Assembly: GCA_022484695.1 (NCBI GenBank)
Contig: JAKVKU010000010.1
Coordinates: 60,296 to 124,295 of the forward strand
DNA: 64,000 nucleotides
From: Lactobacillus sp.
GTDB taxonomy: Bacteria > Bacillota > Bacilli > Lactobacillales > Lactobacillaceae
Direction: 5' to 3'
This document shows, in pieces, positions 1 through 64,000 of the stretch (its first letter is position 1; each line of letters begins with the position of its first letter). The notes under the pieces are model-generated. The model was not told where the DNA came from and did not search any database. It saw only the letters and a program-made list of their open reading frames with translations. The translations under genes were made by a program, and so were the position numbers.

Positions 1-51
1 GCTGCGCAAGGGATTGTCTTTGATCTGCGCATTAAAAAGTTTTGATTCCAC
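1..51 (-). CDS. 5' end of an unidentified gene (partial, runs off left edge)
   Basis: Only the first 17 codons are present (VESKLFNAQIKDNPLRS). A GTG start at 51-49 follows an AGGAGG ribosome binding site by 8 nt, so the start is well supported. The gene follows the rhamnosidase with a gap of about 20 bp on the same strand and is probably in the same operon, which suggests a further glycan-utilisation function. The fragment is too short to assign a family. Confidence 0.6.
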   Translation of the reverse strand, partial: MESKLFNAQIKDNPLRS

Positions 52-72
52 GCTTAAATCCTCCTATATTGT

Positions 73-2742
73 TTAAAGTTGATAACGAATTAAGTGTTGG
101 CCGGACGTCAAGTTCAAGGCATTTTTGGTTAATGCTTGCGCTTGGTCATCGACGGTCACTGCTTGGGCCGTGTCTGGTAACGTGACCACGGCAGTGGTAT
201 TGGCTGGTACGGTGAGGGTTAAGGTCTCAGTCGTATCCAGGTGTTGATAATTTAATTGAATTAAGCCCTTACAACAAGGTGTTTGCAAAGTGAATCGTTT
301 AACTTCACCGGCCTGTACCCGAACACTGAACCGCTTAAAGGCTGGTTCTAAGGGCATGATCCCGGCAATGCCTTGAACAATGGTCAAACCTGGGGTGGCC
401 CCCCAAGGATGGGACAAGGTCAAGTTGGGTTTATAGTAATTGCTCCAGGCTTCAGGGGCGATGGTGGCCTTTAGTTGGTTCAAAATAGCTGCAAAGGTCT
501 TGGCATCTTTTTGATCGTCGCCATTTAACAATAGTCTTGAAGCCGCTTTAGCATGCCCGCTGTTTAATAAGCCCCTTAACATAAAGTAAATGAAGTAAAT
601 ACTACCGATAAATTCACCATCATTGGCTACAAATTTCGCCAGTTGATCGGCCATAGCCGGGGAATCATAAACCCCATAACAAAGGGCATAGGCTGACGCA
701 TGATGGGAAAAATGGGTATTGGGGGTTAAGTCCGCCTGCAGGGAATCATAAAACTTCCCGGCTTTAGGATCATATAGGCGGGCAATCATGGCTGCCTTTA
801 AATCGGCACTGCGTTTGGCATATAGGGCTTGATCCGCCTTTTGGCCAACCACGTCGGCGATTTGGGCCATTATTTGATAGACCCCCACATAAATCGCATT
901 AAATGGGGTATTATAAGTGCCCTCCACATAGCCATCCCGCTCACGGATAGGCCAGTCGATCAGGCCGTTATTCGTCACTAAATGTAGATTTTCATCATAG
1001 TTGTCGGCTTGTTTGGCCGGTCGCCAAGAGGCATTGGCATTATCAGTCTTGGTGGCGCCGCGCTTTAATTTTTCTTTGATCACATCATAGCGCGCTGCCA
1101 ATAACGTGGCATCCCCGGTATATAAGTAGTCATACCAAAGCATTTCCACATTAAACAGCTTGTAATCCTCGGGCCAAGTGGGATTATCCAATAAGTAATT
1201 GGCGGAATGCCGGGCCAAGGCATAGTTATCCGAAATCACATAACTGCTGTTGGCATTGACCAATAAGTCCCCTTCATAAGCCCGGCGTTCTCGGGCCTGG
1301 GAGTCCACATAGATATCCTGGTTCGTGGCCTTGATGGTGTATTTGGACAAGTCATATTCTTGATTTAAAAGGGGTTGGTCTGATTCAAACGTTCCCAATT
1401 GATCATCAAAGGCTTGGCGTTCCGCCCAGCCACTGATGGCATCCACTGGTAAGTCGCCTTGAAAACCCACGACTTCTACATAACGGAAATTCTTCATTTG
1501 TAACGTCGTAAATCGATTGTCACCCGCAACTAACTGCCAGGTTTCCACATAATCCGGGCCACAGGCTAAATGATGGCGGACGTGCCCGTCTGCTTGTAGC
1601 TGTTCACCGGCATAGATATTGACCTTTTGGGCCACGGGACTGGTTAACGCCACCGTCAAACTGCCAATGATCTCTTTACCTAAATCCACCAAGTAAGTGG
1701 TTGGGGCTAGCTTAGTGACCACCTTGGTGGGCTCAGCCGTTTTAAAGCGCTGCGTATTCTCAGCCCCATAGGGTAATAACAAGCCCCCATCTAAGGGAAC
1801 CGTTGGTGCGGTGACGGCAGCAGCTGGCCAAGTTCCATCAGCAAAACTAGGTTCAAAAAAACCCTGGGGATAAAAGTTCATATCCACATTTTCCTGGGGC
1901 ATTTCAAAATATTGACTGGCAATTTTGGCCCCAAAATCGCCAAAGGCACTGGATCCATCTAAAGCCCGCCAACTGGCATCACTGACCAGTAATTCTACCG
2001 GTGTCCCATCACTTTCAAAGGCCACCACTTGGGCAAAGAAGGCCCGCAGTTCACTGGCACCAGTGGCCAGGACACTAATTTGATTGTCTTGGGGTTGCAC
2101 CTGGTGGCTGATGTCAAAGGTCTGGTAGAAGTAAGCCGTTTGGTCTTGGTCATCATAATACTCATGGGGCCGGGCACTACCCACCCCCACACAGTGGCCA
2201 TTGACATATAGGTCAAAACTTTGGGCTAAGGTCACTTCATTACCCCGGGCCAAAACGCGGATATAAACACTGTCTATTTTGGCAGCAGGTAACTTAAATT
2301 GCGGACTCCGCAAAAAAGCGAAGTTGCCTAAAGCCGGCCGGCCATCTGGCGCTGCAGTTTGGCTGGCGGCCCAGATTCCAGGTGCTTGGAAGTGATCAAT
2401 GGCCGTTAAGAAGTGATTAGGCTTAGATAATTCACTGGTGTGGCCATGATTATCCCGGATGCGCACTTGCCAGTAATAAATTTTATTCTCGATGAGTAAG
2501 TCGTTTAAAGCCGGATAAGCCACCGCGGTATTTTCCCCAGAAGTTTCCCAGGGACTAACAGCTAAATAATTATGGTCAGCTAAAGCTTGTTTTGAAGTTC
2601 CAAAGACTAATTGGTACGCGGTTTGAAACGTATCATTAGCCGTACTTTCAACCCACCAGCTAAACTTGGGATCTTGCACCACGTTATAGGCCTGGGTCAA
2701 TAAATTCACCCGTAGATGGGTTGGTTGTTTTAATGAATCCAA
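73..2742 (-). CDS. alpha-L-rhamnosidase, glycoside hydrolase family 78
   Basis: This 889-aa protein should release terminal alpha-L-rhamnose from plant glycosides or polysaccharides. No signal peptide is visible, so it is probably cytoplasmic and acts on imported oligosaccharides or glycosides. The order fits GH78: an N-terminal fibronectin-like domain (about 1-110, ending in YYWQVRI), beta-sandwich modules to about 430, an (alpha/alpha)6 barrel (about 450-790) and a C-terminal beta domain. The acidic cluster D480, E485, D492 (in DSQARERRAYEGD) has the same 5- and 7-residue spacing as the catalytic D, E and D of characterised GH78 enzymes. The start is TTG at 2742, 10 nt after GGAAGG. It follows the LacI-type gene by 15 bp, so the two are probably cotranscribed. 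Confidence 0.88.
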   Translation of the reverse strand: MDSLKQPTHLRVNLLTQAYNVVQDPKFSWWVESTANDTFQTAYQLVFGTSKQALADHNYLAVSPWETSGENTAVAYPALNDLLIENKIYYWQVRIRDNHGHTSELSKPNHFLTAIDHFQAPGIWAASQTAAPDGRPALGNFAFLRSPQFKLPAAKIDSVYIRVLARGNEVTLAQSFDLYVNGHCVGVGSARPHEYYDDQDQTAYFYQTFDISHQVQPQDNQISVLATGASELRAFFAQVVAFESDGTPVELLVSDASWRALDGSSAFGDFGAKIASQYFEMPQENVDMNFYPQGFFEPSFADGTWPAAAVTAPTVPLDGGLLLPYGAENTQRFKTAEPTKVVTKLAPTTYLVDLGKEIIGSLTVALTSPVAQKVNIYAGEQLQADGHVRHHLACGPDYVETWQLVAGDNRFTTLQMKNFRYVEVVGFQGDLPVDAISGWAERQAFDDQLGTFESDQPLLNQEYDLSKYTIKATNQDIYVDSQARERRAYEGDLLVNANSSYVISDNYALARHSANYLLDNPTWPEDYKLFNVEMLWYDYLYTGDATLLAARYDVIKEKLKRGATKTDNANASWRPAKQADNYDENLHLVTNNGLIDWPIRERDGYVEGTYNTPFNAIYVGVYQIMAQIADVVGQKADQALYAKRSADLKAAMIARLYDPKAGKFYDSLQADLTPNTHFSHHASAYALCYGVYDSPAMADQLAKFVANDGEFIGSIYFIYFMLRGLLNSGHAKAASRLLLNGDDQKDAKTFAAILNQLKATIAPEAWSNYYKPNLTLSHPWGATPGLTIVQGIAGIMPLEPAFKRFSVRVQAGEVKRFTLQTPCCKGLIQLNYQHLDTTETLTLTVPANTTAVVTLPDTAQAVTVDDQAQALTKNALNLTSGQHLIRYQL

Positions 2743-2757
2743 ATTTTGACACCTTCC

Positions 2758-3756
2758 TTAAATACTACTCTCCCGGCGAATAAATTCGGAAGCGTAGACA
2801 TTGGATTGCGGAATCCGTTTGGGATTTTCAAGCCGCTTTTTCAATAAAGATATCGCCCGCTTGCCCATCAACTCCGTTTGAGAATGAATCGTACTCAATG
2901 TGGGTGTTGTAAATTTGGCAATGGCCACATCGTTGAAACTGACAATGCTGACCCGCTCAGGCACGGCAATGTCAGCTTGGGATAATGCTCGCAGTGCCCC
3001 GACGGCCATGGCGTCACTACCCAAAATAAAGCCATGGGGCAAATCTGGCCCTAATACTTTAATGGCTTGATCCATCATGGCAAAGCCTGATTCTGGGGAA
3101 TAATCACCCTTGAAGACAAATTTGGGTTCAAATAAATTAAGCTGTTTTAAATAGGCCGTAAAGGTCACCAAGCGAGGATCAGGGATTATGTCAGTTTCTT
3201 TAGAGGTCTGTTCTTGGCCGATCAACATCCCAATGTCTTTGATATGGTGCTTAAGATAATGATCAATAATCGTCTTAATGGGGGTCTCATAGTCACTTTG
3301 GACACTGTCAAAACCTTCTGGCAGCGTATTTTGGCCCACAAAAACCATGGGTAGTTTTAATTGCTTCAAATCCCGGATCTCCGTACGATCGAATTTGCCG
3401 ATCATGATCAGACCATCTAAGGCCACACTTTCTTGACCCAAAATTTCATCGATGGTCATGGATTCTGTGGCAATGCCCAGACTATTGGCCTTGTTTTCCA
3501 CGCCATTTTGAATCTGCATATAATACAAATCGTTTAATTCTTGGCTCATGGTATGCCACTGGACAATGCCAATATTAGCCGTGATGCGTCTTTTAGCTTT
3601 TCTAGAGCGGCGTTTATACTGAAGATCCTCAGCAGTCTGCAACACCCGCTGTCTGGTTTCATCGGTCACAGACAGGGTTTCATCAAAACTCAAAATTCTG
3701 GATACGGTGGAGATGGATACTTTCGCTTGTTCAGCGATATCTTTAATTGTCGTCAT
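2758..3756 (-). CDS. LacI/GalR-family transcriptional regulator (EbgR-like)
   Basis: This 332-aa repressor has the N-terminal LacI-type HTH (TIKDIAEQAKVSISTVSRIL, residues 3-22) and a periplasmic-binding-protein-like effector domain. Its HTH and hinge resemble EbgR-type regulators of glycosidase operons. The ATG is preceded by AAAGGTG. Its stop codon abuts the ribosome binding site of the rhamnosidase gene, so it probably controls the rhamnosidase and possibly the symporter downstream of it on this strand. The effector is not known. A motif matching the putative AraR boxes lies just upstream (3779-3790). Confidence 0.85.
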   Translation of the reverse strand: MTTIKDIAEQAKVSISTVSRILSFDETLSVTDETRQRVLQTAEDLQYKRRSRKAKRRITANIGIVQWHTMSQELNDLYYMQIQNGVENKANSLGIATESMTIDEILGQESVALDGLIMIGKFDRTEIRDLKQLKLPMVFVGQNTLPEGFDSVQSDYETPIKTIIDHYLKHHIKDIGMLIGQEQTSKETDIIPDPRLVTFTAYLKQLNLFEPKFVFKGDYSPESGFAMMDQAIKVLGPDLPHGFILGSDAMAVGALRALSQADIAVPERVSIVSFNDVAIAKFTTPTLSTIHSQTELMGKRAISLLKKRLENPKRIPQSNVYASEFIRRESSI

Positions 3757-3778
3757 AGTTTCACCTTTGCTATATATA

Positions 3779-3790
3779 ATACGGATTTAT
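3779..3790 (-). promoter_or_regulatory. putative operator upstream of the LacI-type gene (AraR-box-like)
   Basis: ATACGGATTTAT is identical at 11 of 12 positions to the putative operator ATACGAATTTAT next to the arabinose transporter start (32563-32574). It sits 23 bp upstream of the regulator start codon in an AT-rich promoter region. Only the shared sequence is seen. That AraR binds here is inference. Confidence 0.35.
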
Positions 3791-3867
3791 CACCTATTCC
3801 TAAATATTACTTCATTTGGCCTAGCTATGACAAAGCTTTTTGTAAATATCTATGAAAAAACTATAAA

Positions 3868-3911
3868 AAAGGTAGCCGAGCCAAATCATTTGTCTCTGCC
3901 ACCTTTTTATT
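3868..3911 (-). terminator. Rho-independent terminator after the GPH symporter gene
   Basis: Imperfect inverted repeat AAAAAGGTAGCCGAG ... CTCTGCCACCTTTTT with U-runs on both strands. It lies 21 bp past the symporter stop codon. Confidence 0.75.
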
Positions 3912-3931
3912 AAGCGGCGAATTGCGCGCCT

Positions 3932-5500
3932 TTATTTTTCAGATAGTTTTGCTTCTGCATGTTGAATCGCAGACCGTTCAGCTTTAGGAACGACGTTGTT
4001 ATTACCCCAAAGTTGGTCGTATTTGAAACCTGTTAATTGTTCAACAACAGATTTAGTGGCTGGATCAACATCAGCTTTTGCGCCCCCAGCTTTCAAACGA
4101 TCAATTTCAGCCCGTAATACTTTGTGATGGGCCCGGTCCAATTTGAAGAAGAACGTGGTGATAAAGGCAGCTAATAATAAGACGCCAGTCCCGATCAATA
4201 ACCACAAGATCAAACCACGCATGGCTGCAGGTGTTTGCGTTTTCGCATTTTCAACGAACCCACAAGCAGATAACACTAAACCAGTTAAGAATGGTGCTAA
4301 GGCAGAAGTTGTCTTACGAGCGAAGGTCATGATACCGGCAAAGACCCCTTCACGGCGTTCCCGCGTGACGATTTCATCAACGTCAGGAATGAAGGTATAA
4401 ACAGTCCAAGGTACATAACCGGTCCCTGAGTTGGAAACACCCCAAGTTAATTGCAAGGCATACAACCAACCAACGGCAGTCCCAGTACCCACTAATGGGG
4501 AGAAGCCTAAGAAGGCATAAGCCACGACGGTACCAAACATCAAGATATACATGATCCGCAATAGGCGGGATGGGCCTAATTTAGACATAATCTTAGGCCA
4601 TAACAAGTTACAAGGAATCCCGATAATAGAGCCGAAGGTCAAGATATTACTAGCCGTGACCGCATCGCTCTTCATAGCGTAAACCACGAAGAAGACATAA
4701 GTGGCACCTACAATATCCCGAGCAGTAAAGGAAGTTAAGTAAATCAATAGATGCAAGGCATAAGATTTGATCCGGAAAACAGAACCCATGTCTTTGATCA
4801 TGTTCCACAAGGTCTTCAAAGGATTTTCAGTTTTAACTTTACTTTCAGCGATGATGGCAGCTTTTTCAGCATCACTGCCGTCAGTCTCCCGTTCAAAGGT
4901 AGAGAAGTAAGTAATCGTGATCGCGATGATGAAGACAACGGCCAATAGGATACCAACGACTAAGAAGGCATTGGGGTTATTCTTGCCCATCACGGCAAAG
5001 ACCCGACCTGGTAACCAAGATGCTAAGAATGTGGCTAAAGCTGCCCAAAGCATTCTAGAACTGGATAATTTAGATTTGGTATCATAATCATCTGTCATTT
5101 CAGCAGCTAACGTTTCGTATGGAATCATAACCAACGCGGTGAATGCTTCCATTAATAAGTAAGTGACTAAGTAGAACCAGAAATTCATATGGGAAATCCA
5201 AATGATGACGTATAACACCATCAATGGAATGGCTAACAGTAAGAAGAAACGCCGCCGACCAAAGCGCCGGCCCATTTTAGTGGCGCCAAAGTGATCGGTT
5301 AAATAACCCATCAATGGACTGATAAAGGAATCGGCGACCCGGGCAATGGCTAAAATAGATCCCGCCAAAGCCGGTGATAATCCCCCGAATTCTGTGTAGA
5401 AGAACAACATCCAAGTGGATGCAACGGCCAAGGCCCCGTTGCCAAACAGGTCCGCAGCCCCGTAGCCAACGATGTTGCCCCAGTTAACTTTTCGCTTCAT
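3932..5500 (-). CDS. GPH-family glycoside/pentoside/hexuronide:cation symporter
   Basis: A 522-aa, 12-helix transporter of the GPH branch of the major facilitator superfamily. Typical features are the N-terminal GYGAADLFGNG segment and the cytoplasmic loop GATKMGRRFGRRRFF after the second helix (about residues 70-84). The hydrophilic C-terminus of about 60 residues is shorter than the IIA domain of LacS. The gene is divergent from the uidA-GH59 operon across a region with LacI-type operators. It is therefore the likely importer of the glucuronide, rhamnoside or galactoside substrates of the neighbouring hydrolases. The ATG follows AGGAGGG by 9 nt. The exact substrate is unknown. Confidence 0.87.
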   Translation of the reverse strand: MKRKVNWGNIVGYGAADLFGNGALAVASTWMLFFYTEFGGLSPALAGSILAIARVADSFISPLMGYLTDHFGATKMGRRFGRRRFFLLLAIPLMVLYVIIWISHMNFWFYLVTYLLMEAFTALVMIPYETLAAEMTDDYDTKSKLSSSRMLWAALATFLASWLPGRVFAVMGKNNPNAFLVVGILLAVVFIIAITITYFSTFERETDGSDAEKAAIIAESKVKTENPLKTLWNMIKDMGSVFRIKSYALHLLIYLTSFTARDIVGATYVFFVVYAMKSDAVTASNILTFGSIIGIPCNLLWPKIMSKLGPSRLLRIMYILMFGTVVAYAFLGFSPLVGTGTAVGWLYALQLTWGVSNSGTGYVPWTVYTFIPDVDEIVTRERREGVFAGIMTFARKTTSALAPFLTGLVLSACGFVENAKTQTPAAMRGLILWLLIGTGVLLLAAFITTFFFKLDRAHHKVLRAEIDRLKAGGAKADVDPATKSVVEQLTGFKYDQLWGNNNVVPKAERSAIQHAEAKLSEK

Positions 5501-5612
5501 GATATAAACCCTCCTAATACGTGATAATGAAACGGCAATAATGATGGCACTAACTATTTGTGAATATTAAAGCATTTTGCATTTAGTAAAAGATTATGAG
5601 TAACAAGCTTGC

Positions 5613-5636
5613 GTAAGCGTTTGCGTAATCGTTTAC
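5613..5636. promoter_or_regulatory. two abutting LacI-type operators
   Basis: Two 12-mers lie directly end to end: GTAAGCGTTTGC (5613-5624) and GTAATCGTTTAC (5625-5636). Both have the CG-centred, near-palindromic form of LacI/GalR-family operators. The second shares the core TAAACGATTA (reverse complement) with the operator at 11926-11939. The pair sits upstream of the symporter gene and over the -35 region of the promoter that would drive the structured RNA at 5654. Confidence 0.6.
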
Positions 5637-5653
5637 AAGCTTATAATATACTC

Positions 5654-5827
5654 AGATTTAGAAAAAAGCAATATGTTTTCGAAATTTTTACTAAACTTTT
5701 TTCAAAAACCTTTATCCGACAAAGCCGAGGCATGCTCAATTTATTACAGAAGTGTGGTAGACTATTAGGGGACATCGGTTCCTCTGCGGAACACCCCCAA
5801 GTCTGTGATTTCTTCACAGCTTTTTAG
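5654..5827 (+). ncRNA. candidate structured small RNA of unknown class
   Basis: A TATAAT box at 5642-5647 predicts a start near 5654. The transcript would be about 174 nt and end at a hairpin, CTGTGA-N5-TCACAG, followed by CTTTTTAG (5803-5827). Inside, AGACT (5758-5762) pairs with AGTCT, GGGG with CCCC, and GGTTCC with GGAAC as nested stems around a small loop. The 5' AAAAAGC can pair with the 3' GCTTTTT. The size, end-to-end pairing and independent promoter and terminator recall 6S-type RNAs, but I cannot confirm a family. No convincing protein is encoded here. It could instead be an attenuated leader of uidA. Confidence 0.4.
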
Positions 5828-5907
5828 TTTTGACTAGATTTCATCTTAGTTCTAATCGTTTTCGTCTGCTCATTCATACAGTTTTAGTAAAAACAAGTAA
5901 AAATATG

Positions 5908-5935
5908 TTGACTGTTCCCTTATAAATAGTAAAAT
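5908..5935 (+). promoter_or_regulatory. sigma-A promoter of the uidA-GH59 operon
   Basis: TTGACT (5908-5913), a 16-nt spacer and TAAAAT (5930-5935). The predicted start near 5942 coincides with the LacI-type operator at 5943-5955, which would let a repressor block initiation. Confidence 0.6.
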
Positions 5936-5942
5936 ATGACTC

Positions 5943-5955
5943 GTAAGCGCTTTAC
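5943..5955 (+). promoter_or_regulatory. LacI-type operator at the uidA transcription start
   Basis: GTAAGCGCTTTAC contains the perfect palindrome AAGCGCTT typical of LacI-family operators, positioned at the predicted start site. It could serve the LacI-type regulator encoded at 12029 or CcpA. The flanks do not match a canonical cre well. Confidence 0.55.
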
Positions 5956-5994
5956 TAATCGTCAATATATACTCATATCTGGAGGTTTTACAAC

Positions 5995-7815
5995 ATGGAA
6001 AAAGAACTACTCTATCCGGTGGCTAATGCCAACCGCCGCAATGAATCATTAGATGGGTTGTGGCAATTTAAATTTGATCCTGAAAGTATCGGTGAACAAG
6101 CTGACTGGCCCAAGGGACTTAATGACACCATAGATATGCCAGTCCCTTCTAGCTTCAATGACTACTTTACAGATAAAGATTCCCGGGAATACGTGGGGGA
6201 TTTCTGGTATGCCAAGCATTTCTTTGTTCCTGAAGAATGGCAGGATAAACTGGTGGGCCTGCGCTTTGACGCAGCTACCCACCGGGCTAAAATCTACGTC
6301 AACGGGCAATTGATCCGCAGCCATGAAGGTGGTTTCCTGCCCTTCACCGCCGAAATCAATAGCGCTGTTCATTTTGGGGCCGACAACTTAGTAGTAGTCA
6401 AATTGAACAATGAGCTTCACCGGGATCGTTTACCCGCCGGTGACACGGCAACTTTGCGCAATGGTCACAAGATGGCCAAGCCTTTCTTTGATTTTTATAA
6501 CTACGCTGGCTTAAACCGCAGTGTCCACTTATTGGCCATCCCCAAGACCCGCGTGATCGATTACAGTGTCACTTACGCCTTAAACGGCGCTGATGCCACC
6601 GTGCACTATACCGTCACTGCCAATCATCCTGCTGATACCACCGTACGCCTAAAAGATGCCACTGGTGCCATTGTAGCTGAAAGTAATGGCACAACTGGTG
6701 ATTTATTAGTAACAAATGCCCATTTATGGCAAGTGGGCCAAGCCTATTTATACCAACTGGTTATTGAATTACATCAAGACGGGGCAACTATTGACACTTA
6801 CAGTGCCGAAATTGGCATCCGGACCGTGGAAATTGCTGGCCATGAAATTCTCATCAATGGTCAATCCGTTTATCTGCGGGGCTTTGGCCGTCATGAAGAC
6901 AGTAATTTTGCCGGCCGGGGTTTTGACTTGAAAGTTGAGACCCGGGATTTGGCTTTGATGAAATGGATCGGGGCCAACTCTTATCGTTCTTCCCACTACC
7001 CTTATGATGAACAAGCTTACCAAATGGCCGACCGTGCTGGTATCTTGATCATCGATGAAGTCCCGGCCGTGGGCTTTAAGATGGCCGCCGCCAGCTTCTT
7101 AGGCGGCTTAGACCAAAACTTCTTTGACGGGGATTGGATCGATAGTTTATACGACCATCACCTAGACCAGGTCCAAGATTTGATCAAACGAGACAAAAAT
7201 CATCCTAGCGTCTTAGCTTGGAGTTTGTTCAATGAACCGGATACCTCTTCTGAAAAATGTGTGCCTTACTTCACCAAACTCTTCCAGGCTACGGCGGACT
7301 TAGATCCCCAAAAGCGGCCCCGGACCTTCACCTTGAATGAAGATGACACCTATGAAACTTCCCACGCCCTGCAGTTCCCAGACATTTACTTATTAAACCG
7401 CTATCCCGGCTGGTACCATAAATGGGGCTATGAAATCTCCGATGGTGAAGCTGGTTTACGGGATGAATTGGACCAGTGGGCCGCTTCTGATATCGACAAG
7501 CCCATCATCTTTTCCGAATACGGTGGCGACACCCAAGCCGGACTGCACAAATTGCCTTCAGTGATGTGGAGTGAAGAATATCAAACTGAATTGTTAGAAA
7601 TGTTCAACCGGGTCTTTGACAGCTATGATTTCATCCGGGGCGAACAGCCTTGGAATTTAGCTGATTTCCAAACCGTTGAAGGTAACATGCGGGTGGACGG
7701 CAATAAAAAAGGCCTCTTTACCCGGGAACGTCAGCCAAAAGCAGCTGCTTTTTACCTGAAAAAGCGTTGGCATGACCTCCCCTTAGATTACAAAGCCAAA
7801 GGAGCCAAGTCATGA
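5995..7815 (+). CDS. uidA: beta-glucuronidase (GH2)
   Basis: This 606-aa enzyme hydrolyses beta-D-glucuronides in the cytoplasm. It aligns along its full length with E. coli UidA: N-terminal jelly roll (LDGLWQFKFD), immunoglobulin-like middle domain, then a TIM barrel. The acid/base is E414 (FNEPDT) and the nucleophile is E508 (FSEYGG). The N570-K571-K572 segment (GNKKGLFTR) is the N-x-K glucuronate-recognition motif that separates beta-glucuronidases from beta-galactosidases of GH2. The ATG follows GGAGG by 9 nt. The stop overlaps the GH59 start (ATGA), so the two are translationally coupled. Confidence 0.9.
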   Translation: MEKELLYPVANANRRNESLDGLWQFKFDPESIGEQADWPKGLNDTIDMPVPSSFNDYFTDKDSREYVGDFWYAKHFFVPEEWQDKLVGLRFDAATHRAKIYVNGQLIRSHEGGFLPFTAEINSAVHFGADNLVVVKLNNELHRDRLPAGDTATLRNGHKMAKPFFDFYNYAGLNRSVHLLAIPKTRVIDYSVTYALNGADATVHYTVTANHPADTTVRLKDATGAIVAESNGTTGDLLVTNAHLWQVGQAYLYQLVIELHQDGATIDTYSAEIGIRTVEIAGHEILINGQSVYLRGFGRHEDSNFAGRGFDLKVETRDLALMKWIGANSYRSSHYPYDEQAYQMADRAGILIIDEVPAVGFKMAAASFLGGLDQNFFDGDWIDSLYDHHLDQVQDLIKRDKNHPSVLAWSLFNEPDTSSEKCVPYFTKLFQATADLDPQKRPRTFTLNEDDTYETSHALQFPDIYLLNRYPGWYHKWGYEISDGEAGLRDELDQWAASDIDKPIIFSEYGGDTQAGLHKLPSVMWSEEYQTELLEMFNRVFDSYDFIRGEQPWNLADFQTVEGNMRVDGNKKGLFTRERQPKAAAFYLKKRWHDLPLDYKAKGAKS

Positions 7816-10340
7816 ACGAAACTGAAATCAACATTGATGGCAGCCAATTAAAAACAGATAGCCAAGATGCCAATACGTTTAAAGGCTTTGGCTACATTAG
7901 TTGCAATAACTCCTCGCGACTCTTATTGGACTATAAAGCCAAACACCCTGCCGTCTACCAACAAATTCTAACCATTTTATTCGGTGGCAAACATCCCCTA
8001 TTACGCTTGTTAAAAGTCGAATTAGGCGATGATGCCAATACCTCTTCTGGCACGGAACCAGCCACTAAGCGCAGTCAAAGTGAACCGGCTAACGTTTGTC
8101 GGGGAGCGGGTTATCAACTGATTGCCGATGCTAAAAAAATTCAACCCCAATTAAAAACCGGCCTACTGCGCTGGGGTGAACCTGGCTGGCTAAAAGACCA
8201 ATGGCGCCAAGTTAAAAGTACTGACCCCGATCATTTAGTACCTGAATCGGCCTTTGAAGCCATGTATCAATGGTATAAAGAAACCATTATTGCCGCTTAT
8301 GAAACTTACGGTTATTTAATCGACTACGTGGATCCGGACCGCAACGAAACCAAACATCCCATGTTTGGCTTTATCAAGTGGTTCGCTAAGCGTCTGCAAA
8401 CTGATACCACTGACTTCCCCACCGATTTTCCCATTGCAGCTTACCATCAGATCAAACTGATTGCTGCCGATCAAAACTACGAGACCAACTTCGGCACTGG
8501 GATGCTGGCTGATGCCGAGCTACGCCAATTGGTGCCAGCTGTGGGTTACCACTATAATACCGATGACGGCCCTGATCAGGCTTATACTCAATTAGCCGAT
8601 AAATACCATCATGAAGTTTGGTACAGCGAAGGCGTGGCCCCCATGACCAGTGGAAAATATCGCATTCGGGCCAGTGCCAAAACGGGCATTGGTGGCACCC
8701 AAAGTGGCTTAGACGTGGCCAATCGGGTTGTGAAAAGTTACTATAAATCCCGCCGCAGTCTTTACTTATTCCAGCCAGCGGTGGCCGCTTATTACCCTGG
8801 GGTCAACTACAGCCACAAAGAATTGATCACGGCCCAACATCCTTGGTCTGGTTATTTCGAAGTAGACAATGCGGGCCTGCAGATCATCAAGCATTTTACC
8901 AATTTTGCCAAAAGCGGTTGGGCAACAGAATCTGCTTGGCGTTATTTAACCCCAGCTTGTTATAGTGGGGTTTTGGGGACAGAAAACTTAAGCCAAAATA
9001 CCCAGGCTGCCAGCTATATGACCCTGATGTCCCCGGATAAAGCTGATTTTTCGACGATTTTAGTCAACGACAGTCCCGAACCCCGAACCTATACTTTACA
9101 CGTCACCAACACGAAGGCGGCCACTAAACCGGTTTATTGCTGGACCAGTACCGGTCCCAACAAAGACCAAGCAGCTTATGATGCCAACTTGATGCAATTA
9201 AGTGCAATTTCGGCGGTGGTCAGCGGCCAAGTTAGTTTCACCGTGGCCCCTTATATGATCGCCACTCTCACCACCCTAGACCGGCGCCAAGATTCTGAAG
9301 TGGCCTATCACGAAATCTTAAGTGCCGCTGAAAATCAGGTTTTGACCCAAGATAACCAAGTTTTATATGCTGATGACTTTAACTACAGTCCGGCCTTTTT
9401 AAAGGCTAGAGGTAACACGCCCCTTTATACCACAGATCAAGGTGGCGCCTTTGAAGTCACGCAAACACCCACTGGCCCCGTCTTGCAACAAATGATCACG
9501 GAACAAGAACGGGCCTTAGATTGGGAGTATTCCTTTGCCCCTAACTTCACCTTGGGGGATGACCGTTGGTGTGATTATAACGTGGCCTTAACCTTTAAAT
9601 TCGACCACACCACCCAACAAAACTCCCAGGATGGCAACTATCTGGGTATCGGCCTGCGGGAACAAACCGATGTCAAGGGCCGCTTGACCAGTGCCCCTTA
9701 TGTCTTTAAACTGGACACCAACGGCTATTATGAATTGATTGTCCGCCAGCAAGTTGTCACTTTCGGTTATGTGGATCTTTTGGATGTGACCATTGCCCAC
9801 CAGTTGCAATTTGCAGCCCTAGGCAATACCTTAAGTGCCAAATTAGATGGTCAGTCCTTAGTGACTTGGCAAGATACCGATAACCCCACTTATAGTGGGC
9901 GGGTCAAAGTCGGTTGTGGTTATTACCACACCCAAATCCAAAATCTGACCATCACGCCCGCAACCCACGGCCAAATCAGCACACAGCGGGTGGACGACCT
10001 GGCAGCCAATATCCATTACAGCGGTGACTGGGATCACCAAGTTGGTCTGGGCAATACCTTATGGCAGCGGACCCTATCCATTGGGACGGCAGGACCAGAT
10101 ACAGCAGTCCAATTTGAATTCGACGGTAGTGGCTTTAATCTCATTGGCCACCAAGTCCACACCAGTCAATTAGATGTCTTCGTGGACGGCCAAATTTGGC
10201 AAGCGGCGCTTACCCCAAATTCGGGGGCCGATAAAGCCAGTCACTTACAAGTGGCTAATCTCCCCGCCGGTCACCATCAAATCACCTTAAAAGTCGTTGC
10301 CGGCACCTATTACCTGGATGCCATTGAATATCTCAAATAG
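7812..10340 (+). CDS. GH59 galactocerebrosidase-like glycosidase
   Basis: This 842-aa protein resembles animal GALC over its whole length: GFGxxS near residue 25, LLKVELGDDANTSSGTEP, EPGWL, the acid/base region DRNET (E179), the nucleophile region WYSEG (E273), TAQHPWSGYF, and a C-terminal concanavalin-like lectin region (about 520-690). A further beta-rich module follows (about 720-842). Both catalytic glutamates of the family are kept, so a retaining beta-galactosidase-type activity is likely. The substrate cannot be read from sequence, and a galactoside accompanying glucuronides is plausible given the coupling to uidA. There is no signal peptide. GH59 is not a family usually mentioned for lactobacilli. 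Confidence 0.8.
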   Translation: MNETEINIDGSQLKTDSQDANTFKGFGYISCNNSSRLLLDYKAKHPAVYQQILTILFGGKHPLLRLLKVELGDDANTSSGTEPATKRSQSEPANVCRGAGYQLIADAKKIQPQLKTGLLRWGEPGWLKDQWRQVKSTDPDHLVPESAFEAMYQWYKETIIAAYETYGYLIDYVDPDRNETKHPMFGFIKWFAKRLQTDTTDFPTDFPIAAYHQIKLIAADQNYETNFGTGMLADAELRQLVPAVGYHYNTDDGPDQAYTQLADKYHHEVWYSEGVAPMTSGKYRIRASAKTGIGGTQSGLDVANRVVKSYYKSRRSLYLFQPAVAAYYPGVNYSHKELITAQHPWSGYFEVDNAGLQIIKHFTNFAKSGWATESAWRYLTPACYSGVLGTENLSQNTQAASYMTLMSPDKADFSTILVNDSPEPRTYTLHVTNTKAATKPVYCWTSTGPNKDQAAYDANLMQLSAISAVVSGQVSFTVAPYMIATLTTLDRRQDSEVAYHEILSAAENQVLTQDNQVLYADDFNYSPAFLKARGNTPLYTTDQGGAFEVTQTPTGPVLQQMITEQERALDWEYSFAPNFTLGDDRWCDYNVALTFKFDHTTQQNSQDGNYLGIGLREQTDVKGRLTSAPYVFKLDTNGYYELIVRQQVVTFGYVDLLDVTIAHQLQFAALGNTLSAKLDGQSLVTWQDTDNPTYSGRVKVGCGYYHTQIQNLTITPATHGQISTQRVDDLAANIHYSGDWDHQVGLGNTLWQRTLSIGTAGPDTAVQFEFDGSGFNLIGHQVHTSQLDVFVDGQIWQAALTPNSGADKASHLQVANLPAGHHQITLKVVAGTYYLDAIEYLK

Positions 10341-10351
10341 TACAGCTAAAT

Positions 10352-10405
10352 AAAAAGTGCACGTCCCAGTTCATCCTTTACGGAAAACTGGGACGTGCGC
10401 TTTTT
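10352..10405. terminator. bidirectional Rho-independent terminator
   Basis: Perfect 12-bp stem GCACGTCCCAGT ... ACTGGGACGTGC flanked by A and T runs on the two sides. It separates the convergent GH59 gene and the small gene at 10417. Confidence 0.9.
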
Positions 10406-10416
10406 GGTTGCCCTTA

Positions 10417-10677
10417 TTAGCTACGCCACTTCACTTGATTCATCAAAGCTGTTACTTCAGAATAGCTAGGATAGTCTTTCACATCACCTTTATTGAAGAT
10501 GGTGTCTTCATAATTATTGAATTGATTGGCTAAGTAATAAGCACTCAAATATTGCATCATCGTACGCTTAGAAATTTTTTCCACATCTGTATCTGGGTCA
10601 AAATTCAAATTACTAGCTACTAATTTTGCAAATTCCTTGGGATCTAGTTGTAATTCCCGATTAATTTCTTCAGCCAT
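10417..10677 (-). CDS. small conserved-looking acidic protein, function unknown
   Basis: 86 aa starting MAEEINRELQL. The upstream in-frame ATG is rejected because it sits in the ribosome binding site AAAGGAAGG, which is 6 nt before the ATG at 10677. The protein looks soluble and helical, with no transmembrane segment, no cysteine cluster and no motif I recognise. It stands alone between a terminator and the glucuronyl hydrolase gene. Confidence 0.6.
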   Translation of the reverse strand: MAEEINRELQLDPKEFAKLVASNLNFDPDTDVEKISKRTMMQYLSAYYLANQFNNYEDTIFNKGDVKDYPSYSEVTALMNQVKWRS

Positions 10678-10731
10678 AAGTGACCTTCCTTTCAAATCTC
10701 ACATTTTTTTGTTATAGTTAAGCACGATAAT

Positions 10732-11898
10732 TTAATTTGTTTGCCATATCCTAGCGGCTAAGTCTTGGTTGGTCAGCTTTAACAAGGCCTCAACAAAGTA
10801 GTAATCTGCATAGATGATGGGATATTCATGCAGCGGTTCATGATACTGGGCTGAGGCTTTGGTAATTAGATTATCCCGGTCCTTTGAAAAATCGCTACAC
10901 TGTGCCACCAGGGTTTTTAAGAGGGCCACGGCGGTTTGATAATAGCGTTGGCTGGCCGCACCAGTGGTAACTTGAGCCAAACTTAATAAGCCACTGGCTA
11001 AAATAGCTTGGGCCGAACTGTCCATCCAAGCCGGTTGATCTGGCTGATTAAAGTCAATTGGTACTAATAAATTTTCTGGTAATTGACTTAAAACGTAGTC
11101 TGCCACTTTTTGCGCTTGCTGGCGATATTCACCAGTTCCGGTGCGGGCAAAACAAGCTGTCAAGCCATAAATGGCCCAAGCTTGACCCCGGGCCCAGGCG
11201 GAGCCATGGCCATAGCCTTGGCCCCCTAGGGATTGTAGATAAGCCCCTGTGGCTGGGTCAAACTGGCAAATATGCTTCACCGAGCCATCGGCGCGGATAA
11301 AGTGGTTCATCACGGTATGAGCATGGGCATCGGCAATCAAGGCAAAGCGGGGATCTTGGCTTTGAGCGCTGGCCCAATACAGCAACTCTAAGTTCATTAA
11401 CGAGTCAATAATGACCCAGCCGGCCCGACTGACGCCTTTTTCCGGATTCCAGGCCTTGATGAAGTGCCCGGCAATGTTATAACGACCCGCTAAAATCGTG
11501 GCCGCATGCATAGCTGTTGTTTTAGCCCGCTGGTCGCCGGTCAAGGCATAGTGGTACACTGAAGTTGGGAAAAACATAAAGCCCACGTCATGACTCAAGC
11601 CATCAAACAGCTGTAAGCTTTCAGCCAGCTTCAGTTCAATATTTTGGGCGTTGGTTTGAAATACTGGCGCCGGTTCAAGGGTGTAAAGTTGCCACAATAG
11701 TCCTGGATAAAAACCATTGGTCCACCAACTGATATTATTTTGGTCGTCCAATGGACCGCTTAGCAAAGAATGATTATCGAAATTACCGGCCTTATCCGTT
11801 GTATAGGGTATTTTATCCCCTGTCTTAGCGGCAACCCAACGATATTTCGCCACCACTTTGGCGAGTAATTCGTTGGCCCAACGCTGGTTTTGGTCCAT
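10732..11898 (-). CDS. unsaturated glucuronyl hydrolase (GH88 family)
   Basis: A 388-aa (alpha/alpha)6-barrel enzyme that removes unsaturated delta-4,5-uronic acid from oligosaccharides released by polysaccharide lyases. The two family aspartates are visible: D104 in SHDVGFMF and D165 in VIIDSLMN, with the spacing of Bacillus UGL D88/D149. WARGQAWAIYG (about 232-242) is the conserved binding-site strip. The absence of a signal peptide suggests cytoplasmic action. It is divergent from the LacI gene at 12029 across a LacI-type operator, which makes it a likely target of that repressor. GH105 is a related alternative. Confidence 0.85.
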   Translation of the reverse strand: MDQNQRWANELLAKVVAKYRWVAAKTGDKIPYTTDKAGNFDNHSLLSGPLDDQNNISWWTNGFYPGLLWQLYTLEPAPVFQTNAQNIELKLAESLQLFDGLSHDVGFMFFPTSVYHYALTGDQRAKTTAMHAATILAGRYNIAGHFIKAWNPEKGVSRAGWVIIDSLMNLELLYWASAQSQDPRFALIADAHAHTVMNHFIRADGSVKHICQFDPATGAYLQSLGGQGYGHGSAWARGQAWAIYGLTACFARTGTGEYRQQAQKVADYVLSQLPENLLVPIDFNQPDQPAWMDSSAQAILASGLLSLAQVTTGAASQRYYQTAVALLKTLVAQCSDFSKDRDNLITKASAQYHEPLHEYPIIYADYYFVEALLKLTNQDLAARIWQTN

Positions 11899-11925
11899 AG
11901 TGTCACTTCCTTGAGTAGTATGGGT

Positions 11926-11939
11926 GTTAAACGATTAAC
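11926..11939. promoter_or_regulatory. palindromic LacI-type operator between the divergent UGL and LacI genes
   Basis: GTTAAACGATTAAC is a near-perfect palindrome. Its core TAAACGATTA is also present at 5625-5636 in front of the symporter and the 5654 RNA. Further AATCG fragments follow in this intergenic region. The shared core argues that one repressor serves both places. Confidence 0.6.
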
Positions 11940-12028
11940 TTACTTACGCAACTCTAATATAATCGTTCCTGTAATCGCTGTCAATATGTTATGGTCAATA
12001 ATAGGTTTTTATTTTGAGGAGGATCAAC

Positions 12029-13021
12029 GTGAACAGACCCACAAGTCTAACCGATATTGCGAAACTAGCCGGCGTTTCACCAGCTACTGTTTCATATGCT
12101 TTGAATGGCAATCGTAAAATTAGTGCCGATACCACCGCTCGAATTTTAAAAATTGCCCAGGATTTGAACTACCATCCCAGTAAGATTGCCCAAGGCCTGC
12201 GGACCCGGCAATCTAAAATCATTTGTATGCTCATCAGCAGTTTTGAAAGCATCTTTAATGGCGCCCTGGTGGAAGCCATTAATAAGGAGTTGCACGAGCG
12301 CGGTTATGCTTTAGTGGTCATTGCCAACAACAGCACTGAATTGATCAACGCCCAACTATTTGATGGCCTCATTGTCTTTAATTACACCGCTTCAAAGGCT
12401 TACTTCCAAAAAACTGTTAGTGGCTTGAGTATTCCCGTGGTGATGATGGCCAATAAACTAGAAGCCGACAATGCGGCCAATATCATCATCGATAATCGCC
12501 AAGCCCTCACCAGTCTATGCGGCTTATACGGCCAGTCGGATCATCGCCAAGTTTGTTTTTTCACTGGGCCAGAAGATTCTTACAATGCCCAAAATCGCTT
12601 AGCCATTTGCCAAGACTACTTCAAAGCCAATTATCAACTGGATATCACCCAATCTCTTTATAATGGCCACTTTGACTTTGCCCCCGCCTATAAAGCGGCC
12701 AAGGAGCTACTGGCCACTCGGCAGTATAACTTCTTCTTTTGCTTAAACGACGTCATGGCCCATGGGGTTTATCGGGCTGCCGAAGAAGCTGGTCTCAAGG
12801 TGGGCCAAGACATTAGTGTGGTGGGTTTTGATAATATTCAAGCAGCCAATCCGATTTTTGAGCCCAAACTCACCACCGCCGATGCCAATATTAATCTCTG
12901 GAGCCAAGAAGTCGTGACTAATTTATTAAATCGCGTGGCCCATAAAATGCCTGAAAAAAATCAGACCACTTATATTCCCACGATGATGATTCCTGGGGAC
13001 TCCGTTCATTTCAAATCATGA
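12029..13021 (+). CDS. LacI-family transcriptional regulator
   Basis: A 330-aa repressor with a canonical LacI HTH (SLTDIAKLAGVSPATVSYAL), hinge (HPSKIAQGLRTRQS) and sugar-binding-type sensor domain. The GTG at 12029 is taken as the start because GAGGAGG lies 6 nt upstream. An ATG 15 nt earlier lies within that site. It is divergent from the glucuronyl hydrolase gene, with a palindromic operator between them, and is probably autoregulated. The shared operator core suggests it also controls uidA-GH59 and the symporter. The inducer is unknown, perhaps a uronic acid derivative. Confidence 0.85.
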   Translation: MNRPTSLTDIAKLAGVSPATVSYALNGNRKISADTTARILKIAQDLNYHPSKIAQGLRTRQSKIICMLISSFESIFNGALVEAINKELHERGYALVVIANNSTELINAQLFDGLIVFNYTASKAYFQKTVSGLSIPVVMMANKLEADNAANIIIDNRQALTSLCGLYGQSDHRQVCFFTGPEDSYNAQNRLAICQDYFKANYQLDITQSLYNGHFDFAPAYKAAKELLATRQYNFFFCLNDVMAHGVYRAAEEAGLKVGQDISVVGFDNIQAANPIFEPKLTTADANINLWSQEVVTNLLNRVAHKMPEKNQTTYIPTMMIPGDSVHFKS

Positions 13022-13025
13022 GTTT

Positions 13026-13065
13026 AAAAAAAGACGATCGCCAAAACGGCTGATCGTCTTTTTTT
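13026..13065. terminator. bidirectional terminator between the LacI gene and mutL
   Basis: AAAAAAGACGATC ... GATCGTCTTTTTT hairpin between two convergent genes. It overlaps the last codons of mutL. Confidence 0.85.
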
Positions 13066-15070
13066 ACGGTCGCCCATAACTTTGATGGGGATCTTGAATT
13101 CGTTTAAACATGTGCTCCAAGTCTTTTTCGGTGAATTGGACCAGTACTGGGCGGCCATGGGGGCAATTAAAGGGATTTTCAGCCTGGGCTAAATGCCCTA
13201 AAAGTGCCTTAGCTTGTAGGGAGTCTAGATGATGATTGGCCTTAATGGCCCGCTTACAGCTCATCATAATGGCCGTTTTCTCCCGGAACTTCGCCACGGT
13301 CATTTGTTTATTGGCCAAGACTTCATCTACCATTTCTTTAATGGTATCTTCTTCTTGACCAGCTTTAAACCAAGTGGGATGAGTGTGGACCACATAACTA
13401 TTTTGGCCAAAAGGCTCCAGATGCAACCCCACTTGGGCTAAAATATCCAAACGATTTTTAATCGCCAAGAAATCAGCGCTATTATAGTCCAAGACAATGG
13501 GTACCAACAAATTTTGCTGGTCTTGGCTGACTTCGCCGATGGCTTGGCGATATTTCTCATAATTCACCCGTTCTTGGGCCGCATGCTGATCCACCAAGTA
13601 AAAACCATCGGCACTTTCTGCAATCAAGTAGGTCCCATGAATTTGGCCAATATAGGTCAAATTGGGAAATCTGGGCTGCTGACTTTGAGCACTGGCCAAA
13701 TCCCGCAAAGTAGCTACTGATTGATCAGCTTCATCTCCAAAGGGCAAAGCCGGCTTTTCAGCGCTATACCGCTGGTCCCATTTTGCCAAGCGGGCCGGGT
13801 CTTCAAAAATCGGCGTGGCATTTAAATCCGCCGGCCGCACTAGGCTGTCGGCTTGACTTTGGGGCTGGCGTTGATAGCTGGTCCCAGCGGCTTCTTGAAT
13901 CTGGGGTGCTGGCTTAGCTGGCCTAACCTGGGGCGTCGGCACCACCTGGGGTTGGGCTTTTTCTGGAACTTGTTGTTGGCCCTGCAAAAATTGCGCACTG
14001 GCTTGGTCTAAACGCATGGCCAATTGCTCTTTTTTGATTTTGGGCTGACTGCTATTTAAATTAGCCACCGCATCGGGAATCAAATTTTGAGCCCCTAGTA
14101 CTTGCTGGATATTGGTGGTGATCAGCTGGCTTAATTCATCTTCTTTGCTCAAGCGGACCTCTTGTTTAGTGGGATGCACATTCACATCTACTAAAAAGGG
14201 ATCCATGGTCAAATTTAAAACCGCCAGCGGATAGCGTCCCACCATTAACTTACTGCCATAGCCGGCAATCAGGGCCCGGGTCAAGGCGTAATTTTTAATA
14301 TAACGGCCATTGATGAACAAGGAGACGAAATTCCGATTGGCCCGGGTCAATTTAGGCAAAGACACGAAGCCACTTAATTTGAAATCCAAATCAGAACCCG
14401 TAACTTCGATCATTTGCCGACCCACGCCAATGCTGTAAATCTCAGTGATGTCCCGCAATAAATCCCCGGAACCACTGGTCTTTAATAAAATGTTGTGATT
14501 GTTGGCAAAGGTCACGGCAATGTTGGGATGGGCCAGGGCTAAGCGGTTCACAATGTCAGCAATATGGGACAGTTCCGTATTCACGGACTTCACATATTTT
14601 AGTCGGGCGGGCGTGTTATAAAATAAATCCTTCACCGCCACATAGGTCCCCTGTCTGGAGGACTGACTCTTTTGGTCCAGGACTTTGCCCCCGGCCAGTT
14701 CAATTTGCGTCCCTAACCCGGCATCCGTGGCCGTGAGCATGGTGACTTTGGCCACCGCCGCAATACTGGCTAAGGCTTCGCCCCGAAACCCCAGGGAATT
14801 GACCCGGAATAAATCATCACGATTGCGGATTTTACTGGTGGTATGGGGCAAGAAAGCCAGGGCTACTTGGGCTTTGGGGATGCCCAGGCCGTTATCACTA
14901 ATGGTAATGGCCTGCAAACCGGCATCTTCAACCCCCACGTCAATTTGGGTAGCTTTAGCATCAATGGCATTTTCCACAAGTTCCTTCACCACAGAAGCGG
15001 GCCGCTCAATAACTTCCCCAGCGGCAATTTGGTTGCTTAATTGTTCTGATAGTTCATGAATGTCTGCCAT
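13064..15070 (-). CDS. mutL: DNA mismatch repair protein MutL
   Basis: A 668-aa GHKL ATPase that links MutS to strand incision. The N-terminus has the ATPase motifs (ELVENAIDA, DNGLGI, FRGEALASI). A long low-complexity linker rich in Gln, Pro and Ala covers about 340-440. The C-terminal endonuclease motifs of methyl-independent MutL proteins are all present: DQHAAQERVNYE, SCKRAIKANHHL and CPHGRP. A nicking MutL is therefore expected, as usual in Firmicutes. It starts 9 bp after mutS ends. Confidence 0.97.
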   Translation of the reverse strand: MADIHELSEQLSNQIAAGEVIERPASVVKELVENAIDAKATQIDVGVEDAGLQAITISDNGLGIPKAQVALAFLPHTTSKIRNRDDLFRVNSLGFRGEALASIAAVAKVTMLTATDAGLGTQIELAGGKVLDQKSQSSRQGTYVAVKDLFYNTPARLKYVKSVNTELSHIADIVNRLALAHPNIAVTFANNHNILLKTSGSGDLLRDITEIYSIGVGRQMIEVTGSDLDFKLSGFVSLPKLTRANRNFVSLFINGRYIKNYALTRALIAGYGSKLMVGRYPLAVLNLTMDPFLVDVNVHPTKQEVRLSKEDELSQLITTNIQQVLGAQNLIPDAVANLNSSQPKIKKEQLAMRLDQASAQFLQGQQQVPEKAQPQVVPTPQVRPAKPAPQIQEAAGTSYQRQPQSQADSLVRPADLNATPIFEDPARLAKWDQRYSAEKPALPFGDEADQSVATLRDLASAQSQQPRFPNLTYIGQIHGTYLIAESADGFYLVDQHAAQERVNYEKYRQAIGEVSQDQQNLLVPIVLDYNSADFLAIKNRLDILAQVGLHLEPFGQNSYVVHTHPTWFKAGQEEDTIKEMVDEVLANKQMTVAKFREKTAIMMSCKRAIKANHHLDSLQAKALLGHLAQAENPFNCPHGRPVLVQFTEKDLEHMFKRIQDPHQSYGRP

Positions 15071-15079
15071 ACTGCACCA

Positions 15080-17722
15080 CTATCCTTTCTTTTTTAACAA
15101 TTTCTGCCAATGATAAATGTTGTTCATGGCATCCATTGGGGTTTGATCCATCAAATCTAATTTCTTTAAGGCGTTCAGCACCTGTTGGGCTTTGGCATCC
15201 ACCGGAGCTGCTTTTGGTTCAGGGAACAACGATAATTGGGTTTCTTCTACGACGGTTGGGGCGGATTCTGGTGTTGCTGGTGCTTTTGCCGCTGGCTGTG
15301 CCGCCACCTCAGAGGCAGCCGGTTGGGCCGTGGTTTTAGCCCCTTGGGCCTCTAAATCATCTAATATGCGATCGGCCCGCTTTAACAAACTATGGGGCAA
15401 GCCGGCCAATTGCGCCACGTGGATCCCATAGGACTTATCCGCCGGCCCGGGCAAGACTTTATGCATAAAGATCAACTTGCCATTTTCTTCCGTGGCCCCC
15501 ACGTGGACATTGGTCAACTTCGCCAAGGTGGCACTCAAGCCAGTGAGTTCATGGTAATGGGTAGAAAATAGGGTTTTGGCATGGATATTGGCATGAATGT
15601 ACTCAATGATGGCCTGGGCCAAGGCCATGCCATCATAGGTGGCCGTCCCTCGACCCAATTCGTCAAATAAAATCAAGCTTCGAGAACTAGCATGAGCCAA
15701 GGCGTTATTAGCTTCAATCATTTCCACCATAAAGGTACTCTTCCCAGAAATCAAGTCATCCGCCGCCCCAATTCGGGTAAAAATCTGATCAAAAATGGGT
15801 AATTCGCATTTATCCGCCGGCACGAACGAACCCAGCTGGGCCATGATCACCGTTAAGGCCATTTGCCGCATGTAGGTGCTCTTCCCCGACATATTGGGCC
15901 CGGTGATCAATAAAATATCGGTATGCTGGTCCATGGTGACGCCGTTGGCAATATATTGCTGGGCCCCCAGGACTTTTTCCACCACGGGATGGCGGCCATT
16001 TTCAATATGCACGCCCTTTTGATGACTGGTGAAAGTGGGTTTCACGTAGTGCTGTTGTTCGGCCACCACGGAAAAGCCCTGGAGCACATCAATTTCAGAA
16101 ATCACCGCCGCCAAGTGTTGCAGGCGTTGAATCTGCTTTTTGATTTGCTCTCTGATTTCCGTGAATAAATCATACTCTAAGGCCGTGGACTTCTCCTGGG
16201 CCTCTAAAATCAAGCGTTCCTTTTCCTTCAAGTCCGGGGTAATGTAGCGTTCTGCATTGGTCAGAGTCTGCTTGCGTTCATAACGGCCCGCGGGGACTTG
16301 CTTCACATTGCCCTTGGTGACTTCAATATAATAGCCAAAAACTTTATTGAAACCAATGCGTAAATTGTGAATGCCGGTGACCTGCCGTTCTTGGCTTTCC
16401 AATTCAGCGATCCATTGCTTGCTGTTATTCATGGCATCCCGGTAGTCATCTAAGGTTTGATTATAATTATCTTGAATAATGCCCCCATCGGTGACCGAAA
16501 TCGGTGGGTCCGCTTGAATCGCCCGATCGATCAAGTCATAAACTTCCGGGACTTCATCTAATTGGCTTTGAAAATCCTTTAAAGTGGGATCTTGCATCTG
16601 TTGTAAAATATCTTTGATCAAAGGGACTTGGGCTAAGGAGCCCTTTAATTGTAAGAGATCCCGGCCGTTAACACTGCCAAAGGCCACCCGGCCAGCTAAG
16701 CGTTCTAAGTCATAGACCTTGGTCAGGGCCTCTTGTAAGGTACTGCGTTCAAAGAAATGGGCACTAAAGGCCCCCACCCGGGCTTGACGTCGTTCAATTT
16801 CCGCCCGGTCTAACAAGGGCCGGTCTAACCACTGTTTCAATAAGCGCCCGCCCATGGCGGTCTTCGTCTTATCCAATAACCATAACAAAGTCCCGTGACG
16901 CTCCCCTGTCCGTAAGGAGCGGGTGAGTTCTAAGGTTTCTTTGACTTGATGATCCATGCGTAAAAACTGACTGGGCTCATATTCCACCGCCACTTGTAAG
17001 TGGGCCAAGGCCCGCTTTTGGGTGGACACCAAATACAACACCAAGGTTTTTAAGACGGCCTGTTCCACTGGGGAATCAATCCCTTGGCTGACGAAGCTCA
17101 CTTCAGCAGTGGCGGGGCCATCGCCTTGGGTGGACACTAGGATATCCAACTGGTTCAAGGCTGTTTTGAAATCTCCGGGTAAATCCGTGGGGATCACCAC
17201 TTCTTTGGTGCGCAGGCTCAATAATTCATTGATCACCGCGCTAATTGCCCCTAGTTTAGAGACAAAAATCTCCCCAGTGGCTAAATCCGTATAAGCAAAG
17301 CCGAACTGGCCAGCCTGGGCGTAAACCGCCGTTAAGAAGTTACTATCCTTAGCTTGCCCGGGCTTTTCTTGAACCACCGTCCCCGGCGTGACTAATTGGA
17401 TCACGGCCCGTTTCACCATGCCCACAGCTTTTCGAGGGTCTTCCATTTGTTCACAGATCGCGACTTTATAGCCCTTATCCACTAAAATATCCACATAATT
17501 TTGGGCCGCATGGTGGGGCACGCCGCACATGGGGATAGGATCAGTGGCACTTTTATTCCGGGCGGTCAGGGTCAATTCCAATAGTTGTGAGCCTTTGATG
17601 GCATCATCGTAAAATAATTCATAAAAATCACCAATGCGATAAAACAAAAACGCATCAGGGTATTGATCCTTGATGGCCTGGTATTGTTGCATCATTGGTG
17701 TCTCTTGGGTTTTTTGTGGCAT
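15080..17722 (-). CDS. mutS: DNA mismatch recognition protein MutS
   Basis: 880 aa, normal for MutS1. The N-terminal mismatch-reading motif is seen in [11 protein letters not shown], and the ATPase in GPNMSGKST with the Walker B segment [10 protein letters not shown]. The C-terminal linker (about 795-840) is rich in Ala, Pro and Glu, and the tail helix follows. It is in an operon with mutL downstream and the RicA-family gene 16 bp upstream. Confidence 0.97.
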
Positions 17723-17737
17723 TCAAAGTCTCCTTAT

Positions 17738-18127
17738 CTAATGGTCTTCTTTTGCCATAATTGCTGCTAATTTGGTTTCAAATTGGCCGGTGATATAGGT
17801 CAAAATATCATTGGCATCCATTAAACTTTGCCGATAAGCCAGGGTCAACGGATCTTGTTCCAGGGTTTCTTTCAACTTGTCCGCCGTTTCCGTGGCTGCT
17901 TGGGCAGCTTTGGGCTTATCAATCCGCTTAAAAGTGACAATTTCCCGCTGGGCTTTTTTCAAATCAGCTTGCACCTGTTGCAGGTGTTGATTTTGTTGGA
18001 CCTGAGCTTCAATTTGTTGATACTCTTTGATCACTGATTCCTTGGCGATTGCCTCGTTTAACTTGTCTAAGGCCTGACGCACAGCCGGTTCCAACTGGGC
18101 CAATTGGGTTTTTAAATCCTCATCCAT
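17738..18127 (-). CDS. YlbF/YmcA-family regulatory protein (RicA/RicF-like)
   Basis: A 129-aa all-helical protein with Gln-rich coiled-coil stretches, as in the Com_YlbF family. In Bacillus, YmcA (RicA) acts with YlbF (RicF) and YaaT (RicT) in an iron-sulfur complex that influences RNase Y mRNA maturation and phosphorelay signalling. The position just upstream of mutSL matches ymcA in Bacillus, and a ricT gene is present at 41577. Which paralogue it corresponds to is not settled by sequence alone. Confidence 0.75.
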   Translation of the reverse strand: MDEDLKTQLAQLEPAVRQALDKLNEAIAKESVIKEYQQIEAQVQQNQHLQQVQADLKKAQREIVTFKRIDKPKAAQAATETADKLKETLEQDPLTLAYRQSLMDANDILTYITGQFETKLAAIMAKEDH

Positions 18128-18131
18128 CTAT

Positions 18132-18929
18132 TTATACCTCTAAGGGGAAATCTTTATCTATGCGAATCGTTTTAATTTTTGTGGCCACACCGGTATCGTC
18201 TTTAATATCAATATAACAAGCCCCCAGTTGGCCAGCCCCAGTATCGATGGGTTCAAAGCGAGCCGGCAGCTTGGTCAAAAAGTTATGGATCACGGGTTCT
18301 TTTTTAACCCCTAAAATTCCTTCATAAGAGCCCGTCATCCCCACATCCGTCAAAAAAGCAGTGCCCTTGGGCAAAATCCGGGCATCATTGGTCTGGACAT
18401 GGGTATGGGTGCCGATCACCGCCGCCACTTGGCCATCTAAATAATAAGCCAGGGCCAACTTCTCACTGGTGACTTCCCCGTGGAAATCGATAAAGACCAA
18501 GGGCGTGATTTGTTTGATTTCCGCTAATACTTCATCGGCCTTGGTGAAGGGATCATCAATGGCATCCAGGAAGACCCGGCCTTGGAGATTGAGCACGGCC
18601 AGTTTGGTCTGATTCACATTCACAATGGTATAACCTTGGCCAGGCACCCCGGCTGGGAAATTAGCGGGGCGCACCATTTTCTTGGCCCCATCAATGAAGT
18701 CCATGATATCCCGTTTGCGAAAGGCGTGGTTGCCTAAGGTCACCACGTCAGTGCCGGCTTGTAGCAGGGCCTTATAGAGTTTTTCAGTAATGCCCTTGCC
18801 ATCGGCAATATTTTCCCCGTTAACAATGGTGACTTGGGGCTTTAACTGCCGCTTTAATTCTGGTACATAATGTTGAATCAGACTCAATCCTAACTGACCC
18901 ACAACATCGCCAATAAATAATATACGCAA
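18132..18929 (-). CDS. ymdB: YmdB-type metallophosphoesterase
   Basis: A 265-aa member of the calcineurin-like phosphoesterases. The dinuclear metal-site motifs are GDVVGQLG near the N-terminus, NGENIADGKG, GNHAFRKRD and GTHTHVQTND. The B. subtilis homologue hydrolyses 2',3'-cyclic nucleotides and affects biofilm choice. It ends 4 bp before the RicA-family gene, so the two are probably cotranscribed, which mirrors Bacillus gene order. Confidence 0.9.
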   Translation of the reverse strand: MRILFIGDVVGQLGLSLIQHYVPELKRQLKPQVTIVNGENIADGKGITEKLYKALLQAGTDVVTLGNHAFRKRDIMDFIDGAKKMVRPANFPAGVPGQGYTIVNVNQTKLAVLNLQGRVFLDAIDDPFTKADEVLAEIKQITPLVFIDFHGEVTSEKLALAYYLDGQVAAVIGTHTHVQTNDARILPKGTAFLTDVGMTGSYEGILGVKKEPVIHNFLTKLPARFEPIDTGAGQLGACYIDIKDDTGVATKIKTIRIDKDFPLEV

Positions 18930-19018
18930 ATACCCGCGCTCCTTTTTTAAGCTTTATGTTATTTTAGCACATCCAAAAAACCGGCACAAAACTTGAATTT
19001 GCACCGGCGTTGAGGTAT

Positions 19019-20848
19019 TTATTTTTTCAAATGATACGAATAAGTGGCTACCACAATATTTTCTTTATGGGAAAATGCCTGGCGCAGCCGTAATGCAGTT
19101 TGGTTGTGCAGGGTTTGCTGCCAGTGTTTCTTAGGAATAAATTGGGGGATCAACACCGTGGTGGAGTAATTGCGCCGCAAGGCATTGCGACTAATGATCT
19201 GGGTGAACCGCACCAAGGGTTTAGCAATCGCCCGATAATTGGAGTGGACATCCACAAAACGGACATCTGGGAAATCCACTTTAAAGGTAGATTGGATTTC
19301 TTTTTCCTTCCCAGGATTTTCATCCGTGGACACATGCACAGCAATCACGTAGTCCCCAATGGACTCCGCGTAGCTTAAGGCAGCTTTGGTCACTTGGGTG
19401 ATGTTACTGATCAAAACAATGATCGTGGCCCCTTCAAAATGGTGCAACACCGCATCCGTGTCTTCCAAACGCAACTGTTCGGCCACTTTGTGATAGTGAT
19501 CATGGATCTTATAAAAAATGAAAATAACCAGGGGCATAATAATGAAGAATGGCCAGATATCTTTGATCCGATAAATAAATAGGATCAACAGGATGGCAAA
19601 GGAGATCAATGCCCCCACGAAGTTGGCGGCAGACTTCCCAAACCAGCCCTTGGGCCGCTCTTTAAACCATTTCACGATCATCCCGGACTGGGACAAGGTA
19701 AAGGGAATAAAAACGCCCACAGCGTACAACGGAATCAAATTAGCCGTGACCCCGTTGAACAAGACGATCAATGCCCCGGAGCCAATGGCTAACGTCAAAA
19801 TCCCATTGGAATAACCTAGCCGATCGCCTCTGTCCATGTAATTATGGGGCAAGAACTTATCCCGGGCTAAATTGTAAGCCAGCACGGGAAATGCGGAAAA
19901 ACCGGTATTGGCAGCGACGGCCAAAATAAAGGCCGTGGCAAATTGCACCAGATAAAATAAGAAACCATGGCCAAAGGTGTGACTGGCCACTTGCGACAAG
20001 ACCGTCACTTTAGCTTCTGGCACGATGCCATACCAATAGTTCAAGAAGGTGATCCCGGCAAAGAAGGCCCCTAAGATAAAGGCCATGATCGCCAAGGTTT
20101 CAGCAGCATGCCTGGCCCGGGGTTTCTTGAAGAATGGCACCGCGTTACTAATGGCTTCAACCCCGGTCAAAGAAGATGACCCGGAAGAAAAAGCCCGGAA
20201 AATTAACGCCATGGTGATGCCAGGTACCGCTGTCCCCACGGAAGCGGCAGCCTTAAAAGGAATCGCCCCGGTGAAAATCTTGTACAACCCAACACCGATC
20301 ATCAGCGTAATACTACCAACGAATAAATAGACGGGAATCATCAAAAATGAGGCCGATTCGCTCATGCCCCGCAGGTTCATGAGCATTAAAATAATAATAA
20401 TGACTAAGGAAATGCCAACTTGATGGCCGTATAAGGCCGGTACCGCTGACGTAATCGCTTCAGCCCCGGCGGACACACTAACGGATACCGTCAGCATGTA
20501 GTCGATCAATAACGAGCCCCCGGCAACTAGGCCTGCATTCTTGCCTAGATTATCACTGGAGACCTTGTAAGCACCCCCACCACCCGGATAAGCATGGATG
20601 ATTTGGCGATACGACAGTGTTAATGCCAAAAGTAGGATCAACACAAACGCGGCAATCGGTAAGGAATACCAGATTGCGGCAATGGACAATTGGGTCAAGA
20701 CTAAAACAATTTGTTCAGTCCCGTAAGCCACAGATGACAAAGCATCAGAACTGAGCATGGCCAAAGCTTTTAATTTACCCAGCTTTTGGTTGCCCTCTTC
20801 TGAAGACTTCAGCGGTCGCCCAATAAAAATCCGCTTTAATTGTTGCAT
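19019..20848 (-). CDS. kimA: potassium importer of the KimA (YdaO) family
   Basis: A 609-aa APC-superfamily carrier. Very high similarity to B. subtilis KimA is apparent at both ends: the start FIGRPLKSSEEGNQKLGKL followed by KALAMLSSDALSSVAYGTEQ, and the C-terminal FIPKKHW...LHNQTAL...VATYSYHLKK. It has about 12 membrane helices followed by a cytoplasmic USP-like domain (about 450-609), which in KimA is the site of c-di-AMP inhibition. The role is high-affinity K+:H+ symport. No c-di-AMP riboswitch fits in the short upstream region. Confidence 0.85.
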   Translation of the reverse strand: MQQLKRIFIGRPLKSSEEGNQKLGKLKALAMLSSDALSSVAYGTEQIVLVLTQLSIAAIWYSLPIAAFVLILLLALTLSYRQIIHAYPGGGGAYKVSSDNLGKNAGLVAGGSLLIDYMLTVSVSVSAGAEAITSAVPALYGHQVGISLVIIIILMLMNLRGMSESASFLMIPVYLFVGSITLMIGVGLYKIFTGAIPFKAAASVGTAVPGITMALIFRAFSSGSSSLTGVEAISNAVPFFKKPRARHAAETLAIMAFILGAFFAGITFLNYWYGIVPEAKVTVLSQVASHTFGHGFLFYLVQFATAFILAVAANTGFSAFPVLAYNLARDKFLPHNYMDRGDRLGYSNGILTLAIGSGALIVLFNGVTANLIPLYAVGVFIPFTLSQSGMIVKWFKERPKGWFGKSAANFVGALISFAILLILFIYRIKDIWPFFIIMPLVIFIFYKIHDHYHKVAEQLRLEDTDAVLHHFEGATIIVLISNITQVTKAALSYAESIGDYVIAVHVSTDENPGKEKEIQSTFKVDFPDVRFVDVHSNYRAIAKPLVRFTQIISRNALRRNYSTTVLIPQFIPKKHWQQTLHNQTALRLRQAFSHKENIVVATYSYHLKK

Positions 20849-20950
20849 ATCACTTTCCCCTTAAAAAATATTAATATGAGTCGATTTTCAGAGCAATCTA
20901 TATGATAGTACAACATTAAAAATAGAAATGCTATTAATGTTCTAAAATTC

Positions 20951-21301
20951 TCATTTTACCGTTTGTTCAATGACCACAATATCCTTGTATTGTAATTTGC
21001 GTTTTGCAAATTTCTCCACATCCGCCTTGGCTTCGTCATTGATCTTCAACGTGTCCTTGGCCACGCCCGGCATTAGTTTTTCTAAGACAAAATCGATCTC
21101 TTTGTCTTTAACTTGCCGGTTATCTGACAAAATAATCACGTCAATGCGGCTAAAAGCATCCACGAAGAAAACGTGCAGCGGACCCAGGGTGTAAGTTCTA
21201 AAATACTTAATGGCTTGTTTCCCGTATAAATACGAAATCGTCCGGGGAATCATCTTGTGTAGGCTGGCGTTTAGTTTAATTGGTGTTTCAATTAAATGCA
21301 T
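20951..21301 (-). CDS. small conserved protein of unknown function (possibly DUF1827)
   Basis: 116 aa starting MHLIETPIKLN. The ATG at 21301 is 8 nt after AAGGAG. A TTG one codon earlier is the less likely start. It is a mixed alpha/beta protein without membrane segments. The length and N-terminus recall the DUF1827 family of lactic acid bacteria, but I am not certain of that. It stands alone between kimA and groEL. Confidence 0.6.
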   Translation of the reverse strand: MHLIETPIKLNASLHKMIPRTISYLYGKQAIKYFRTYTLGPLHVFFVDAFSRIDVIILSDNRQVKDKEIDFVLEKLMPGVAKDTLKINDEAKADVEKFAKRKLQYKDIVVIEQTVK

Positions 21302-21433
21302 CAAATCACTCCTTGAAATTTACTTGTTTTACTGATTATAAGAGTTTGTGGTTCAAATTACCACGTTAATAATATTATAATTCAAAACTCAGTTGAAGGG
21401 GTATTTTTGCACCTTTTTTCAGTTTTAGAAAAA

Positions 21434-21463
21434 AAACAACACGCCCAAACGACGTGTTGTTAA
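21434..21463 (-). terminator. terminator of the groES-groEL operon
   Basis: AACAACACG ... CGTGTTGTT hairpin with an A-run on the plus strand (U-run on the minus strand), 20 bp after the groEL stop. Confidence 0.8.
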
Positions 21464-21482
21464 GAAATATTGTAAATTCAGG

Positions 21483-23120
<1,638 letters not shown>

Positions 23121-23185
23121 TTATCCACCTCATTAAAATATTTTTGTTGCAAATGATGCTGTATTACTTAAACGGAATTGTTATA

Positions 23186-23470
23186 CTAGTCAACAACAGC
23201 CATTAAATCTTTTTCATGTAATACTAGGTAATCGTCACCATCATATTTCACTTGAGATCCGGCATATTTGTCAAACATTACAACTTGGCCTTCTTTAACT
23301 GTCAAAGGTAGGCGTTTGCCGTCTTCCGTAAGGGCACCTTCACCGACAGCAACGATCTTGCCGGTTTGTGGTTTTTCTTTGGCATTGTTGGCTAAGACGA
23401 TACCGCCAACAGTCTCTTCTTCTTGTTCTTCTACTTTCACGATAACACGGTCACCTAATGGTTTTAACAC
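23186..23470 (-). CDS. groS: co-chaperonin GroES
   Basis: 94 aa. The GTG at 23470 ([11 protein letters not shown]) is taken as the start because GGAGGG lies about 8 nt upstream. The ATG seven codons upstream lies on the far side of that site. The mobile-loop region [15 protein letters not shown] is intact. Confidence 0.95.
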
Positions 23471-23514
23471 AAGAAATCCCTCCAAATACATATTTTCGCT
23501 TTAACTTAGCACTA

Positions 23515-23541
23515 TTAGCACTCTATATTGCCAAGTGCTAA
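23515..23541. promoter_or_regulatory. CIRCE operator (HrcA binding site)
   Basis: TTAGCACTC, 9 nt, then AAGTGCTAA: one mismatch from the consensus TTAGCACTC-N9-GAGTGCTAA. It precedes groES. An additional half-site, TTAGCACTA, sits directly beside it at 23506-23514. Confidence 0.93.
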
Positions 23542-23627
23542 CTACAAGAAATATAATAACCATTTTTCGGCCCTTTTGCAAGTTTTTTAGTGTAATTTAT
23601 TCAAATAATTTTAAAGGAGTCATCCAA

Positions 23628-24266
23628 TTGAAAGCCCGTAACAGTACAGCTGTCACCTTATTTATCTATTTATTCATGATGTTCATGCCAAACTTCTTTA
23701 GTCGCATGCTTTCCCCTAAAAATGGCTACTTCTTGTTGATCACGGTCTGGTATCTCCTAGGTCTTTTAATATTAGCCTGGGTCGCTTATAAGCGCACCCC
23801 AGCCAACGCCATTGAAGCCGCTAACCCATATACCACCAAGCCTAAAATCCTGATTTGGGGCATCGTTGGGGGCGGTGTGACCATTGTTTTACAATTGCTC
23901 AGTGTGTTTGTGGAACAAAACCTCTTTCACATCACCGCCGCTTCCCAAAACACCAATACCTTATTGGAAACCATGAAGACTTATCCCTATTATGTCATCA
24001 GTGTGTTAGTGTTCTTACCCATTATTGAAGAGATCGTCTACCGTAAGACCATCTTTGGCCAATTAGTCCCCTTCACAGGCAAAATTGGGGCGGCGGTCAT
24101 CTCTGCCTTGATTTTCGCCTTCGCCCATCAGGACAGCCATATTTTAATGTATAGCGTCATTGGTTTGTTCTTTTGTTTCCTATACAATTACACCGGTCGC
24201 ATCTGGACATCCATGTTGGCCCACATTATCATGAATGGCATTGTCTTTTTTCAAAGTCTCCATTGA
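23628..24266 (+). CDS. CPBP-family intramembrane metalloprotease
   Basis: 212 aa with about six membrane helices. The CPBP (Abi, CAAX-protease-like) motifs are present: EE-x3-R in LPIIEEIVYRK, then FAFAHQ and a C-terminal HIIMNG. The TTG at 23628 is chosen because AAGGAG lies 8 nt upstream. A longer reading frame would start inside the CIRCE element. Such proteins are often linked to bacteriocin immunity in lactobacilli, but nothing around it indicates a bacteriocin. Confidence 0.85.
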   Translation: MKARNSTAVTLFIYLFMMFMPNFFSRMLSPKNGYFLLITVWYLLGLLILAWVAYKRTPANAIEAANPYTTKPKILIWGIVGGGVTIVLQLLSVFVEQNLFHITAASQNTNTLLETMKTYPYYVISVLVFLPIIEEIVYRKTIFGQLVPFTGKIGAAVISALIFAFAHQDSHILMYSVIGLFFCFLYNYTGRIWTSMLAHIIMNGIVFFQSLH

Positions 24267-24289
24267 ATAACGCCCCGATAATTTCCAAA

Positions 24290-24341
24290 ATCAAAGCGGC
24301 TGCCTACAAAAGTAATTTTTTGTAAGCAACCGCTTTGATTT
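24290..24341. terminator. bidirectional terminator between the CPBP gene and rex
   Basis: AATCAAAGCGG ... CCGCTTTGATT, with an inner TACAAAA ... TTTTTTGTA stem. A long hairpin between convergent genes. Confidence 0.85.
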
Positions 24342-24370
24342 TCTGCTATATTAATTTATACGGATAAATT

Positions 24371-25063
24371 TTACTTGTTATCCGTCTTCACATCTAAAGT
24401 CACACTATCCGCATTTTCAGCTGGCTTTAATTGGGCATCATAGTGATCTAAGAAGTAGATCAAAGTCTGCAATTCATTGGCCAGATCCACGTTTTGTACC
24501 CGCACATTGTCTGGTACGGATAAGCGTAGGGATGTAAAGTTCAAAATACCCCGGACCCCAGCATTAACTAATAAATTGGTGACTTCTTGAGCTGCGGGGT
24601 TGGGAACTGTTAAAATGGTAATGTCGATTTGTTGATCCTTTAACTGCTGAACTAGTTCAGCCATCGGATAAATCGGGACCCCACTTTGAATCGTCCCAGT
24701 GATTTCAGGGTCGCTATCAAAGGCGGCACTGATGCGGATGCTATTGGTTTGCCGGAAGTTGTAGTTTAACAACGCGTGGCCTAAATTCCCCACACCCACT
24801 AAAGCCACATTGGTCAAGCGGTCTTGATTTAAAGTCTTCTTGAAGAAGTTCAATAAATCATTGACATCATAACCATACCCCCGCTTTCCTAAGGCCCCAA
24901 AATAAGAGAAGTCCCGGCGAATGGTGGCACTATCCACCTTCACGGCCTCGGAAAGTTCAGTGGAAGACACCTTTTTCTTTTCAGCATCATGTAAAAAATT
25001 TAAATAGCGATAATATAGGGGCAAGCGTTTAGCGGTTGCCTTGGGGATCTTGATTTCAGACAT
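24371..25063 (-). CDS. rex: redox-sensing transcriptional repressor Rex
   Basis: 230 aa. The N-terminal winged helix ([24 protein letters not shown]) is followed by a Rossmann domain with [10 protein letters not shown] that binds NADH/NAD+. Rex represses fermentation and redox genes when the NADH ratio is low. The order rex - ABC-F ATPase near groESL is typical of Bacilli. The upstream region carries TTGTGAA half-sites at 25091 and 25189, which could take part in autoregulation. Confidence 0.95.
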
Positions 25064-25145
25064 ATATTTAACTCCTTTCGGATCTCATGTTTGTGAATTA
25101 ACAATTTAACTAAAAATTGGGTTTAGATGTATAATACTTGATTTA

Positions 25146-25175
25146 ATGGCAAATATCAAACAAATTATCTTGTGA
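25146..25175 (+). CDS. possible 9-codon leader peptide of the ABC-F gene
   Basis: ATG to TGA reading MANIKQIIL. It lies 13 nt after a TATAAT box (25128-25133 region) and ahead of a terminator hairpin at 25219. No Shine-Dalgarno sequence precedes it, so translation would be nearly leaderless. Short leader peptides plus terminators are known in front of antibiotic-resistance ABC-F genes. Here it is an inference from the arrangement. Confidence 0.3.
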   Translation: MANIKQIIL

Positions 25176-25218
25176 GCATGCATTTTATTTGTGAAATTAT
25201 TTGATAAGCAAAGCTTAA

Positions 25219-25241
25219 GGCCCACCTGGTGGGCTTTTCTC
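25219..25241 (+). terminator. terminator-like hairpin in the 5' leader of the ABC-F gene
   Basis: GCCCACC-T-GGTGGGC followed by TTTTCTC. It lies between the divergent rex and ABC-F starts, pointing toward the ABC-F gene, so it would act as an attenuator rather than a gene-end terminator. Confidence 0.5.
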
Positions 25242-25268
25242 AATATTATTTAAGAAAGGTTAATTATT

Positions 25269-27209
25269 TTGATTATATTACAAGCGCAAAAAGTTGCCCG
25301 GGAGTTCTCCGGGGACTATATTTTCAACAACCTCAATCTAGAAATTCAAACTGGTGACCGGGCGGCCCTAGTTGGCCCAAATGGTGCTGGGAAGTCCACC
25401 TTGCTCAAAATTTTAGCAGGGATCAACCCCCCCGATGAGGGCCAAGTTATCACCCCCAAAGATATGACTTTAGGCTATTTGGCCCAGGATACCGGCTTCA
25501 CCTCGGACCGAACGATTTATGAAGAAATGTTGACAGTTTTTGCACCTTTGCAAAAGATGGAGCAACAAATGCGGGACTTGGAAGCCCAGATGGGAAATGA
25601 CAGTCATAACCAAGATTTACTAAAACAATACGATCAATTGCAAATAACTTTTGCTGAGAAAAATGGTTATGGTTATGAGGCCGAAATTCGCAGCGTCCTC
25701 CATGGCTTCCAATTTCCAGAAACGGTTTTGGATAAGCCCATCAATACCCTTTCCGGGGGTGAAAAATCCCGCTTAGCTCTGGCGAAGTTATTGCTGGAAA
25801 AACGGGATCTATTGATTCTAGACGAACCCACCAACCATTTGGACATTGACACCCTCACCTGGCTTGAAGGCTATCTGCAAGGTTATCCCGGTGCCTTATT
25901 GGTCGTTTCCCATGACCGGTACTTCTTAGACCACGTGGCCAAAGAAATCTATGAAATTCATAGCGATCGCTTAGACCATTATCCCGGCAATTATTCAAAG
26001 TTCCTAGAAGAAAAAGAGAAGCGCGTGGCGTTAGAGTGGAAAGCTTACGAGAAACAACAAGGCGAAATCAAGAAAATGACCGATTTCGTGGATAAAAATA
26101 TCGTCCGGGCCTCCACCACCAAGATGGCTCAAAGCCGCCGGAAACAATTGGAAAAAATGGACCGGATCGAACGTCCAGATGCCGCTGATAAAACCATTCA
26201 CTTCCGTTTTAGTGAAGAGAAGAAAAGCGGCAATGATGTGTTGAAGGTTCAAAATGCGGCCATTGGCTATGATCCAAAGGCCATCATGGCTCAGCCCGTG
26301 AATTTAGACGTGAAACGCCAACGCCGCCATGCCATCATCGGCCCCAACGGCGTAGGCAAGTCCACCCTGTTGCGCAGCATTATTGGCCAAATTCCCCTAT
26401 TAAAGGGCACGGTCCAATTGGGCACCAATGTGGCCATTGGTTACTACGATCAGGAACAACGAAATCTCCACCGGGCCAAAACCGTCTTGAATGAAATTTG
26501 GGATGAACATCCCACCATGCCGGAAAAAGATATCCGCACGATTCTAGGCAGCTTCTTATTCTCCGGGGATGATGTGGCTAAAATCGTCGCTCAGTTATCC
26601 GGGGGTGAAAAAGCCCGGTTATTATTGACCAAATTAGCCTTAGAACATGACAATTTCTTGATCATGGACGAACCCACCAACCATTTGGATATCGACAGCA
26701 AAGAAGTCTTGTTGGATGCCTTGAAAAACTTCGATGGCACCGTTTTGTTCGTCTCCCATGATCGTTACTTCATCAATAGTTTAGCCACGGAAATCACCGA
26801 GATCACACCCAAGGGCAGTACCCTTTACTTAGGGAACTACGACTATTACTTAGAAAAGAAAGCTGAAATCGACGCCTTAGCGGCTGAAAAGGCAGCGGCG
26901 GCTAATCCTGCGCCCACAACCGCCAATCTCAGTCAGGCCCAAGTGGACTATAAGGACAGCAAGTCCCAGCAAAAAGCTATTCGTAAATTACAGCGGGAAG
27001 TCGCCGACTTGGAACAACAAATCGATGCTATTTCGGCCCAAAGCCAAGCGATTCAAACCCAAATGGCAGCCCCCGAAGTAGCCACCAGTTATTCGAAGAT
27101 GCAAGATCTGCAAGCCCAATTAGATGATTTGAATACGAAACTTACACCTTTAGAAACACAATGGGAAGAAAAGAGCATGGCCCTAGAAGCCGCTGATCCC
27201 AACGCTTAA
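25269..27209 (+). CDS. ABC-F family ATPase (YdiF-like)
   Basis: 646 aa with two ATP-binding cassettes and no membrane domain. Walker A is GPNGAGKST (first) and GPNGVGKST (second), signatures are LSGGEKSRLALAK and LSGGEKARLLLTK, and DEPTNHLDID occurs twice. The interdomain linker (about 240-320) is charged, and a coiled-coil C-terminal extension lies at about 555-640. ABC-F proteins act at the ribosomal E-site in translation or antibiotic protection. The TTG at 25269 follows AAAGG. Neighbouring rex supports a YdiF-type housekeeping factor rather than an acquired resistance gene. Confidence 0.88.
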   Translation: MIILQAQKVAREFSGDYIFNNLNLEIQTGDRAALVGPNGAGKSTLLKILAGINPPDEGQVITPKDMTLGYLAQDTGFTSDRTIYEEMLTVFAPLQKMEQQMRDLEAQMGNDSHNQDLLKQYDQLQITFAEKNGYGYEAEIRSVLHGFQFPETVLDKPINTLSGGEKSRLALAKLLLEKRDLLILDEPTNHLDIDTLTWLEGYLQGYPGALLVVSHDRYFLDHVAKEIYEIHSDRLDHYPGNYSKFLEEKEKRVALEWKAYEKQQGEIKKMTDFVDKNIVRASTTKMAQSRRKQLEKMDRIERPDAADKTIHFRFSEEKKSGNDVLKVQNAAIGYDPKAIMAQPVNLDVKRQRRHAIIGPNGVGKSTLLRSIIGQIPLLKGTVQLGTNVAIGYYDQEQRNLHRAKTVLNEIWDEHPTMPEKDIRTILGSFLFSGDDVAKIVAQLSGGEKARLLLTKLALEHDNFLIMDEPTNHLDIDSKEVLLDALKNFDGTVLFVSHDRYFINSLATEITEITPKGSTLYLGNYDYYLEKKAEIDALAAEKAAAANPAPTTANLSQAQVDYKDSKSQQKAIRKLQREVADLEQQIDAISAQSQAIQTQMAAPEVATSYSKMQDLQAQLDDLNTKLTPLETQWEEKSMALEAADPNA

Positions 27210-27217
27210 AAATTTCA

Positions 27218-27261
27218 CAAAAAACCCAGCTGAAGCCGCATCGCTTCAACTGGGTTTTTTA
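27218..27261. terminator. bidirectional terminator between the ABC-F gene and araA
   Basis: AAAAAACCCAG ... CTGGGTTTTTT with an inner TGAAGC ... GCTTCA stem, between convergent genes. Confidence 0.9.
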
Positions 27262-27288
27262 GCGTAGAGGATTCAATTAAGAATCAGA

Positions 27289-28713
27289 CTAGTCGATAGT
27301 TACGTTTTTAACGTCGAACATTTCAGCTAAGTCATTGATTTGTTCTTCATTTAATGAGAAGGACAAGACAGTATGGTGACCGCCACCATTACGGATCCAA
27401 GCAGTTGCGCCAGCCTTTAAGCCAGCTTTTGGTGTCCATAATTGTTTAGCAACTGGTAAGTTTGGTGTTTCAGCTTCTGGTTTGTGGCAATCAACTGGGT
27501 AGCTGATGATCTTAAAGCCATCACGGAAATCAGAAACAGTCACATCAACAGCTTCACCTTCAGAACCAGTGAAGACCAAACGAGCAGGATCAGCTTTACC
27601 ACCAATGTCTAATGGATGAACTTCAACCCGTGGTTTGTCGCTGGCAATGGTAGGATCAACTTCAAGCATATGAGAACCTAAGATAGCTTCATGACCTTTA
27701 CGTAAGTCTAATGTATAGTCTTCCATGAAGGCAGTTGCTTCGTTATGGGTCAAGACTTTCAATAAACGACCTAAAGCAGCTGTCTTCCAGTCACCTTCAG
27801 CCCCAAAGCCATAACCGTCACGCATTAACAATTGGGCAGCTAAACCTGGTAATTGTTCTAAGCCCCAAAGATCTTCAAAGTTAGTTGTGAAGGCAGAGTA
27901 GTTACCTTTGTCTAAGAAGTTCTTGATGCCTAAATATTCTCTTAATTGGTAACGTACGCTATGTTCGTACTTGTCAGCATCGTTATCGCCTTGCACTAAT
28001 TCATATTTGTCTTTCAAATCAGCATATTCAGCGTCAATATCAGCTTCGTCAACCGCGTTAACGGCTTCCACTAAATCACCAACGGCATAATAGTCAACGG
28101 TCCAACCAAATTTGATTTGGGCTTCAACCTTGTCACCTTCAGTAACGGCAACGTTACGCATGTTATCACCAAAACGAGCAACTTTGATGTCAAAGCTTTC
28201 GTTATAAGCAACGGCAACATTTTCCCAGCTAGCAATTTCATCTTGGACTTCAGCATCGCCCCACCAACCGTAAACGATCTTGTTGCGTTTGTTCAAACGG
28301 GCATTGATGTAACCATATTCCCGGTCACCATGGGCACTTTGGTTTAAGTTCATATAATCAAAGTCGATGGTGTCATAAGGAATCTTGTTTAAGTATTGCG
28401 TAGCTAAATGCAATAGTGGTTTAGCTAATAATTTAGTCCCACGGATCCAGTTTTTAGCAGGTGAGAAGGTATGCATCCAAGTGATCACACCGGCAACTTC
28501 ATCATCATAGTTAGCATCTTTCATGAATTGGGTAATACCGTCAGCTGTGGTCATAACACCTTTGAATACAACTTCGTAAGGTAATTTGCCAGTGGCGTTT
28601 AATTTGTTAACAATGTCTTCAGCGTCTTTTGCAACTGATTTTAACTGTTCTTCACCATATAAGAATTGACTACCTGTAACAAACCAAAACTTGTAATTTT
28701 TAACTGATAACAT
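27289..28713 (-). CDS. araA: L-arabinose isomerase
   Basis: 474 aa. It converts L-arabinose to L-ribulose, the first cytoplasmic step. Typical segments are [15 protein letters not shown] at the N-terminus, [12 protein letters not shown], the active-site region [15 protein letters not shown] with the metal-binding glutamate, and GSHMLEVDP. It is the last gene of the transporter-araB-araD-araA operon, 53 bp after araD. Confidence 0.97.
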
Positions 28714-28766
28714 AATTGACGCTCCTTATATAAATTTATTTTTTTTAAAACATAATACGCAAGGAA

Positions 28767-29489
28767 TTATTTAGCGTGATCTTGGGACTTAGGGTTATTT
28801 TGACCGTAGTAAGCATTCTTACCGTGCTTGCGGTAATAGTGCTTGTCTAAGAGATATTGGGGAACTTTAATATTATCTCTGGTCAATTGTAAAGCGTGGT
28901 AATCCATTTCAGCGACAACTTCCAAGACCTTGGCGTTATAAACCGCTTTGGCTGGGGTTGCCCCCCAAGAAAATGGCCCGTGTTGGCGAACCAAGACTGC
29001 TGGGACTGCTTCTGGATCGATTTGGCGTTCTTTGAAAGTCCGGACAATGACTTTACCGGTATTTTCTTCGTAGGCTTCTTCAATCTCAGTTTTGGTCAAG
29101 GCATCAGAGACCGGCACATCCCCGTAGAAGGTATCCGCATGGGTAGTCCCTAGGGCTGGCACGTCAATGCCGGCTTCAGCAAAGGAAACGGCCCAAGGTG
29201 AATGGGTATGGACGATTCCGCCAATATTTGGAAAGGCATTATATAAAACTGTATGGGTCGGGGTATCACTGGAAGGATTCATATCCCCTTCGACCACTTC
29301 ACCCTTTAAGTTCACAACCACCATGTCGCTGGGTTTAAGATCTTCATAATCCACACCGGATGGCTTGATGACGAACAAGCCCTTTTCCCGGTCGATCCCG
29401 GAGACGTTCCCCCAGGTGAAGGTCACTAGATCCAATTTTGGTAATTGCATGTTAGCGTCATAGACTTCTTGTTTTAAATCTTCTAACAA
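28767..29489 (-). CDS. araD: L-ribulose-5-phosphate 4-epimerase
   Basis: A 240-aa class II aldolase-fold enzyme that makes D-xylulose 5-phosphate. Zinc ligands are seen in THTHSPWA (HTH...). The family opening is [29 protein letters not shown] take the TTG at 29489 as the start because the length then matches AraD and AAAGGA lies about 10 nt upstream, in the last codons of araB. A longer upstream extension is unlikely because it would lie inside araB. Confidence 0.93.
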
Positions 29490-29496
29490 TTTAGGT

Positions 29497-31107
29497 TCAT
29501 CCTTTCTCGTTGATGACATCGCCAGCTTTAGCCTCAACTGGCAAAGCTGCTTGGTAATTCTTGATAAATTCTTGATAACCGGCAACCCCAGCAGGTTCAG
29601 GGCTGAGGGTCATGCTTTCAGGATCTTTGAAGACTTCTGTATCTAAGAAATCAGCCAGGTCTTGGTTAGCCGCATGATGCTTAGCATAGATGGCTAACAC
29701 CGCCATCCCCCAAGGGCCGCCTTCACTGGCCGTATTCATCACCGTGATGGGGATGTTTAAGGCATTGGCTAGGACTTGTTGGCCGATAACCGGCGTCTTG
29801 AAGAGCCCACCTTGAGCAATCATGGCTTCGGTATTGATATGTTCATCATTCACCAAGATATCCATCCCGATTTTCAATGGGGCGAAGGCCGCATAGAGTT
29901 GGGTTTGAATAAAGTTTGGTAAATTGAAATTGCTATTTGGTGTCCGGACAAACAATGGCCGGCCAGCCTTGATCTTGGTGATATTTTCCCCAGACAGGTA
30001 ACTGAAGTTCAATAAGCCCCCAGCATCTGCATCTGCGTGGGTTGCTTCTAGGAACAAGGTTTGATACAGCTGATCGGCTGGTAAGTTGACCCCTAAGCGT
30101 GCGGCAAATTCTTTAAAAATTGCTACCCAGGCATTGATATCTGAAGAACAGTTATTGGTGTGCACCATGGCCACCGGTGCGCCGGTTGGTGTTGTCACAA
30201 TATCAATATCCCGATGCAAGGCTTTTAATGGTTTGTCTAAAACCACCATGGAGAAAGCTGAGGTCCCAACGGAGATATTCCCGGTGCGTTTGCGGACACT
30301 GTTAGTGCCCACCATGCCGGTCCCAGCGTCGCCTTCAGGTGGCGCCATTAAACTGCCAGCTGCTAAATTGCCCTTAACATCTAACAACTTAGCCCCTTCA
30401 GCCGTCAAAGTCCCAGCTTGCACGCCGGCTTTTTCCACCTTAGGTAATAAGTCAGTGGTTTGCCAATTGTATTGGGCCACTTCTGGCAATTGGTTGAACT
30501 TGTCTAACAAGTCAGCCCGATAAGTGCCAGTGGTTTCATCGATTGGGAAGACCCCAGAGGCATCCCCGATCCCTAAGACTTTTTCACCGGATAACTTCCA
30601 AGTTACATAACCGGCTAAGGTGGTGACAAAGTCCAGGTCAGCCACATGGGCTTCTTGGTTCAAAATTGATTGATACAAGTGGGCAATGGTCCAACGTTGG
30701 GGAATGTTGAAGTCAAACAAATCAGTTAACTTGTCCGCAGCTTCTTCGGTAATGTTGTTGCGCCAAGTTCTAAATGGCACCAACAGTTTATCGGATTTAT
30801 CAAAAGCCAAGTAACCATGCATCATAGCACTGATGCCAATGGCACTGATATGGACTAAGTTTTCATGGTACTTACTTTGGACATTAGCGGCCATTTGCGT
30901 ATAACTGGTTTGAATCCCGTTCCAAACTTCCTCAATCGGATAAGTCCAAACGCCCTGTTCAAATTTGTTTTCCCAGACATAACTGCCTGAGGCAATGGTA
31001 CTGAAATCATCTGTGACTAACACAGATTTAATTTGCGTTGAGCCCAATTCGATACCCAAGGAAACATTACCGGCTTGGATGGCTTTGGAAATCTCAAGTG
31101 TGTTCAT
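29497..31107 (-). CDS. araB: L-ribulokinase
   Basis: A 536-aa FGGY-family kinase that phosphorylates L-ribulose. The N-terminal phosphate-binding segment is [18 protein letters not shown] and the C-terminal nucleotide region is around [17 protein letters not shown]. The ATG at 31107 follows CAGGAGG by 8 nt. This ribosome binding site region also has an imperfect match to the putative guide RNA at 54376-54395 (see findings). Confidence 0.93.
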
Positions 31108-31143
31108 TTGATTTGCCTCCTGAAAATAGTGATCTAACAATAA

Positions 31144-32547
31144 TTAATCAACTTTGGTGTCTTCAGCAACACTTTGATGATGTTTGGTACCTTGTTCTTC
31201 GATTTCTTCCAAGGTATGACCCCGAGTTTCTGGCACCCGTGTGCGGATGAACAAGACACCCAGCAAGCAGATAACCCCGAAGATGGCGAAGACAGCTTCT
31301 TGGGACATAGCAGCGGTCATGATTGGGAACAAGAGACCGACTGCAAAGGATCCGATCCAGTTGAAAGAAGATGCTAAACCGCTGGCCCGGCCCCGAATAA
31401 CAAGTGGGAAGATTTCCCCAACTAAGACCCAAGTTAATGGTGCCCAAGTGAAGGAGTAAAAAGCCACATAGATGGATAAGAAGATAACGATCATAATTGG
31501 ATTGGTATTTGGATTGATTTTATTGATGATGGCTGGCAATAAGAAGCTGGCCGCCATGACAGTGCCCCCTAAAGTTAGGAGGGTGCGCCGGTTGAATTTA
31601 TCGGCAATGACTAAGAACAATAAGGAACCTAAGACTAAGATGATCCCTTGAATGATCGGCCACATTAACGCAGAACTTGCGGAACTACCGGTAGCTTTTT
31701 CAACGATCAATGGAATATAGTAGAAAATCGCGTTGGCCCCTTGGAATTGTTGGAAGGCGGCCACACCTACACCGGCGATGACTAAGTAGCGATATTTACC
31801 ACTGAACAAAGTCGCATAAGAAGTGGTTTTAGCAGCTTGAGTTTCTTCAGAAGCTAATTCTTGGATACTCCGTAATTCAGCATCCACATCGCCTTCCTTA
31901 CGGATGTAAGTCAAGACTTTACGAGCTTCGTCAGGTTTACCGGTTTTAACTAAGAACCGTGGTGATTCTGGTAAGCGTAAGACCCCGAAGAATAAGATAA
32001 CGGCAGGTACTGCGGCTAACCCTAACATTAAGCGCCAAGCTAATTGTTCTGGTAAACCCTTTAATAAATAGTCAACGATATATGATAGCAACATCCCAGA
32101 TACGATCATGGTTTGGTTAATCCCAGAAAGCCGACCTCTTAAACGCGCTGGCGACATTTCTGACATGTAAGCTGGTACTAAAGCTGAGGCAGCCCCGACA
32201 GCTAACCCCAAGAACATCCGCACGATGATTAAATACATTTGGCCATCATGAGGTGATGCTGCGGACAGCAGTGAACCTAAGGCGAAGACCAAAGAAGAAA
32301 TTAAGATCATCTTACGACGGCCTAATCTATCGGACATTTGCCCGGCTAAAGCACCCCCGAAGATGGCCCCAAACATTACGGCTGAAGTGATCCAGCCAAC
32401 GATGCCGGCTTGATTTTGCAAACTCCAATCATGTTGGAGAAATGGTAAGGCACCAGTCATGACCCCGATGTCATACCCAAAAAGAATGCCGCCAAACGAA
32501 CCGAAGAAGTAAATAAAGCCACTTGGTATTTTCTTTTCAGTACTCAT
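31144..32547 (-). CDS. MFS sugar:H+ symporter, probable L-arabinose transporter
   Basis: 467 aa with 12 helices and sugar-porter family signatures: FGSFGGILFGYDIGVMTGAL, DRLGRRKMILISS, PESPRFLVKTGK, and PETRGHTLEEIEEQ at the C-terminus. It is the first gene of the ara operon, so L-arabinose (AraE/AraT type) is the likely substrate, although family members can also take xylose or galactose. Confidence 0.9.
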   Translation of the reverse strand: MSTEKKIPSGFIYFFGSFGGILFGYDIGVMTGALPFLQHDWSLQNQAGIVGWITSAVMFGAIFGGALAGQMSDRLGRRKMILISSLVFALGSLLSAASPHDGQMYLIIVRMFLGLAVGAASALVPAYMSEMSPARLRGRLSGINQTMIVSGMLLSYIVDYLLKGLPEQLAWRLMLGLAAVPAVILFFGVLRLPESPRFLVKTGKPDEARKVLTYIRKEGDVDAELRSIQELASEETQAAKTTSYATLFSGKYRYLVIAGVGVAAFQQFQGANAIFYYIPLIVEKATGSSASSALMWPIIQGIILVLGSLLFLVIADKFNRRTLLTLGGTVMAASFLLPAIINKINPNTNPIMIVIFLSIYVAFYSFTWAPLTWVLVGEIFPLVIRGRASGLASSFNWIGSFAVGLLFPIMTAAMSQEAVFAIFGVICLLGVLFIRTRVPETRGHTLEEIEEQGTKHHQSVAEDTKVD

Positions 32548-32562
32548 GTATACACGCTCCCT

Positions 32563-32574
32563 ATACGAATTTAT
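32563..32574 (-). promoter_or_regulatory. putative AraR box next to the transporter ribosome binding site
   Basis: ATACGAATTTAT directly precedes the Shine-Dalgarno sequence GGGAGCG. The core (ATTCGTAT on the minus strand) recurs at 32683-32692. A repressor here would act as a roadblock. Confidence 0.5.
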
Positions 32575-32616
32575 GAATTGCCATTTGGATCGGAATTGTC
32601 AAAGAACTTTTACAAG

Positions 32617-32630
32617 CGCTTCCACGTTTC
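32617..32630. promoter_or_regulatory. possible cre (CcpA) site of the ara operon
   Basis: GGAAGCGCTTGT on the minus strand carries the AAGCGCTT core of catabolite responsive elements, downstream of the predicted promoter. The outer positions fit poorly. A second AAGCGCTT is at 32900-32907. Confidence 0.4.
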
Positions 32631-32642
32631 CTGAACAAGTAA

Positions 32643-32671
32643 AGTGTACTTTATTTATTCGAATAAATCAA
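32643..32671 (-). promoter_or_regulatory. probable ara operon promoter with an internal palindrome
   Basis: On the minus strand: TTGATT (32671-32666), a 17-nt spacer, TACACT (32648-32643). The perfect 14-bp palindrome TTTATTCGAATAAA (32654-32667) overlaps the -35 box and spacer, as expected for a repressor operator. A related motif, TTTATTCGTATCAATTT, follows at 32683-32699. Confidence 0.55.
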
Positions 32672-32682
32672 CACTTTTTTGA

Positions 32683-32699
32683 TTTATTCGTATCAATTT
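32683..32699 (+). promoter_or_regulatory. putative AraR operator
   Basis: TTTATTCGTATCAATTT matches TTTATCCGTATCAATTA (34221-34237), in front of galM, at 15 of 17 positions. The two sites flank the araR gene and mark the two promoters AraR would control. Confidence 0.6.
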
Positions 32700-32926
32700 G
32701 AAAACGGATTTATGAAAACGTTGTGAGGCCGGTTCCCCCTATGGCTGACCAAACAAATTTTTTTCGATATAGCTTTTTTTCAGGCGCTTTTTTCATTATT
32801 TTCTAATATATTAGGATGAATTTGTGGTCATTTATAACTCGTGCTTTTAAGGTTGTTGATTTATTAGCATAACTACTTTATAATTTGAACCGTTTAGGAA
32901 GCGCTTCATAGCGTCTACTAAATAAC

Positions 32927-32966
32927 GCAAAAAAATACTGTCGCCAAGTTTTAACTTGACGACAGC
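32927..32966 (-). terminator. araR terminator
   Basis: CTGTCG(T/C)CAAGTT hairpin with an AAAAAAATA run on the plus strand. It lies just past the araR stop and separates araR from the ara operon promoter region (32548-32926, which holds no gene). Confidence 0.8.
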
Positions 32967-32976
32967 TGGAACTTAC

Positions 32977-34059
32977 CTAAGATTTGGTGATTGGTTTAGC
33001 AGAATGGCGTTTCACCAGAGAAGCTTCGTACTCAATGGATGAAACTTGTTCCTTGTCTAAGAGCGCCAGCACCATTTTGCCGGCATCTTCACCCATTTTT
33101 TCTTTTTGATGACTCACCGTCGTCAAACTAGGGTTGATGAACCGAGACATTTGATAATCATCAAAGCCCACCACGGACACGTCTCCTGGGATGCGAACCT
33201 GTTTTGATTTCAAATGATCCATGACTTCAATGGCTAATTGATCATTATAACAAGCGATGGCCGTGGGGCGATCAGCTAGTTTCAAGTACAGGTCCATCTT
33301 GGCCAAAATGTTGGCTAAAGGTTCGCCGGATTGATAAATGATCAAATTGCTCTTAAAGGAAATCTCCGGCCGATTTTGGTAAGCTTCCACAAAACCATTC
33401 ATCCGATGGATCCCTTGAATATCATCAACTTGAAAAATGCCCAGGATACTTTCATGGCCTAAGCCAAATAGAAATTCAATGAGTTTTTTCTCAGCCACCT
33501 TATCATCAGTGGTAATAGCCGGAAACTTTAAGTTTGGGTAGACGGCGTTGATAAAAATCGTCGGTATCTCATTGGCTTCAATTTCGTGGTATAGATCCAT
33601 GTTGGGATTTTCCAAAGCACTTTGGGTGGGCTCAATAATCAAACCCGCCACCCGGGAATCTAGCATGCTGATCAAACTTTTCCGTTCTTTCTCGTGATTG
33701 TTATGGGTATTGCTGATCAGTAGGGAGTACCCCTTCTCAGAAATCACCCGATCAATCCCGGAAATGATATTTGGAAAGATATAATCGGCAATGTGGGTGG
33801 TGATGATCCCAATAATTTTGCGTTCTTTAGCAGGTGTCCAATTTTTATGCCAATCCTGAACAAACATGCCACCACCTTGGATCCGGTAAATGAAATGCTC
33901 GTCTTCAAGCTCCCCCACTGCCCGCCGAACAGTATAACGGGACACGTTGAACTTTTCAATGAGTTCCGTTTCCGTTGGGAGTTTGTCGTGTATCTTGTAA
34001 GTCCCGGAAAGAATACTGTCTTTCAGTTTTTCTTTAACTGTTAAATACTTTTTTTCCAT
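32977..34059 (-). CDS. araR: AraR-type arabinose repressor (GntR HTH + LacI-type sensor)
   Basis: 360 aa. The N-terminal GntR winged helix (LPTETELIEKFNVSRYTVRRAVGELE) is joined to a GalR/LacI-type ligand-binding domain (about 75-355, VVGFDDYQMSRFINPSLTTV). This chimeric layout is diagnostic of AraR. The ATG at 34059 is preferred because the TTG four codons earlier forms part of the GGGG ribosome binding site. It sits between the ara operon and galM, both with matching putative operators. Confidence 0.92.
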   Translation of the reverse strand: MEKKYLTVKEKLKDSILSGTYKIHDKLPTETELIEKFNVSRYTVRRAVGELEDEHFIYRIQGGGMFVQDWHKNWTPAKERKIIGIITTHIADYIFPNIISGIDRVISEKGYSLLISNTHNNHEKERKSLISMLDSRVAGLIIEPTQSALENPNMDLYHEIEANEIPTIFINAVYPNLKFPAITTDDKVAEKKLIEFLFGLGHESILGIFQVDDIQGIHRMNGFVEAYQNRPEISFKSNLIIYQSGEPLANILAKMDLYLKLADRPTAIACYNDQLAIEVMDHLKSKQVRIPGDVSVVGFDDYQMSRFINPSLTTVSHQKEKMGEDAGKMVLALLDKEQVSSIEYEASLVKRHSAKPITKS

Positions 34060-34187
34060 AGTAATCCCCAAGCGTCATTAATTTATTGATTCATTTTCTT
34101 TGAATAAAAACCGTTCCCATCAAAAGTTTCCATTTTCTATGTTATATTGTGAAGAAATTTATTTCAAGGAAAATGTTTCATTTACCG

Positions 34188-34237
34188 GTATTTATCCGTT
34201 TTTTTAATGTTTCAGCGTTTTTTATCCGTATCAATTA
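34188..34237 (+). promoter_or_regulatory. two putative AraR operators upstream of galM
   Basis: TTTATCCGTTTTTTTAATGT (34191-34210) and TTTATCCGTATCAATTA (34221-34237) repeat the same TTTATCCGT unit with 30-bp spacing (about three helical turns), a spacing suited to cooperative binding. Confidence 0.55.
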
Positions 34238-34277
34238 CTTGTTGTGTTTCAATCAAAATTTGGAGGTCTGTGTACAT

Positions 34278-35321
34278 ATGACAAAAAATATTACGGCAAC
34301 TGTCACCCCGTTTGAAACTTATGAAGGTCAGGATATCTTTAAATATACCTTGACCAATGGCCATGGCGTTAGTCTCAGCACCTTAAACTACGGCGCTTTG
34401 ATTTATGAAATTTTAGTCCCCACTAAAATTGGCGGCACTGATAACTTGGTCTTAAACTTCCCTAAAGCCAGCGACTACGCCCAAAGCCCCACTTACTTGT
34501 GCATGGCCGTGGGGCGGACTGCCGGTCGGATCAGCCAAGGTAAAGTGATCATTGACGGCAAAACCGTCCAATTACCTACTAACGAAGGCACCACAACGTT
34601 ACACGGTGGCCCCCACGGTTTCTCTAAGGCAGTTTGGTCCGGCAGTATCATCGCCCAAGATGGCCAACCAGCCATCACCTTCCACCGCTTGCAACAAGGC
34701 ATCGTCGACGGTTACCCTGGTGATTTAGATGTATCCCTCACTTACACGTTAAATGCAGACGACACCATTACCATCACCTTTGCCGGCACCGCTACTGAAA
34801 CTTCCCTGTTTAACCCCACCGTGCATACTTACTTCAACTTAGGGGCTAAAGATGATATCTTCGACCATGACCTTAAAGTCAACGCCAGCCAACATCTTGA
34901 ATTAGATGCCGTCAACGCCCCTACCGGTAAGTTGTTGGATAATGCCAACACTGCCTTTGACTTCCAAAACGGTGCCAATTTAGGCCAAGCCATTGATGCC
35001 TTGAAAGACACCCCGCACCAAGGCTTAGATGATTTATTCAAAGTTACCCCAGATACCACCATCGCCACCTTAAGTGACCCCACCAATGGCCGTTCTGTGG
35101 ATGTGTCCTCTGACCGGAATGGCCTCGTGGTGTACACCGCTAATACCATGAATCCCGCTGAAAAATTTATTAAAACCAACGGCGTGGGTAAACCTTATTT
35201 AGGTGTTGCTCTAGAAGCCCAAAACTTACCCGATACCACCAAGAATCCGCAATTCGGGGATGAAACCATTCCAGCTGATGAGACCGTGACCCATACCATT
35301 TCTTATCACTTGAATTACTAA
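34278..35321 (+). CDS. galM: aldose 1-epimerase (mutarotase)
   Basis: 347 aa. It interconverts alpha and beta anomers of sugars. Substrate and catalytic signatures are TTLHGGPHGF, NPTVHTYFNLG (catalytic His) and YLGVALEAQNLPD (catalytic Glu). The ATG at 34278 follows GGAGG by 11 nt. The in-frame codons upstream lie in the operator and promoter region and are not coding. It is divergent from araR and carries the same putative AraR boxes, so it probably supports arabinose use. Confidence 0.92.
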   Translation: MTKNITATVTPFETYEGQDIFKYTLTNGHGVSLSTLNYGALIYEILVPTKIGGTDNLVLNFPKASDYAQSPTYLCMAVGRTAGRISQGKVIIDGKTVQLPTNEGTTTLHGGPHGFSKAVWSGSIIAQDGQPAITFHRLQQGIVDGYPGDLDVSLTYTLNADDTITITFAGTATETSLFNPTVHTYFNLGAKDDIFDHDLKVNASQHLELDAVNAPTGKLLDNANTAFDFQNGANLGQAIDALKDTPHQGLDDLFKVTPDTTIATLSDPTNGRSVDVSSDRNGLVVYTANTMNPAEKFIKTNGVGKPYLGVALEAQNLPDTTKNPQFGDETIPADETVTHTISYHLNY

Positions 35322-35337
35322 GCATAAAAAACCAGCA

Positions 35338-35376
35338 AAAAAGGCTGAAATCCGAAATTGGATTTCAGCCTTTTTT
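35338..35376. terminator. terminator after galM
   Basis: AAAAAGGCTGAAATCC-N5-GGATTTCAGCCTTTTTT, a perfect long stem with T and A runs on both sides. Confidence 0.95.
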
Positions 35377-35445
35377 GGTCATAGCCGCTTGGGGGACGAC
35401 TACAACTGGGAGGAAGAAAAATGAAAAAGTCTTATTGAATTGAGG

Positions 35446-35483
35446 TGTCAAATAATGCGTCTTGGGAGGAAGTATTTATTTGA
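35446..35483. repeat. 10-bp inverted repeat in the galM-tsaD intergenic region
   Basis: TGTCAAATAA and TTATTTGACA are separated by about 20 bp. TGGGAGGAAG also occurs twice in this stretch. No gene is seen between 35377 and 35546. A TATAAT on the minus strand near 35495 points back toward the galM terminator. Confidence 0.45.
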
Positions 35484-35546
35484 CATCATTATAGTATCTA
35501 AAAAGTATGAAGAATATGTGATGGTTTTTTTACGAAAGTGTCACTT

Positions 35547-36590
35547 TTAGACTTGAACGGTTTCACCATAGTCAAAGGACAAACTAGGATCCGCATTTAA
35601 ATCTAGCCCCGCAAAGGGTTCTTTACGGGCCAACATCACATGGGCGGCGGCGCCGATCATGGCCCCGTTATCTCCGCATAACCGTAGCGGTGGAAAAATT
35701 AATTCAATATCTAACTGGTTAGCCGTTAAAGCGGCCTTTAATTGTTCCCGCAGGCCTAAATTAGCGGCTACCCCACCGGCCACGATCAATTGTTGCACGG
35801 GGAATTTGGCCAGGGCTTCGAGGGTTTTACCCACCAAAATATCGGTACAGCTGGCTTGAAAGCTGGCCGCTAGATCATTAGCATTCAAAGTTTCTTGCTT
35901 TTGATCCGCATGGTGCACCGTATTGATGAAAGCACTCTTCAAACCGCTGAAGCTAAAGTCCAAATTGTGTTCTTGTAACATGGCCCGGGGAAAATTAAAG
36001 GTGTCCTGACCTTGATGAGCCATTTCATCAATGGTCTTCCCAGCCGGATATGGCACCCCTAAAACCCGGCCCACTTTATCATAGGCCTCTCCCACGGCAT
36101 CGTCTCTGGTATCCCCTACAATTTCAAATTCACCGGCGGCTTTCATGTAGACCAATTCTGTATGACCCCCAGAAACCAATAAGGCTAATAAGGGATAATG
36201 CAATTCGGTGACAAAAGCAGCCGCATACATGTGCCCGGCCATATGGTTCACGGGAATCAAGGGTAATTGGTGGGCATAGGCAATGGCTTTGGCCGCAGAG
36301 ATGCCGATCAATAAAGCCCCCACTAAACCAGGGCCATAAGTCACCGCCACGGCGGTTAAGTCGCTATAATCCACGTGGGCCTGTTCTAAGGCCTCTTGGG
36401 CGCAAATGGTGATTGCCTCCACATGATGGCGGCTGGCAATTTCTGGAACCACCCCGCCAAAACGTTTATGGGAATTGATCTGGGTGGCAATAATATTACT
36501 CAAAATAATATGGCCATCTAACACGACGGCCACACTAGTTTCATCACAACTTGATTCAATTGCTAAAATTAATTCTCTTGTTGAACTCAA
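35547..36590 (-). CDS. tsaD: tRNA N6-threonylcarbamoyladenosine transferase subunit
   Basis: A 347-aa Kae1/Qri7-type ATPase that transfers threonylcarbamoyl-AMP to A37 of ANN-decoding tRNAs, with TsaB. Signatures are [15 protein letters not shown] at the N-terminus, the metal-binding HMAGHMYAA, and [11 protein letters not shown]. It overlaps rimI by 4 bp in the tsaB-rimI-tsaD operon. Confidence 0.97.
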
Positions 36591-37168
36591 AAATTATTCT
36601 CCTCTGGTGTTGAAAAATCTACCGTTAAATCAAGATGCATATCCATGGCATCGGCATGGTCCATCACATAATAACCCCGTTTCACTTTCCCATCAGTAAA
36701 GCCTAAGCTATGGTATAAGTGCTTGGCAGGATCATTATTGGTCCGGACTTCTAAAGTCATGGCAAAACTGCCAAAGGAGCGGGCCATGTTGATCATATAT
36801 TGCATCAAAAAACGCCCAATACCTTGATTTTGGTAGGCACTGGCGATGGCAATATTGGTGATGTGGCTTTCATTTTTGGTGAACCAGCACCCAATAAAGC
36901 CCACTAGCCGACTGCCATCTCTTAAAACCAAATATAAAGATAAGTCCGTTTTACGTAACTCACTTAAAAAAGCCATGCGATCCCAGGGGGTTTCGCCAGC
37001 ATAAATACTGCGTTCTAGCTCCAACATTTCATCAATATCCGCATATTTGGCCCGATTTAAACTAAACTGCCGGCCATCAAGAAGGATCATTTGGTCCTCA
37101 AACTCAATGGCAATATCGTGGCCGTCACTGCGAAATAAAGATTTAAACTTCCTGAACATAAGGCCCAT
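36587..37168 (-). CDS. rimI: ribosomal-protein-alanine N-acetyltransferase RimI
   Basis: A GNAT-fold acetyltransferase of about 193 aa with the acetyl-CoA loop [14 protein letters not shown] (motif Q/RxxGxG/A). The start is uncertain. The ATG at 37168 has AAGGTG 6 nt upstream, and other in-frame ATGs lie at 37183 and 37159. It begins inside the 3' end of tsaB, so the two are translationally coupled. Confidence 0.88.
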
Positions 37169-37874
37169 GTCCTTCACCTTCATGATCTTTTAGCCAGTTA
37201 ACTTCTGCTTCCGTCTTTCTCAAATAATTCGGGGTAAAACTATGAATATCTGCCACCGGTTCAGCCTGCCAAGCCAGCATGGCTAAATTAGCAGCATGGG
37301 GTAAATCATTGAAGGGAGTAGCAAATTCAGCTTGTTGCCCTAAGGCCGCAAAAATCTGCTGGCGAAAGGGTGCCACTGCTCCCATAAAAATGGCTGGTTG
37401 CCCCAAAGCCTTAATCTCAGCTAATAATTGGGTCAACGCTAAATGTTGATCTTGTAAGACATTTAATAATTGCCAGTCTTGCCCTAGCGCCCATTGATAA
37501 ATGCCCGCAAAGACATTGTCCCGCCGCGCATCCATTAAGGGTACTAACAACTTGGGACTAGGCGTCACATTGCTGGCCAAAACCCGCAGACTGGACAAGC
37601 CCACCAAGGGTTTACCCAAGGTCCAAGCCAAAGTTTTGGCTGTGGTGACCCCAATGCGAATGCCCGTATAAGACCCTGGCCCCATGGCCACGGCAAAGCG
37701 GTCAATATCATTGATACTTAGACCACTGGCCTTTAATACTTGGTCGACAGCGGGCATCAAGGTCTCACTGTGGGTGAGCTTTTGATTGGTTTCAAAGCTT
37801 GCTAAAACAGTTGTTTCGTCCACCACCGCCACACTTAGGGGGCGATTGGAGGTATCAATTGCTAATTCATACAT
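37143..37874 (-). CDS. tsaB: tRNA threonylcarbamoyladenosine biosynthesis protein TsaB
   Basis: A 243-aa ASKHA-fold partner of TsaD. The start MYELAIDTSNRPLSVAVV and GPGSYTGIRIGVTTAKTLA are characteristic. I take the ATG at 37874, although an ATG four codons earlier is possible and neither has a strong ribosome binding site. It is first in the tsaB-rimI-tsaD operon. Confidence 0.95.
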   Translation of the reverse strand: MYELAIDTSNRPLSVAVVDETTVLASFETNQKLTHSETLMPAVDQVLKASGLSINDIDRFAVAMGPGSYTGIRIGVTTAKTLAWTLGKPLVGLSSLRVLASNVTPSPKLLVPLMDARRDNVFAGIYQWALGQDWQLLNVLQDQHLALTQLLAEIKALGQPAIFMGAVAPFRQQIFAALGQQAEFATPFNDLPHAANLAMLAWQAEPVADIHSFTPNYLRKTEAEVNWLKDHEGEGHGPYVQEV

Positions 37875-37945
37875 ATACTTAATCATCCAGACTTTATTTT
37901 CAAGGTTACCCCATAATTTATCACGAATCGCAGTTAATTAAAAGG

Positions 37946-38368
37946 TTAAAGGTTTATTGGTCGTTCTTTCATATCATCGACAATTTTACGCCAGTCCAAA
38001 AAGCCAGCTTTTACACCCCGCAACAACATCTCCGCCGTGCCAATATTGGTGGCCAGGGGAATTTCGTAGACGTCACTGAGGCGAATCAAGGCGTTCACAT
38101 CGGGTTCGTGGGGTTGGGCCGTTAGCGGATCTCTTAGGAAAATCACCAAATCAATGGCCCCCTCAGAAATTAAAGCGCCAATCTGCTGATCCCCACCCAG
38201 TGGCCCAGATTTCATCCGATGGATTTTTAAATCAGTCGCTGCCATGATCCGCTTACCGGTGGTCCCAGTAGCATACAACTCATGCTGCTTCAAAATCGGT
38301 TCATAAGCAGTCGCCAGCTTAACGATTAAATCCTTCTTAGCATCGTGGGCAATTAACGCAATCTTCAT
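37946..38368 (-). CDS. mgsA: methylglyoxal synthase
   Basis: 140 aa. It converts dihydroxyacetone phosphate to methylglyoxal plus phosphate, a glycolytic overflow bypass. Signatures are [33 protein letters not shown] and the catalytic Asp in FLRDPL. The ATG at 38368 lies 8 nt after GGAGG. Five upstream codons belong to the ribosome binding site. Confidence 0.95.
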
Positions 38369-38494
38369 GTCTTTGGCCTCCATAAAATATGTGATACCTT
38401 TATTTTACATCAAAATGAGGTCTTTGTGGGGATTTAACAGTTGGCAGCTTAGGTTTTGTTCGGTAGAATAGCTAGAGAAAGGAAGCTTAACTTT

Positions 38495-39475
38495 ATGAAA
38501 AAAATTCTGGCACTACATACTGGTGGCACGATCTCCATGTCCCAAAATACAGCGGGTGAAGTCTCTTTAAACAAGAGCAATCCCTTATTAGATGATAATT
38601 ACGATCAGTTATTTGACCATCAAATCAACCTGACCTCTGAGGAGATTTTTAACCTACCCTCCCCCCATATGTCCATGGCACGCATGCTTGAACTCCACGA
38701 CCGGATTTTACAGGCCGAAGCCGCTGGGATTGACGGGGTCGTGGTGACCCACGGCACAGATACCCTAGAAGAAACGGCTTATTTCTTAGATCTGACCCTG
38801 CCCGATACCATCCCCGTGGTGGTCACCGGTGCCATGCGCTCTTCTAATGAAATTGGCTCTGATGGCTTGTATAACTTCATGAGTGCTGTTTGGACCGCCG
38901 CTTCCCCCCAATCTCGAGGTAAAGGGGTGTTAGTGGTGATGAACGATGAAGTCCATACTGCTCGCTACGTCACCAAGACCCACACCACCAATGTATCCAC
39001 CTTTAGAACTCCCACCTTTGGCCCCATTGGCTTAGTGGCCCAGCATAAAGTCCAATTCTTCCAAGAATTGATCACCCAAGAAAACGTGGCCTTAGATCAT
39101 GTGGTGGATCGGGTCTATCTGGTAAAAGCATACGCCGGCATGGATGCCCAACTCCTAGAAGCCATTGCCACCCCGGAGACCAACGGCGTGGTCTTAGAAG
39201 CCTTAGGAGCCGGCAATATGCCCCCACAAACCCTGCCCGCCCTGCGCCAAATTTTAGATCTGGGTATTCCCGTGGTCTTGGTTTCTCGCTGCTTTAACGG
39301 GGTGGCCCAAGCCGTTTATGAATACGAAGGCGGCGGGGTCCAATTGGAAAAAATGGGCATCATTTACTGTCGTGGTTTAAACGGCCCCAAAGCCCGTATC
39401 AAGTTATTAGTGGGCCTCAGTGCTGGCAAATCCCCAGCCGAAATCCGGCATTACTTGAGTGACGCCGTTTCCTAA
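38495..39475 (+). CDS. ansA: type I L-asparaginase
   Basis: A 326-aa cytoplasmic enzyme that hydrolyses asparagine to aspartate and ammonia. The first catalytic threonine is in LHTGGTISM, and the second motif THGTDTLEETAYFL holds the Thr-Asp pair. The ATG at 38495 has GAAAGGAAG 9 nt upstream, and the ORF upstream of it is not supported. There is no signal peptide. Confidence 0.93.
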   Translation: MKKILALHTGGTISMSQNTAGEVSLNKSNPLLDDNYDQLFDHQINLTSEEIFNLPSPHMSMARMLELHDRILQAEAAGIDGVVVTHGTDTLEETAYFLDLTLPDTIPVVVTGAMRSSNEIGSDGLYNFMSAVWTAASPQSRGKGVLVVMNDEVHTARYVTKTHTTNVSTFRTPTFGPIGLVAQHKVQFFQELITQENVALDHVVDRVYLVKAYAGMDAQLLEAIATPETNGVVLEALGAGNMPPQTLPALRQILDLGIPVVLVSRCFNGVAQAVYEYEGGGVQLEKMGIIYCRGLNGPKARIKLLVGLSAGKSPAEIRHYLSDAVS

Positions 39476-39484
39476 ATTCGCAAA

Positions 39485-39526
39485 AATCCGTCGTGAAATC
39501 AGAATTGATCTCACGGCGGATTTTTT
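39485..39526. terminator. bidirectional terminator between asparaginase and thioesterase genes
   Basis: AATCCGTCGTGA ... TCACGGCGGATTTTTT hairpin between convergent genes. Confidence 0.85.
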
Positions 39527-40283
39527 AGGTTGTCCGTAAGTGCCAATGCAATTGACACTCGGTATTTAATTCATCCCCAGTTCGAATGGCATGAAAGGTG
39601 GTAATCCCCGTCCCTTCAGGATCTGGTTCTTGCAAGACATAACTTTCCGGCACACTACCATAGTGGATTTCTCGCTCATAGCGAATATCCACCGTATCAA
39701 TCACATACTTGGTCAAAAAATCCATATCTAAGGTATCTAACATCCAATCAAAGTAATGTACGTTGTTCACATGTTGATTGGCATCAATATCAAAATAACG
39801 GACCCGATAAGGTTTGTGAATCGCATGGCTATAATCCTTTTGGGGAATGCGTAAGAATTTCTTAACGCCGCGAACCTGGGGTGCTTGAATCTGTTTAACG
39901 ATGTCAGGATTGACCCGCACCATTTTCCGGGTGGCAAAACTCATCATGACCCAACTGGATTTGATGTGGACCAATTCCTCCCCCTGGGCATCTTGCAGGG
40001 CATAATCCCGATAGAAAAAGAATTGATTATAACTATCCGCCCAAGATGTCATCGTCACTGGTTCTTTACTGACCGGGAAACGTTTGATATCAAAATGATA
40101 CTGGGTGATGACCCAGCCCATATTTAATTCATGCATCATCGTGTCCCCGGCGCCCGTGGCATCTAATTGATCGTCGGCCACCGCTAACATGCCATTTAAC
40201 ATGGCAGAAAGATGCCACTCATTTAACGTATTCACTTCATAAAATGGCACTTTTTTATGCACTTCAAAAATTTGCCGTTCCAT
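39525..40283 (-). CDS. acyl-ACP thioesterase
   Basis: 252 aa with two tandem hot-dog domains. It belongs to the bacterial FatA-like acyl-ACP thioesterases that release fatty acids or limit chain length. The second domain has the YFDIDANQHVNNVHYFDWMLD segment with the catalytic Asn-His-type motif. The ATG at 40283 has GAGG upstream and begins 19 bp after the rsmI stop. A longer frame would overlap rsmI. Confidence 0.88.
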   Translation of the reverse strand: MERQIFEVHKKVPFYEVNTLNEWHLSAMLNGMLAVADDQLDATGAGDTMMHELNMGWVITQYHFDIKRFPVSKEPVTMTSWADSYNQFFFYRDYALQDAQGEELVHIKSSWVMMSFATRKMVRVNPDIVKQIQAPQVRGVKKFLRIPQKDYSHAIHKPYRVRYFDIDANQHVNNVHYFDWMLDTLDMDFLTKYVIDTVDIRYEREIHYGSVPESYVLQEPDPEGTGITTFHAIRTGDELNTECQLHWHLRTT

Positions 40284-40302
40284 AACTCGCCTCATTTGAT
40301 CA

Positions 40303-41160
40303 TCACAGTTGATGAAAAATTTTGTAAATATCTTGTTTTTGACGGGCTGTTTCTTGGGCAATGGCTTTAATAGCCGCATTGGGCTTGCTGCCTGCTGTAA
40401 TCAAGTCGGCCACCGCCTGGCGAATTTCAGCATCCGTCAAATCTGCTGGTGGTGCTGCCGTCGGTTCGACTCCCGCCACTAAAATCACGAATTCGCCCTT
40501 GATGGTCCGCTGGGCCATGGTGGCACTGACTTGTTCAATGGTGCCCCGAATAAACTCTTCGTAACGTTTGGTCAACTCCCTGGCCAACACCACTTGGCGT
40601 TCAGGCCCAAAAACCGTCGCCATATTGGCCAGGGTTTTCAGCAGCCGAAAGGGACTCTCGTAAAACATAGTGGTAGCTTCATTGGTGCTAAGTTGTTGTA
40701 AGACCGCTTGTTGGGCCTTGGGCTTCCGGGGTAAAAAGCCCCAGAAGTAAAAGGGCTGTGGGGTTAAACCCGAGGCAATTAGCGCCGTTAACGCGGCATT
40801 CGCCCCAGGCAGCGGGGTCACTTTGATCCCAGCTTGGATGCAAGCTTGGACCAATTCCTTGCCCGGGTCACTAATAGAGGGCATCCCCGCATCTGAAACC
40901 TGGGCAATGTCCTCACCAGCCTTTAATAAAGCTAAGAATTGCGGGATCCGGGCTTGGGTATTGTGTTCATGAAAAGATATCTGCTTGGTGGTGATCTCAA
41001 AATGATTCAATAACTTTTGCGTATTGCGCGTGTCCTCGGCCGCAATATAAGCCACGGATTTTAAGACCTGCACCGCCCTAAAGGTCATATCTGCTAAATT
41101 GCCGATTGGGGTGGGCACTAAATATAAGGTCCCAGTTGTTTCTGAAGCTAGCTCTGACAT
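40303..41160 (-). CDS. rsmI: 16S rRNA (cytidine1402-2'-O)-methyltransferase
   Basis: A 285-aa tetrapyrrole-methylase-fold enzyme acting on C1402 of 16S rRNA. LYLVPTPIGNLADMTFRA, AEDTRNTQKLLNHF and SDAGMPSISDPG are the family motifs. It is downstream of yabA in the tmk-darA-holB-ricT-yabA-rsmI cluster, the standard order in Firmicutes. Confidence 0.96.
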   Translation of the reverse strand: MSELASETTGTLYLVPTPIGNLADMTFRAVQVLKSVAYIAAEDTRNTQKLLNHFEITTKQISFHEHNTQARIPQFLALLKAGEDIAQVSDAGMPSISDPGKELVQACIQAGIKVTPLPGANAALTALIASGLTPQPFYFWGFLPRKPKAQQAVLQQLSTNEATTMFYESPFRLLKTLANMATVFGPERQVVLARELTKRYEEFIRGTIEQVSATMAQRTIKGEFVILVAGVEPTAAPPADLTDAEIRQAVADLITAGSKPNAAIKAIAQETARQKQDIYKIFHQL

Positions 41161-41172
41161 GTGACTAAATCC

Positions 41173-41550
41173 TCATTTTCTATGATCATGATCCCCATGC
41201 TCGCCAAAAATCACATCAAGGCAAAAAGCACAGGCATCATTTTTTTCTCGGCGGGAGCCATAAAAATAACGACAAACATGAAAGCCCTCATTGTATAATT
41301 TTTCCAAATTTTGTCGGGACTTAGACAAAGTCTTCTCCCCACTGGGATTGTCACCACTTGCCACAGCAGGTTGGGTGTCGGCGTCTAATTCTTCTAAATG
41401 GGCCCGTAAATGTTGGTTTTCAATTTTTAACTCACTATTTTGTTCAAGGATATTTTCCAAGCTCTCTTTTAACTCATGGAGACTATTTAACTGATGTTCT
41501 TGAGCAGATTCAAGGTCTTGCAGCCGATCGTACAGATCTTTATCTTTCAA
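41173..41550 (-). CDS. yabA: replication initiation control protein YabA
   Basis: 125 aa. An N-terminal coiled coil (about 1-60) leads to a C-terminal zinc-binding cluster (FHVCRYFYGSRREKNDACAFC). It bridges DnaA and the DnaN clamp to restrain initiation. The His/Asp-rich end (GEHGDHDHRK) is present. Confidence 0.93.
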   Translation of the reverse strand: MKDKDLYDRLQDLESAQEHQLNSLHELKESLENILEQNSELKIENQHLRAHLEELDADTQPAVASGDNPSGEKTLSKSRQNLEKLYNEGFHVCRYFYGSRREKNDACAFCLDVIFGEHGDHDHRK

Positions 41551-41576
41551 AATTACACCCCTTGATTAAAAATTCG

Positions 41577-42374
41577 CTATACTTGTTTGACTTCATCGCT
41601 TGTATAATCCATGGGGACCGTATGGCCTTGTAATTGCACTTTGACGATGTCTGATAAGAAGTTTAAGCCCACGACCCGGCCGCGACCTTCTTCCGTGACC
41701 ACGGTATCGCCATAGTCGGGCAATTTGGCCTTGGCTGCTTCATACACGGCATCTTCATACTGCAAGCAACACATTAGCCGGCCGCACAGCCCAGAAATTT
41801 TAGTGGGATTTAAGGATAAATTTTGATCCTTGGCCATTTTAATGGACACCGGCACAAATTCCCCTAAGAACGTGCTGCAGCAAAGCTGCCGGCCACAAGG
41901 TCCAATGCCCCCTAAAATCTTAGCTTCATCCCGCACGCCAATCTGACGCAGTTCGATCCGGGTTTTATAAATCGCTGCTAAATCCCGGACTAACTCCCGG
42001 AAATCCACCCGTTTATCCGCGGTGAAATAAAAGATCAATTTTTGCCGATCCAAAGAATATTCGGAGGCAATCAACTTCATCTTTAAGTCATGCTTGTCTG
42101 ATTTCTCCTGGGCCACCGCTAAAGCCGCATCAGCCTCCGTTTGATTGTCCGCATCTAAGGCCAAATCAGCCGGCGTAGCCAAGTGCTTAATTTTCAACAC
42201 ATTCACCGGAATATCTGCCGGGGCAATGTCGGCTTGAACCAACGCGGTCACCTGGGCCAAAATTTGGGCATGCCCGTATAAGACTACGACTTGATCATCT
42301 ATATTAAAACGTTGTTCTGAGATACATAATTTGTTTGCACTGTCACCATTGAATCTGATATGAAATAAATCCAT
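41577..42374 (-). CDS. ricT: PSP1-domain protein RicT (YaaT)
   Basis: 265 aa with the PSP1 C-terminal domain. The cysteines CGRQLCC and CGRLMCCLQYE are those that bind iron-sulfur clusters with RicA and RicF in Bacillus. The ATG at 42374 follows GAGGTG by 6 nt. A RicA/F-family partner is encoded at 17738. Confidence 0.92.
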   Translation of the reverse strand: MDLFHIRFNGDSANKLCISEQRFNIDDQVVVLYGHAQILAQVTALVQADIAPADIPVNVLKIKHLATPADLALDADNQTEADAALAVAQEKSDKHDLKMKLIASEYSLDRQKLIFYFTADKRVDFRELVRDLAAIYKTRIELRQIGVRDEAKILGGIGPCGRQLCCSTFLGEFVPVSIKMAKDQNLSLNPTKISGLCGRLMCCLQYEDAVYEAAKAKLPDYGDTVVTEEGRGRVVGLNFLSDIVKVQLQGHTVPMDYTSDEVKQV

Positions 42375-42392
42375 TGTCTTCACCTCTAAGTT

Positions 42393-43373
42393 TTAGACCG
42401 CCAAAATTTTCAGCGTTAAAGCCTCCAAGACATTCTCAAAGCTTACATTGACCCGTAATTGCTTTTGAATATCTAAAACAAGACTTAACTGTGTCATTAA
42501 CTGTTGATCCGACAGACTCATCGCAGCTGTCACCAGCTTGTTCAAATCTGAATTTTCAATAGTTCTACTCTTATCATACCTGAGCACCAGCAAAAAATCA
42601 TAAAAATTTATAATCATTTCAAAAGCTAATTGCTGATCGGCGGTGGTTTTGGCATTGGCCACAACTTGGGTCTGCACCAGGACAAAGGCCTCTGCATCAG
42701 CTTGTAAGACCTTATGGAACCAATGTAAAACGCCCTTTAACAATTGGTTGAAACTATCGGTGGTTAACCACGTTTGGGCTTGTTGATAATCTCGGGTCAA
42801 CAGGCTCAATAATTGGGCGTTGGCTGGGGTCATCCCTAGGTCGACAAAGCGCTCAAAGGCGGCAATGGCCTTGATGCCACGAAAATCAATGATCTGCATC
42901 CGGGAGCGAATGGTGGGCAAAATCTGGGATTTGGCCGTGGTGGTCAAAATAATCAAGGCATCGCTGGCGGGTTCTTCTAAAAACTTCAATAAACTATTGC
43001 TGGCATTCACGGACATCTTCTCAGCTTCTTGAATGATGAACACCCGCTTGGCGCCTTCCATCCCGGTTTTATACAATTCGTTTTTCAAATATCGAATCGC
43101 TTCGACTTTGATGGTCTGCTTTTCTGGGGCAATTTGAATGACATCGGGATGGTTGCCGCTAATGATCCGCTGACACTCTGGACATTTGCCGCAGGGTTTG
43201 CCATCCTGGAGATTTTGGCAAAATAAGCGTAGGGCCAGCCACTGAGCGAGTTCCTTTTTGCCAGTCCCCGGAGCCCCAGCAAATAAATAGCCCTGGGCTA
43301 AGTGCTGGTTTTGAATAATCCCCTGGAATTGTTTGACCAGACGGGGTTGTAATTTTTCAATCAATAAACTCAT
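42393..43373 (-). CDS. holB: DNA polymerase III subunit delta'
   Basis: A 326-aa AAA+ clamp-loader subunit. It has the P-loop-like GAPGTGKKELAQ, the zinc module CGKCPECQRI preceded by CQNLQDGKPCG, and the sensor region FLEEPASDALIILTTT. It ends 18 bp before ricT. Confidence 0.93.
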   Translation of the reverse strand: MSLLIEKLQPRLVKQFQGIIQNQHLAQGYLFAGAPGTGKKELAQWLALRLFCQNLQDGKPCGKCPECQRIISGNHPDVIQIAPEKQTIKVEAIRYLKNELYKTGMEGAKRVFIIQEAEKMSVNASNSLLKFLEEPASDALIILTTTAKSQILPTIRSRMQIIDFRGIKAIAAFERFVDLGMTPANAQLLSLLTRDYQQAQTWLTTDSFNQLLKGVLHWFHKVLQADAEAFVLVQTQVVANAKTTADQQLAFEMIINFYDFLLVLRYDKSRTIENSDLNKLVTAAMSLSDQQLMTQLSLVLDIQKQLRVNVSFENVLEALTLKILAV

Positions 43374-43375
43374 GA

Positions 43376-43705
43376 CTAGAAACGATGGAACTGTTCAACG
43401 GGTAAGACAAAGACCGTGGCCCCACCCACTTGCACTTCAATGGGATAAGACATGGCTGAATCCCCCGTCACATCCACGTTCACTGGTGGTGCCATAAATT
43501 GTTCCCGGGCATGGGAAGTCTCCTTGATGATTTTTAAGACTTCATCCACCCGTTCATCGTCTACCCCAATGATGAACGTGGTATTACCAGACTTCAAAAA
43601 GCCCCCGGTGGTGGATAACTTGGTGGCTTGTACATTGGCGTTAATAAATTCAGTGCTTAAAGTATTAGCATCTTTATCTTGGACAATCGCTAAAATTAAT
43701 TTCAT
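43376..43705 (-). CDS. darA: c-di-AMP-binding PII-like protein DarA (YaaQ/PstA)
   Basis: A 109-aa PII-like fold protein. MKLILAIVQDKDANTL, the T-loop-like TTGGFLKSGNTTFIIGVDDERVDE and the end GGATVFVLPVEQFHRF are family features. It overlaps tmk by 4 bp. It is a c-di-AMP receptor in Firmicutes, and its target in lactobacilli is not established. Confidence 0.93.
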   Translation of the reverse strand: MKLILAIVQDKDANTLSTEFINANVQATKLSTTGGFLKSGNTTFIIGVDDERVDEVLKIIKETSHAREQFMAPPVNVDVTGDSAMSYPIEVQVGGATVFVLPVEQFHRF

Positions 43706-44355
43706 ACTGTCTCCTCCGTAAAGTCTTGCGGCCAGCGCTGTTGAATGGTGGTAAAGCAGGCGGTCACCACTTCAGCTAAGGGTTTTGTAGCATCTATTTT
43801 AATAATACGTTGTGGGTATTGGGCTTGCAAGTGCAAATAAGCCCCCCGCACCCGTTGATGAAAAGCTAGGGTTTCTTGATCGAGACGATCATTTTGATCT
43901 TGGCGAAACTGTTGGATCCGCTTTAAGCCAATTTCCACCGGCGCATCTAATAAAATCGTCAAATCCGGTAGCAAGCCCTGGGTGGCAAACAAATTCAAAT
44001 CATAAACGGCCTGTTCTCCCACTTCATGACCAGCCCCTTGATAAGCCACGGAGCTATCCACAAAGCGATCGGACACGACGATTTTACTCGCGGCTAAGGC
44101 GGGGTTCACCACTTCCACCAGATGTTGCCGGCGGGCCGCCGCAAATAATAAAGCTTCGGTACGGTGATCCATCTGCGTGTTTTGCACGTCTAGTAACACC
44201 TGGCGAATTTCTTCAGCAATTTTACTGCCGCCAGGTTCTCTTGTTTCCAAAATCGGCCGCTTAGTAGCTTGTTGCAACCGGGGCATGAGTGCTTTTAAGA
44301 CCGATGTTTTCCCCACCCCATCGGGGCCTTCAAATGTGATAAATATACCAGACAT
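43702..44355 (-). CDS. tmk: thymidylate kinase
   Basis: 217 aa. It phosphorylates dTMP. P-loop FEGPDGVGKTS, TREPGGSKIAEEIR, the DR motif VVSDRFVDSSVAYQG and a lid region RIQQFRQDQNDRLDQE. The ATG at 44355 has GGAAG upstream. A longer frame to 44415 lacks a ribosome binding site. Confidence 0.96.
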   Translation of the reverse strand: MSGIFITFEGPDGVGKTSVLKALMPRLQQATKRPILETREPGGSKIAEEIRQVLLDVQNTQMDHRTEALLFAAARRQHLVEVVNPALAASKIVVSDRFVDSSVAYQGAGHEVGEQAVYDLNLFATQGLLPDLTILLDAPVEIGLKRIQQFRQDQNDRLDQETLAFHQRVRGAYLHLQAQYPQRIIKIDATKPLAEVVTACFTTIQQRWPQDFTEETV

Positions 44356-44436
44356 AGTCAACTTCCTTATTCTAAGCGTTAGGTCTATTTTACTTGAGAA
44401 TGCCATTAGCTTCAATCAAAACCGCGGGGAAGTTGA

Positions 44437-44481
44437 AAATAGGGCCCCGGCAAAAGATTAATTTTGCCAGAACCCTATTTG
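44437..44481 (-). terminator. terminator of the dnaX-ybaB-recR-yaaL operon
   Basis: AAATAGGG ... CCCTATTT with an inner GGCAAAA ... TTTTGCC stem, 13 bp past the yaaL stop. Confidence 0.75.
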
Positions 44482-44493
44482 AACTACCGCCCC

Positions 44494-44733
44494 TTAAAAG
44501 AACATATCCGGGGAAATTCGTTGACTCTTAATTTTGCGAGCCCGAATTTGGCGATAAACGAAATCATATTTCGCTTTTTGGATTAACAGCGTCACATCTG
44601 CTTCAGCATGTTTATTAGCTGCTAAGATGTCGGCTTCTTGATAGGAAAGCATTCCCTCCCGCAAATAAAAAGCTAAATCTAATAACTTATTATCCGCTTG
44701 TTGTCTCAGTGTTGGTTTCTTTGCTCCAAACAC
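44494..44733 (-). CDS. yaaL: DUF2508 family protein YaaL
   Basis: A 79-aa helical protein (MFGAKKPTLRQQADNKLLD...) with the family's basic centre and short C-terminal tail. It follows recR by 10 bp, the same order as in Bacillus. Its function is unknown. Confidence 0.88.
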   Translation of the reverse strand: MFGAKKPTLRQQADNKLLDLAFYLREGMLSYQEADILAANKHAEADVTLLIQKAKYDFVYRQIRARKIKSQRISPDMFF

Positions 44734-44743
44734 AGCCTATTCC

Positions 44744-45340
44744 TCACATTTCTTGACGGCCTTCAACGGCTTTTAATAAGGTCATTTCATCGGCATACTC
44801 AATGTCACTGCCCACCGATAGCCCATGGGCCAAACGGGTCACCCGAATACCAGCGGGTTTGATCAAACGGGAAATATACATCGCCGTGGCTTCCCCTTCA
44901 GGTGTGGCATTGGTGGCCACGATCACTTCTTTAACAGGTGTTTTTTGCAGGCGGACAATCAAAGACTTGATGTTAATATCATCTGGTCCTAAGCCCTCCA
45001 TGGGGGATAAAACCCCATGAAGGACGTGGTAAAGGCCATGATAATCATTCATCTTTTCTAGGGCCATCACATCTTTAGGCTGTTCCACCACAATAATGGT
45101 ACTTTGATCGCGGTTTTTATCCCGGCATATATCACAAGGATCATCTTCAGTGATATTGCCGCAGATACTACAATAGTGCAGATCGTTTTTAGCAGCCATG
45201 AGACTTTTGGCAAAATCACCCACGTCTTCTTTGGGCATGTCGATGGTATAAAATGCCAAACGGGTGGCAGTTTTACTGCCGATCCCCGGTAATTTCATAT
45301 AGCTATCAATTAATTTCGCAATTGGTTCAGGATATTGCAT
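44744..45340 (-). CDS. recR: recombination protein RecR
   Basis: 198 aa. It has an HhH segment ([15 protein letters not shown]), the zinc finger [16 protein letters not shown] and a Toprim domain ([14 protein letters not shown]). It helps RecO and RecF load RecA at gaps. Confidence 0.97.
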
Positions 45341-45370
45341 AACGTCCTCCTCACCAAGGTCGCAGGAGAA

Positions 45371-45682
45371 TTATCTAGGCATCCCCTTGGTAAATTTACC
45401 TAATTTTTCTTCAGTGGTCTTATCAACGTTCGCCAAGGCTTCATTGACAGCGGCAATCACTAAATCTTGCAACATGTCCGGATCATCTGGATCCATGGCT
45501 TTGGGATCGATTTGTAGGTCCTTCATTTTCTTATCGCCGGTAAAAACGGCTTTGACCAAGCCATCAGGAGCACTGCCGGTGAATTCCATAACAGCTAATT
45601 CTTCTTGGGCCTTACCCATTTCCTTTTGCATCTTTTGCATTTGTTTCATCATACTACCCATATTTCCTGGCATTCCACGCAT
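45371..45682 (-). CDS. ybaB: nucleoid-associated protein YbaB/EbfC
   Basis: 103 aa. A Met-rich N-terminus ([23 protein letters not shown]) and the central [18 protein letters not shown] are typical. It lies between dnaX and recR, as in most Firmicutes. Confidence 0.95.
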
Positions 45683-45703
45683 TATTAAAATCTCCTTTAT
45701 TAG

Positions 45704-47467
45704 TTAGTCTTCTTTTATTTCTACAGCATCTTTACCAAATAATGCCACGGCTTTGGAAACAGCCGGTGATTGTTTGGCTTCTGCTGTTTTGGTGTCATTT
45801 GACGTATCTTGGTCTTGAGCCTTAGTGGCTGTCTTAAGCCGGTCCGTGGCCAAGTATTCCTTGCGGATCACCGGCCAATCTTCTTGGGGGACCAGCACAA
45901 TTTCGGCGGGACTGCCCAAGAGTTTATTCAAGCCCGTTTTTAATTCCCCTAACAGTTCAGCATCGTTCATGACCTTTTCAAAGAATAATTGATAATCAAA
46001 GGCCACGATCACGCCACCGTCATTGGCGGCAACGGGCCGGGAAACATTCATCACCGCCCGTTTGGTGATGGACAGCATGTTCATCAAATCCGGCCAAACT
46101 TCTTTATAGCGGTTTAAATCGGTACGGGTGGCTGAATCTAAAATCGGATAAATCGCTGTTTTATTCACCTTCACCTTGTGGAGGGCCGCCGTTTGACTGG
46201 CCCGCTTAGGCTTAGCTGGACTCACCCCGTTTTGCGTCAGGGTTTGGACCTGTTGTTGCAGAGTCTGAAGTTGATTCTCCAAATTGGCCACTGTTGCCGA
46301 CGCTGCGGCGTTATTCTCGGTTGGTTGCGCTGGGGCCGGGGTGCTAGTGGCCGCATTCGCCGCTGGCTTGGTCGTTGCCCCCGTGGTGACATTGGCCAAT
46401 TTGATCAGCAATACCTCTAAATAGATATCCGGATGATTGGTGTAGCGTAATTGCTGTTGTACATCGTTCAAAATATCGATCATTTGGTAAAGCTGATTGG
46501 GTTCAAAGGCTTGGCTCAACTTTTGAAAAGTTTCAGTGACCTGGGTCAACTCCACTTGTTCGATCAGCGTGGGGGCCTTGGCATAAACCAGCAAATTCCG
46601 GCAATAGCTGATCAAATCCTCAATGAAGCGTTGTTCGTCTTTACCTTCAGTCAAGATTTGCTGCAGCATCTCCAAAGCTTTGCCGGTGGCCTGGGCTTGG
46701 ATATAGGTCATCAAGGTATCGATTTGGGTCTGGGCTAAATCCCCGGTGACATCTAACACATTGTCCACCGTGAGCTTATTGTCACTAAAAGACAAGACTT
46801 GATCCAAAATACTTAACGCATCCCGCATGCCGCCTTCACTGGCCTTGGCCACTAACTTCAAAGCATCGGGGTCAAAGTCAATTTGCTTTTCCTTTAAGAT
46901 ATAAGCCATGCGGTCATAGCTATCCTGGGCCGTGATCCGTTTAAAATCAAAGCGCTGCGTCCTGGAGATGATCGTGGCTGGGATTTTGTAAGGCTCGGTG
47001 GTGGCTAAAATGAATACCACATTGGCCGGCGGCTCTTCTAAGGTCTTTAACAAAGCATTAAAAGCCCCGGTGGATAACATGTGGACTTCGTCAATGATAT
47101 AGATTTTATAGGGCGCTGAGGTGGGGGCATATTTGGCTTTGTCCCGAATATTACGAATTTCTTCCACCCCGTTGTTAGAGGCCGCATCAATTTCAATGAC
47201 GTCATTTAACGTTCCCGCCGTAATAGCCTTACAAATGGCACATTCATTACAGGGTTCGCCATCTTTTTGATTGGGGCAGTTAATGGCCTTGGCAAAAATC
47301 TTCGCCATGGAGGTCTTCCCAGTACCCCGAGGTCCCGCAAACAAATAGGCATGACTGGTCTTTTTAGCCACGATGGCGTTTTTCAAAGTTCTGGTAATCA
47401 TTTGCTGCCCAACGATTTCATCAAAGCGCTGAGGGCGCCAAACACGATATAAGGCTTGATAACTCAC
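45704..47467 (-). CDS. dnaX: DNA polymerase III subunits gamma/tau
   Basis: 587 aa. The AAA+ module has Walker A GPRGTGKTS, zinc cysteines CPNQKDGEPCNECAIC, IDEVHMLS and sensor ATTEPYKIP. A linker rich in Ala, Thr, Pro and Gln (about 360-430) precedes the tau domains. It is downstream of the SRP RNA gene. Confidence 0.97.
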   Translation of the reverse strand: MSYQALYRVWRPQRFDEIVGQQMITRTLKNAIVAKKTSHAYLFAGPRGTGKTSMAKIFAKAINCPNQKDGEPCNECAICKAITAGTLNDVIEIDAASNNGVEEIRNIRDKAKYAPTSAPYKIYIIDEVHMLSTGAFNALLKTLEEPPANVVFILATTEPYKIPATIISRTQRFDFKRITAQDSYDRMAYILKEKQIDFDPDALKLVAKASEGGMRDALSILDQVLSFSDNKLTVDNVLDVTGDLAQTQIDTLMTYIQAQATGKALEMLQQILTEGKDEQRFIEDLISYCRNLLVYAKAPTLIEQVELTQVTETFQKLSQAFEPNQLYQMIDILNDVQQQLRYTNHPDIYLEVLLIKLANVTTGATTKPAANAATSTPAPAQPTENNAAASATVANLENQLQTLQQQVQTLTQNGVSPAKPKRASQTAALHKVKVNKTAIYPILDSATRTDLNRYKEVWPDLMNMLSITKRAVMNVSRPVAANDGGVIVAFDYQLFFEKVMNDAELLGELKTGLNKLLGSPAEIVLVPQEDWPVIRKEYLATDRLKTATKAQDQDTSNDTKTAEAKQSPAVSKAVALFGKDAVEIKED

Positions 47468-47599
47468 AAATCTCAGCTCCCTTTTGAAGTTATCTGCTGG
47501 GCTTGATCCAATTGATCAAACTCACTTAAAATAATTAAAACCATTAAAAAAATGGAACTGAAGGCAATACTTGCTTTAATCAGTCCCAATTGAATTTTA

Positions 47600-47692
47600 T
47601 ATAAACATAAGACACATGTCTCAACATACTTAGTGCTGCTTCCTTCCGGACCTGACACGATTCGTAAGTGAAGCATTGTCTCATGGCCTTTC
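47600..47692 (-). ncRNA. ffs: signal recognition particle RNA (small type)
   Basis: The minus strand carries the diagnostic domain IV loop, GTCAGGTCCGGAAGG followed by AAGCAGCAC. The closing stem CATGAGACA / TGTCTTATG (47685-47677 with 47614-47606) delimits a RNA of roughly 90 nt. Its place between tadA and dnaX is the usual Firmicutes position. The exact ends are estimated. Confidence 0.92.
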
Positions 47693-47703
47693 GGCAATAA
47701 AAA

Positions 47704-48216
47704 TTATAACTCATTTTGAGCTGAATTGCTAGCCTTGGCCCGTAACTTTTTTTGGCGGCGGATTTCCCGAAAGAAATCAGTCAGTAATGCCCCGGTCTTT
47801 GCCTGGGCCACACCGCCAATAACTTGGGGATGGTGGTTGAGCTTTTCAAGGCTAAAAACATCCACTACACTGCCGGCTGCCCCGGCTTTGGGATCATAGG
47901 CGCCAAAATACACGCTGTCTAAGCGGCTGTTGATGATGGCCCCGGCACACATGACACAGGGTTCTAGGGTCACAAATAAATCCATCCCCGTCAAACGCCA
48001 AGAACCTTTGGCAAGGCAGGCTTGTTGAATGGCCAAAATCTCCGCATGGGCGGTGGCACTTTGATCTAGCTCCCGGTGATTAAAGGCCCGGGCAATAATC
48101 TGACCGTGATCCACGATAATTGCCCCAATGGGGACTTCGTCTAAAGCCGCTGCCTGCTGGGCACAAGCAATGGCCTGGTCCATGTAATAGGACACCGCTG
48201 TTGGATCTGTGATAAT
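47704..48216 (-). CDS. tadA: tRNA adenosine(34) deaminase
   Basis: About 170 aa. It deaminates A34 to inosine in tRNA-Arg(ACG). Catalytic zinc motifs are HAEILAIQ and LEPCVMCAGAI. The start is unusual: a strong GGGGGAG is followed after 6 nt by ATT ATC ACA GAT, and no ATG, GTG or TTG is at the right distance. The ATT at 48216 is my choice. The TTG at 48231 lacks a ribosome binding site, and the first ATG (48183) would truncate helix 1. Confidence 0.9.
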   Translation of the reverse strand: MITDPTAVSYYMDQAIACAQQAAALDEVPIGAIIVDHGQIIARAFNHRELDQSATAHAEILAIQQACLAKGSWRLTGMDLFVTLEPCVMCAGAIINSRLDSVYFGAYDPKAGAAGSVVDVFSLEKLNHHPQVIGGVAQAKTGALLTDFFREIRRQKKLRAKASNSAQNEL

Positions 48217-48233
48217 AAAGCACTCCCCCAATT

Positions 48234-48545
48234 CTATTTAGCTTGGATAGCGGCCTGAAATTCACTAATATGCGTGGTCGTAATTAAATTTTTGCCGCCC
48301 TTTAAATCAGCCATTTTCGTTAAAATAGCTGCCAATTTGCGAATATCTTCAGCAGATAATTGTTCCACCGCGTTTAAAAAACGCTGACTGTCATTTAAAT
48401 TAGCCTTAATAAATTGCTTCACTTTTAACTTATCATGGGTATTTTCAATTTGCTGTAAGAACTGTTTTGAACTCAAAAAAGCTACACTGCTGCTGACAGC
48501 TAAAGCCGCCACAGCCCGCAAAAAAAAGCCTTTTGAACGCTTCAT
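48234..48545 (-). CDS. small membrane-anchored protein, function unknown
   Basis: 103 aa. A basic start (MKRSKGFF) and one hydrophobic helix (about 9-24) suggest a signal anchor. The rest is soluble and helical, with a Lys-rich stretch. The ATG follows GGAGG. I do not recognise a family. Confidence 0.65.
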   Translation of the reverse strand: MKRSKGFFLRAVAALAVSSSVAFLSSKQFLQQIENTHDKLKVKQFIKANLNDSQRFLNAVEQLSAEDIRKLAAILTKMADLKGGKNLITTTHISEFQAAIQAK

Positions 48546-48620
48546 AAAACTACCTCCAGATGAATCATCTTCGTCTAGTTTATCATAAAAGCGTTTTTAA
48601 AGGCTAATTTTGAAAATTTT

Positions 48621-49220
48621 CTAATTTTGGCTCCGTAAAATGTAATATCCCTTATCCCGCTGGATAATCTCACAATTGCCAAAAGTAGCTTGCATTAATT
48701 TCTTAGCACTGGGCGCCCCTTGCTTCTTTTGAAGCACTGCAAACAGCTGCCCCCCTGGTAGCAAATGGGCCTTGGCTGCGGTCAACATATCATTGACCAC
48801 TTCTTTGCCAGCTCGAATCGGCGGGTTGGTCCAGATCCCAGCAAATTGCTGATTTAACTTCGCATAGCCGGCGGATTCAACCACTTGCACATTGGTGAGT
48901 TGATTATCTTGGGCATTTTTTTGAGCCAGGGCTAAGGCCCGCTCATTCACATCTGACAGCACAATCTGCCGCTCAGGGAATTGGGCCGCCAAGCTTAGGC
49001 CAATGGGGCCATAGCCACAACCCAGGTCCAATAGCGGACCAGCCACCAGCACTTGGGCTGGAATAGTCCCAATGAGCACTCTGGAGCCGTAATCCACCGT
49101 GCGCTTAGAAAAAACGCCGTTATCCGTGGTGAATTTCAAAGTATGCCCCAGGAGGTCAAAGGTAAATTGTTGTTGGTCACTGGCCACTTCCGGATTTTGG
49201 GAATAATAATACTCTGTCAT
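48621..49220 (-). CDS. class I methyltransferase, RsmC/YbxB-like
   Basis: 199 aa. SAM-binding motif LLDLGCGYGPIGLSLA, acidic LSDVNERAL, and the catalytic NPPI motif of N2-guanine rRNA methyltransferases (IWTNPPIRAG). The substrate is probably a guanine of 16S rRNA, but is not proven. Confidence 0.88.
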   Translation of the reverse strand: MTEYYYSQNPEVASDQQQFTFDLLGHTLKFTTDNGVFSKRTVDYGSRVLIGTIPAQVLVAGPLLDLGCGYGPIGLSLAAQFPERQIVLSDVNERALALAQKNAQDNQLTNVQVVESAGYAKLNQQFAGIWTNPPIRAGKEVVNDMLTAAKAHLLPGGQLFAVLQKKQGAPSAKKLMQATFGNCEIIQRDKGYYILRSQN

Positions 49221-49222
49221 AG

Positions 49223-51865
49223 TTAACCTCGATTTGATTCTTGTTTTTGCGTTTCCCGTTTTTGGGCCTCGCGTTTATGGAAATTCAACATCATACTTGG
49301 TTTCATAATTGGGGATTGGAAATCAGCCGGGTCGATCCGTTTGTTCACCACTAATAAAATCTGCAGCATGGTGAAAATCAAAGAGCTGCTTCTAGGATAA
49401 ACAATATAGCGAGATACCCAACGGGTCACGTACTTATTCTTATAAGAACGCAGGCCTTCAAAACTAAAGAAACGATAGCCATATTGATAAATTAAATGGG
49501 CCACCCGCTCCCCTAGAAAGGCATGCTTATAAATCCCCACGTTGGCTAAAGGTGCCATCCCCATGTTGAAGTAATGGTAGCCTTCGTCTCGGACTTGATA
49601 GAACAAATTAATGAAAATCTCATCCATGATTCCGGATGGTGCATCTTGGCTGTGGCGCATCAAATCAATACTGGTGATTTCATGATCGCCAGTGGGCATT
49701 AGGTTGGCAAAGGCCACTAACTTACCGTCTTTATCTCGGATCACCGCAATCGGGGTTTGTTCCAGGTAATAACGGTCAAAAAAGCCCAAGGAGAACCCTT
49801 TTTCCGCCTTACCAGCCAACCAGCTATCGGAGATGGCTTTTAACTGTTGGAAATCCGCATCAGAAAATGGCGGTTCCAACATACCAAAAGTATACCCTTC
49901 CCGCTTAAAGCGGTTCATCAACGCCCGCTGGCCCTTATGTTTGTTGCCGGAGATATTAAAGTTTGGCAGCGCCACAAAACCTTCTTCACCAAACTTGATA
50001 AAATCATAGCCATATTCGTGCATGACCATGGTGAAATTATCTGATACTTCATAAAAGACAATTTGTAAATCCTGTTGGTCCGCATCTTTGATAAAGGCCG
50101 TAATGGCTTCATGGAGATACGTTTGATTCCCCACCGGTTCACCCATGACGATCAATTTATCCGCATTTTTTCGGTATAAGAAAAATAGCTGATCTTCCCC
50201 ATCCACGGTGTAATAATAAATGGATTTATCCCGGGAATAAGCTAAGTGGCTGACTTCATTGCCCCCAAAGGTGTCGATGACCGTGGCTACCCGCTTGGCG
50301 TCAAACCCCGCATTTAAGTCTTTGCCGCCCCGATGCAGGTATTCTTGAATCAAGACCAAGATCAATGCAGCTAGAAAAACTAAAATCAAGCCGGTAAACC
50401 AAATCCGCTCTGACGGGAACAATAACGCATCCGGTACCGGGCGGCGGTGATGAATCCTTGGGGAATTCATAAAGCCAACAATGGCATACAGGATAAAGGT
50501 CAAGACATAAACGGTACTGTCAAACAACCGCCCACCCCAAGAAATTTCCAGTTTATCCCGATACAGCTCGCCTTTGGTAAAAAACATGGCTAAGAGGACC
50601 AGGATAAAAATAACAAATAAGGTGGTACTGGCATCCCGTAAGAAGACATTGACGATGGCGATCACCAATAAAATCATTGTCGGCCAATAAGCCTTTTTTA
50701 CCCGATTGGCCACACCCCGGGCTAAGCCAATCAACATGAACGCCACAATAATGTTGTAGGTGCGATCAATAAAGGCTAAGGCATAAGGATAAAGTCCGCC
50801 AATAAACCGGCTGGTGCGAATCCAGTTGGGCACGGTGGCGGCCAGCAGCATCATGATAGCTGCGGCGTATAAGAAAAAGACAATGAACGTGTGGGATAAG
50901 CGTTGCAGGAACTGCTTGGGGATATCATCCAAGTACTTATTGAACTTGGCCCCAGTGTCATGGATGAAAAAGCCTGCCCCAATGGCAAAAGGAATCAGAT
51001 AGTAGAATATCCGGTAAAATAACAACCACACCACAGCCACGCTGCTATCAATGCCCGCTGCCGGTAAGCCCAGGAGCATCATGGCATCAAAACTGCCTAA
51101 GCCCCCAGGAACCATGGAAACGACCCCTACGACGTTGGCAATCATGAACAGTGGAAAAACCGCAGCTAAGTCCCTAATACCTAAGAAATAACCAATGACT
51201 AAAAAGAACCCGCCGGCAAAAGCCCATTCGAAAAAGGAGCCCATGGTTAGCCGCAATTCTTTGCGCAGGTTTAAGCCTTCAAAGAATTCCGATTCTCTAA
51301 AGTGGGTAAAGGCCAATAAGGTGGGCGTGTATAAAGAACCCCCCACAAGCCAGATCCAGTAATTACTAAATTCTCGCCCAATGTTAAAGCCAAAGATCAA
51401 AACTAAGGAAACAATACTTAAAATCGACAAACCCGACAATAAGAACAACGCAATCTTAGAGATCGCATAGATGATTTCCTTACGAGTGGCATGCTTGCCA
51501 TAAAAATTAGCCCGCAGTGTCGCCCCTAATACCCCCCCAGAACCAATCAGGTTATTGAAGGTATTGACCGTCCAGCCCGCCATGAGAATTTGCTTGGTGG
51601 GGGTGCGTTCTGGTAAGAAGTCTTGAATTTCAAAGTCGTAATTCAGCATGGGCGTGACCGCAATCAAACCCAAAACGGTCATGAATAAAATCGATAATGG
51701 ACTTTGACTGTGGAGGCTCTCGGATAGTTTGCGCTGATCGATGCCTTGGAGTATTCGGCCAATGGCGATAATGACAAAGGTCAGGACTGAAAGAATGAAA
51801 ATTGCTTTTAGAATATTTTTGTGTTTTGACACGAATGCCATTAATTTTTTAAATAGCGCCTTCAC
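49223..51865 (-). CDS. mprF: phosphatidylglycerol lysyltransferase/flippase MprF
   Basis: About 880 aa. The N-terminal ~550 residues form some 14 membrane helices (flippase). The C-terminal GNAT-like domain (about 560-860) is the aminoacyl-PG synthase. The GTG at 51865 is 9 nt after GGGAGG. Aminoacylation of PG lowers the surface charge and protects against cationic peptides. Whether it uses Lys or Ala is not readable. Confidence 0.9.
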   Translation of the reverse strand: MKALFKKLMAFVSKHKNILKAIFILSVLTFVIIAIGRILQGIDQRKLSESLHSQSPLSILFMTVLGLIAVTPMLNYDFEIQDFLPERTPTKQILMAGWTVNTFNNLIGSGGVLGATLRANFYGKHATRKEIIYAISKIALFLLSGLSILSIVSLVLIFGFNIGREFSNYWIWLVGGSLYTPTLLAFTHFRESEFFEGLNLRKELRLTMGSFFEWAFAGGFFLVIGYFLGIRDLAAVFPLFMIANVVGVVSMVPGGLGSFDAMMLLGLPAAGIDSSVAVVWLLFYRIFYYLIPFAIGAGFFIHDTGAKFNKYLDDIPKQFLQRLSHTFIVFFLYAAAIMMLLAATVPNWIRTSRFIGGLYPYALAFIDRTYNIIVAFMLIGLARGVANRVKKAYWPTMILLVIAIVNVFLRDASTTLFVIFILVLLAMFFTKGELYRDKLEISWGGRLFDSTVYVLTFILYAIVGFMNSPRIHHRRPVPDALLFPSERIWFTGLILVFLAALILVLIQEYLHRGGKDLNAGFDAKRVATVIDTFGGNEVSHLAYSRDKSIYYYTVDGEDQLFFLYRKNADKLIVMGEPVGNQTYLHEAITAFIKDADQQDLQIVFYEVSDNFTMVMHEYGYDFIKFGEEGFVALPNFNISGNKHKGQRALMNRFKREGYTFGMLEPPFSDADFQQLKAISDSWLAGKAEKGFSLGFFDRYYLEQTPIAVIRDKDGKLVAFANLMPTGDHEITSIDLMRHSQDAPSGIMDEIFINLFYQVRDEGYHYFNMGMAPLANVGIYKHAFLGERVAHLIYQYGYRFFSFEGLRSYKNKYVTRWVSRYIVYPRSSSLIFTMLQILLVVNKRIDPADFQSPIMKPSMMLNFHKREAQKRETQKQESNRG

Positions 51866-51965
51866 AAGTGTTTTCCTCCCCAAAATTGTTACTTTCCATT
51901 ATACATGATTATTTGCGGAATCCATACGGAATTGACCACCCTTGCAAAACTGTTAGAGAATGCAA

Positions 51966-51999
51966 AAAAGGAGCTGGAAAATAAATTCCAACTCCCCTA
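51966..51999 (-). terminator. terminator of the rplJ-rplL operon
   Basis: GGAGCTGGAA ... TTCCAACTCC with a plus-strand A-run before it, 17 bp past the rplL stop. Confidence 0.8.
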
Positions 52000-52015
52000 A
52001 AGTCAAATGAATGAA

Positions 52016-52387
52016 CTATTTCAAAGTAACTGTTGCGCCAACAGCTTCTAATTGTTCCTTCAACTTGTCAGCATCATCTTTAGAAAGACCTTCTTTGATG
52101 ATTGAAGGTGCGCTATCAACTAAGCCCTTAGCATCTTTCAAGCCAAGTTCAGTGATTGTACGTACTTCTTTGATAACTTTAACTTTTTCTTGACCTGCTT
52201 CTGTTAATTCAACATCGAATTCAGATTTTTCGTCAGCGCCACCGTCGCCGCCAGCAGCACCTGCAGCAGCTACTGGAGCAGCAGCAGAAACACCAAATTC
52301 TTCTTCAATAGCTTTAACTAAGTCGCTTAATTCTAAGACAGAAGCGTCTTTTAATTGATCGACAATTGCATTTACATCTAATGCCAT
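52016..52387 (-). CDS. rplL: 50S ribosomal protein L7/L12
   Basis: 123 aa. N-terminal dimerisation helices ([20 protein letters not shown]), Ala/Gly hinge and the conserved C-terminal domain ([22 protein letters not shown]). It is the stalk protein that recruits translational GTPases. Confidence 0.98.
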
Positions 52388-52440
52388 GTTTTGTATCCTC
52401 CATTTTATAGGTCCGAGTTTTTTAGTAAAATTTTAAAACA

Positions 52441-52950
52441 TTAAGCAGCGGGTTCGTCGCCTTTGCTGTCAGCAATAGCTTTAACAGCGTAAGCCACGTT
52501 GCGAACTGGTGCTTGTAATACAGAAAGTAACATAGATAGCAAGCCTTCGCGACTTGGTAACTTGGATAATTGATCGATTTGATCTAAAGAAGCTACTTTA
52601 CCTTCGATCATACCACCTTTGATTTCCAAAGCTTCGATGTCTTTGGCAAACTTAGCGATGATACGTGCAGGTGCAACAACATCTTCATAAGAAAAGGCAA
52701 TTGCAGTAGGTCCAGTGAATGTTTCATCCAAACCTTCGTAGCCAGCTTTGTCAGCAGCACGACGCAAGTAAGTGTTTTTGATGACTTCTAAGTCAACACC
52801 TTCTGCACGTAATTGTGCCCGTAATTCAGTAGCTTGTTCAACAGTTAAACCTAAATAGTCAACAACGACGATAGATTTAGACTTGCCAAATTTTTCTACT
52901 AATTCATCAACAGCAGCAGCTTTTTTTGCAATAACTTGTGCATTAGCCAA
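52441..52950 (-). CDS. rplJ: 50S ribosomal protein L10
   Basis: 169 aa. It anchors L7/L12 dimers and binds its own mRNA leader. Family opening [31 protein letters not shown]. Downstream of the L10 leader. Confidence 0.98.
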
Positions 52951-53107
52951 TTGAGTTTCACCTCCGTATAATTTTTTGGCATCGGAGTATAAAAAAACTC
53001 CATGCCATAAGACATAGAGAAATTACTTAACGTGTTTCCTCGGCAGGGTATTGAGACATTAATGTCACCTGAGTCTTAGGCAATAAAACAACCGAGACTC
53101 ATCATAT
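52951..53107 (-). promoter_or_regulatory. ribosomal protein L10 leader (autoregulatory)
   Basis: The minus strand has TTGCCTAAGACTCAGGTGAC, then CCCTGCCGAGG, the conserved L10(L12)4-binding kink-turn blocks. At 53019-52991 CTCTATG-N8-CATGGAG is followed by seven Ts, an attenuator terminator. A competing hairpin, GGCATGGAGT ... ACTCCGATGCC, covers the same bases. The layout supports feedback attenuation. Confidence 0.85.
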
Positions 53108-53152
53108 CATGGGTGGCCGTTGGCGTCAATCTTTTTTTAGAATTCAGTTAAT

Positions 53153-53365
53153 TTACATGGTGGCAAAGACCTTGGGCCATTTGCGCCGGGCAAAAGCATT
53201 CAAGCGCATCTCAAGCCAAATACCGATGAAACCGGCCATTATCGCCACTAAGGTACTATGGTGGACGGCCATATAGACCCAATATTGATCCACAAGGGCA
53301 CAGATCACCACAATACTGCCTTTGATAAGCCAATACCCACAGAATAATCTAATGATAAAGCCCAT
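53153..53365 (-). CDS. small two-helix membrane protein, unknown function
   Basis: 70 aa with two hydrophobic segments (about 3-25 and 30-50) and a basic tail (ARRKWPKVFATM). It overlaps the end of the TPM-domain gene by one base, so the two are coupled. No family recognised. Confidence 0.6.
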   Translation of the reverse strand: MGFIIRLFCGYWLIKGSIVVICALVDQYWVYMAVHHSTLVAIMAGFIGIWLEMRLNAFARRKWPKVFATM

Positions 53366-54192
53366 TATAAGCCGCCCCCTAACCCGTTATTATTGTTGTT
53401 TTTATCCATAATTTGGCCGATGACATAGCCTTCAAAAAAGCCGTCATCGTAATGTTCGTTTGGCCCAGGTCCGGCGGAAGAATCGTCATCGTTACGGGCC
53501 ACAAATTTGATGACAATCAATATTAGCCAAACAATTATAATACCAGTTTTGATACCATTAATCGAATCCCAATCGAAGCTTCCCTGTAAATTGCTAGGTT
53601 GGTCCACATAATGTTTTTTAGTAAAGGTGGCCGTGCGGTTAAATACCTTCATGATGTTTTTAGCAGATATATCCGACTTCTTTATAAAAGCCATGGTGTA
53701 CCAAATTTGAAAATCAGATATATCCCCGCCCGTTGCAATCTTAATTTCATAATGGCCGGCGGTTGGATAAACATAAATCAGATTAACGCCCGGCACTTTA
53801 GTGAGGTTTTCATCAACGTTGACTGGCGCTTTGGGATCTGAGCCAAAAATCGAATACTCGAAGGGATCACTGCCCCCAGAAACCGCATCAGGCAGGTTTG
53901 TGGTTAATATATTAACCATTTGATAATAACCAGACCTAGGCTTCTTTGGAAAAGTGTAAAGAAACACCTGCACATTATCATTGGTTAAATTGTCAGCATG
54001 CCGTGTTGCTAGGCTTTTGTTAACGTCATGAATATGCTCAATATCCCCATCGCTTAAAATACCCATATAGTCTTTAACTTGAAAGTCCACATACGGATCA
54101 TCCGCAAACACGTCTGTGGGCCGGTCAATTCCAATAGTTATGAGCAGGCCCGCCAATATACTGATGACTAGCCAAAATCCCCGCTTCTTCAA
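53365..54192 (-). CDS. TPM-domain membrane protein
   Basis: 275 aa. Signal peptide or anchor (KKRGFWLVISILAGLLITIG), an extracytoplasmic TPM (Psb32/MOLO1-like) domain (VKDYMGILSDGDIEHIHDVN...), one membrane helix (about 218-236) and an Asp/Asn/Gly-rich cytoplasmic tail. The TTG at 54192 has GGGAG 8 nt upstream. The TTG 15 nt earlier overlaps that site. The role is unknown. It lies between the cas9 island and rplJ. Confidence 0.75.
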   Translation of the reverse strand: MKKRGFWLVISILAGLLITIGIDRPTDVFADDPYVDFQVKDYMGILSDGDIEHIHDVNKSLATRHADNLTNDNVQVFLYTFPKKPRSGYYQMVNILTTNLPDAVSGGSDPFEYSIFGSDPKAPVNVDENLTKVPGVNLIYVYPTAGHYEIKIATGGDISDFQIWYTMAFIKKSDISAKNIMKVFNRTATFTKKHYVDQPSNLQGSFDWDSINGIKTGIIIVWLILIVIKFVARNDDDSSAGPGPNEHYDDGFFEGYVIGQIMDKNNNNNGLGGGL

Positions 54193-54296
54193 ACCCTCAT
54201 CTCCCAATGATTGGTGCTTCGTTTCTTTTTATCATAGCATAATTTTAATCTTAGATAGTCATAAATTCACAAATATGTACATTGAAATCTACGGCA

Positions 54297-54325
54297 AACA
54301 AAAAGCGCAGCCTAAAAGCCACGCT
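54297..54325 (-). terminator. Rho-independent terminator of the crRNA-like RNA
   Basis: AGCGTGGC-N6-GCTGCGCT is a fully paired 8-bp stem (two G-U pairs) followed by TTTTGTTT on the minus strand. It lies 15 nt after the repeat-like segment. The upstream TPM gene reads away from it. Confidence 0.75.
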
Positions 54326-54339
54326 AAATAAAGCCATCC

Positions 54340-54375
54340 GATTTTGAATCTATTGAACTGACATGCATCCAGAAT
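54340..54375 (-). repeat. solitary CRISPR-repeat-like sequence
   Basis: 36 nt on the minus strand, beginning ATTCTGGATGCATGTCAG and ending TTCAATAGATTCAAAATC. TTGAATCTATTGA and CATGCA are shared with the tracrRNA anti-repeat on the opposite (plus) strand. The first base is A where type II-A repeats have G. Confidence 0.6.
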
Positions 54376-54452
54376 ATCAGGAGACAAATTTTAAATAAAT
54401 TTATCTAGAACTCACATATAATCTGGGGTAATTGCATGAATGCAACGATAGA

Positions 54453-54481
54453 ACTATATCTCCTAATTAAGGGATTGTCAA
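54453..54481 (-). promoter_or_regulatory. consensus sigma-A promoter for the crRNA-like RNA
   Basis: TTGACA (54481-54476), exactly 17 nt, TATAGT (54458-54453): a perfect -35 and 5 of 6 at -10. The predicted start near 54446 is followed by the palindrome TTGCAT-TC-ATGCAA (54443-54430). Confidence 0.7.
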
Positions 54482-54692
54482 ACTAGTTTCAATCATTGCT
54501 ATTCAAATCCAGTACTTATTGCTCGGACACACATCCAGAATATGACCGTAGTGGTGAAATTGCGCCAAACATTATCGGCCATGACGAAAACCTTCTCACT
54601 GATTAGAACTATGCAAACGAGCTTCAAAGATTGAAGAACTTTTTGACATATTATATGATGGCTTCAACGAAGACGAACACTCAAGATAGAAG
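54480..54692 (+). pseudogene. decayed small gene
   Basis: One frame reads ...THPEYDRSGEIAPNIIGHDE then NLLTD and a stop at about 54606. After a frame change, KIEELFDILYDGFNEDEHSR and a stop follow. The two pieces read like consecutive parts of one acidic protein interrupted by a frameshift. The family is not recognised. It precedes the small gene at 54741, so the pair may be a remnant of a plasmid- or phage-type two-gene unit. Confidence 0.45.
54506..54541 (-). repeat. second, weaker repeat-like sequence
   Basis: On the minus strand ATTCTGGATG is identical to the start of the 54375 repeat. The following bases differ but still pair with the anti-repeat through G-U pairs at most positions (about 19 of 24). 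It overlaps the decayed coding frame (HPEY codons) and lies upstream of the consensus promoter, so it may be coincidental. Confidence 0.25.
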
Positions 54693-54740
54693 CCTCTCTT
54701 AAAAGGCATCGGACGGTATTTATGAATCGGAGGTATTATT

Positions 54741-54911
54741 ATGACCGACCATCAGAAAAAAGAATATATGGTCTCACGTGACGAACGACCGCTCACAGAA
54801 GCTGAAAAAGCCCATATTAAAGAAATTGAAAGCCAACCTGGTTATAAAGAGCGGCATGAAGCATTCCTAAGACGTTTTGAGAAACGGTTCAATACTGACA
54901 AATTAAGCTGA
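54741..54911 (+). CDS. small charged protein, unknown function
   Basis: 56 aa: MTDHQKKEYMVSRDERPLT and ending FLRRFEKRFNTDKLS. GGAGG is 8 nt before the ATG and a terminator follows 19 bp after the stop, so it has the signals of a real gene. It is highly charged and helical, resembling small antitoxin or plasmid accessory proteins, but I cannot assign it. It sits between the crRNA-like RNA and the tracrRNA, so an accessory role in that system is possible. Confidence 0.55.
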   Translation: MTDHQKKEYMVSRDERPLTEAEKAHIKEIESQPGYKERHEAFLRRFEKRFNTDKLS

Positions 54912-54929
54912 AAGTTGAAATCGCAATCA

Positions 54930-54953
54930 AGCCGCAACCATGCGGTTTTTTTA
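54930..54953 (+). terminator. terminator after the small charged protein gene
   Basis: AGCCGCA-ACCA-TGCGGTTTTTTT hairpin. Confidence 0.85.
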
Positions 54954-55106
54954 ATGCCCTTTCCCCCGCGTTACGAGTGCTAAAGTTACAACATGGGGTC
55001 GCTTGAATCCACATGAATTGATATCCATATCATGTCAAAAATTCACTTCATTTTTTCTCTTGATATGTTAAACTATTTTCGTAGGCTCATCCCCTACAAA
55101 GACCAA

Positions 55107-55248
55107 TCTTGAATCTATTGATCTGGCATGCAGTGTCAGAACAAAACAAGGTCATTGATCAAGTTTATAGCGCTTCTTTTGAAAGTGGGGCTTATGCCCA
55201 TACATATAAAGAAATCCTATGCCACGTTATCTGGCATAGGATTTTTTT
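55107..55248 (+). ncRNA. tracrRNA of the Cas9 system
   Basis: The anti-repeat is 55109-55142, with an upper stem TTGAATCTATTGATCTGGCA then TGCA, a GTGU bulge and a lower stem CAGAAC. The nexus follows: AAGG-TCATTGATCAAG with a GGUC/GAUC stem. Next come two small hairpins (CGCTT ... AAGTG, GGGC-TTAT-GCCC) and a 12-bp terminator, AATCCTATGCCA ... TGGCATAGGATTTTTTT. It converges on cas9, and its terminator T-run reaches the cas9 stop codon. The 5' end is uncertain. A hairpin GTAGG ... CCTAC lies at 55081-55097. The layout matches type II-A tracrRNAs. Confidence 0.8.
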
Positions 55249-58200
55249 ATATATCCCGCAGAGTTTCAATGCGTTCAACCGTATTAAATAATCCGGTGAA
55301 AGAACTATCAATTAATTTATCCCTATCACTCAAGGTAACACCTTTTGGATAAATCAGTCGACCCCAGCTGGCTGTTAATCCGATTTGTTTTAAATCGCCA
55401 CTAGCTGCATTTGCATGCAACGCACTTAATAACCTACTAAATACTTGTTGTTTTTGAGCAAATTCTAACTCATTAAATTGATCAATTTTATCAATCAATT
55501 TTTCTAAACTAGTTTGATGAGTTTTCAACGGGTAGTTTTTCTGTGCTTGATCAATAACATCTCTTAACAAACTTTCAAAGCGTTGATCCACACCATCAAA
55601 GTGTGATTCAATCTGTAATCGATTTTCAGCCGTATCTTTATCTGGTGCCCCTAACAGAACCGAAATATCTTGATAGTCCACTCTCGGTAACCATAGTTGA
55701 CGAAAATTGTGCAGTTCAGTGGCTGAAGAGACCGTGACTAAGGCACCATCTTTAAGCAATAACTGGCCATAAGGCACGTGCGCCCGAATGATCTTTGCTT
55801 GGTCGTCCCCAAGTACAGTCTGTACCTTCTTTTCAAGAACACTGGCATCCTTTTTGATTTCCGGTAACCAAAGACGCAGCACATTCACTAAGCGGAATTT
55901 CTTCTTGGCATATACCAAAGCAGCATAAGCAGGCTTCAGGGAACCAAAGCCACCATATAAGTCAGCTACTTTGTCCTGACTTAACGCAACTGCCACGTGC
56001 TTATCCCCACGACCATAACGGGTTGCATTATAAAGTGGCCCAGTCTGGTTTAAAGTCATCTTAGTCACCAGCATCTTCTTGTAGTCCATAACTTGTTGTA
56101 AATAAGCTTCATCTGCGCCTGTCCAAACAATTTCTCCGGTGGTTTGGTTGGTCTGAAATTGAATATTAGGATTGGCCATTGACCCCACAATAAACGTAAA
56201 TAGCCAGGCCGCTTGGGATTGGCCAGTTTTTGCCTGAGTGTGTTGCATACTAGCGTTGGTATAACGACTATAGATAGCACCGGCCGCAGCACTAACGCGC
56301 CCCTTTTCCGTGATACCCACCTTACGACTGAACTCGCCAACAATGGTCAATAACAAAGCATCATGGGCATGATGATAGTCATTGATAACTTGATTCTTAC
56401 GAATGCCCAGATACCGGCGCATGTCGGCCGTGAGCTCAGACGGTAAAATTTCAACTTTTACATCCCTATAATACGCTCGGATCAACGCGGCTACATTTTG
56501 ATTCATTGGGTGGTTGTCTACCAAAGATTGCGCCATAAAACGCTCCTTTTGATCCGCGGAGAAATCCTGCATCTTTGTAGTCAAACTGTTAAATTTACCA
56601 GTGCTCATTAAACCCAAAGCCTTTAACTGCTGCCACCAGTCTTTGCGGGCCGCAATGATGGCGGGTTTGAGCATAGGAGAATTGGGTTGGCGGGCAGTGA
56701 TTTTAGTATGGACCAACACCCGATTAGCTAAACTATTGTTCTTAACATAGGCCTTGGGAATAATATGATCAATTTGATAATCGCTGGCTAATTTTTCCAG
56801 ATCAATTGCTTGACCCGTATAAATATCTTTGCCCTGTTGCAGATAATAGAGATATAAGCGATCATCTGCCAATTCTTCTTTAGTAATAGTTTTCAAATCT
56901 GTAACAAAGTCAGCATATTCTTTTTTCAAGGCAGGTTGACTATAAAGCTGCTGCAAATGATTAACCCGAGCATTCGTTAAAATAGCTGGCTGGCTCTCCT
57001 GGGTAAATCCAAGGTATATCCGATTGGGTTCATTTCCCACGGCCCGGGTGATTTCAGCGATAATATGAAAGGCTTGATTGATGCCCCGTTTGATATTCTT
57101 TGGCCCAGGCATATCTAAAATCCGTTGTTTCAAACTCAGATTATTTTCGGCACCGCTATTTTCTTGGTCCAACCAAGCCTTGACCCCATATCGGTCTTTC
57201 ATATCATTCACAATTTCCATAAAGTTCATTTGGGTGCTATATAACGTTTCCAGAATTGAATATTGCCCCGGTTCCCGCTCGCCTTCTAAAGCCACGTGAA
57301 CGATTTTACTGGTCAATAATTTTTGAGATAGTCGGCCCCAGCCAGTATAATGTGTTCGGGCCAGTTGCTTAACCTGCTTTCCCGACAACTCTGGGCGCAA
57401 TTTCAATTGGCGTTGTAACGCCTTACGGTCCTCAAAAACCGTTTGTAATTCCACAATTTGTTCCAGCAGTGTTAAATTTTTAGGATCATCTACAAACTCA
57501 GCGCCAAATATCCCCACAAAATAATGGTAGGTGCTCAGTGAGCTGTTTAATTTACGTTCATTCCCATTAGCAAAACTACTCAATGTTACCGGACTGCCAA
57601 ATTCTGTGGTCAAATATTCTTCAATACGTTTAACCGTAACGGTTTTATTGGCCTTAAAAACATGTTCAAAAATATCTTGCTTCACGTCAACAGCTAAGCG
57701 GTGTTTTTCAATGCGCAGATTATTCAATTCTTGCAAGACATTAAATTCTTGATAGACTAGAGAATTCTTAGGTAGGGTGGGTTCCCCCAGCAAATAAGCA
57801 TCGGTGCCAGTCATGCGCCGAATAAATTCGTTCCCAGATTTATCCCGATCAACTTTTTCCGTGTAGTTCCAAGGGGTGATGGCGCCCGATTCTTTAGGAA
57901 CCATCCAATGATTCGCGTTATTTCCCACTACTTTGTATTTAGGCACTAAAGGCCCCACATAATAAGGGACTCGAAACGTCACTAAACCCTCAATTCGATT
58001 CAGCGTCTGACCATCTTGTTCAAAAGTAGCCTTTAAGAAAGGATAGTATTGCCCCTGATTTTCAATGATTTGCTGCAATTCGTTTAAATGGAGTTGATGG
58101 GGAATCGTGCCATTCGCTTGGGTGCGTTGACGGGGCAAGAATTCATTATTGTCGATCTTCAGTGAAAATTCCATCTTTTTAGCCGCTGGGATGTCGGCTG

Positions 58201-59338
58201 CTTCAATGGCTTTAGCGAACTTCTTACCTGCTTTTGAACGCAAGTCTTCATTGTCAGTCATCAAGTCAGCATAGGCTAGGCGCAATGTCCGATTATTTGC
58301 CGGCGTTAATACATGGGATTTGATGTAGGCCCAATCGTTGCGATGGCTATTATAACGGGCCACCATGGCGGCTGAAACTGAGGTGGCATCCCCCAACAAG
58401 CTCTTTAAAGTCAGGCCGCTAAAAGCGGTATAAAGCGTTGTCAAAAATTCGCGCTGTTCGTCAGATAAAGCCGGATTATCTCCAAAGGCCGCTAATTTCT
58501 CTTCTAAATCATTATCGGTAAATTTGAATTTAAAATCTTTTTGGTCTTCTTTAGGAATCCCAGCCAATTGAAAAATAGCCATTAAGTCCACTTGGTTCCC
58601 TACCAAGGCGCTTAAAATCGCCTTAAATATCCTTTTATTAGGTTGCTGGGCGGCATTATTGAACCCCATTAGGGCCATATTCGCCCTATCTGTAGGGGAT
58701 AAGGTCATGTTCGTTAAGCCTTTAAAGATGACTTGTTGGTCCACTAGATCCACAATTTTAAAATCTGGGAAGGCTTGGTCGTAAAAGGCAGCCATTTGGC
58801 CAATAAAAGTATTGATGTCAAAGGCTGCGCTGGCATTGATTGGCCCTTCACCTCTGAGAAAATTGCCTCGAAACTTAATAATATGATGGATAGCCAAATA
58901 AACTTCTCTTAAATCATGTTGTTTAGTATCCGTCATTAATTTTAGCCGTAAATGATAAATGGTGGGATAGGTCTCATGAAATTGGTGGTCCAAAGCAACA
59001 TCGTCAAACAAAGGGGCCGCTGAATACTTGCCCTTGTTTTGCTGATCTGCTGGATGCACCCAGGCATACTTTAACCGCGGTAAAAAGTTAGCATCTACCT
59101 TAGCCAATTCGGAGGCAAATACTTCGTTCAATGCCCGCAGCCGCCAACGCCGGCGACTTAAACGCCGCCGGGTAGTCCGAAAATCACGGCGTTCTTCAGC
59201 AGTTTTGGCTGGGTTGAATAAGCGCACGCCTAAGATATTGTTCCCCTTAGCCCGCAGTAAACGATAGTGATCATCAACGGCTGCAAAACCGACACTATTC
59301 ATGCTAATGTCTAGACCTAAACTATAATCTATTGTCAT
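55247..59338 (-). CDS. cas9: Cas9 homologue (type II-A-like) with two degenerate nuclease sites
   Basis: 1363 aa, the same size as S. pyogenes Cas9 (1368). Order: RuvC-I (YSLGLDISMNSVGFA, D10 kept), arginine-rich bridge helix (about 50-70), REC lobe (YPTIYHLRLKLM, IKFRGNFL), RuvC-II, HNH, RuvC-III (YHHAHDALL, H990 and D993 kept) and a full PAM-interacting C-terminus. In RuvC-II, IYLGFTQESQ has G777 where IVIEMARENQ has E762. In HNH, DHII keeps D857/H858, but the ungapped N863 position is T881 (HTKITARQ). Nuclease activity is therefore doubtful, while RNA and DNA binding regions look intact. No cas1, cas2 or csn2 is near. The ATG follows GGAG by 7 nt. It is placed between rplA and the TPM gene. 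Confidence 0.92.
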   Translation of the reverse strand: MTIDYSLGLDISMNSVGFAAVDDHYRLLRAKGNNILGVRLFNPAKTAEERRDFRTTRRRLSRRRWRLRALNEVFASELAKVDANFLPRLKYAWVHPADQQNKGKYSAAPLFDDVALDHQFHETYPTIYHLRLKLMTDTKQHDLREVYLAIHHIIKFRGNFLRGEGPINASAAFDINTFIGQMAAFYDQAFPDFKIVDLVDQQVIFKGLTNMTLSPTDRANMALMGFNNAAQQPNKRIFKAILSALVGNQVDLMAIFQLAGIPKEDQKDFKFKFTDNDLEEKLAAFGDNPALSDEQREFLTTLYTAFSGLTLKSLLGDATSVSAAMVARYNSHRNDWAYIKSHVLTPANNRTLRLAYADLMTDNEDLRSKAGKKFAKAIEAADIPAAKKMEFSLKIDNNEFLPRQRTQANGTIPHQLHLNELQQIIENQGQYYPFLKATFEQDGQTLNRIEGLVTFRVPYYVGPLVPKYKVVGNNANHWMVPKESGAITPWNYTEKVDRDKSGNEFIRRMTGTDAYLLGEPTLPKNSLVYQEFNVLQELNNLRIEKHRLAVDVKQDIFEHVFKANKTVTVKRIEEYLTTEFGSPVTLSSFANGNERKLNSSLSTYHYFVGIFGAEFVDDPKNLTLLEQIVELQTVFEDRKALQRQLKLRPELSGKQVKQLARTHYTGWGRLSQKLLTSKIVHVALEGEREPGQYSILETLYSTQMNFMEIVNDMKDRYGVKAWLDQENSGAENNLSLKQRILDMPGPKNIKRGINQAFHIIAEITRAVGNEPNRIYLGFTQESQPAILTNARVNHLQQLYSQPALKKEYADFVTDLKTITKEELADDRLYLYYLQQGKDIYTGQAIDLEKLASDYQIDHIIPKAYVKNNSLANRVLVHTKITARQPNSPMLKPAIIAARKDWWQQLKALGLMSTGKFNSLTTKMQDFSADQKERFMAQSLVDNHPMNQNVAALIRAYYRDVKVEILPSELTADMRRYLGIRKNQVINDYHHAHDALLLTIVGEFSRKVGITEKGRVSAAAGAIYSRYTNASMQHTQAKTGQSQAAWLFTFIVGSMANPNIQFQTNQTTGEIVWTGADEAYLQQVMDYKKMLVTKMTLNQTGPLYNATRYGRGDKHVAVALSQDKVADLYGGFGSLKPAYAALVYAKKKFRLVNVLRLWLPEIKKDASVLEKKVQTVLGDDQAKIIRAHVPYGQLLLKDGALVTVSSATELHNFRQLWLPRVDYQDISVLLGAPDKDTAENRLQIESHFDGVDQRFESLLRDVIDQAQKNYPLKTHQTSLEKLIDKIDQFNELEFAQKQQVFSRLLSALHANAASGDLKQIGLTASWGRLIYPKGVTLSDRDKLIDSSFTGLFNTVERIETLRDI

Positions 59339-59415
59339 TGCCTTGCTCCGTTTCTGAATAATAGTAATGTCTTAATTCTAACAAAAAATACCGTCTTATT
59401 ACATATTATCCCCAA

Positions 59416-59447
59416 CAAAAAAACGCCTATCCCACTGGATAGACGCT
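59416..59447 (-). terminator. terminator of the rplK-rplA unit
   Basis: GCGTCTATCC-N3-GGGATAGGCGTTTTTTTG on the minus strand, between rplA and cas9. It insulates cas9 from the ribosomal transcript. Confidence 0.85.
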
Positions 59448-59462
59448 AAATTAATGTTTAAT

Positions 59463-60152
59463 TTAAAATGATGCAATATCAACTTTGACACCAGGGCCGA
59501 ATGTTGATGTGATAGACAAGCTCTTGATATAGTTCCCTTTGGCAGAAGCAGGACGAGCCCGAACAATTGTGTCTTGTAAACTACGGAAGTTTTCAAGCAA
59601 TTGGTCTTCTGTAAAGGATACCTTGCCGATTGGGGCATGGACGATACCTTGTTTGTCAACACGGTAAGTGACTTGACCAGACTTGATATCGTTAATGGCT
59701 TTAGTAACATCCATTGTAACGGTACCAGTCTTAGGGTTAGGCATTAAGCCTTTAGGACCCAAGACACGGCCTAAACGACCAACTTTGGCCATCATAGGTG
59801 GTGTGGCAACGGCAACGTCAAAGTCTAACCAGCCGCCTTGGATCTTTTCAACTAAGTCATCGGAACCGACGATATCAGCGCCAGCTTCTTCGGCTTGTTT
59901 AGCTTGATCGCCTTCCGCAAATACGACGACTTTTTGTGTCTTACCAGTACCATTAGGTAAAACCAAAGCCCCACGAATTTGTTGGTCAGCTTGTTTTGGA
60001 TCAACAGATAAGTTATAAGCAACTTCAACAGTTGCATCAAACTTAGCATAGTTTGTTTTCTTTACTAAATCGACAGCTTCGTTAACAGGATAGCTTTTGC
60101 CAGCTTCAACCTGTTTTGCTGCTTCGATGTATTTCTTGCCTCTCTTGGCCAT
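59463..60152 (-). CDS. rplA: 50S ribosomal protein L1
   Basis: 229 aa. The ATG at 60152 ([13 protein letters not shown]) follows AAGGAGG. The C-terminal signature region is intact ([17 protein letters not shown]). It forms the mobile L1 stalk. Confidence 0.98.
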
Positions 60153-60246
60153 TAAAATTTTCCTCCTTGCAAATGTGGTCACAGGGTCTTACGCCCTCCC
60201 ACTTGATTTCACGGTTTTAACCGCTAATCCGTCATACTAAAAGCAA

Positions 60247-60672
60247 TTAATCTTTGACAGTGAAGCCCATGCTTCTAGCTGTACCTTCAACCATGCGCAT
60301 AGCAGCTTCAACGTCTGTAGCGTTTAGGTCTTGCAGTTTTGTTTCTGCGATTTGACGAACTTGATCCTTAGTTACTTCTGCAACCTTTTTAGTATTAGGT
60401 TCGCCAGAACCGTGTTCAACACCAGCGGCTTTTTTCAATAAAACAGCGGCTGGAGGAGTCTTAGTTACGAAGTCAAATGAACGATCCTCATAAACTGTAA
60501 TGACTACTGGAATTAACATGCCAGCTTGGTCAGCTGTACGGGCATTAAAATCTTTGGTGAAACCCATGATATTAATGCCGGCTTGACCTAATGCTGGACC
60601 TACTGGAGGAGCTGGTGTTGCTTTACCAGCAGGAATTTGTAATTTAACGATGTTTGCTACTTTTTTTGCCAC
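60247..60672 (-). CDS. rplK: 50S ribosomal protein L11
   Basis: 141 aa. [29 protein letters not shown] is the thiostrepton-region N-terminal domain, and the end is [12 protein letters not shown]. It is 94 bp upstream of rplA. Confidence 0.98.
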
Positions 60673-60831
60673 GAGACATTGCCTCCTTTAGTCCGTGTTG
60701 TGGTATAAATGGCGATAGAAATTTCGCCTCCCACGTGTATGAAAACATACTTGAATAATATACCATGGGTCCTACCCCAAATCAAGGGGATTTATGTTAA
60801 ACTGAGTTCAAAATCTCTTGGAGGTGTCTTC

Positions 60832-62292
60832 ATGGAATCTGCCTTATCCTTGGCAAAGGCTATTCGCAACCAGCAAGTATCCAGTATTGAACTCATTGAG
60901 CAGGCTGAAAACCGCATTGCCCAATTGAACCCTAAATTAAATGCAGTGGTCCATACCCGCTATGAAGCGGCTAAACAAGAAGCCGCCCAACTAAAAGACA
61001 CGGGTCAACCCTTTTTAGGGGTGCCCTTATTGATCAAAGGTCTGGGGCAAGACATCGCCGGCAGTCCAGCTACTTTGGGTTCAAAGTTATTTGAAAATAC
61101 CCTTGCCCAAGCTACGGACAACTATGTTCAACGGCTACAGGCTATGGGCTTTATCATCATTGGCCAGACCAATGTGCCTGAATTTGGCTTTAAAAATATC
61201 ACCGATGCCCAGATTTATGGCCCGGCCAAGAACCCTTGGAACCCGGCCTTTTATTCTGGGGGCTCTTCGGGTGGTGCCGCCAGCGCCTTAGCCAGTGGCA
61301 TGGTCAGCTTGGCCACTGGCAGTGATGGGGGCGGTTCTATTCGCATACCGGCCTCATTTTCCGGCTTGATCGGCCTCAAACCCACCCGGGGTCGGGTACC
61401 GGTGGGACCTGGGGAATACCGCAGCTGGCAAGGAGCGGCCATCAACTTTGCTTTGACCACCAATGTGGCCGACACGCTGGCTTTCTTAAAGGGTATCCAA
61501 ACCCTGCAGCCAGCAGCGCCCTTTCAAACACCCCTGATCCCCAGCGCTGATTTTCAGACCATGACCACCCCGCCAGCTCGCTTAAAAGTTGCCTTCACCA
61601 CCGAATCTCCAGTGGGGACCCCAGTCAGTGCAGCCGCCAAAGCAGCGGTTTTAGAAGCCATCACGTTGCTGGAGAAACAAGGTTATGCCGTCACGGAAGT
61701 CAAACCCGATCTCAATGGCCGGCAATTAATGGACAGTTATTTTGTCATGAATGATGGGGAAACCGCCGCTATGGTAACTGCCTTTGAGCGCTTAACAAGG
61801 CAAGCCATCACCAAGGACCAAATGGAGCCCATCTCCTGGGCTATTTATCAAGCCGGTCTAGCCACCACCGCGGCGGAATATAGTTTAGCCTTGAGCAGTT
61901 GGGACCAGGCGGCCGCCACCATGGTGAACTTCTTTAACGATTATGACGTCTACCTCACCCCCACCACGGCTAAAACTGCCCCAGCCCTGACCCACCAATT
62001 CCAGTCACCCCTGATGCAGGCTCAAATTGCCCAGGTAGAAAATCTAAGCCCTAAAGAACGGCAAAATTTGGTCTACGACTTCTTTTATGACAGTTTGACC
62101 TACTCACCCTTTACCCAATTGGCCAATTTAACCGGCCAGCCGGCCATTAGTTTACCCACCTATGTGGATAAAAAATCTGGCCTGCCCCTGGGGATTCAAT
62201 TCATGGCCAACAAAGGTCAAGAGGGCTTGTTATTGCAATTAGCCAGCCTATTTGAAAACCAAGGTTGTTTCAAATTATTCACCCAACTGTAA
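60832..62292 (+). CDS. amidase-signature family amidohydrolase
   Basis: 486 aa. The Ser-cisSer-Lys triad is visible: Lys in [12 protein letters not shown], and serines in [14 protein letters not shown] and [13 protein letters not shown]. It resembles GatA but stands alone without gatB or gatC, so a general amide hydrolase is likely. The ATG at 60832 follows GGAGG by 7 nt. It is on the opposite strand to nusG and rplK and so interrupts the usual nusG-rplK linkage. Confidence 0.88.
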
Positions 62293-62307
62293 GGTGCAGC
62301 CAATAAC

Positions 62308-62646
62308 TTAAGGCTTAATATAACGATAGCCCGCGTCTTGCAGGGCCACTAAATCGGCCACCCCCGCTGGCACTACCAACACCCCAGTGGGTAGGAAGTC
62401 CGGCGTGATGTCGTGGCTGGCCATGGCATTTTGACAGGCGTGAAACTGAATGCCTGCCTGTTGCAAGGAAGCAATCTTAGCTTGTATTTGGGGTTGGAGG
62501 TAACCGGTAATGGCCGCGCCATTCACCAGGACCACCACGTCATAAGTCAGCTGTTGGTCCTGGCCATATTGCCAGAGGTTTTGCACGTTGGCTAGGGCGT
62601 GGGACCATTTATCTAATGCATCAATATGAAAAACTGCTTTGGGCAT
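62308..62646 (-). CDS. DsrE/DsrF-like family protein
   Basis: 112 aa. The alpha/beta fold has the VVLVNGAAITGYL strand-loop and a single mid-protein Cys in FHACQNAMASHDI, where sulfurtransferase relatives carry the active cysteine. The ATG at 62646 follows AAAGGTG. The precise role is unknown. Confidence 0.7.
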   Translation of the reverse strand: MPKAVFHIDALDKWSHALANVQNLWQYGQDQQLTYDVVVLVNGAAITGYLQPQIQAKIASLQQAGIQFHACQNAMASHDITPDFLPTGVLVVPAGVADLVALQDAGYRYIKP

Positions 62647-62679
62647 GTCGATCACCTTTCTATCTGCTATTGAAAAAAC

Positions 62680-62722
62680 TCAACGCCTGGCATTCTAAAA
62701 GAACGCTAGGGTTGAGCTTTTT
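62680..62722 (-). terminator. terminator overlapping the end of the alpha/beta hydrolase gene
   Basis: AAAAACTCAAC ... GTTGAGCTTTTT with inner GCCTGGC / GCTAGG pairing. The hydrolase stop codon lies inside the stem. Confidence 0.8.
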
Positions 62723-63602
62723 CGTTGCGCCATAAAAAATCTACAATATTTTCATCCACTAAGGCATTTTCATGGAGTAAACTATGGGCCGCCCCGGGAC
62801 CGCGCATCAAAGCTTGGGCATAGTGATGCTTGGTCCCCTGCAAAATAAAGGCCAAGGCAAAGCTACTATCCGAAGAAACACTGCCATCGTGTTGGACCCG
62901 GGTACTGGGTAAAATATTGCCCACGATATTTAAAAAATCGATGGGTTTAGGAATACGATCAATATTGTCCTTTAAAAACCGATAGATGGGGGTTCGATGC
63001 TCGGGTCCTTTGCGGGTCAGGCGATAACTGAAGATCTCCCGTTCATCCCGGCCCAGTTCAAAATCATTGAAGGGCCCGGCAATGGTCACCACCTTGGCTA
63101 CTTGGGGCAGCTTGGGGGTGTTGCCAAAACGGGCACAATAAGCCACCACCGTCACGGCCCCCATGGAGTGGCCCACCAGGTTCACCCGGGGAATACCTTC
63201 ATGATACAAGTAAGCCAACAAATTATGGAGCCATTCAGTCTGGGCCCAGACGTTAGCCGTCCCCTTTTTAAAGAGGACCTGAATTGTGGGGTTCAACGCC
63301 CCACCTAATTGGCCCTTCCAAGTAAAGCGCCCATCGGCAAAAATCTTCACCACCGCCACCTTGTCAGCCACTTGGCTGCGTTCAAAACGCTGCAGCATAT
63401 GGCCAAAGGAATAGCGATTGCCCCGGTAACCGTGGACAAAAACGGTGGGAATATTGGCATAGTCAATATCTGGCCGCTTTTGAATGGGCTTATAGGGGAC
63501 GGTCCCCATACGGGTGAAATCCACCACAAAAAATACCAGGCCACTGAAAAGAATCAGGCCCAATAAGGTCACAAGGTAAAATAGATACGACACATTTATC
63601 AC
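62706..63602 (-). CDS. membrane-anchored alpha/beta hydrolase (DUF915-like)
   Basis: 298 aa. An N-terminal helix (about 5-27) anchors it. HGYRGNRYSF is the oxyanion region, GHSMGAVTV carries the nucleophile Ser, and HSLLHEN near the C-terminus supplies the His. It is of the cell-surface hydrolase type common in lactobacilli. The substrate is unknown. Confidence 0.8.
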   Translation of the reverse strand: MINVSYLFYLVTLLGLILFSGLVFFVVDFTRMGTVPYKPIQKRPDIDYANIPTVFVHGYRGNRYSFGHMLQRFERSQVADKVAVVKIFADGRFTWKGQLGGALNPTIQVLFKKGTANVWAQTEWLHNLLAYLYHEGIPRVNLVGHSMGAVTVVAYCARFGNTPKLPQVAKVVTIAGPFNDFELGRDEREIFSYRLTRKGPEHRTPIYRFLKDNIDRIPKPIDFLNIVGNILPSTRVQHDGSVSSDSSFALAFILQGTKHHYAQALMRGPGAAHSLLHENALVDENIVDFLWRNEKAQP

Positions 63603-63617
63603 GACCAGCCAAGTTAA

Positions 63618-64000
63618 TTACAGCTTGTCAACCTGATCAAAGTCTAATTCAGCACTTGTCTCACGGCCAAACATATCAATATTAACTTTCAATTTTAGTT
63701 TTTCATTATCCACTTCTGTGACTTTCCCAACTAAACCAGAAAAAGCCCCTTCAGAAATCTTAACAGATTCGCCAGTTTCAAAGTCAATGTCGGAATGGCG
63801 TTTGCTCATCCCTAATTGATGTAAGATGTTTTGAATCTCCTCATCCAACAATGGTGCTGGTTTACTACCAGCACCGTGACTGCCCACGAAACCAGTGACC
63901 CCAGGGGTATTCCGCACGACGAACCAGGATTGATCGGTCATGACCATTTCCACTAAGACATAGCCGGGGAAGGTCTTTTTCATGATTTCCTTGTCCTTGC
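63618..64000 (-). CDS. nusG: transcription termination/antitermination factor NusG (3' part)
   Basis: The last ~127 codons are present, and the frame continues to the window edge (KDKEIMKKTFPGYVLVEM). The end of the NGN domain, then the KOW domain (GESVKISEGAFSGLVGKVTEVD) are seen. The N-terminus lies outside the window. Confidence 0.95.
   Translation of the reverse strand, partial: KDKEIMKKTFPGYVLVEMVMTDQSWFVVRNTPGVTGFVGSHGAGSKPAPLLDEEIQNILHQLGMSKRHSDIDFETGESVKISEGAFSGLVGKVTEVDNEKLKLKVNIDMFGRETSAELDFDQVDKL

Follow-up and report, generated by a model that had tools for sequence, protein, structure and literature searches.

Based on comparison with the intact locus of the sister species Agrilactobacillus composti, we propose that the type II-A Cas9 of a lactic acid bacterium, Agrilactobacillus, is a natural dCas9 that was probably kept for RNA-guided DNA binding after the rest of the immune system had apparently been lost, a reading to which we give roughly even confidence. 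The main observations behind it are that each nuclease site lacks one metal ligand, that erosion is focused on the nuclease lobe, that the reading frame is open and that the tracrRNA has preserved stems. The features discussed are collected in Table 1.

Table 1. Features of the cas9 locus, in positions of the window (the whole stretch of 64,000 nucleotides that was analyzed)
Feature	Position	Strand	Remarks
Terminator-like hairpin, then T run	54304..54325	-	
Residual degenerate CRISPR repeat, 36 nt	54340..54375	-	Predicted tracrRNA pairing
Spacer-like stretch, 20 nt	54376..54395	-	Putative guide, 5' of residual repeat
Promoter-like TTGACA-17-TATAGT	54453..54481	-	11/12 matches; identical hexamers in A. 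composti
Second repeat remnant	54506..54541	-	More degenerate
56-aa ORF	54741..54911	+	Occupies place of A. composti cas1-cas2-csn2-array
tracrRNA region	55066..55252	+	Anti-repeat from 55103, nexus 55150-55160, stem-loops
Terminator-like inverted repeat of tracrRNA region	55204-55252	+	
cas9 gene	55247..59338	-	1363 aa, predicted nuclease-dead
PAM-interacting (PI) domain, residues 1071-1363	55250..56128	-	Conserved
RuvC-II/HNH/RuvC-III, residues 770-1070	56129..57031	-	Eroded segment
Thr881 codon (SpCas9 N863 position)	56696..56698	-	HNH metal ligand lost
Gly777 codon (SpCas9 E762 position)	57008..57010	-	RuvC-II metal ligand lost
Bridge helix and REC lobe, residues 61-769	57032..59158	-	Conserved
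RuvC-I, residues 1-60	59159..59338	-	D10 kept, G12S; synonymous divergence raised

Predicted loss of cleavage

The cas9 reading frame starts with ATG and contains no internal stops, and Pfam detects the bridge helix, REC, RuvC, HNH and PI domains, in agreement with a preliminary description of this DNA as encoding a full-length Cas9 with a frame open over 1363 codons. Pfam matches and conserved near-invariant sites likewise bear out its statement that the bridge helix, REC lobe and PAM-interacting domain are kept. That description was silent on the strand; cas9 lies on the minus strand. No sigma-70-like promoter was found upstream of cas9 on the coding strand, either here or in A. composti.

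The same description had read the substitutions E762 to Gly777 and N863 to Thr881 from the sequence and proposed an alignment with type II-A Cas9 proteins, in which G777 and T881 indeed stand at the E762 and N863 positions. Position 777 is Glu, and position 881 Asn, in 217/217 aligned homologues listed (two capped searches, the top 120 rows from each, minus duplicates and near-self rows); Cas9s from the PDB, A. composti and the outgroup G003 were further alignment partners. In the phmmer alignment to the PDB Cas9s a gap lets either I880 or T881 face N863, neither of which is Asn, and the gap-free alignment to A. composti identifies T881 as the counterpart. AlphaFold models, which span residues 1-1200, predict a short helix at 878-881 in A. 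composti and none in the present Cas9, at modest confidence. Retained are D10, D839 (857 here), H840 (858), N854 (872), H982/H983 (989/990), H985 (992) and D986 (993), so that one metal ligand per nuclease is lost, not all. As to the relaxed flanking residues also claimed, the letters quoted for GLDISMNSVGFA are correct, but only G12S within GLDISMNSVGFA falls at a near-invariant site.

With one metal ligand missing per nuclease site, the sequence strongly predicts that cleavage is lost. The earlier statement that loss of these ligands disables each nuclease holds for SpCas9 N863A, whose activity is reported to have disappeared, and in part for E762A, whose activity was significantly weakened (PMC8112549). 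Residual weak cutting or nicking is in our view very improbable: E762A weakens rather than abolishes RuvC activity and D10, H840, D839, H983 and D986 are kept here, yet the outcome for N863A and the change of another twelve near-invariant sites between residues 770 and 1070 argue against it.

Locus organization and orphan status

In A. composti the equivalent chromosomal place, part of an aligned block of 52.9 kb with 90.4% identity, is organized as cas9-tracrRNA-cas1-cas2-csn2-array. The type II-A system of A. composti DSM 18527 (L006) shares with the present locus its position, a Cas9 of 83% identity, a tracrRNA region of about 91% identity and the repeat family, but retains both catalytic residues together with cas1, cas2, csn2 and the array, all four of which are absent here. 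The 56-aa ORF had no match in Pfam or PADLOC. The genome holds one cas9 copy, and a search of the whole assembly (98.7% complete, 25 contigs) for the repeat core with up to three mismatches gave the residual repeat, the anti-repeat and nothing else. The sole Cas1 match is part of another CRISPR-Cas system, of type I-C, which is located on contig C5 (cas3, cas4, cas5, cas7, cas8c, cas1, cas2). The label 'orphan' given to this Cas9 beforehand is thus apt: a single cas9, no adjacent cas1, cas2 or csn2, and no cognate array found in the assembly. In G002, a genome of the same genus, cas9 is reduced to a stub of 85 aa, indicating that loss of cas9 is ordinary in the genus. The genes flanking cas9 in G003 were assigned by position and resemblance.

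The missing cas1, cas2, csn2 and array, present in A. composti, and the stub in G002 also favor a rival explanation that we consider possible though distinctly less probable, namely that Cas9 is a decaying relic. Selection on it would have ceased after loss of the array and adaptation genes, nuclease residues would have gone first by chance, and the frame would still be open only through recency of the loss. The separate type I-C system of the strain counts on the same side, as does the outcome of the target search with an 11-nt seed in genomes G000 and G001 (see below).

Erosion of the nuclease lobe and selection

The pattern of erosion speaks against such a relic, since it is concentrated at near-invariant sites of the nuclease lobe. 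Identity to the A. composti Cas9 is 63% in residues 770-1070, compared with 92% in REC and 82% in PI. Near-invariant sites are changed at 14/45 positions in residues 770-1070 versus 2/80 in bridge helix, REC and PI together (Fisher p 9e-6). Besides G777 and T881, these fourteen comprise twelve sites including R780, R937, E941-I945 and R983; A. composti is changed at 2/45, both positions being altered here too and belonging to the twelve. When RuvC-I is added to residues 770-1070, 15 near-invariant sites are changed here, against a maximum of 6 among 102 homologues. A second site set with 51 nuclease-lobe sites gave nine changes here, none in A. composti and one in G003, while 196 of 198 other full-length homologues listed are changed at three sites or fewer; the two exceptions (15 and 16 changes, with gaps scored as changes) have no bridge-helix domain in their Pfam lists. 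For the binding part of this set the changes are 3/76 here, two in A. composti and one in G003. With 61 outgroups and a 90% threshold, 11/51 nuclease sites are changed here versus 2 in A. composti, and 6/114 REC sites versus 4, with RuvC-I (1/18), bridge helix (0/8) and PI (0/12) nearly unchanged here. Terminal branches measure 0.621 here versus 0.072 in A. composti for the nuclease region and 0.135 versus 0.102 for PI; REC too evolves faster here (0.077 versus 0.024), which is a point in favor of the relic.

The dN/dS comparison across orthologues proposed in the preliminary description was made with codon models of three taxa that rely on G003, an outgroup at saturation (dS about 4). For the binding part omega came out low, at 0.08 on the branch of the present Cas9 in the first model, with omega=1 rejected (2dlnL 127.5). 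For the nuclease part this first model, in which the outgroup branch is bounded and background omegas are unreliable, showed no difference (0.18 vs 0.18), whereas a second model with a wider bound on that branch gave 0.22-0.26 here versus 0.07-0.08 in A. composti; 2dlnL against equality was 4.5, or 16.3 when equal dS was imposed. Had the whole gene been unconstrained long enough to accumulate the nuclease excess, the gene should have taken 11-16 stop hits and its binding part about 136 excess changes; 0 and 13 are observed, and neutral decay of the whole cas9 since nuclease loss fits these figures poorly. Taken alone, the contrast in derived changes, 63:22 for the nuclease and 38:25 for the binding part, falls short of significance (p 0.11), and zero stops inside the nuclease segment have a p of 0.11 to 0.03. 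A further argument against the relic comes from the tracrRNA, where both bases of two pairs changed, C-G to U-A, on the branch of the present locus (polarized by G003) and the stems were preserved, though these compensatory changes may predate or postdate nuclease loss.

Synonymous divergence is raised in exactly the nuclease segments (36/70 versus 124/328 at fourfold sites, 52/115 versus 130/536 at other codons), which suggests recombination. Same-amino-acid codons of residues 1-60 and 770-1070 differ from A. composti more than those of 44 of the 45 other genes of the block, and the codon-model dS of residues 770-1070 is about three times that of REC and twice that of PI. Both observations favor a second, rather unlikely alternative, in which these two segments were recombined from a distant, possibly already dead, Cas9 into an ordinary gene. 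Yet the present Cas9 and that of A. composti are sisters in the REC, nuclease and PI trees, and this placement, together with the short nuclease branch of A. composti, means that no donor lineage is seen; moreover, the erosion would stay unexplained unless the donor itself was a maintained dead Cas9. Given the recombination signal, most of the constraint recorded in the low binding-part omega may predate nuclease loss, and a mosaic history weakens the timing argument for retention. Selection for binding without cleavage, offered at first as the simplest reading, is hence upheld in part: nuclease-lobe erosion, the low binding-part omega, the compensatory tracrRNA changes and the lack of stops support it, while the missing array and adaptation genes and the mosaic segments count against it.

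A candidate guide RNA

The tracrRNA is present by sequence and structure, and Rfam gave no match over 54150-55300. Neither the tracrRNA nor the nearby repeat-bearing element figured in the preliminary description. No single guide of the tracr-L type was seen, there being no inverted repeat that connects upstream sequence with the anti-repeat.

The repeat-bearing element is the counterpart of the leader-distal array end in A. composti, the array itself being gone here; its identity to A. composti is about 95%, compared with the 90.4% of the aligned block, and the residual repeat is its least conserved part. Pairing of this repeat with the local tracrRNA is predicted at -41.6 kcal/mol (mean of 1000 shuffles -17.9, best -34.4). 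The A. composti tracrRNA gives a similar value (-38.6), and among unrelated 43-mers of the window one attains -38.3. A consensus scan found 16 promoter-like sites versus 14.1 expected in the scanned region, that of the element being among the two best. As in scaRNA genes, the element combines promoter- and terminator-like flanks, as judged by consensus scan only, with partial complementarity to the tracrRNA, and we regard 54304-54481 on the minus strand as a candidate scaRNA-type single guide.

A course of events can be proposed in which cas1, cas2, csn2 and the array were lost and cas9 and the tracrRNA kept, the two being loaded by the one remaining repeat-bearing RNA. This putative unit would run from its promoter-like sequence (54481-54453) through the repeat (54375-54340) to the terminator-like hairpin (54325-54304). 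The loaded Cas9 would bind matching DNA without cutting it and block transcription, as scaRNA- and tracr-L-guided Cas9 do. That both nucleases died and the array was discarded in favor of a dedicated repressor, with a single scaRNA-like guide under its own promoter and terminator, is a tentative proposal that we hold doubtful.

Target search

A 13-nt seed of the candidate guide with at most one mismatch gave four non-self matches in G000 and three in G001 (array-end copy excluded), all with one mismatch; one match per genome shares the sequence TTTGTCTCCTGGT. An 11-nt seed had no match in G000 and G001 beyond the CRISPR remnants. Shortened to 10 nt, the seed matched outside those remnants at three places in G000 and at two in G001; these make up two orthologous pairs, where about one such pair is expected by chance for genomes about 90% identical (our own estimate).

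The pair L045/L048 is a lead for an operator of the candidate guide. It lies in an unannotated non-coding stretch and closely follows a promoter-like sequence recognized by eye, in an orientation that would direct the guide to the non-template strand. At L045 (G000, contig C5, 42789) the match extends to 12 nt, comprising guide and first two repeat bases, in both sister species, and one position covaries, guide and site having changed together. Among four genomes the stretch was found in G000 and G001 only, and it matched no Rfam family. Against the lead, the 3' flank in standard register reads ATGTAATC (GTGTAATC in A. composti), in which position 2 is not G. Protospacer flanks are TGGAAAC for A. 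composti and, for one G003 protospacer, AGGTTTC or TGGCTTC depending on the plasmid, with GTGTTGG for a second G003 spacer (31 nt); the L045/L048 flank matches better only with the guide shifted by one base. Searched in phage records, neither the A. composti nor the G003 array gave a match; four exact-pattern scans with parts of four A. composti spacers likewise found nothing in viral contigs.

Relation to known systems

CRISPR interference rests on engineered dCas9, the Cas9 of scaRNA-guided repression is catalytically intact, and TldR proteins are a different, nuclease-dead and TnpB-like family. Repression by scaRNA:tracrRNA-guided Cas9 is described for Francisella and predicted for other type II systems (PMC6199352). 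These systems resemble the present locus in having a repeat-bearing unit near cas9 with promoter- and terminator-like signals and the capacity to pair with the tracrRNA, whereas the unit proposed here is a candidate. In S. pyogenes, tracr-L represses Pcas, an 11-nt guide match being sufficient (PMC11417352); Cas9 acts there as a repressor, as proposed here, but the long tracrRNA serves as single guide for an active Cas9. TldR proteins, likewise relatives of RNA-guided nucleases, have a demonstrated function as RNA-guided transcription factors (PMC13418256), whereas for the present Cas9 such a function is a proposal. Among the titles and abstract openings listed in searches of open-access literature, preprints excluded, none showed a natural Cas9 dead in both domains.

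The intact sister locus, the maintained tracrRNA and the small number of candidate guides would make natural exaptation of Cas9 as a repressor directly testable, and the test system for this question would be a lactic acid bacterium.

Erosion of the Cas9 nuclease region

The preliminary description correctly observed the substitutions in the window Cas9, Gly777 at the position of S. pyogenes E762 and Thr881 at that of N863, and the erosion of this protein, centred on the nuclease, is real. At 143 sites that are at least 95% conserved among 102 homologues, 17 are changed: 14 of 45 in residues 770-1070 (RuvC-II, HNH and RuvC-III), 1 of 18 in RuvC-I and 2 of 69 in REC, with none in the bridge helix (0/5) or the PI domain (0/6). 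The Cas9 of the sister species A. composti, whose distances to relatives are ordinary, is changed at 2 of the 45 and 1 of the 69, all three positions being altered in the window protein too. Identity between the two proteins is 63% in residues 770-1070, 92% in REC and 82% in PI. Polarised changes in the nuclease region number 63 in the window and 22 in A. composti (p = 1e-5); in the binding part, i.e., bridge helix, REC and PI, they number 38 and 25 (p = 0.13). By itself, the difference between these ratios does not reach significance (p = 0.11). Codon models gave an omega of 0.22-0.26 for the window and 0.07-0.08 for A. composti in the nuclease part; the window values for REC and PI were 0.10-0.15, those of A. 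composti 0.05-0.06 (REC) and 0.11-0.21 (PI). With the outgroup branch bounded, the nuclease difference was gone, and omega = 1 was rejected for nuclease and binding parts alike.

Had the whole gene been free of constraint while the nuclease part built up its excess of 41 to 63 changes, 11 to 16 stop hits and 13 to 41 indels (assuming one per 10 to 20 substitutions) would be expected; the lower figure of 41 also implies that the binding part should carry about 136 excess changes. Observed are no stops, no frameshifts and 13 such changes; for the nuclease segment by itself, zero stops has a p of 0.11 to 0.03. Among codons for the same amino acid, 36/70 fourfold and 52/115 others differ from A. 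composti in the nuclease region, compared with 124/328 and 130/536 in the rest of the gene, and the divergence of this region exceeds that of 44 of the 45 other compared genes. Recombination with a deeper allele is the natural reading of this raised divergence; trees of the Cas9 parts show no other donor clade. Such an event qualifies the decay test, since the binding part may have been constrained mostly prior to nuclease loss.

Organization of the locus

The genus of the window is Agrilactobacillus, since a genome listed in the same genus (G001) and A. composti DSM 18527 share an identical Cas9 gene. In A. composti, the same chromosomal place holds cas9, tracrRNA, cas1, cas2, csn2 and a CRISPR array in which eight repeats are perfect and several degenerate, between rplA (identified by eye) and a hypothetical gene. 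The window is collinear up to 55063, just beyond the tracrRNA, and resumes from 54540; in between, cas1, cas2, csn2 and the array are absent, and about 520 bases of different sequence stand instead. The small ORF there, for which a ribosome site looks plausible by eye, is followed by a terminator-like hairpin and found no match in Pfam or PADLOC. Across the whole assembly, the repeat core (up to three mismatches) hits the residual repeat and the anti-repeat and nothing else; the strain retains a distinct type I-C system that has an array of its own. Of the other genomes compared, G003 has what looks like an intact II-A locus with array, the genes beside cas9 being read by position and resemblance, and the cas9 of G002, which belongs to the genus, is an 85-aa stub. 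About 1 kb from this stub lies an ORF resembling, by eye, a group II intron reverse transcriptase.

The hypothetical gene behind the CRISPR locus is 49% identical between the sister species and gave no Pfam match; for the 45 further genes compared across the block, including cas9, identity is 82.7-100%.

Coordinates of features in the window and in related regions
Feature	Sequence	Position	Strand	Description
cas9	window	55247-59338	-	type II-A, 1363 aa
tracrRNA	window	55066-55252	+	
Candidate guide element	window	54481-54304	-	near-consensus promoter-like site, spacer-like stretch, degenerate repeat, terminator-like hairpin
56-aa ORF	window	54741-54911	+	within the replacement sequence not present in the A. 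composti locus
Hypothetical gene	window	53365-54207	-	
Hypothetical gene	L006 (A. composti cas9 locus)	13215-14069		
Small SRP RNA; ribosomal protein L10 leader	window	47601-47687, 52982-53098	-	both ordinary
First spacer	L006	12258-12287		
Last spacer	L006	12786-12815		
cas9 stub and reverse transcriptase-like ORF	L010 (G002 cas9 locus)	4440-7070		
Transcript-like unit	L045 (contig C5 of the source genome)	1430-1725		unannotated, non-coding

Candidate guide and target

The tracrRNA region has a stable predicted fold (z = -5.2). Two base pairs, the first in the nexus and the second in the stem that follows, are U-A in the window where A. composti and G003 both have C-G, and these two differences indicate that the structure has been maintained by double changes on the window lineage. 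Apart from its position at the former array's end, the candidate guide element agrees with the scaRNA sequence definition in PMC6199352. Its identity to the A. composti sequence is about 95%, higher than in 9 of 14 other intergenic stretches examined (range 0.83 to 1.00); the two of these that contain known RNAs reach 0.97 and 0.996. The predicted pairing of the residual repeat with the tracrRNA is -41.6 against a shuffle mean of -17.9, with one unrelated 43-mer of the window at -38.3. Within the element, this repeat is the least conserved portion, an argument against a function. In the last A. composti spacer, some of the downstream element's guide-like stretch and the start of its repeat are duplicated, as if sequence had been exchanged between array end and element.

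The 11-nt guide seed has no match in either sister genome outside CRISPR remnants. One 10-nt seed site that both sister species share, located behind the promoter-like site of a non-coding stretch, reaches 12 nt with a co-varying base when two repeat bases are counted; in S. pyogenes, a guide match of 11 nt was enough for repression (PMC11417352). The flank of this site, in the standard register, mismatches the only protospacer flank obtained for A. composti, and we regard the site as a candidate Cas9 target, a lead only. The transcript-like unit on contig C5 is conserved in A. composti, shows by eye a terminator-like hairpin as well as a promoter-like TTGACA-18-TATATT, and has no match in Rfam. 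In Latilactobacillus sakei, three records of conjugative plasmids match the first A. composti spacer at 30/30 positions, with the 3' flank TGGAAAC in both records whose flank was read.

Overall reading

A search of the open-access literature, preprints excluded, found no comparable natural dead Cas9, which is a weak negative. We consider a natural dCas9 the best single reading of the window protein, at even chances of being right, and propose its guide and its operator as candidates, both of them hypotheses.
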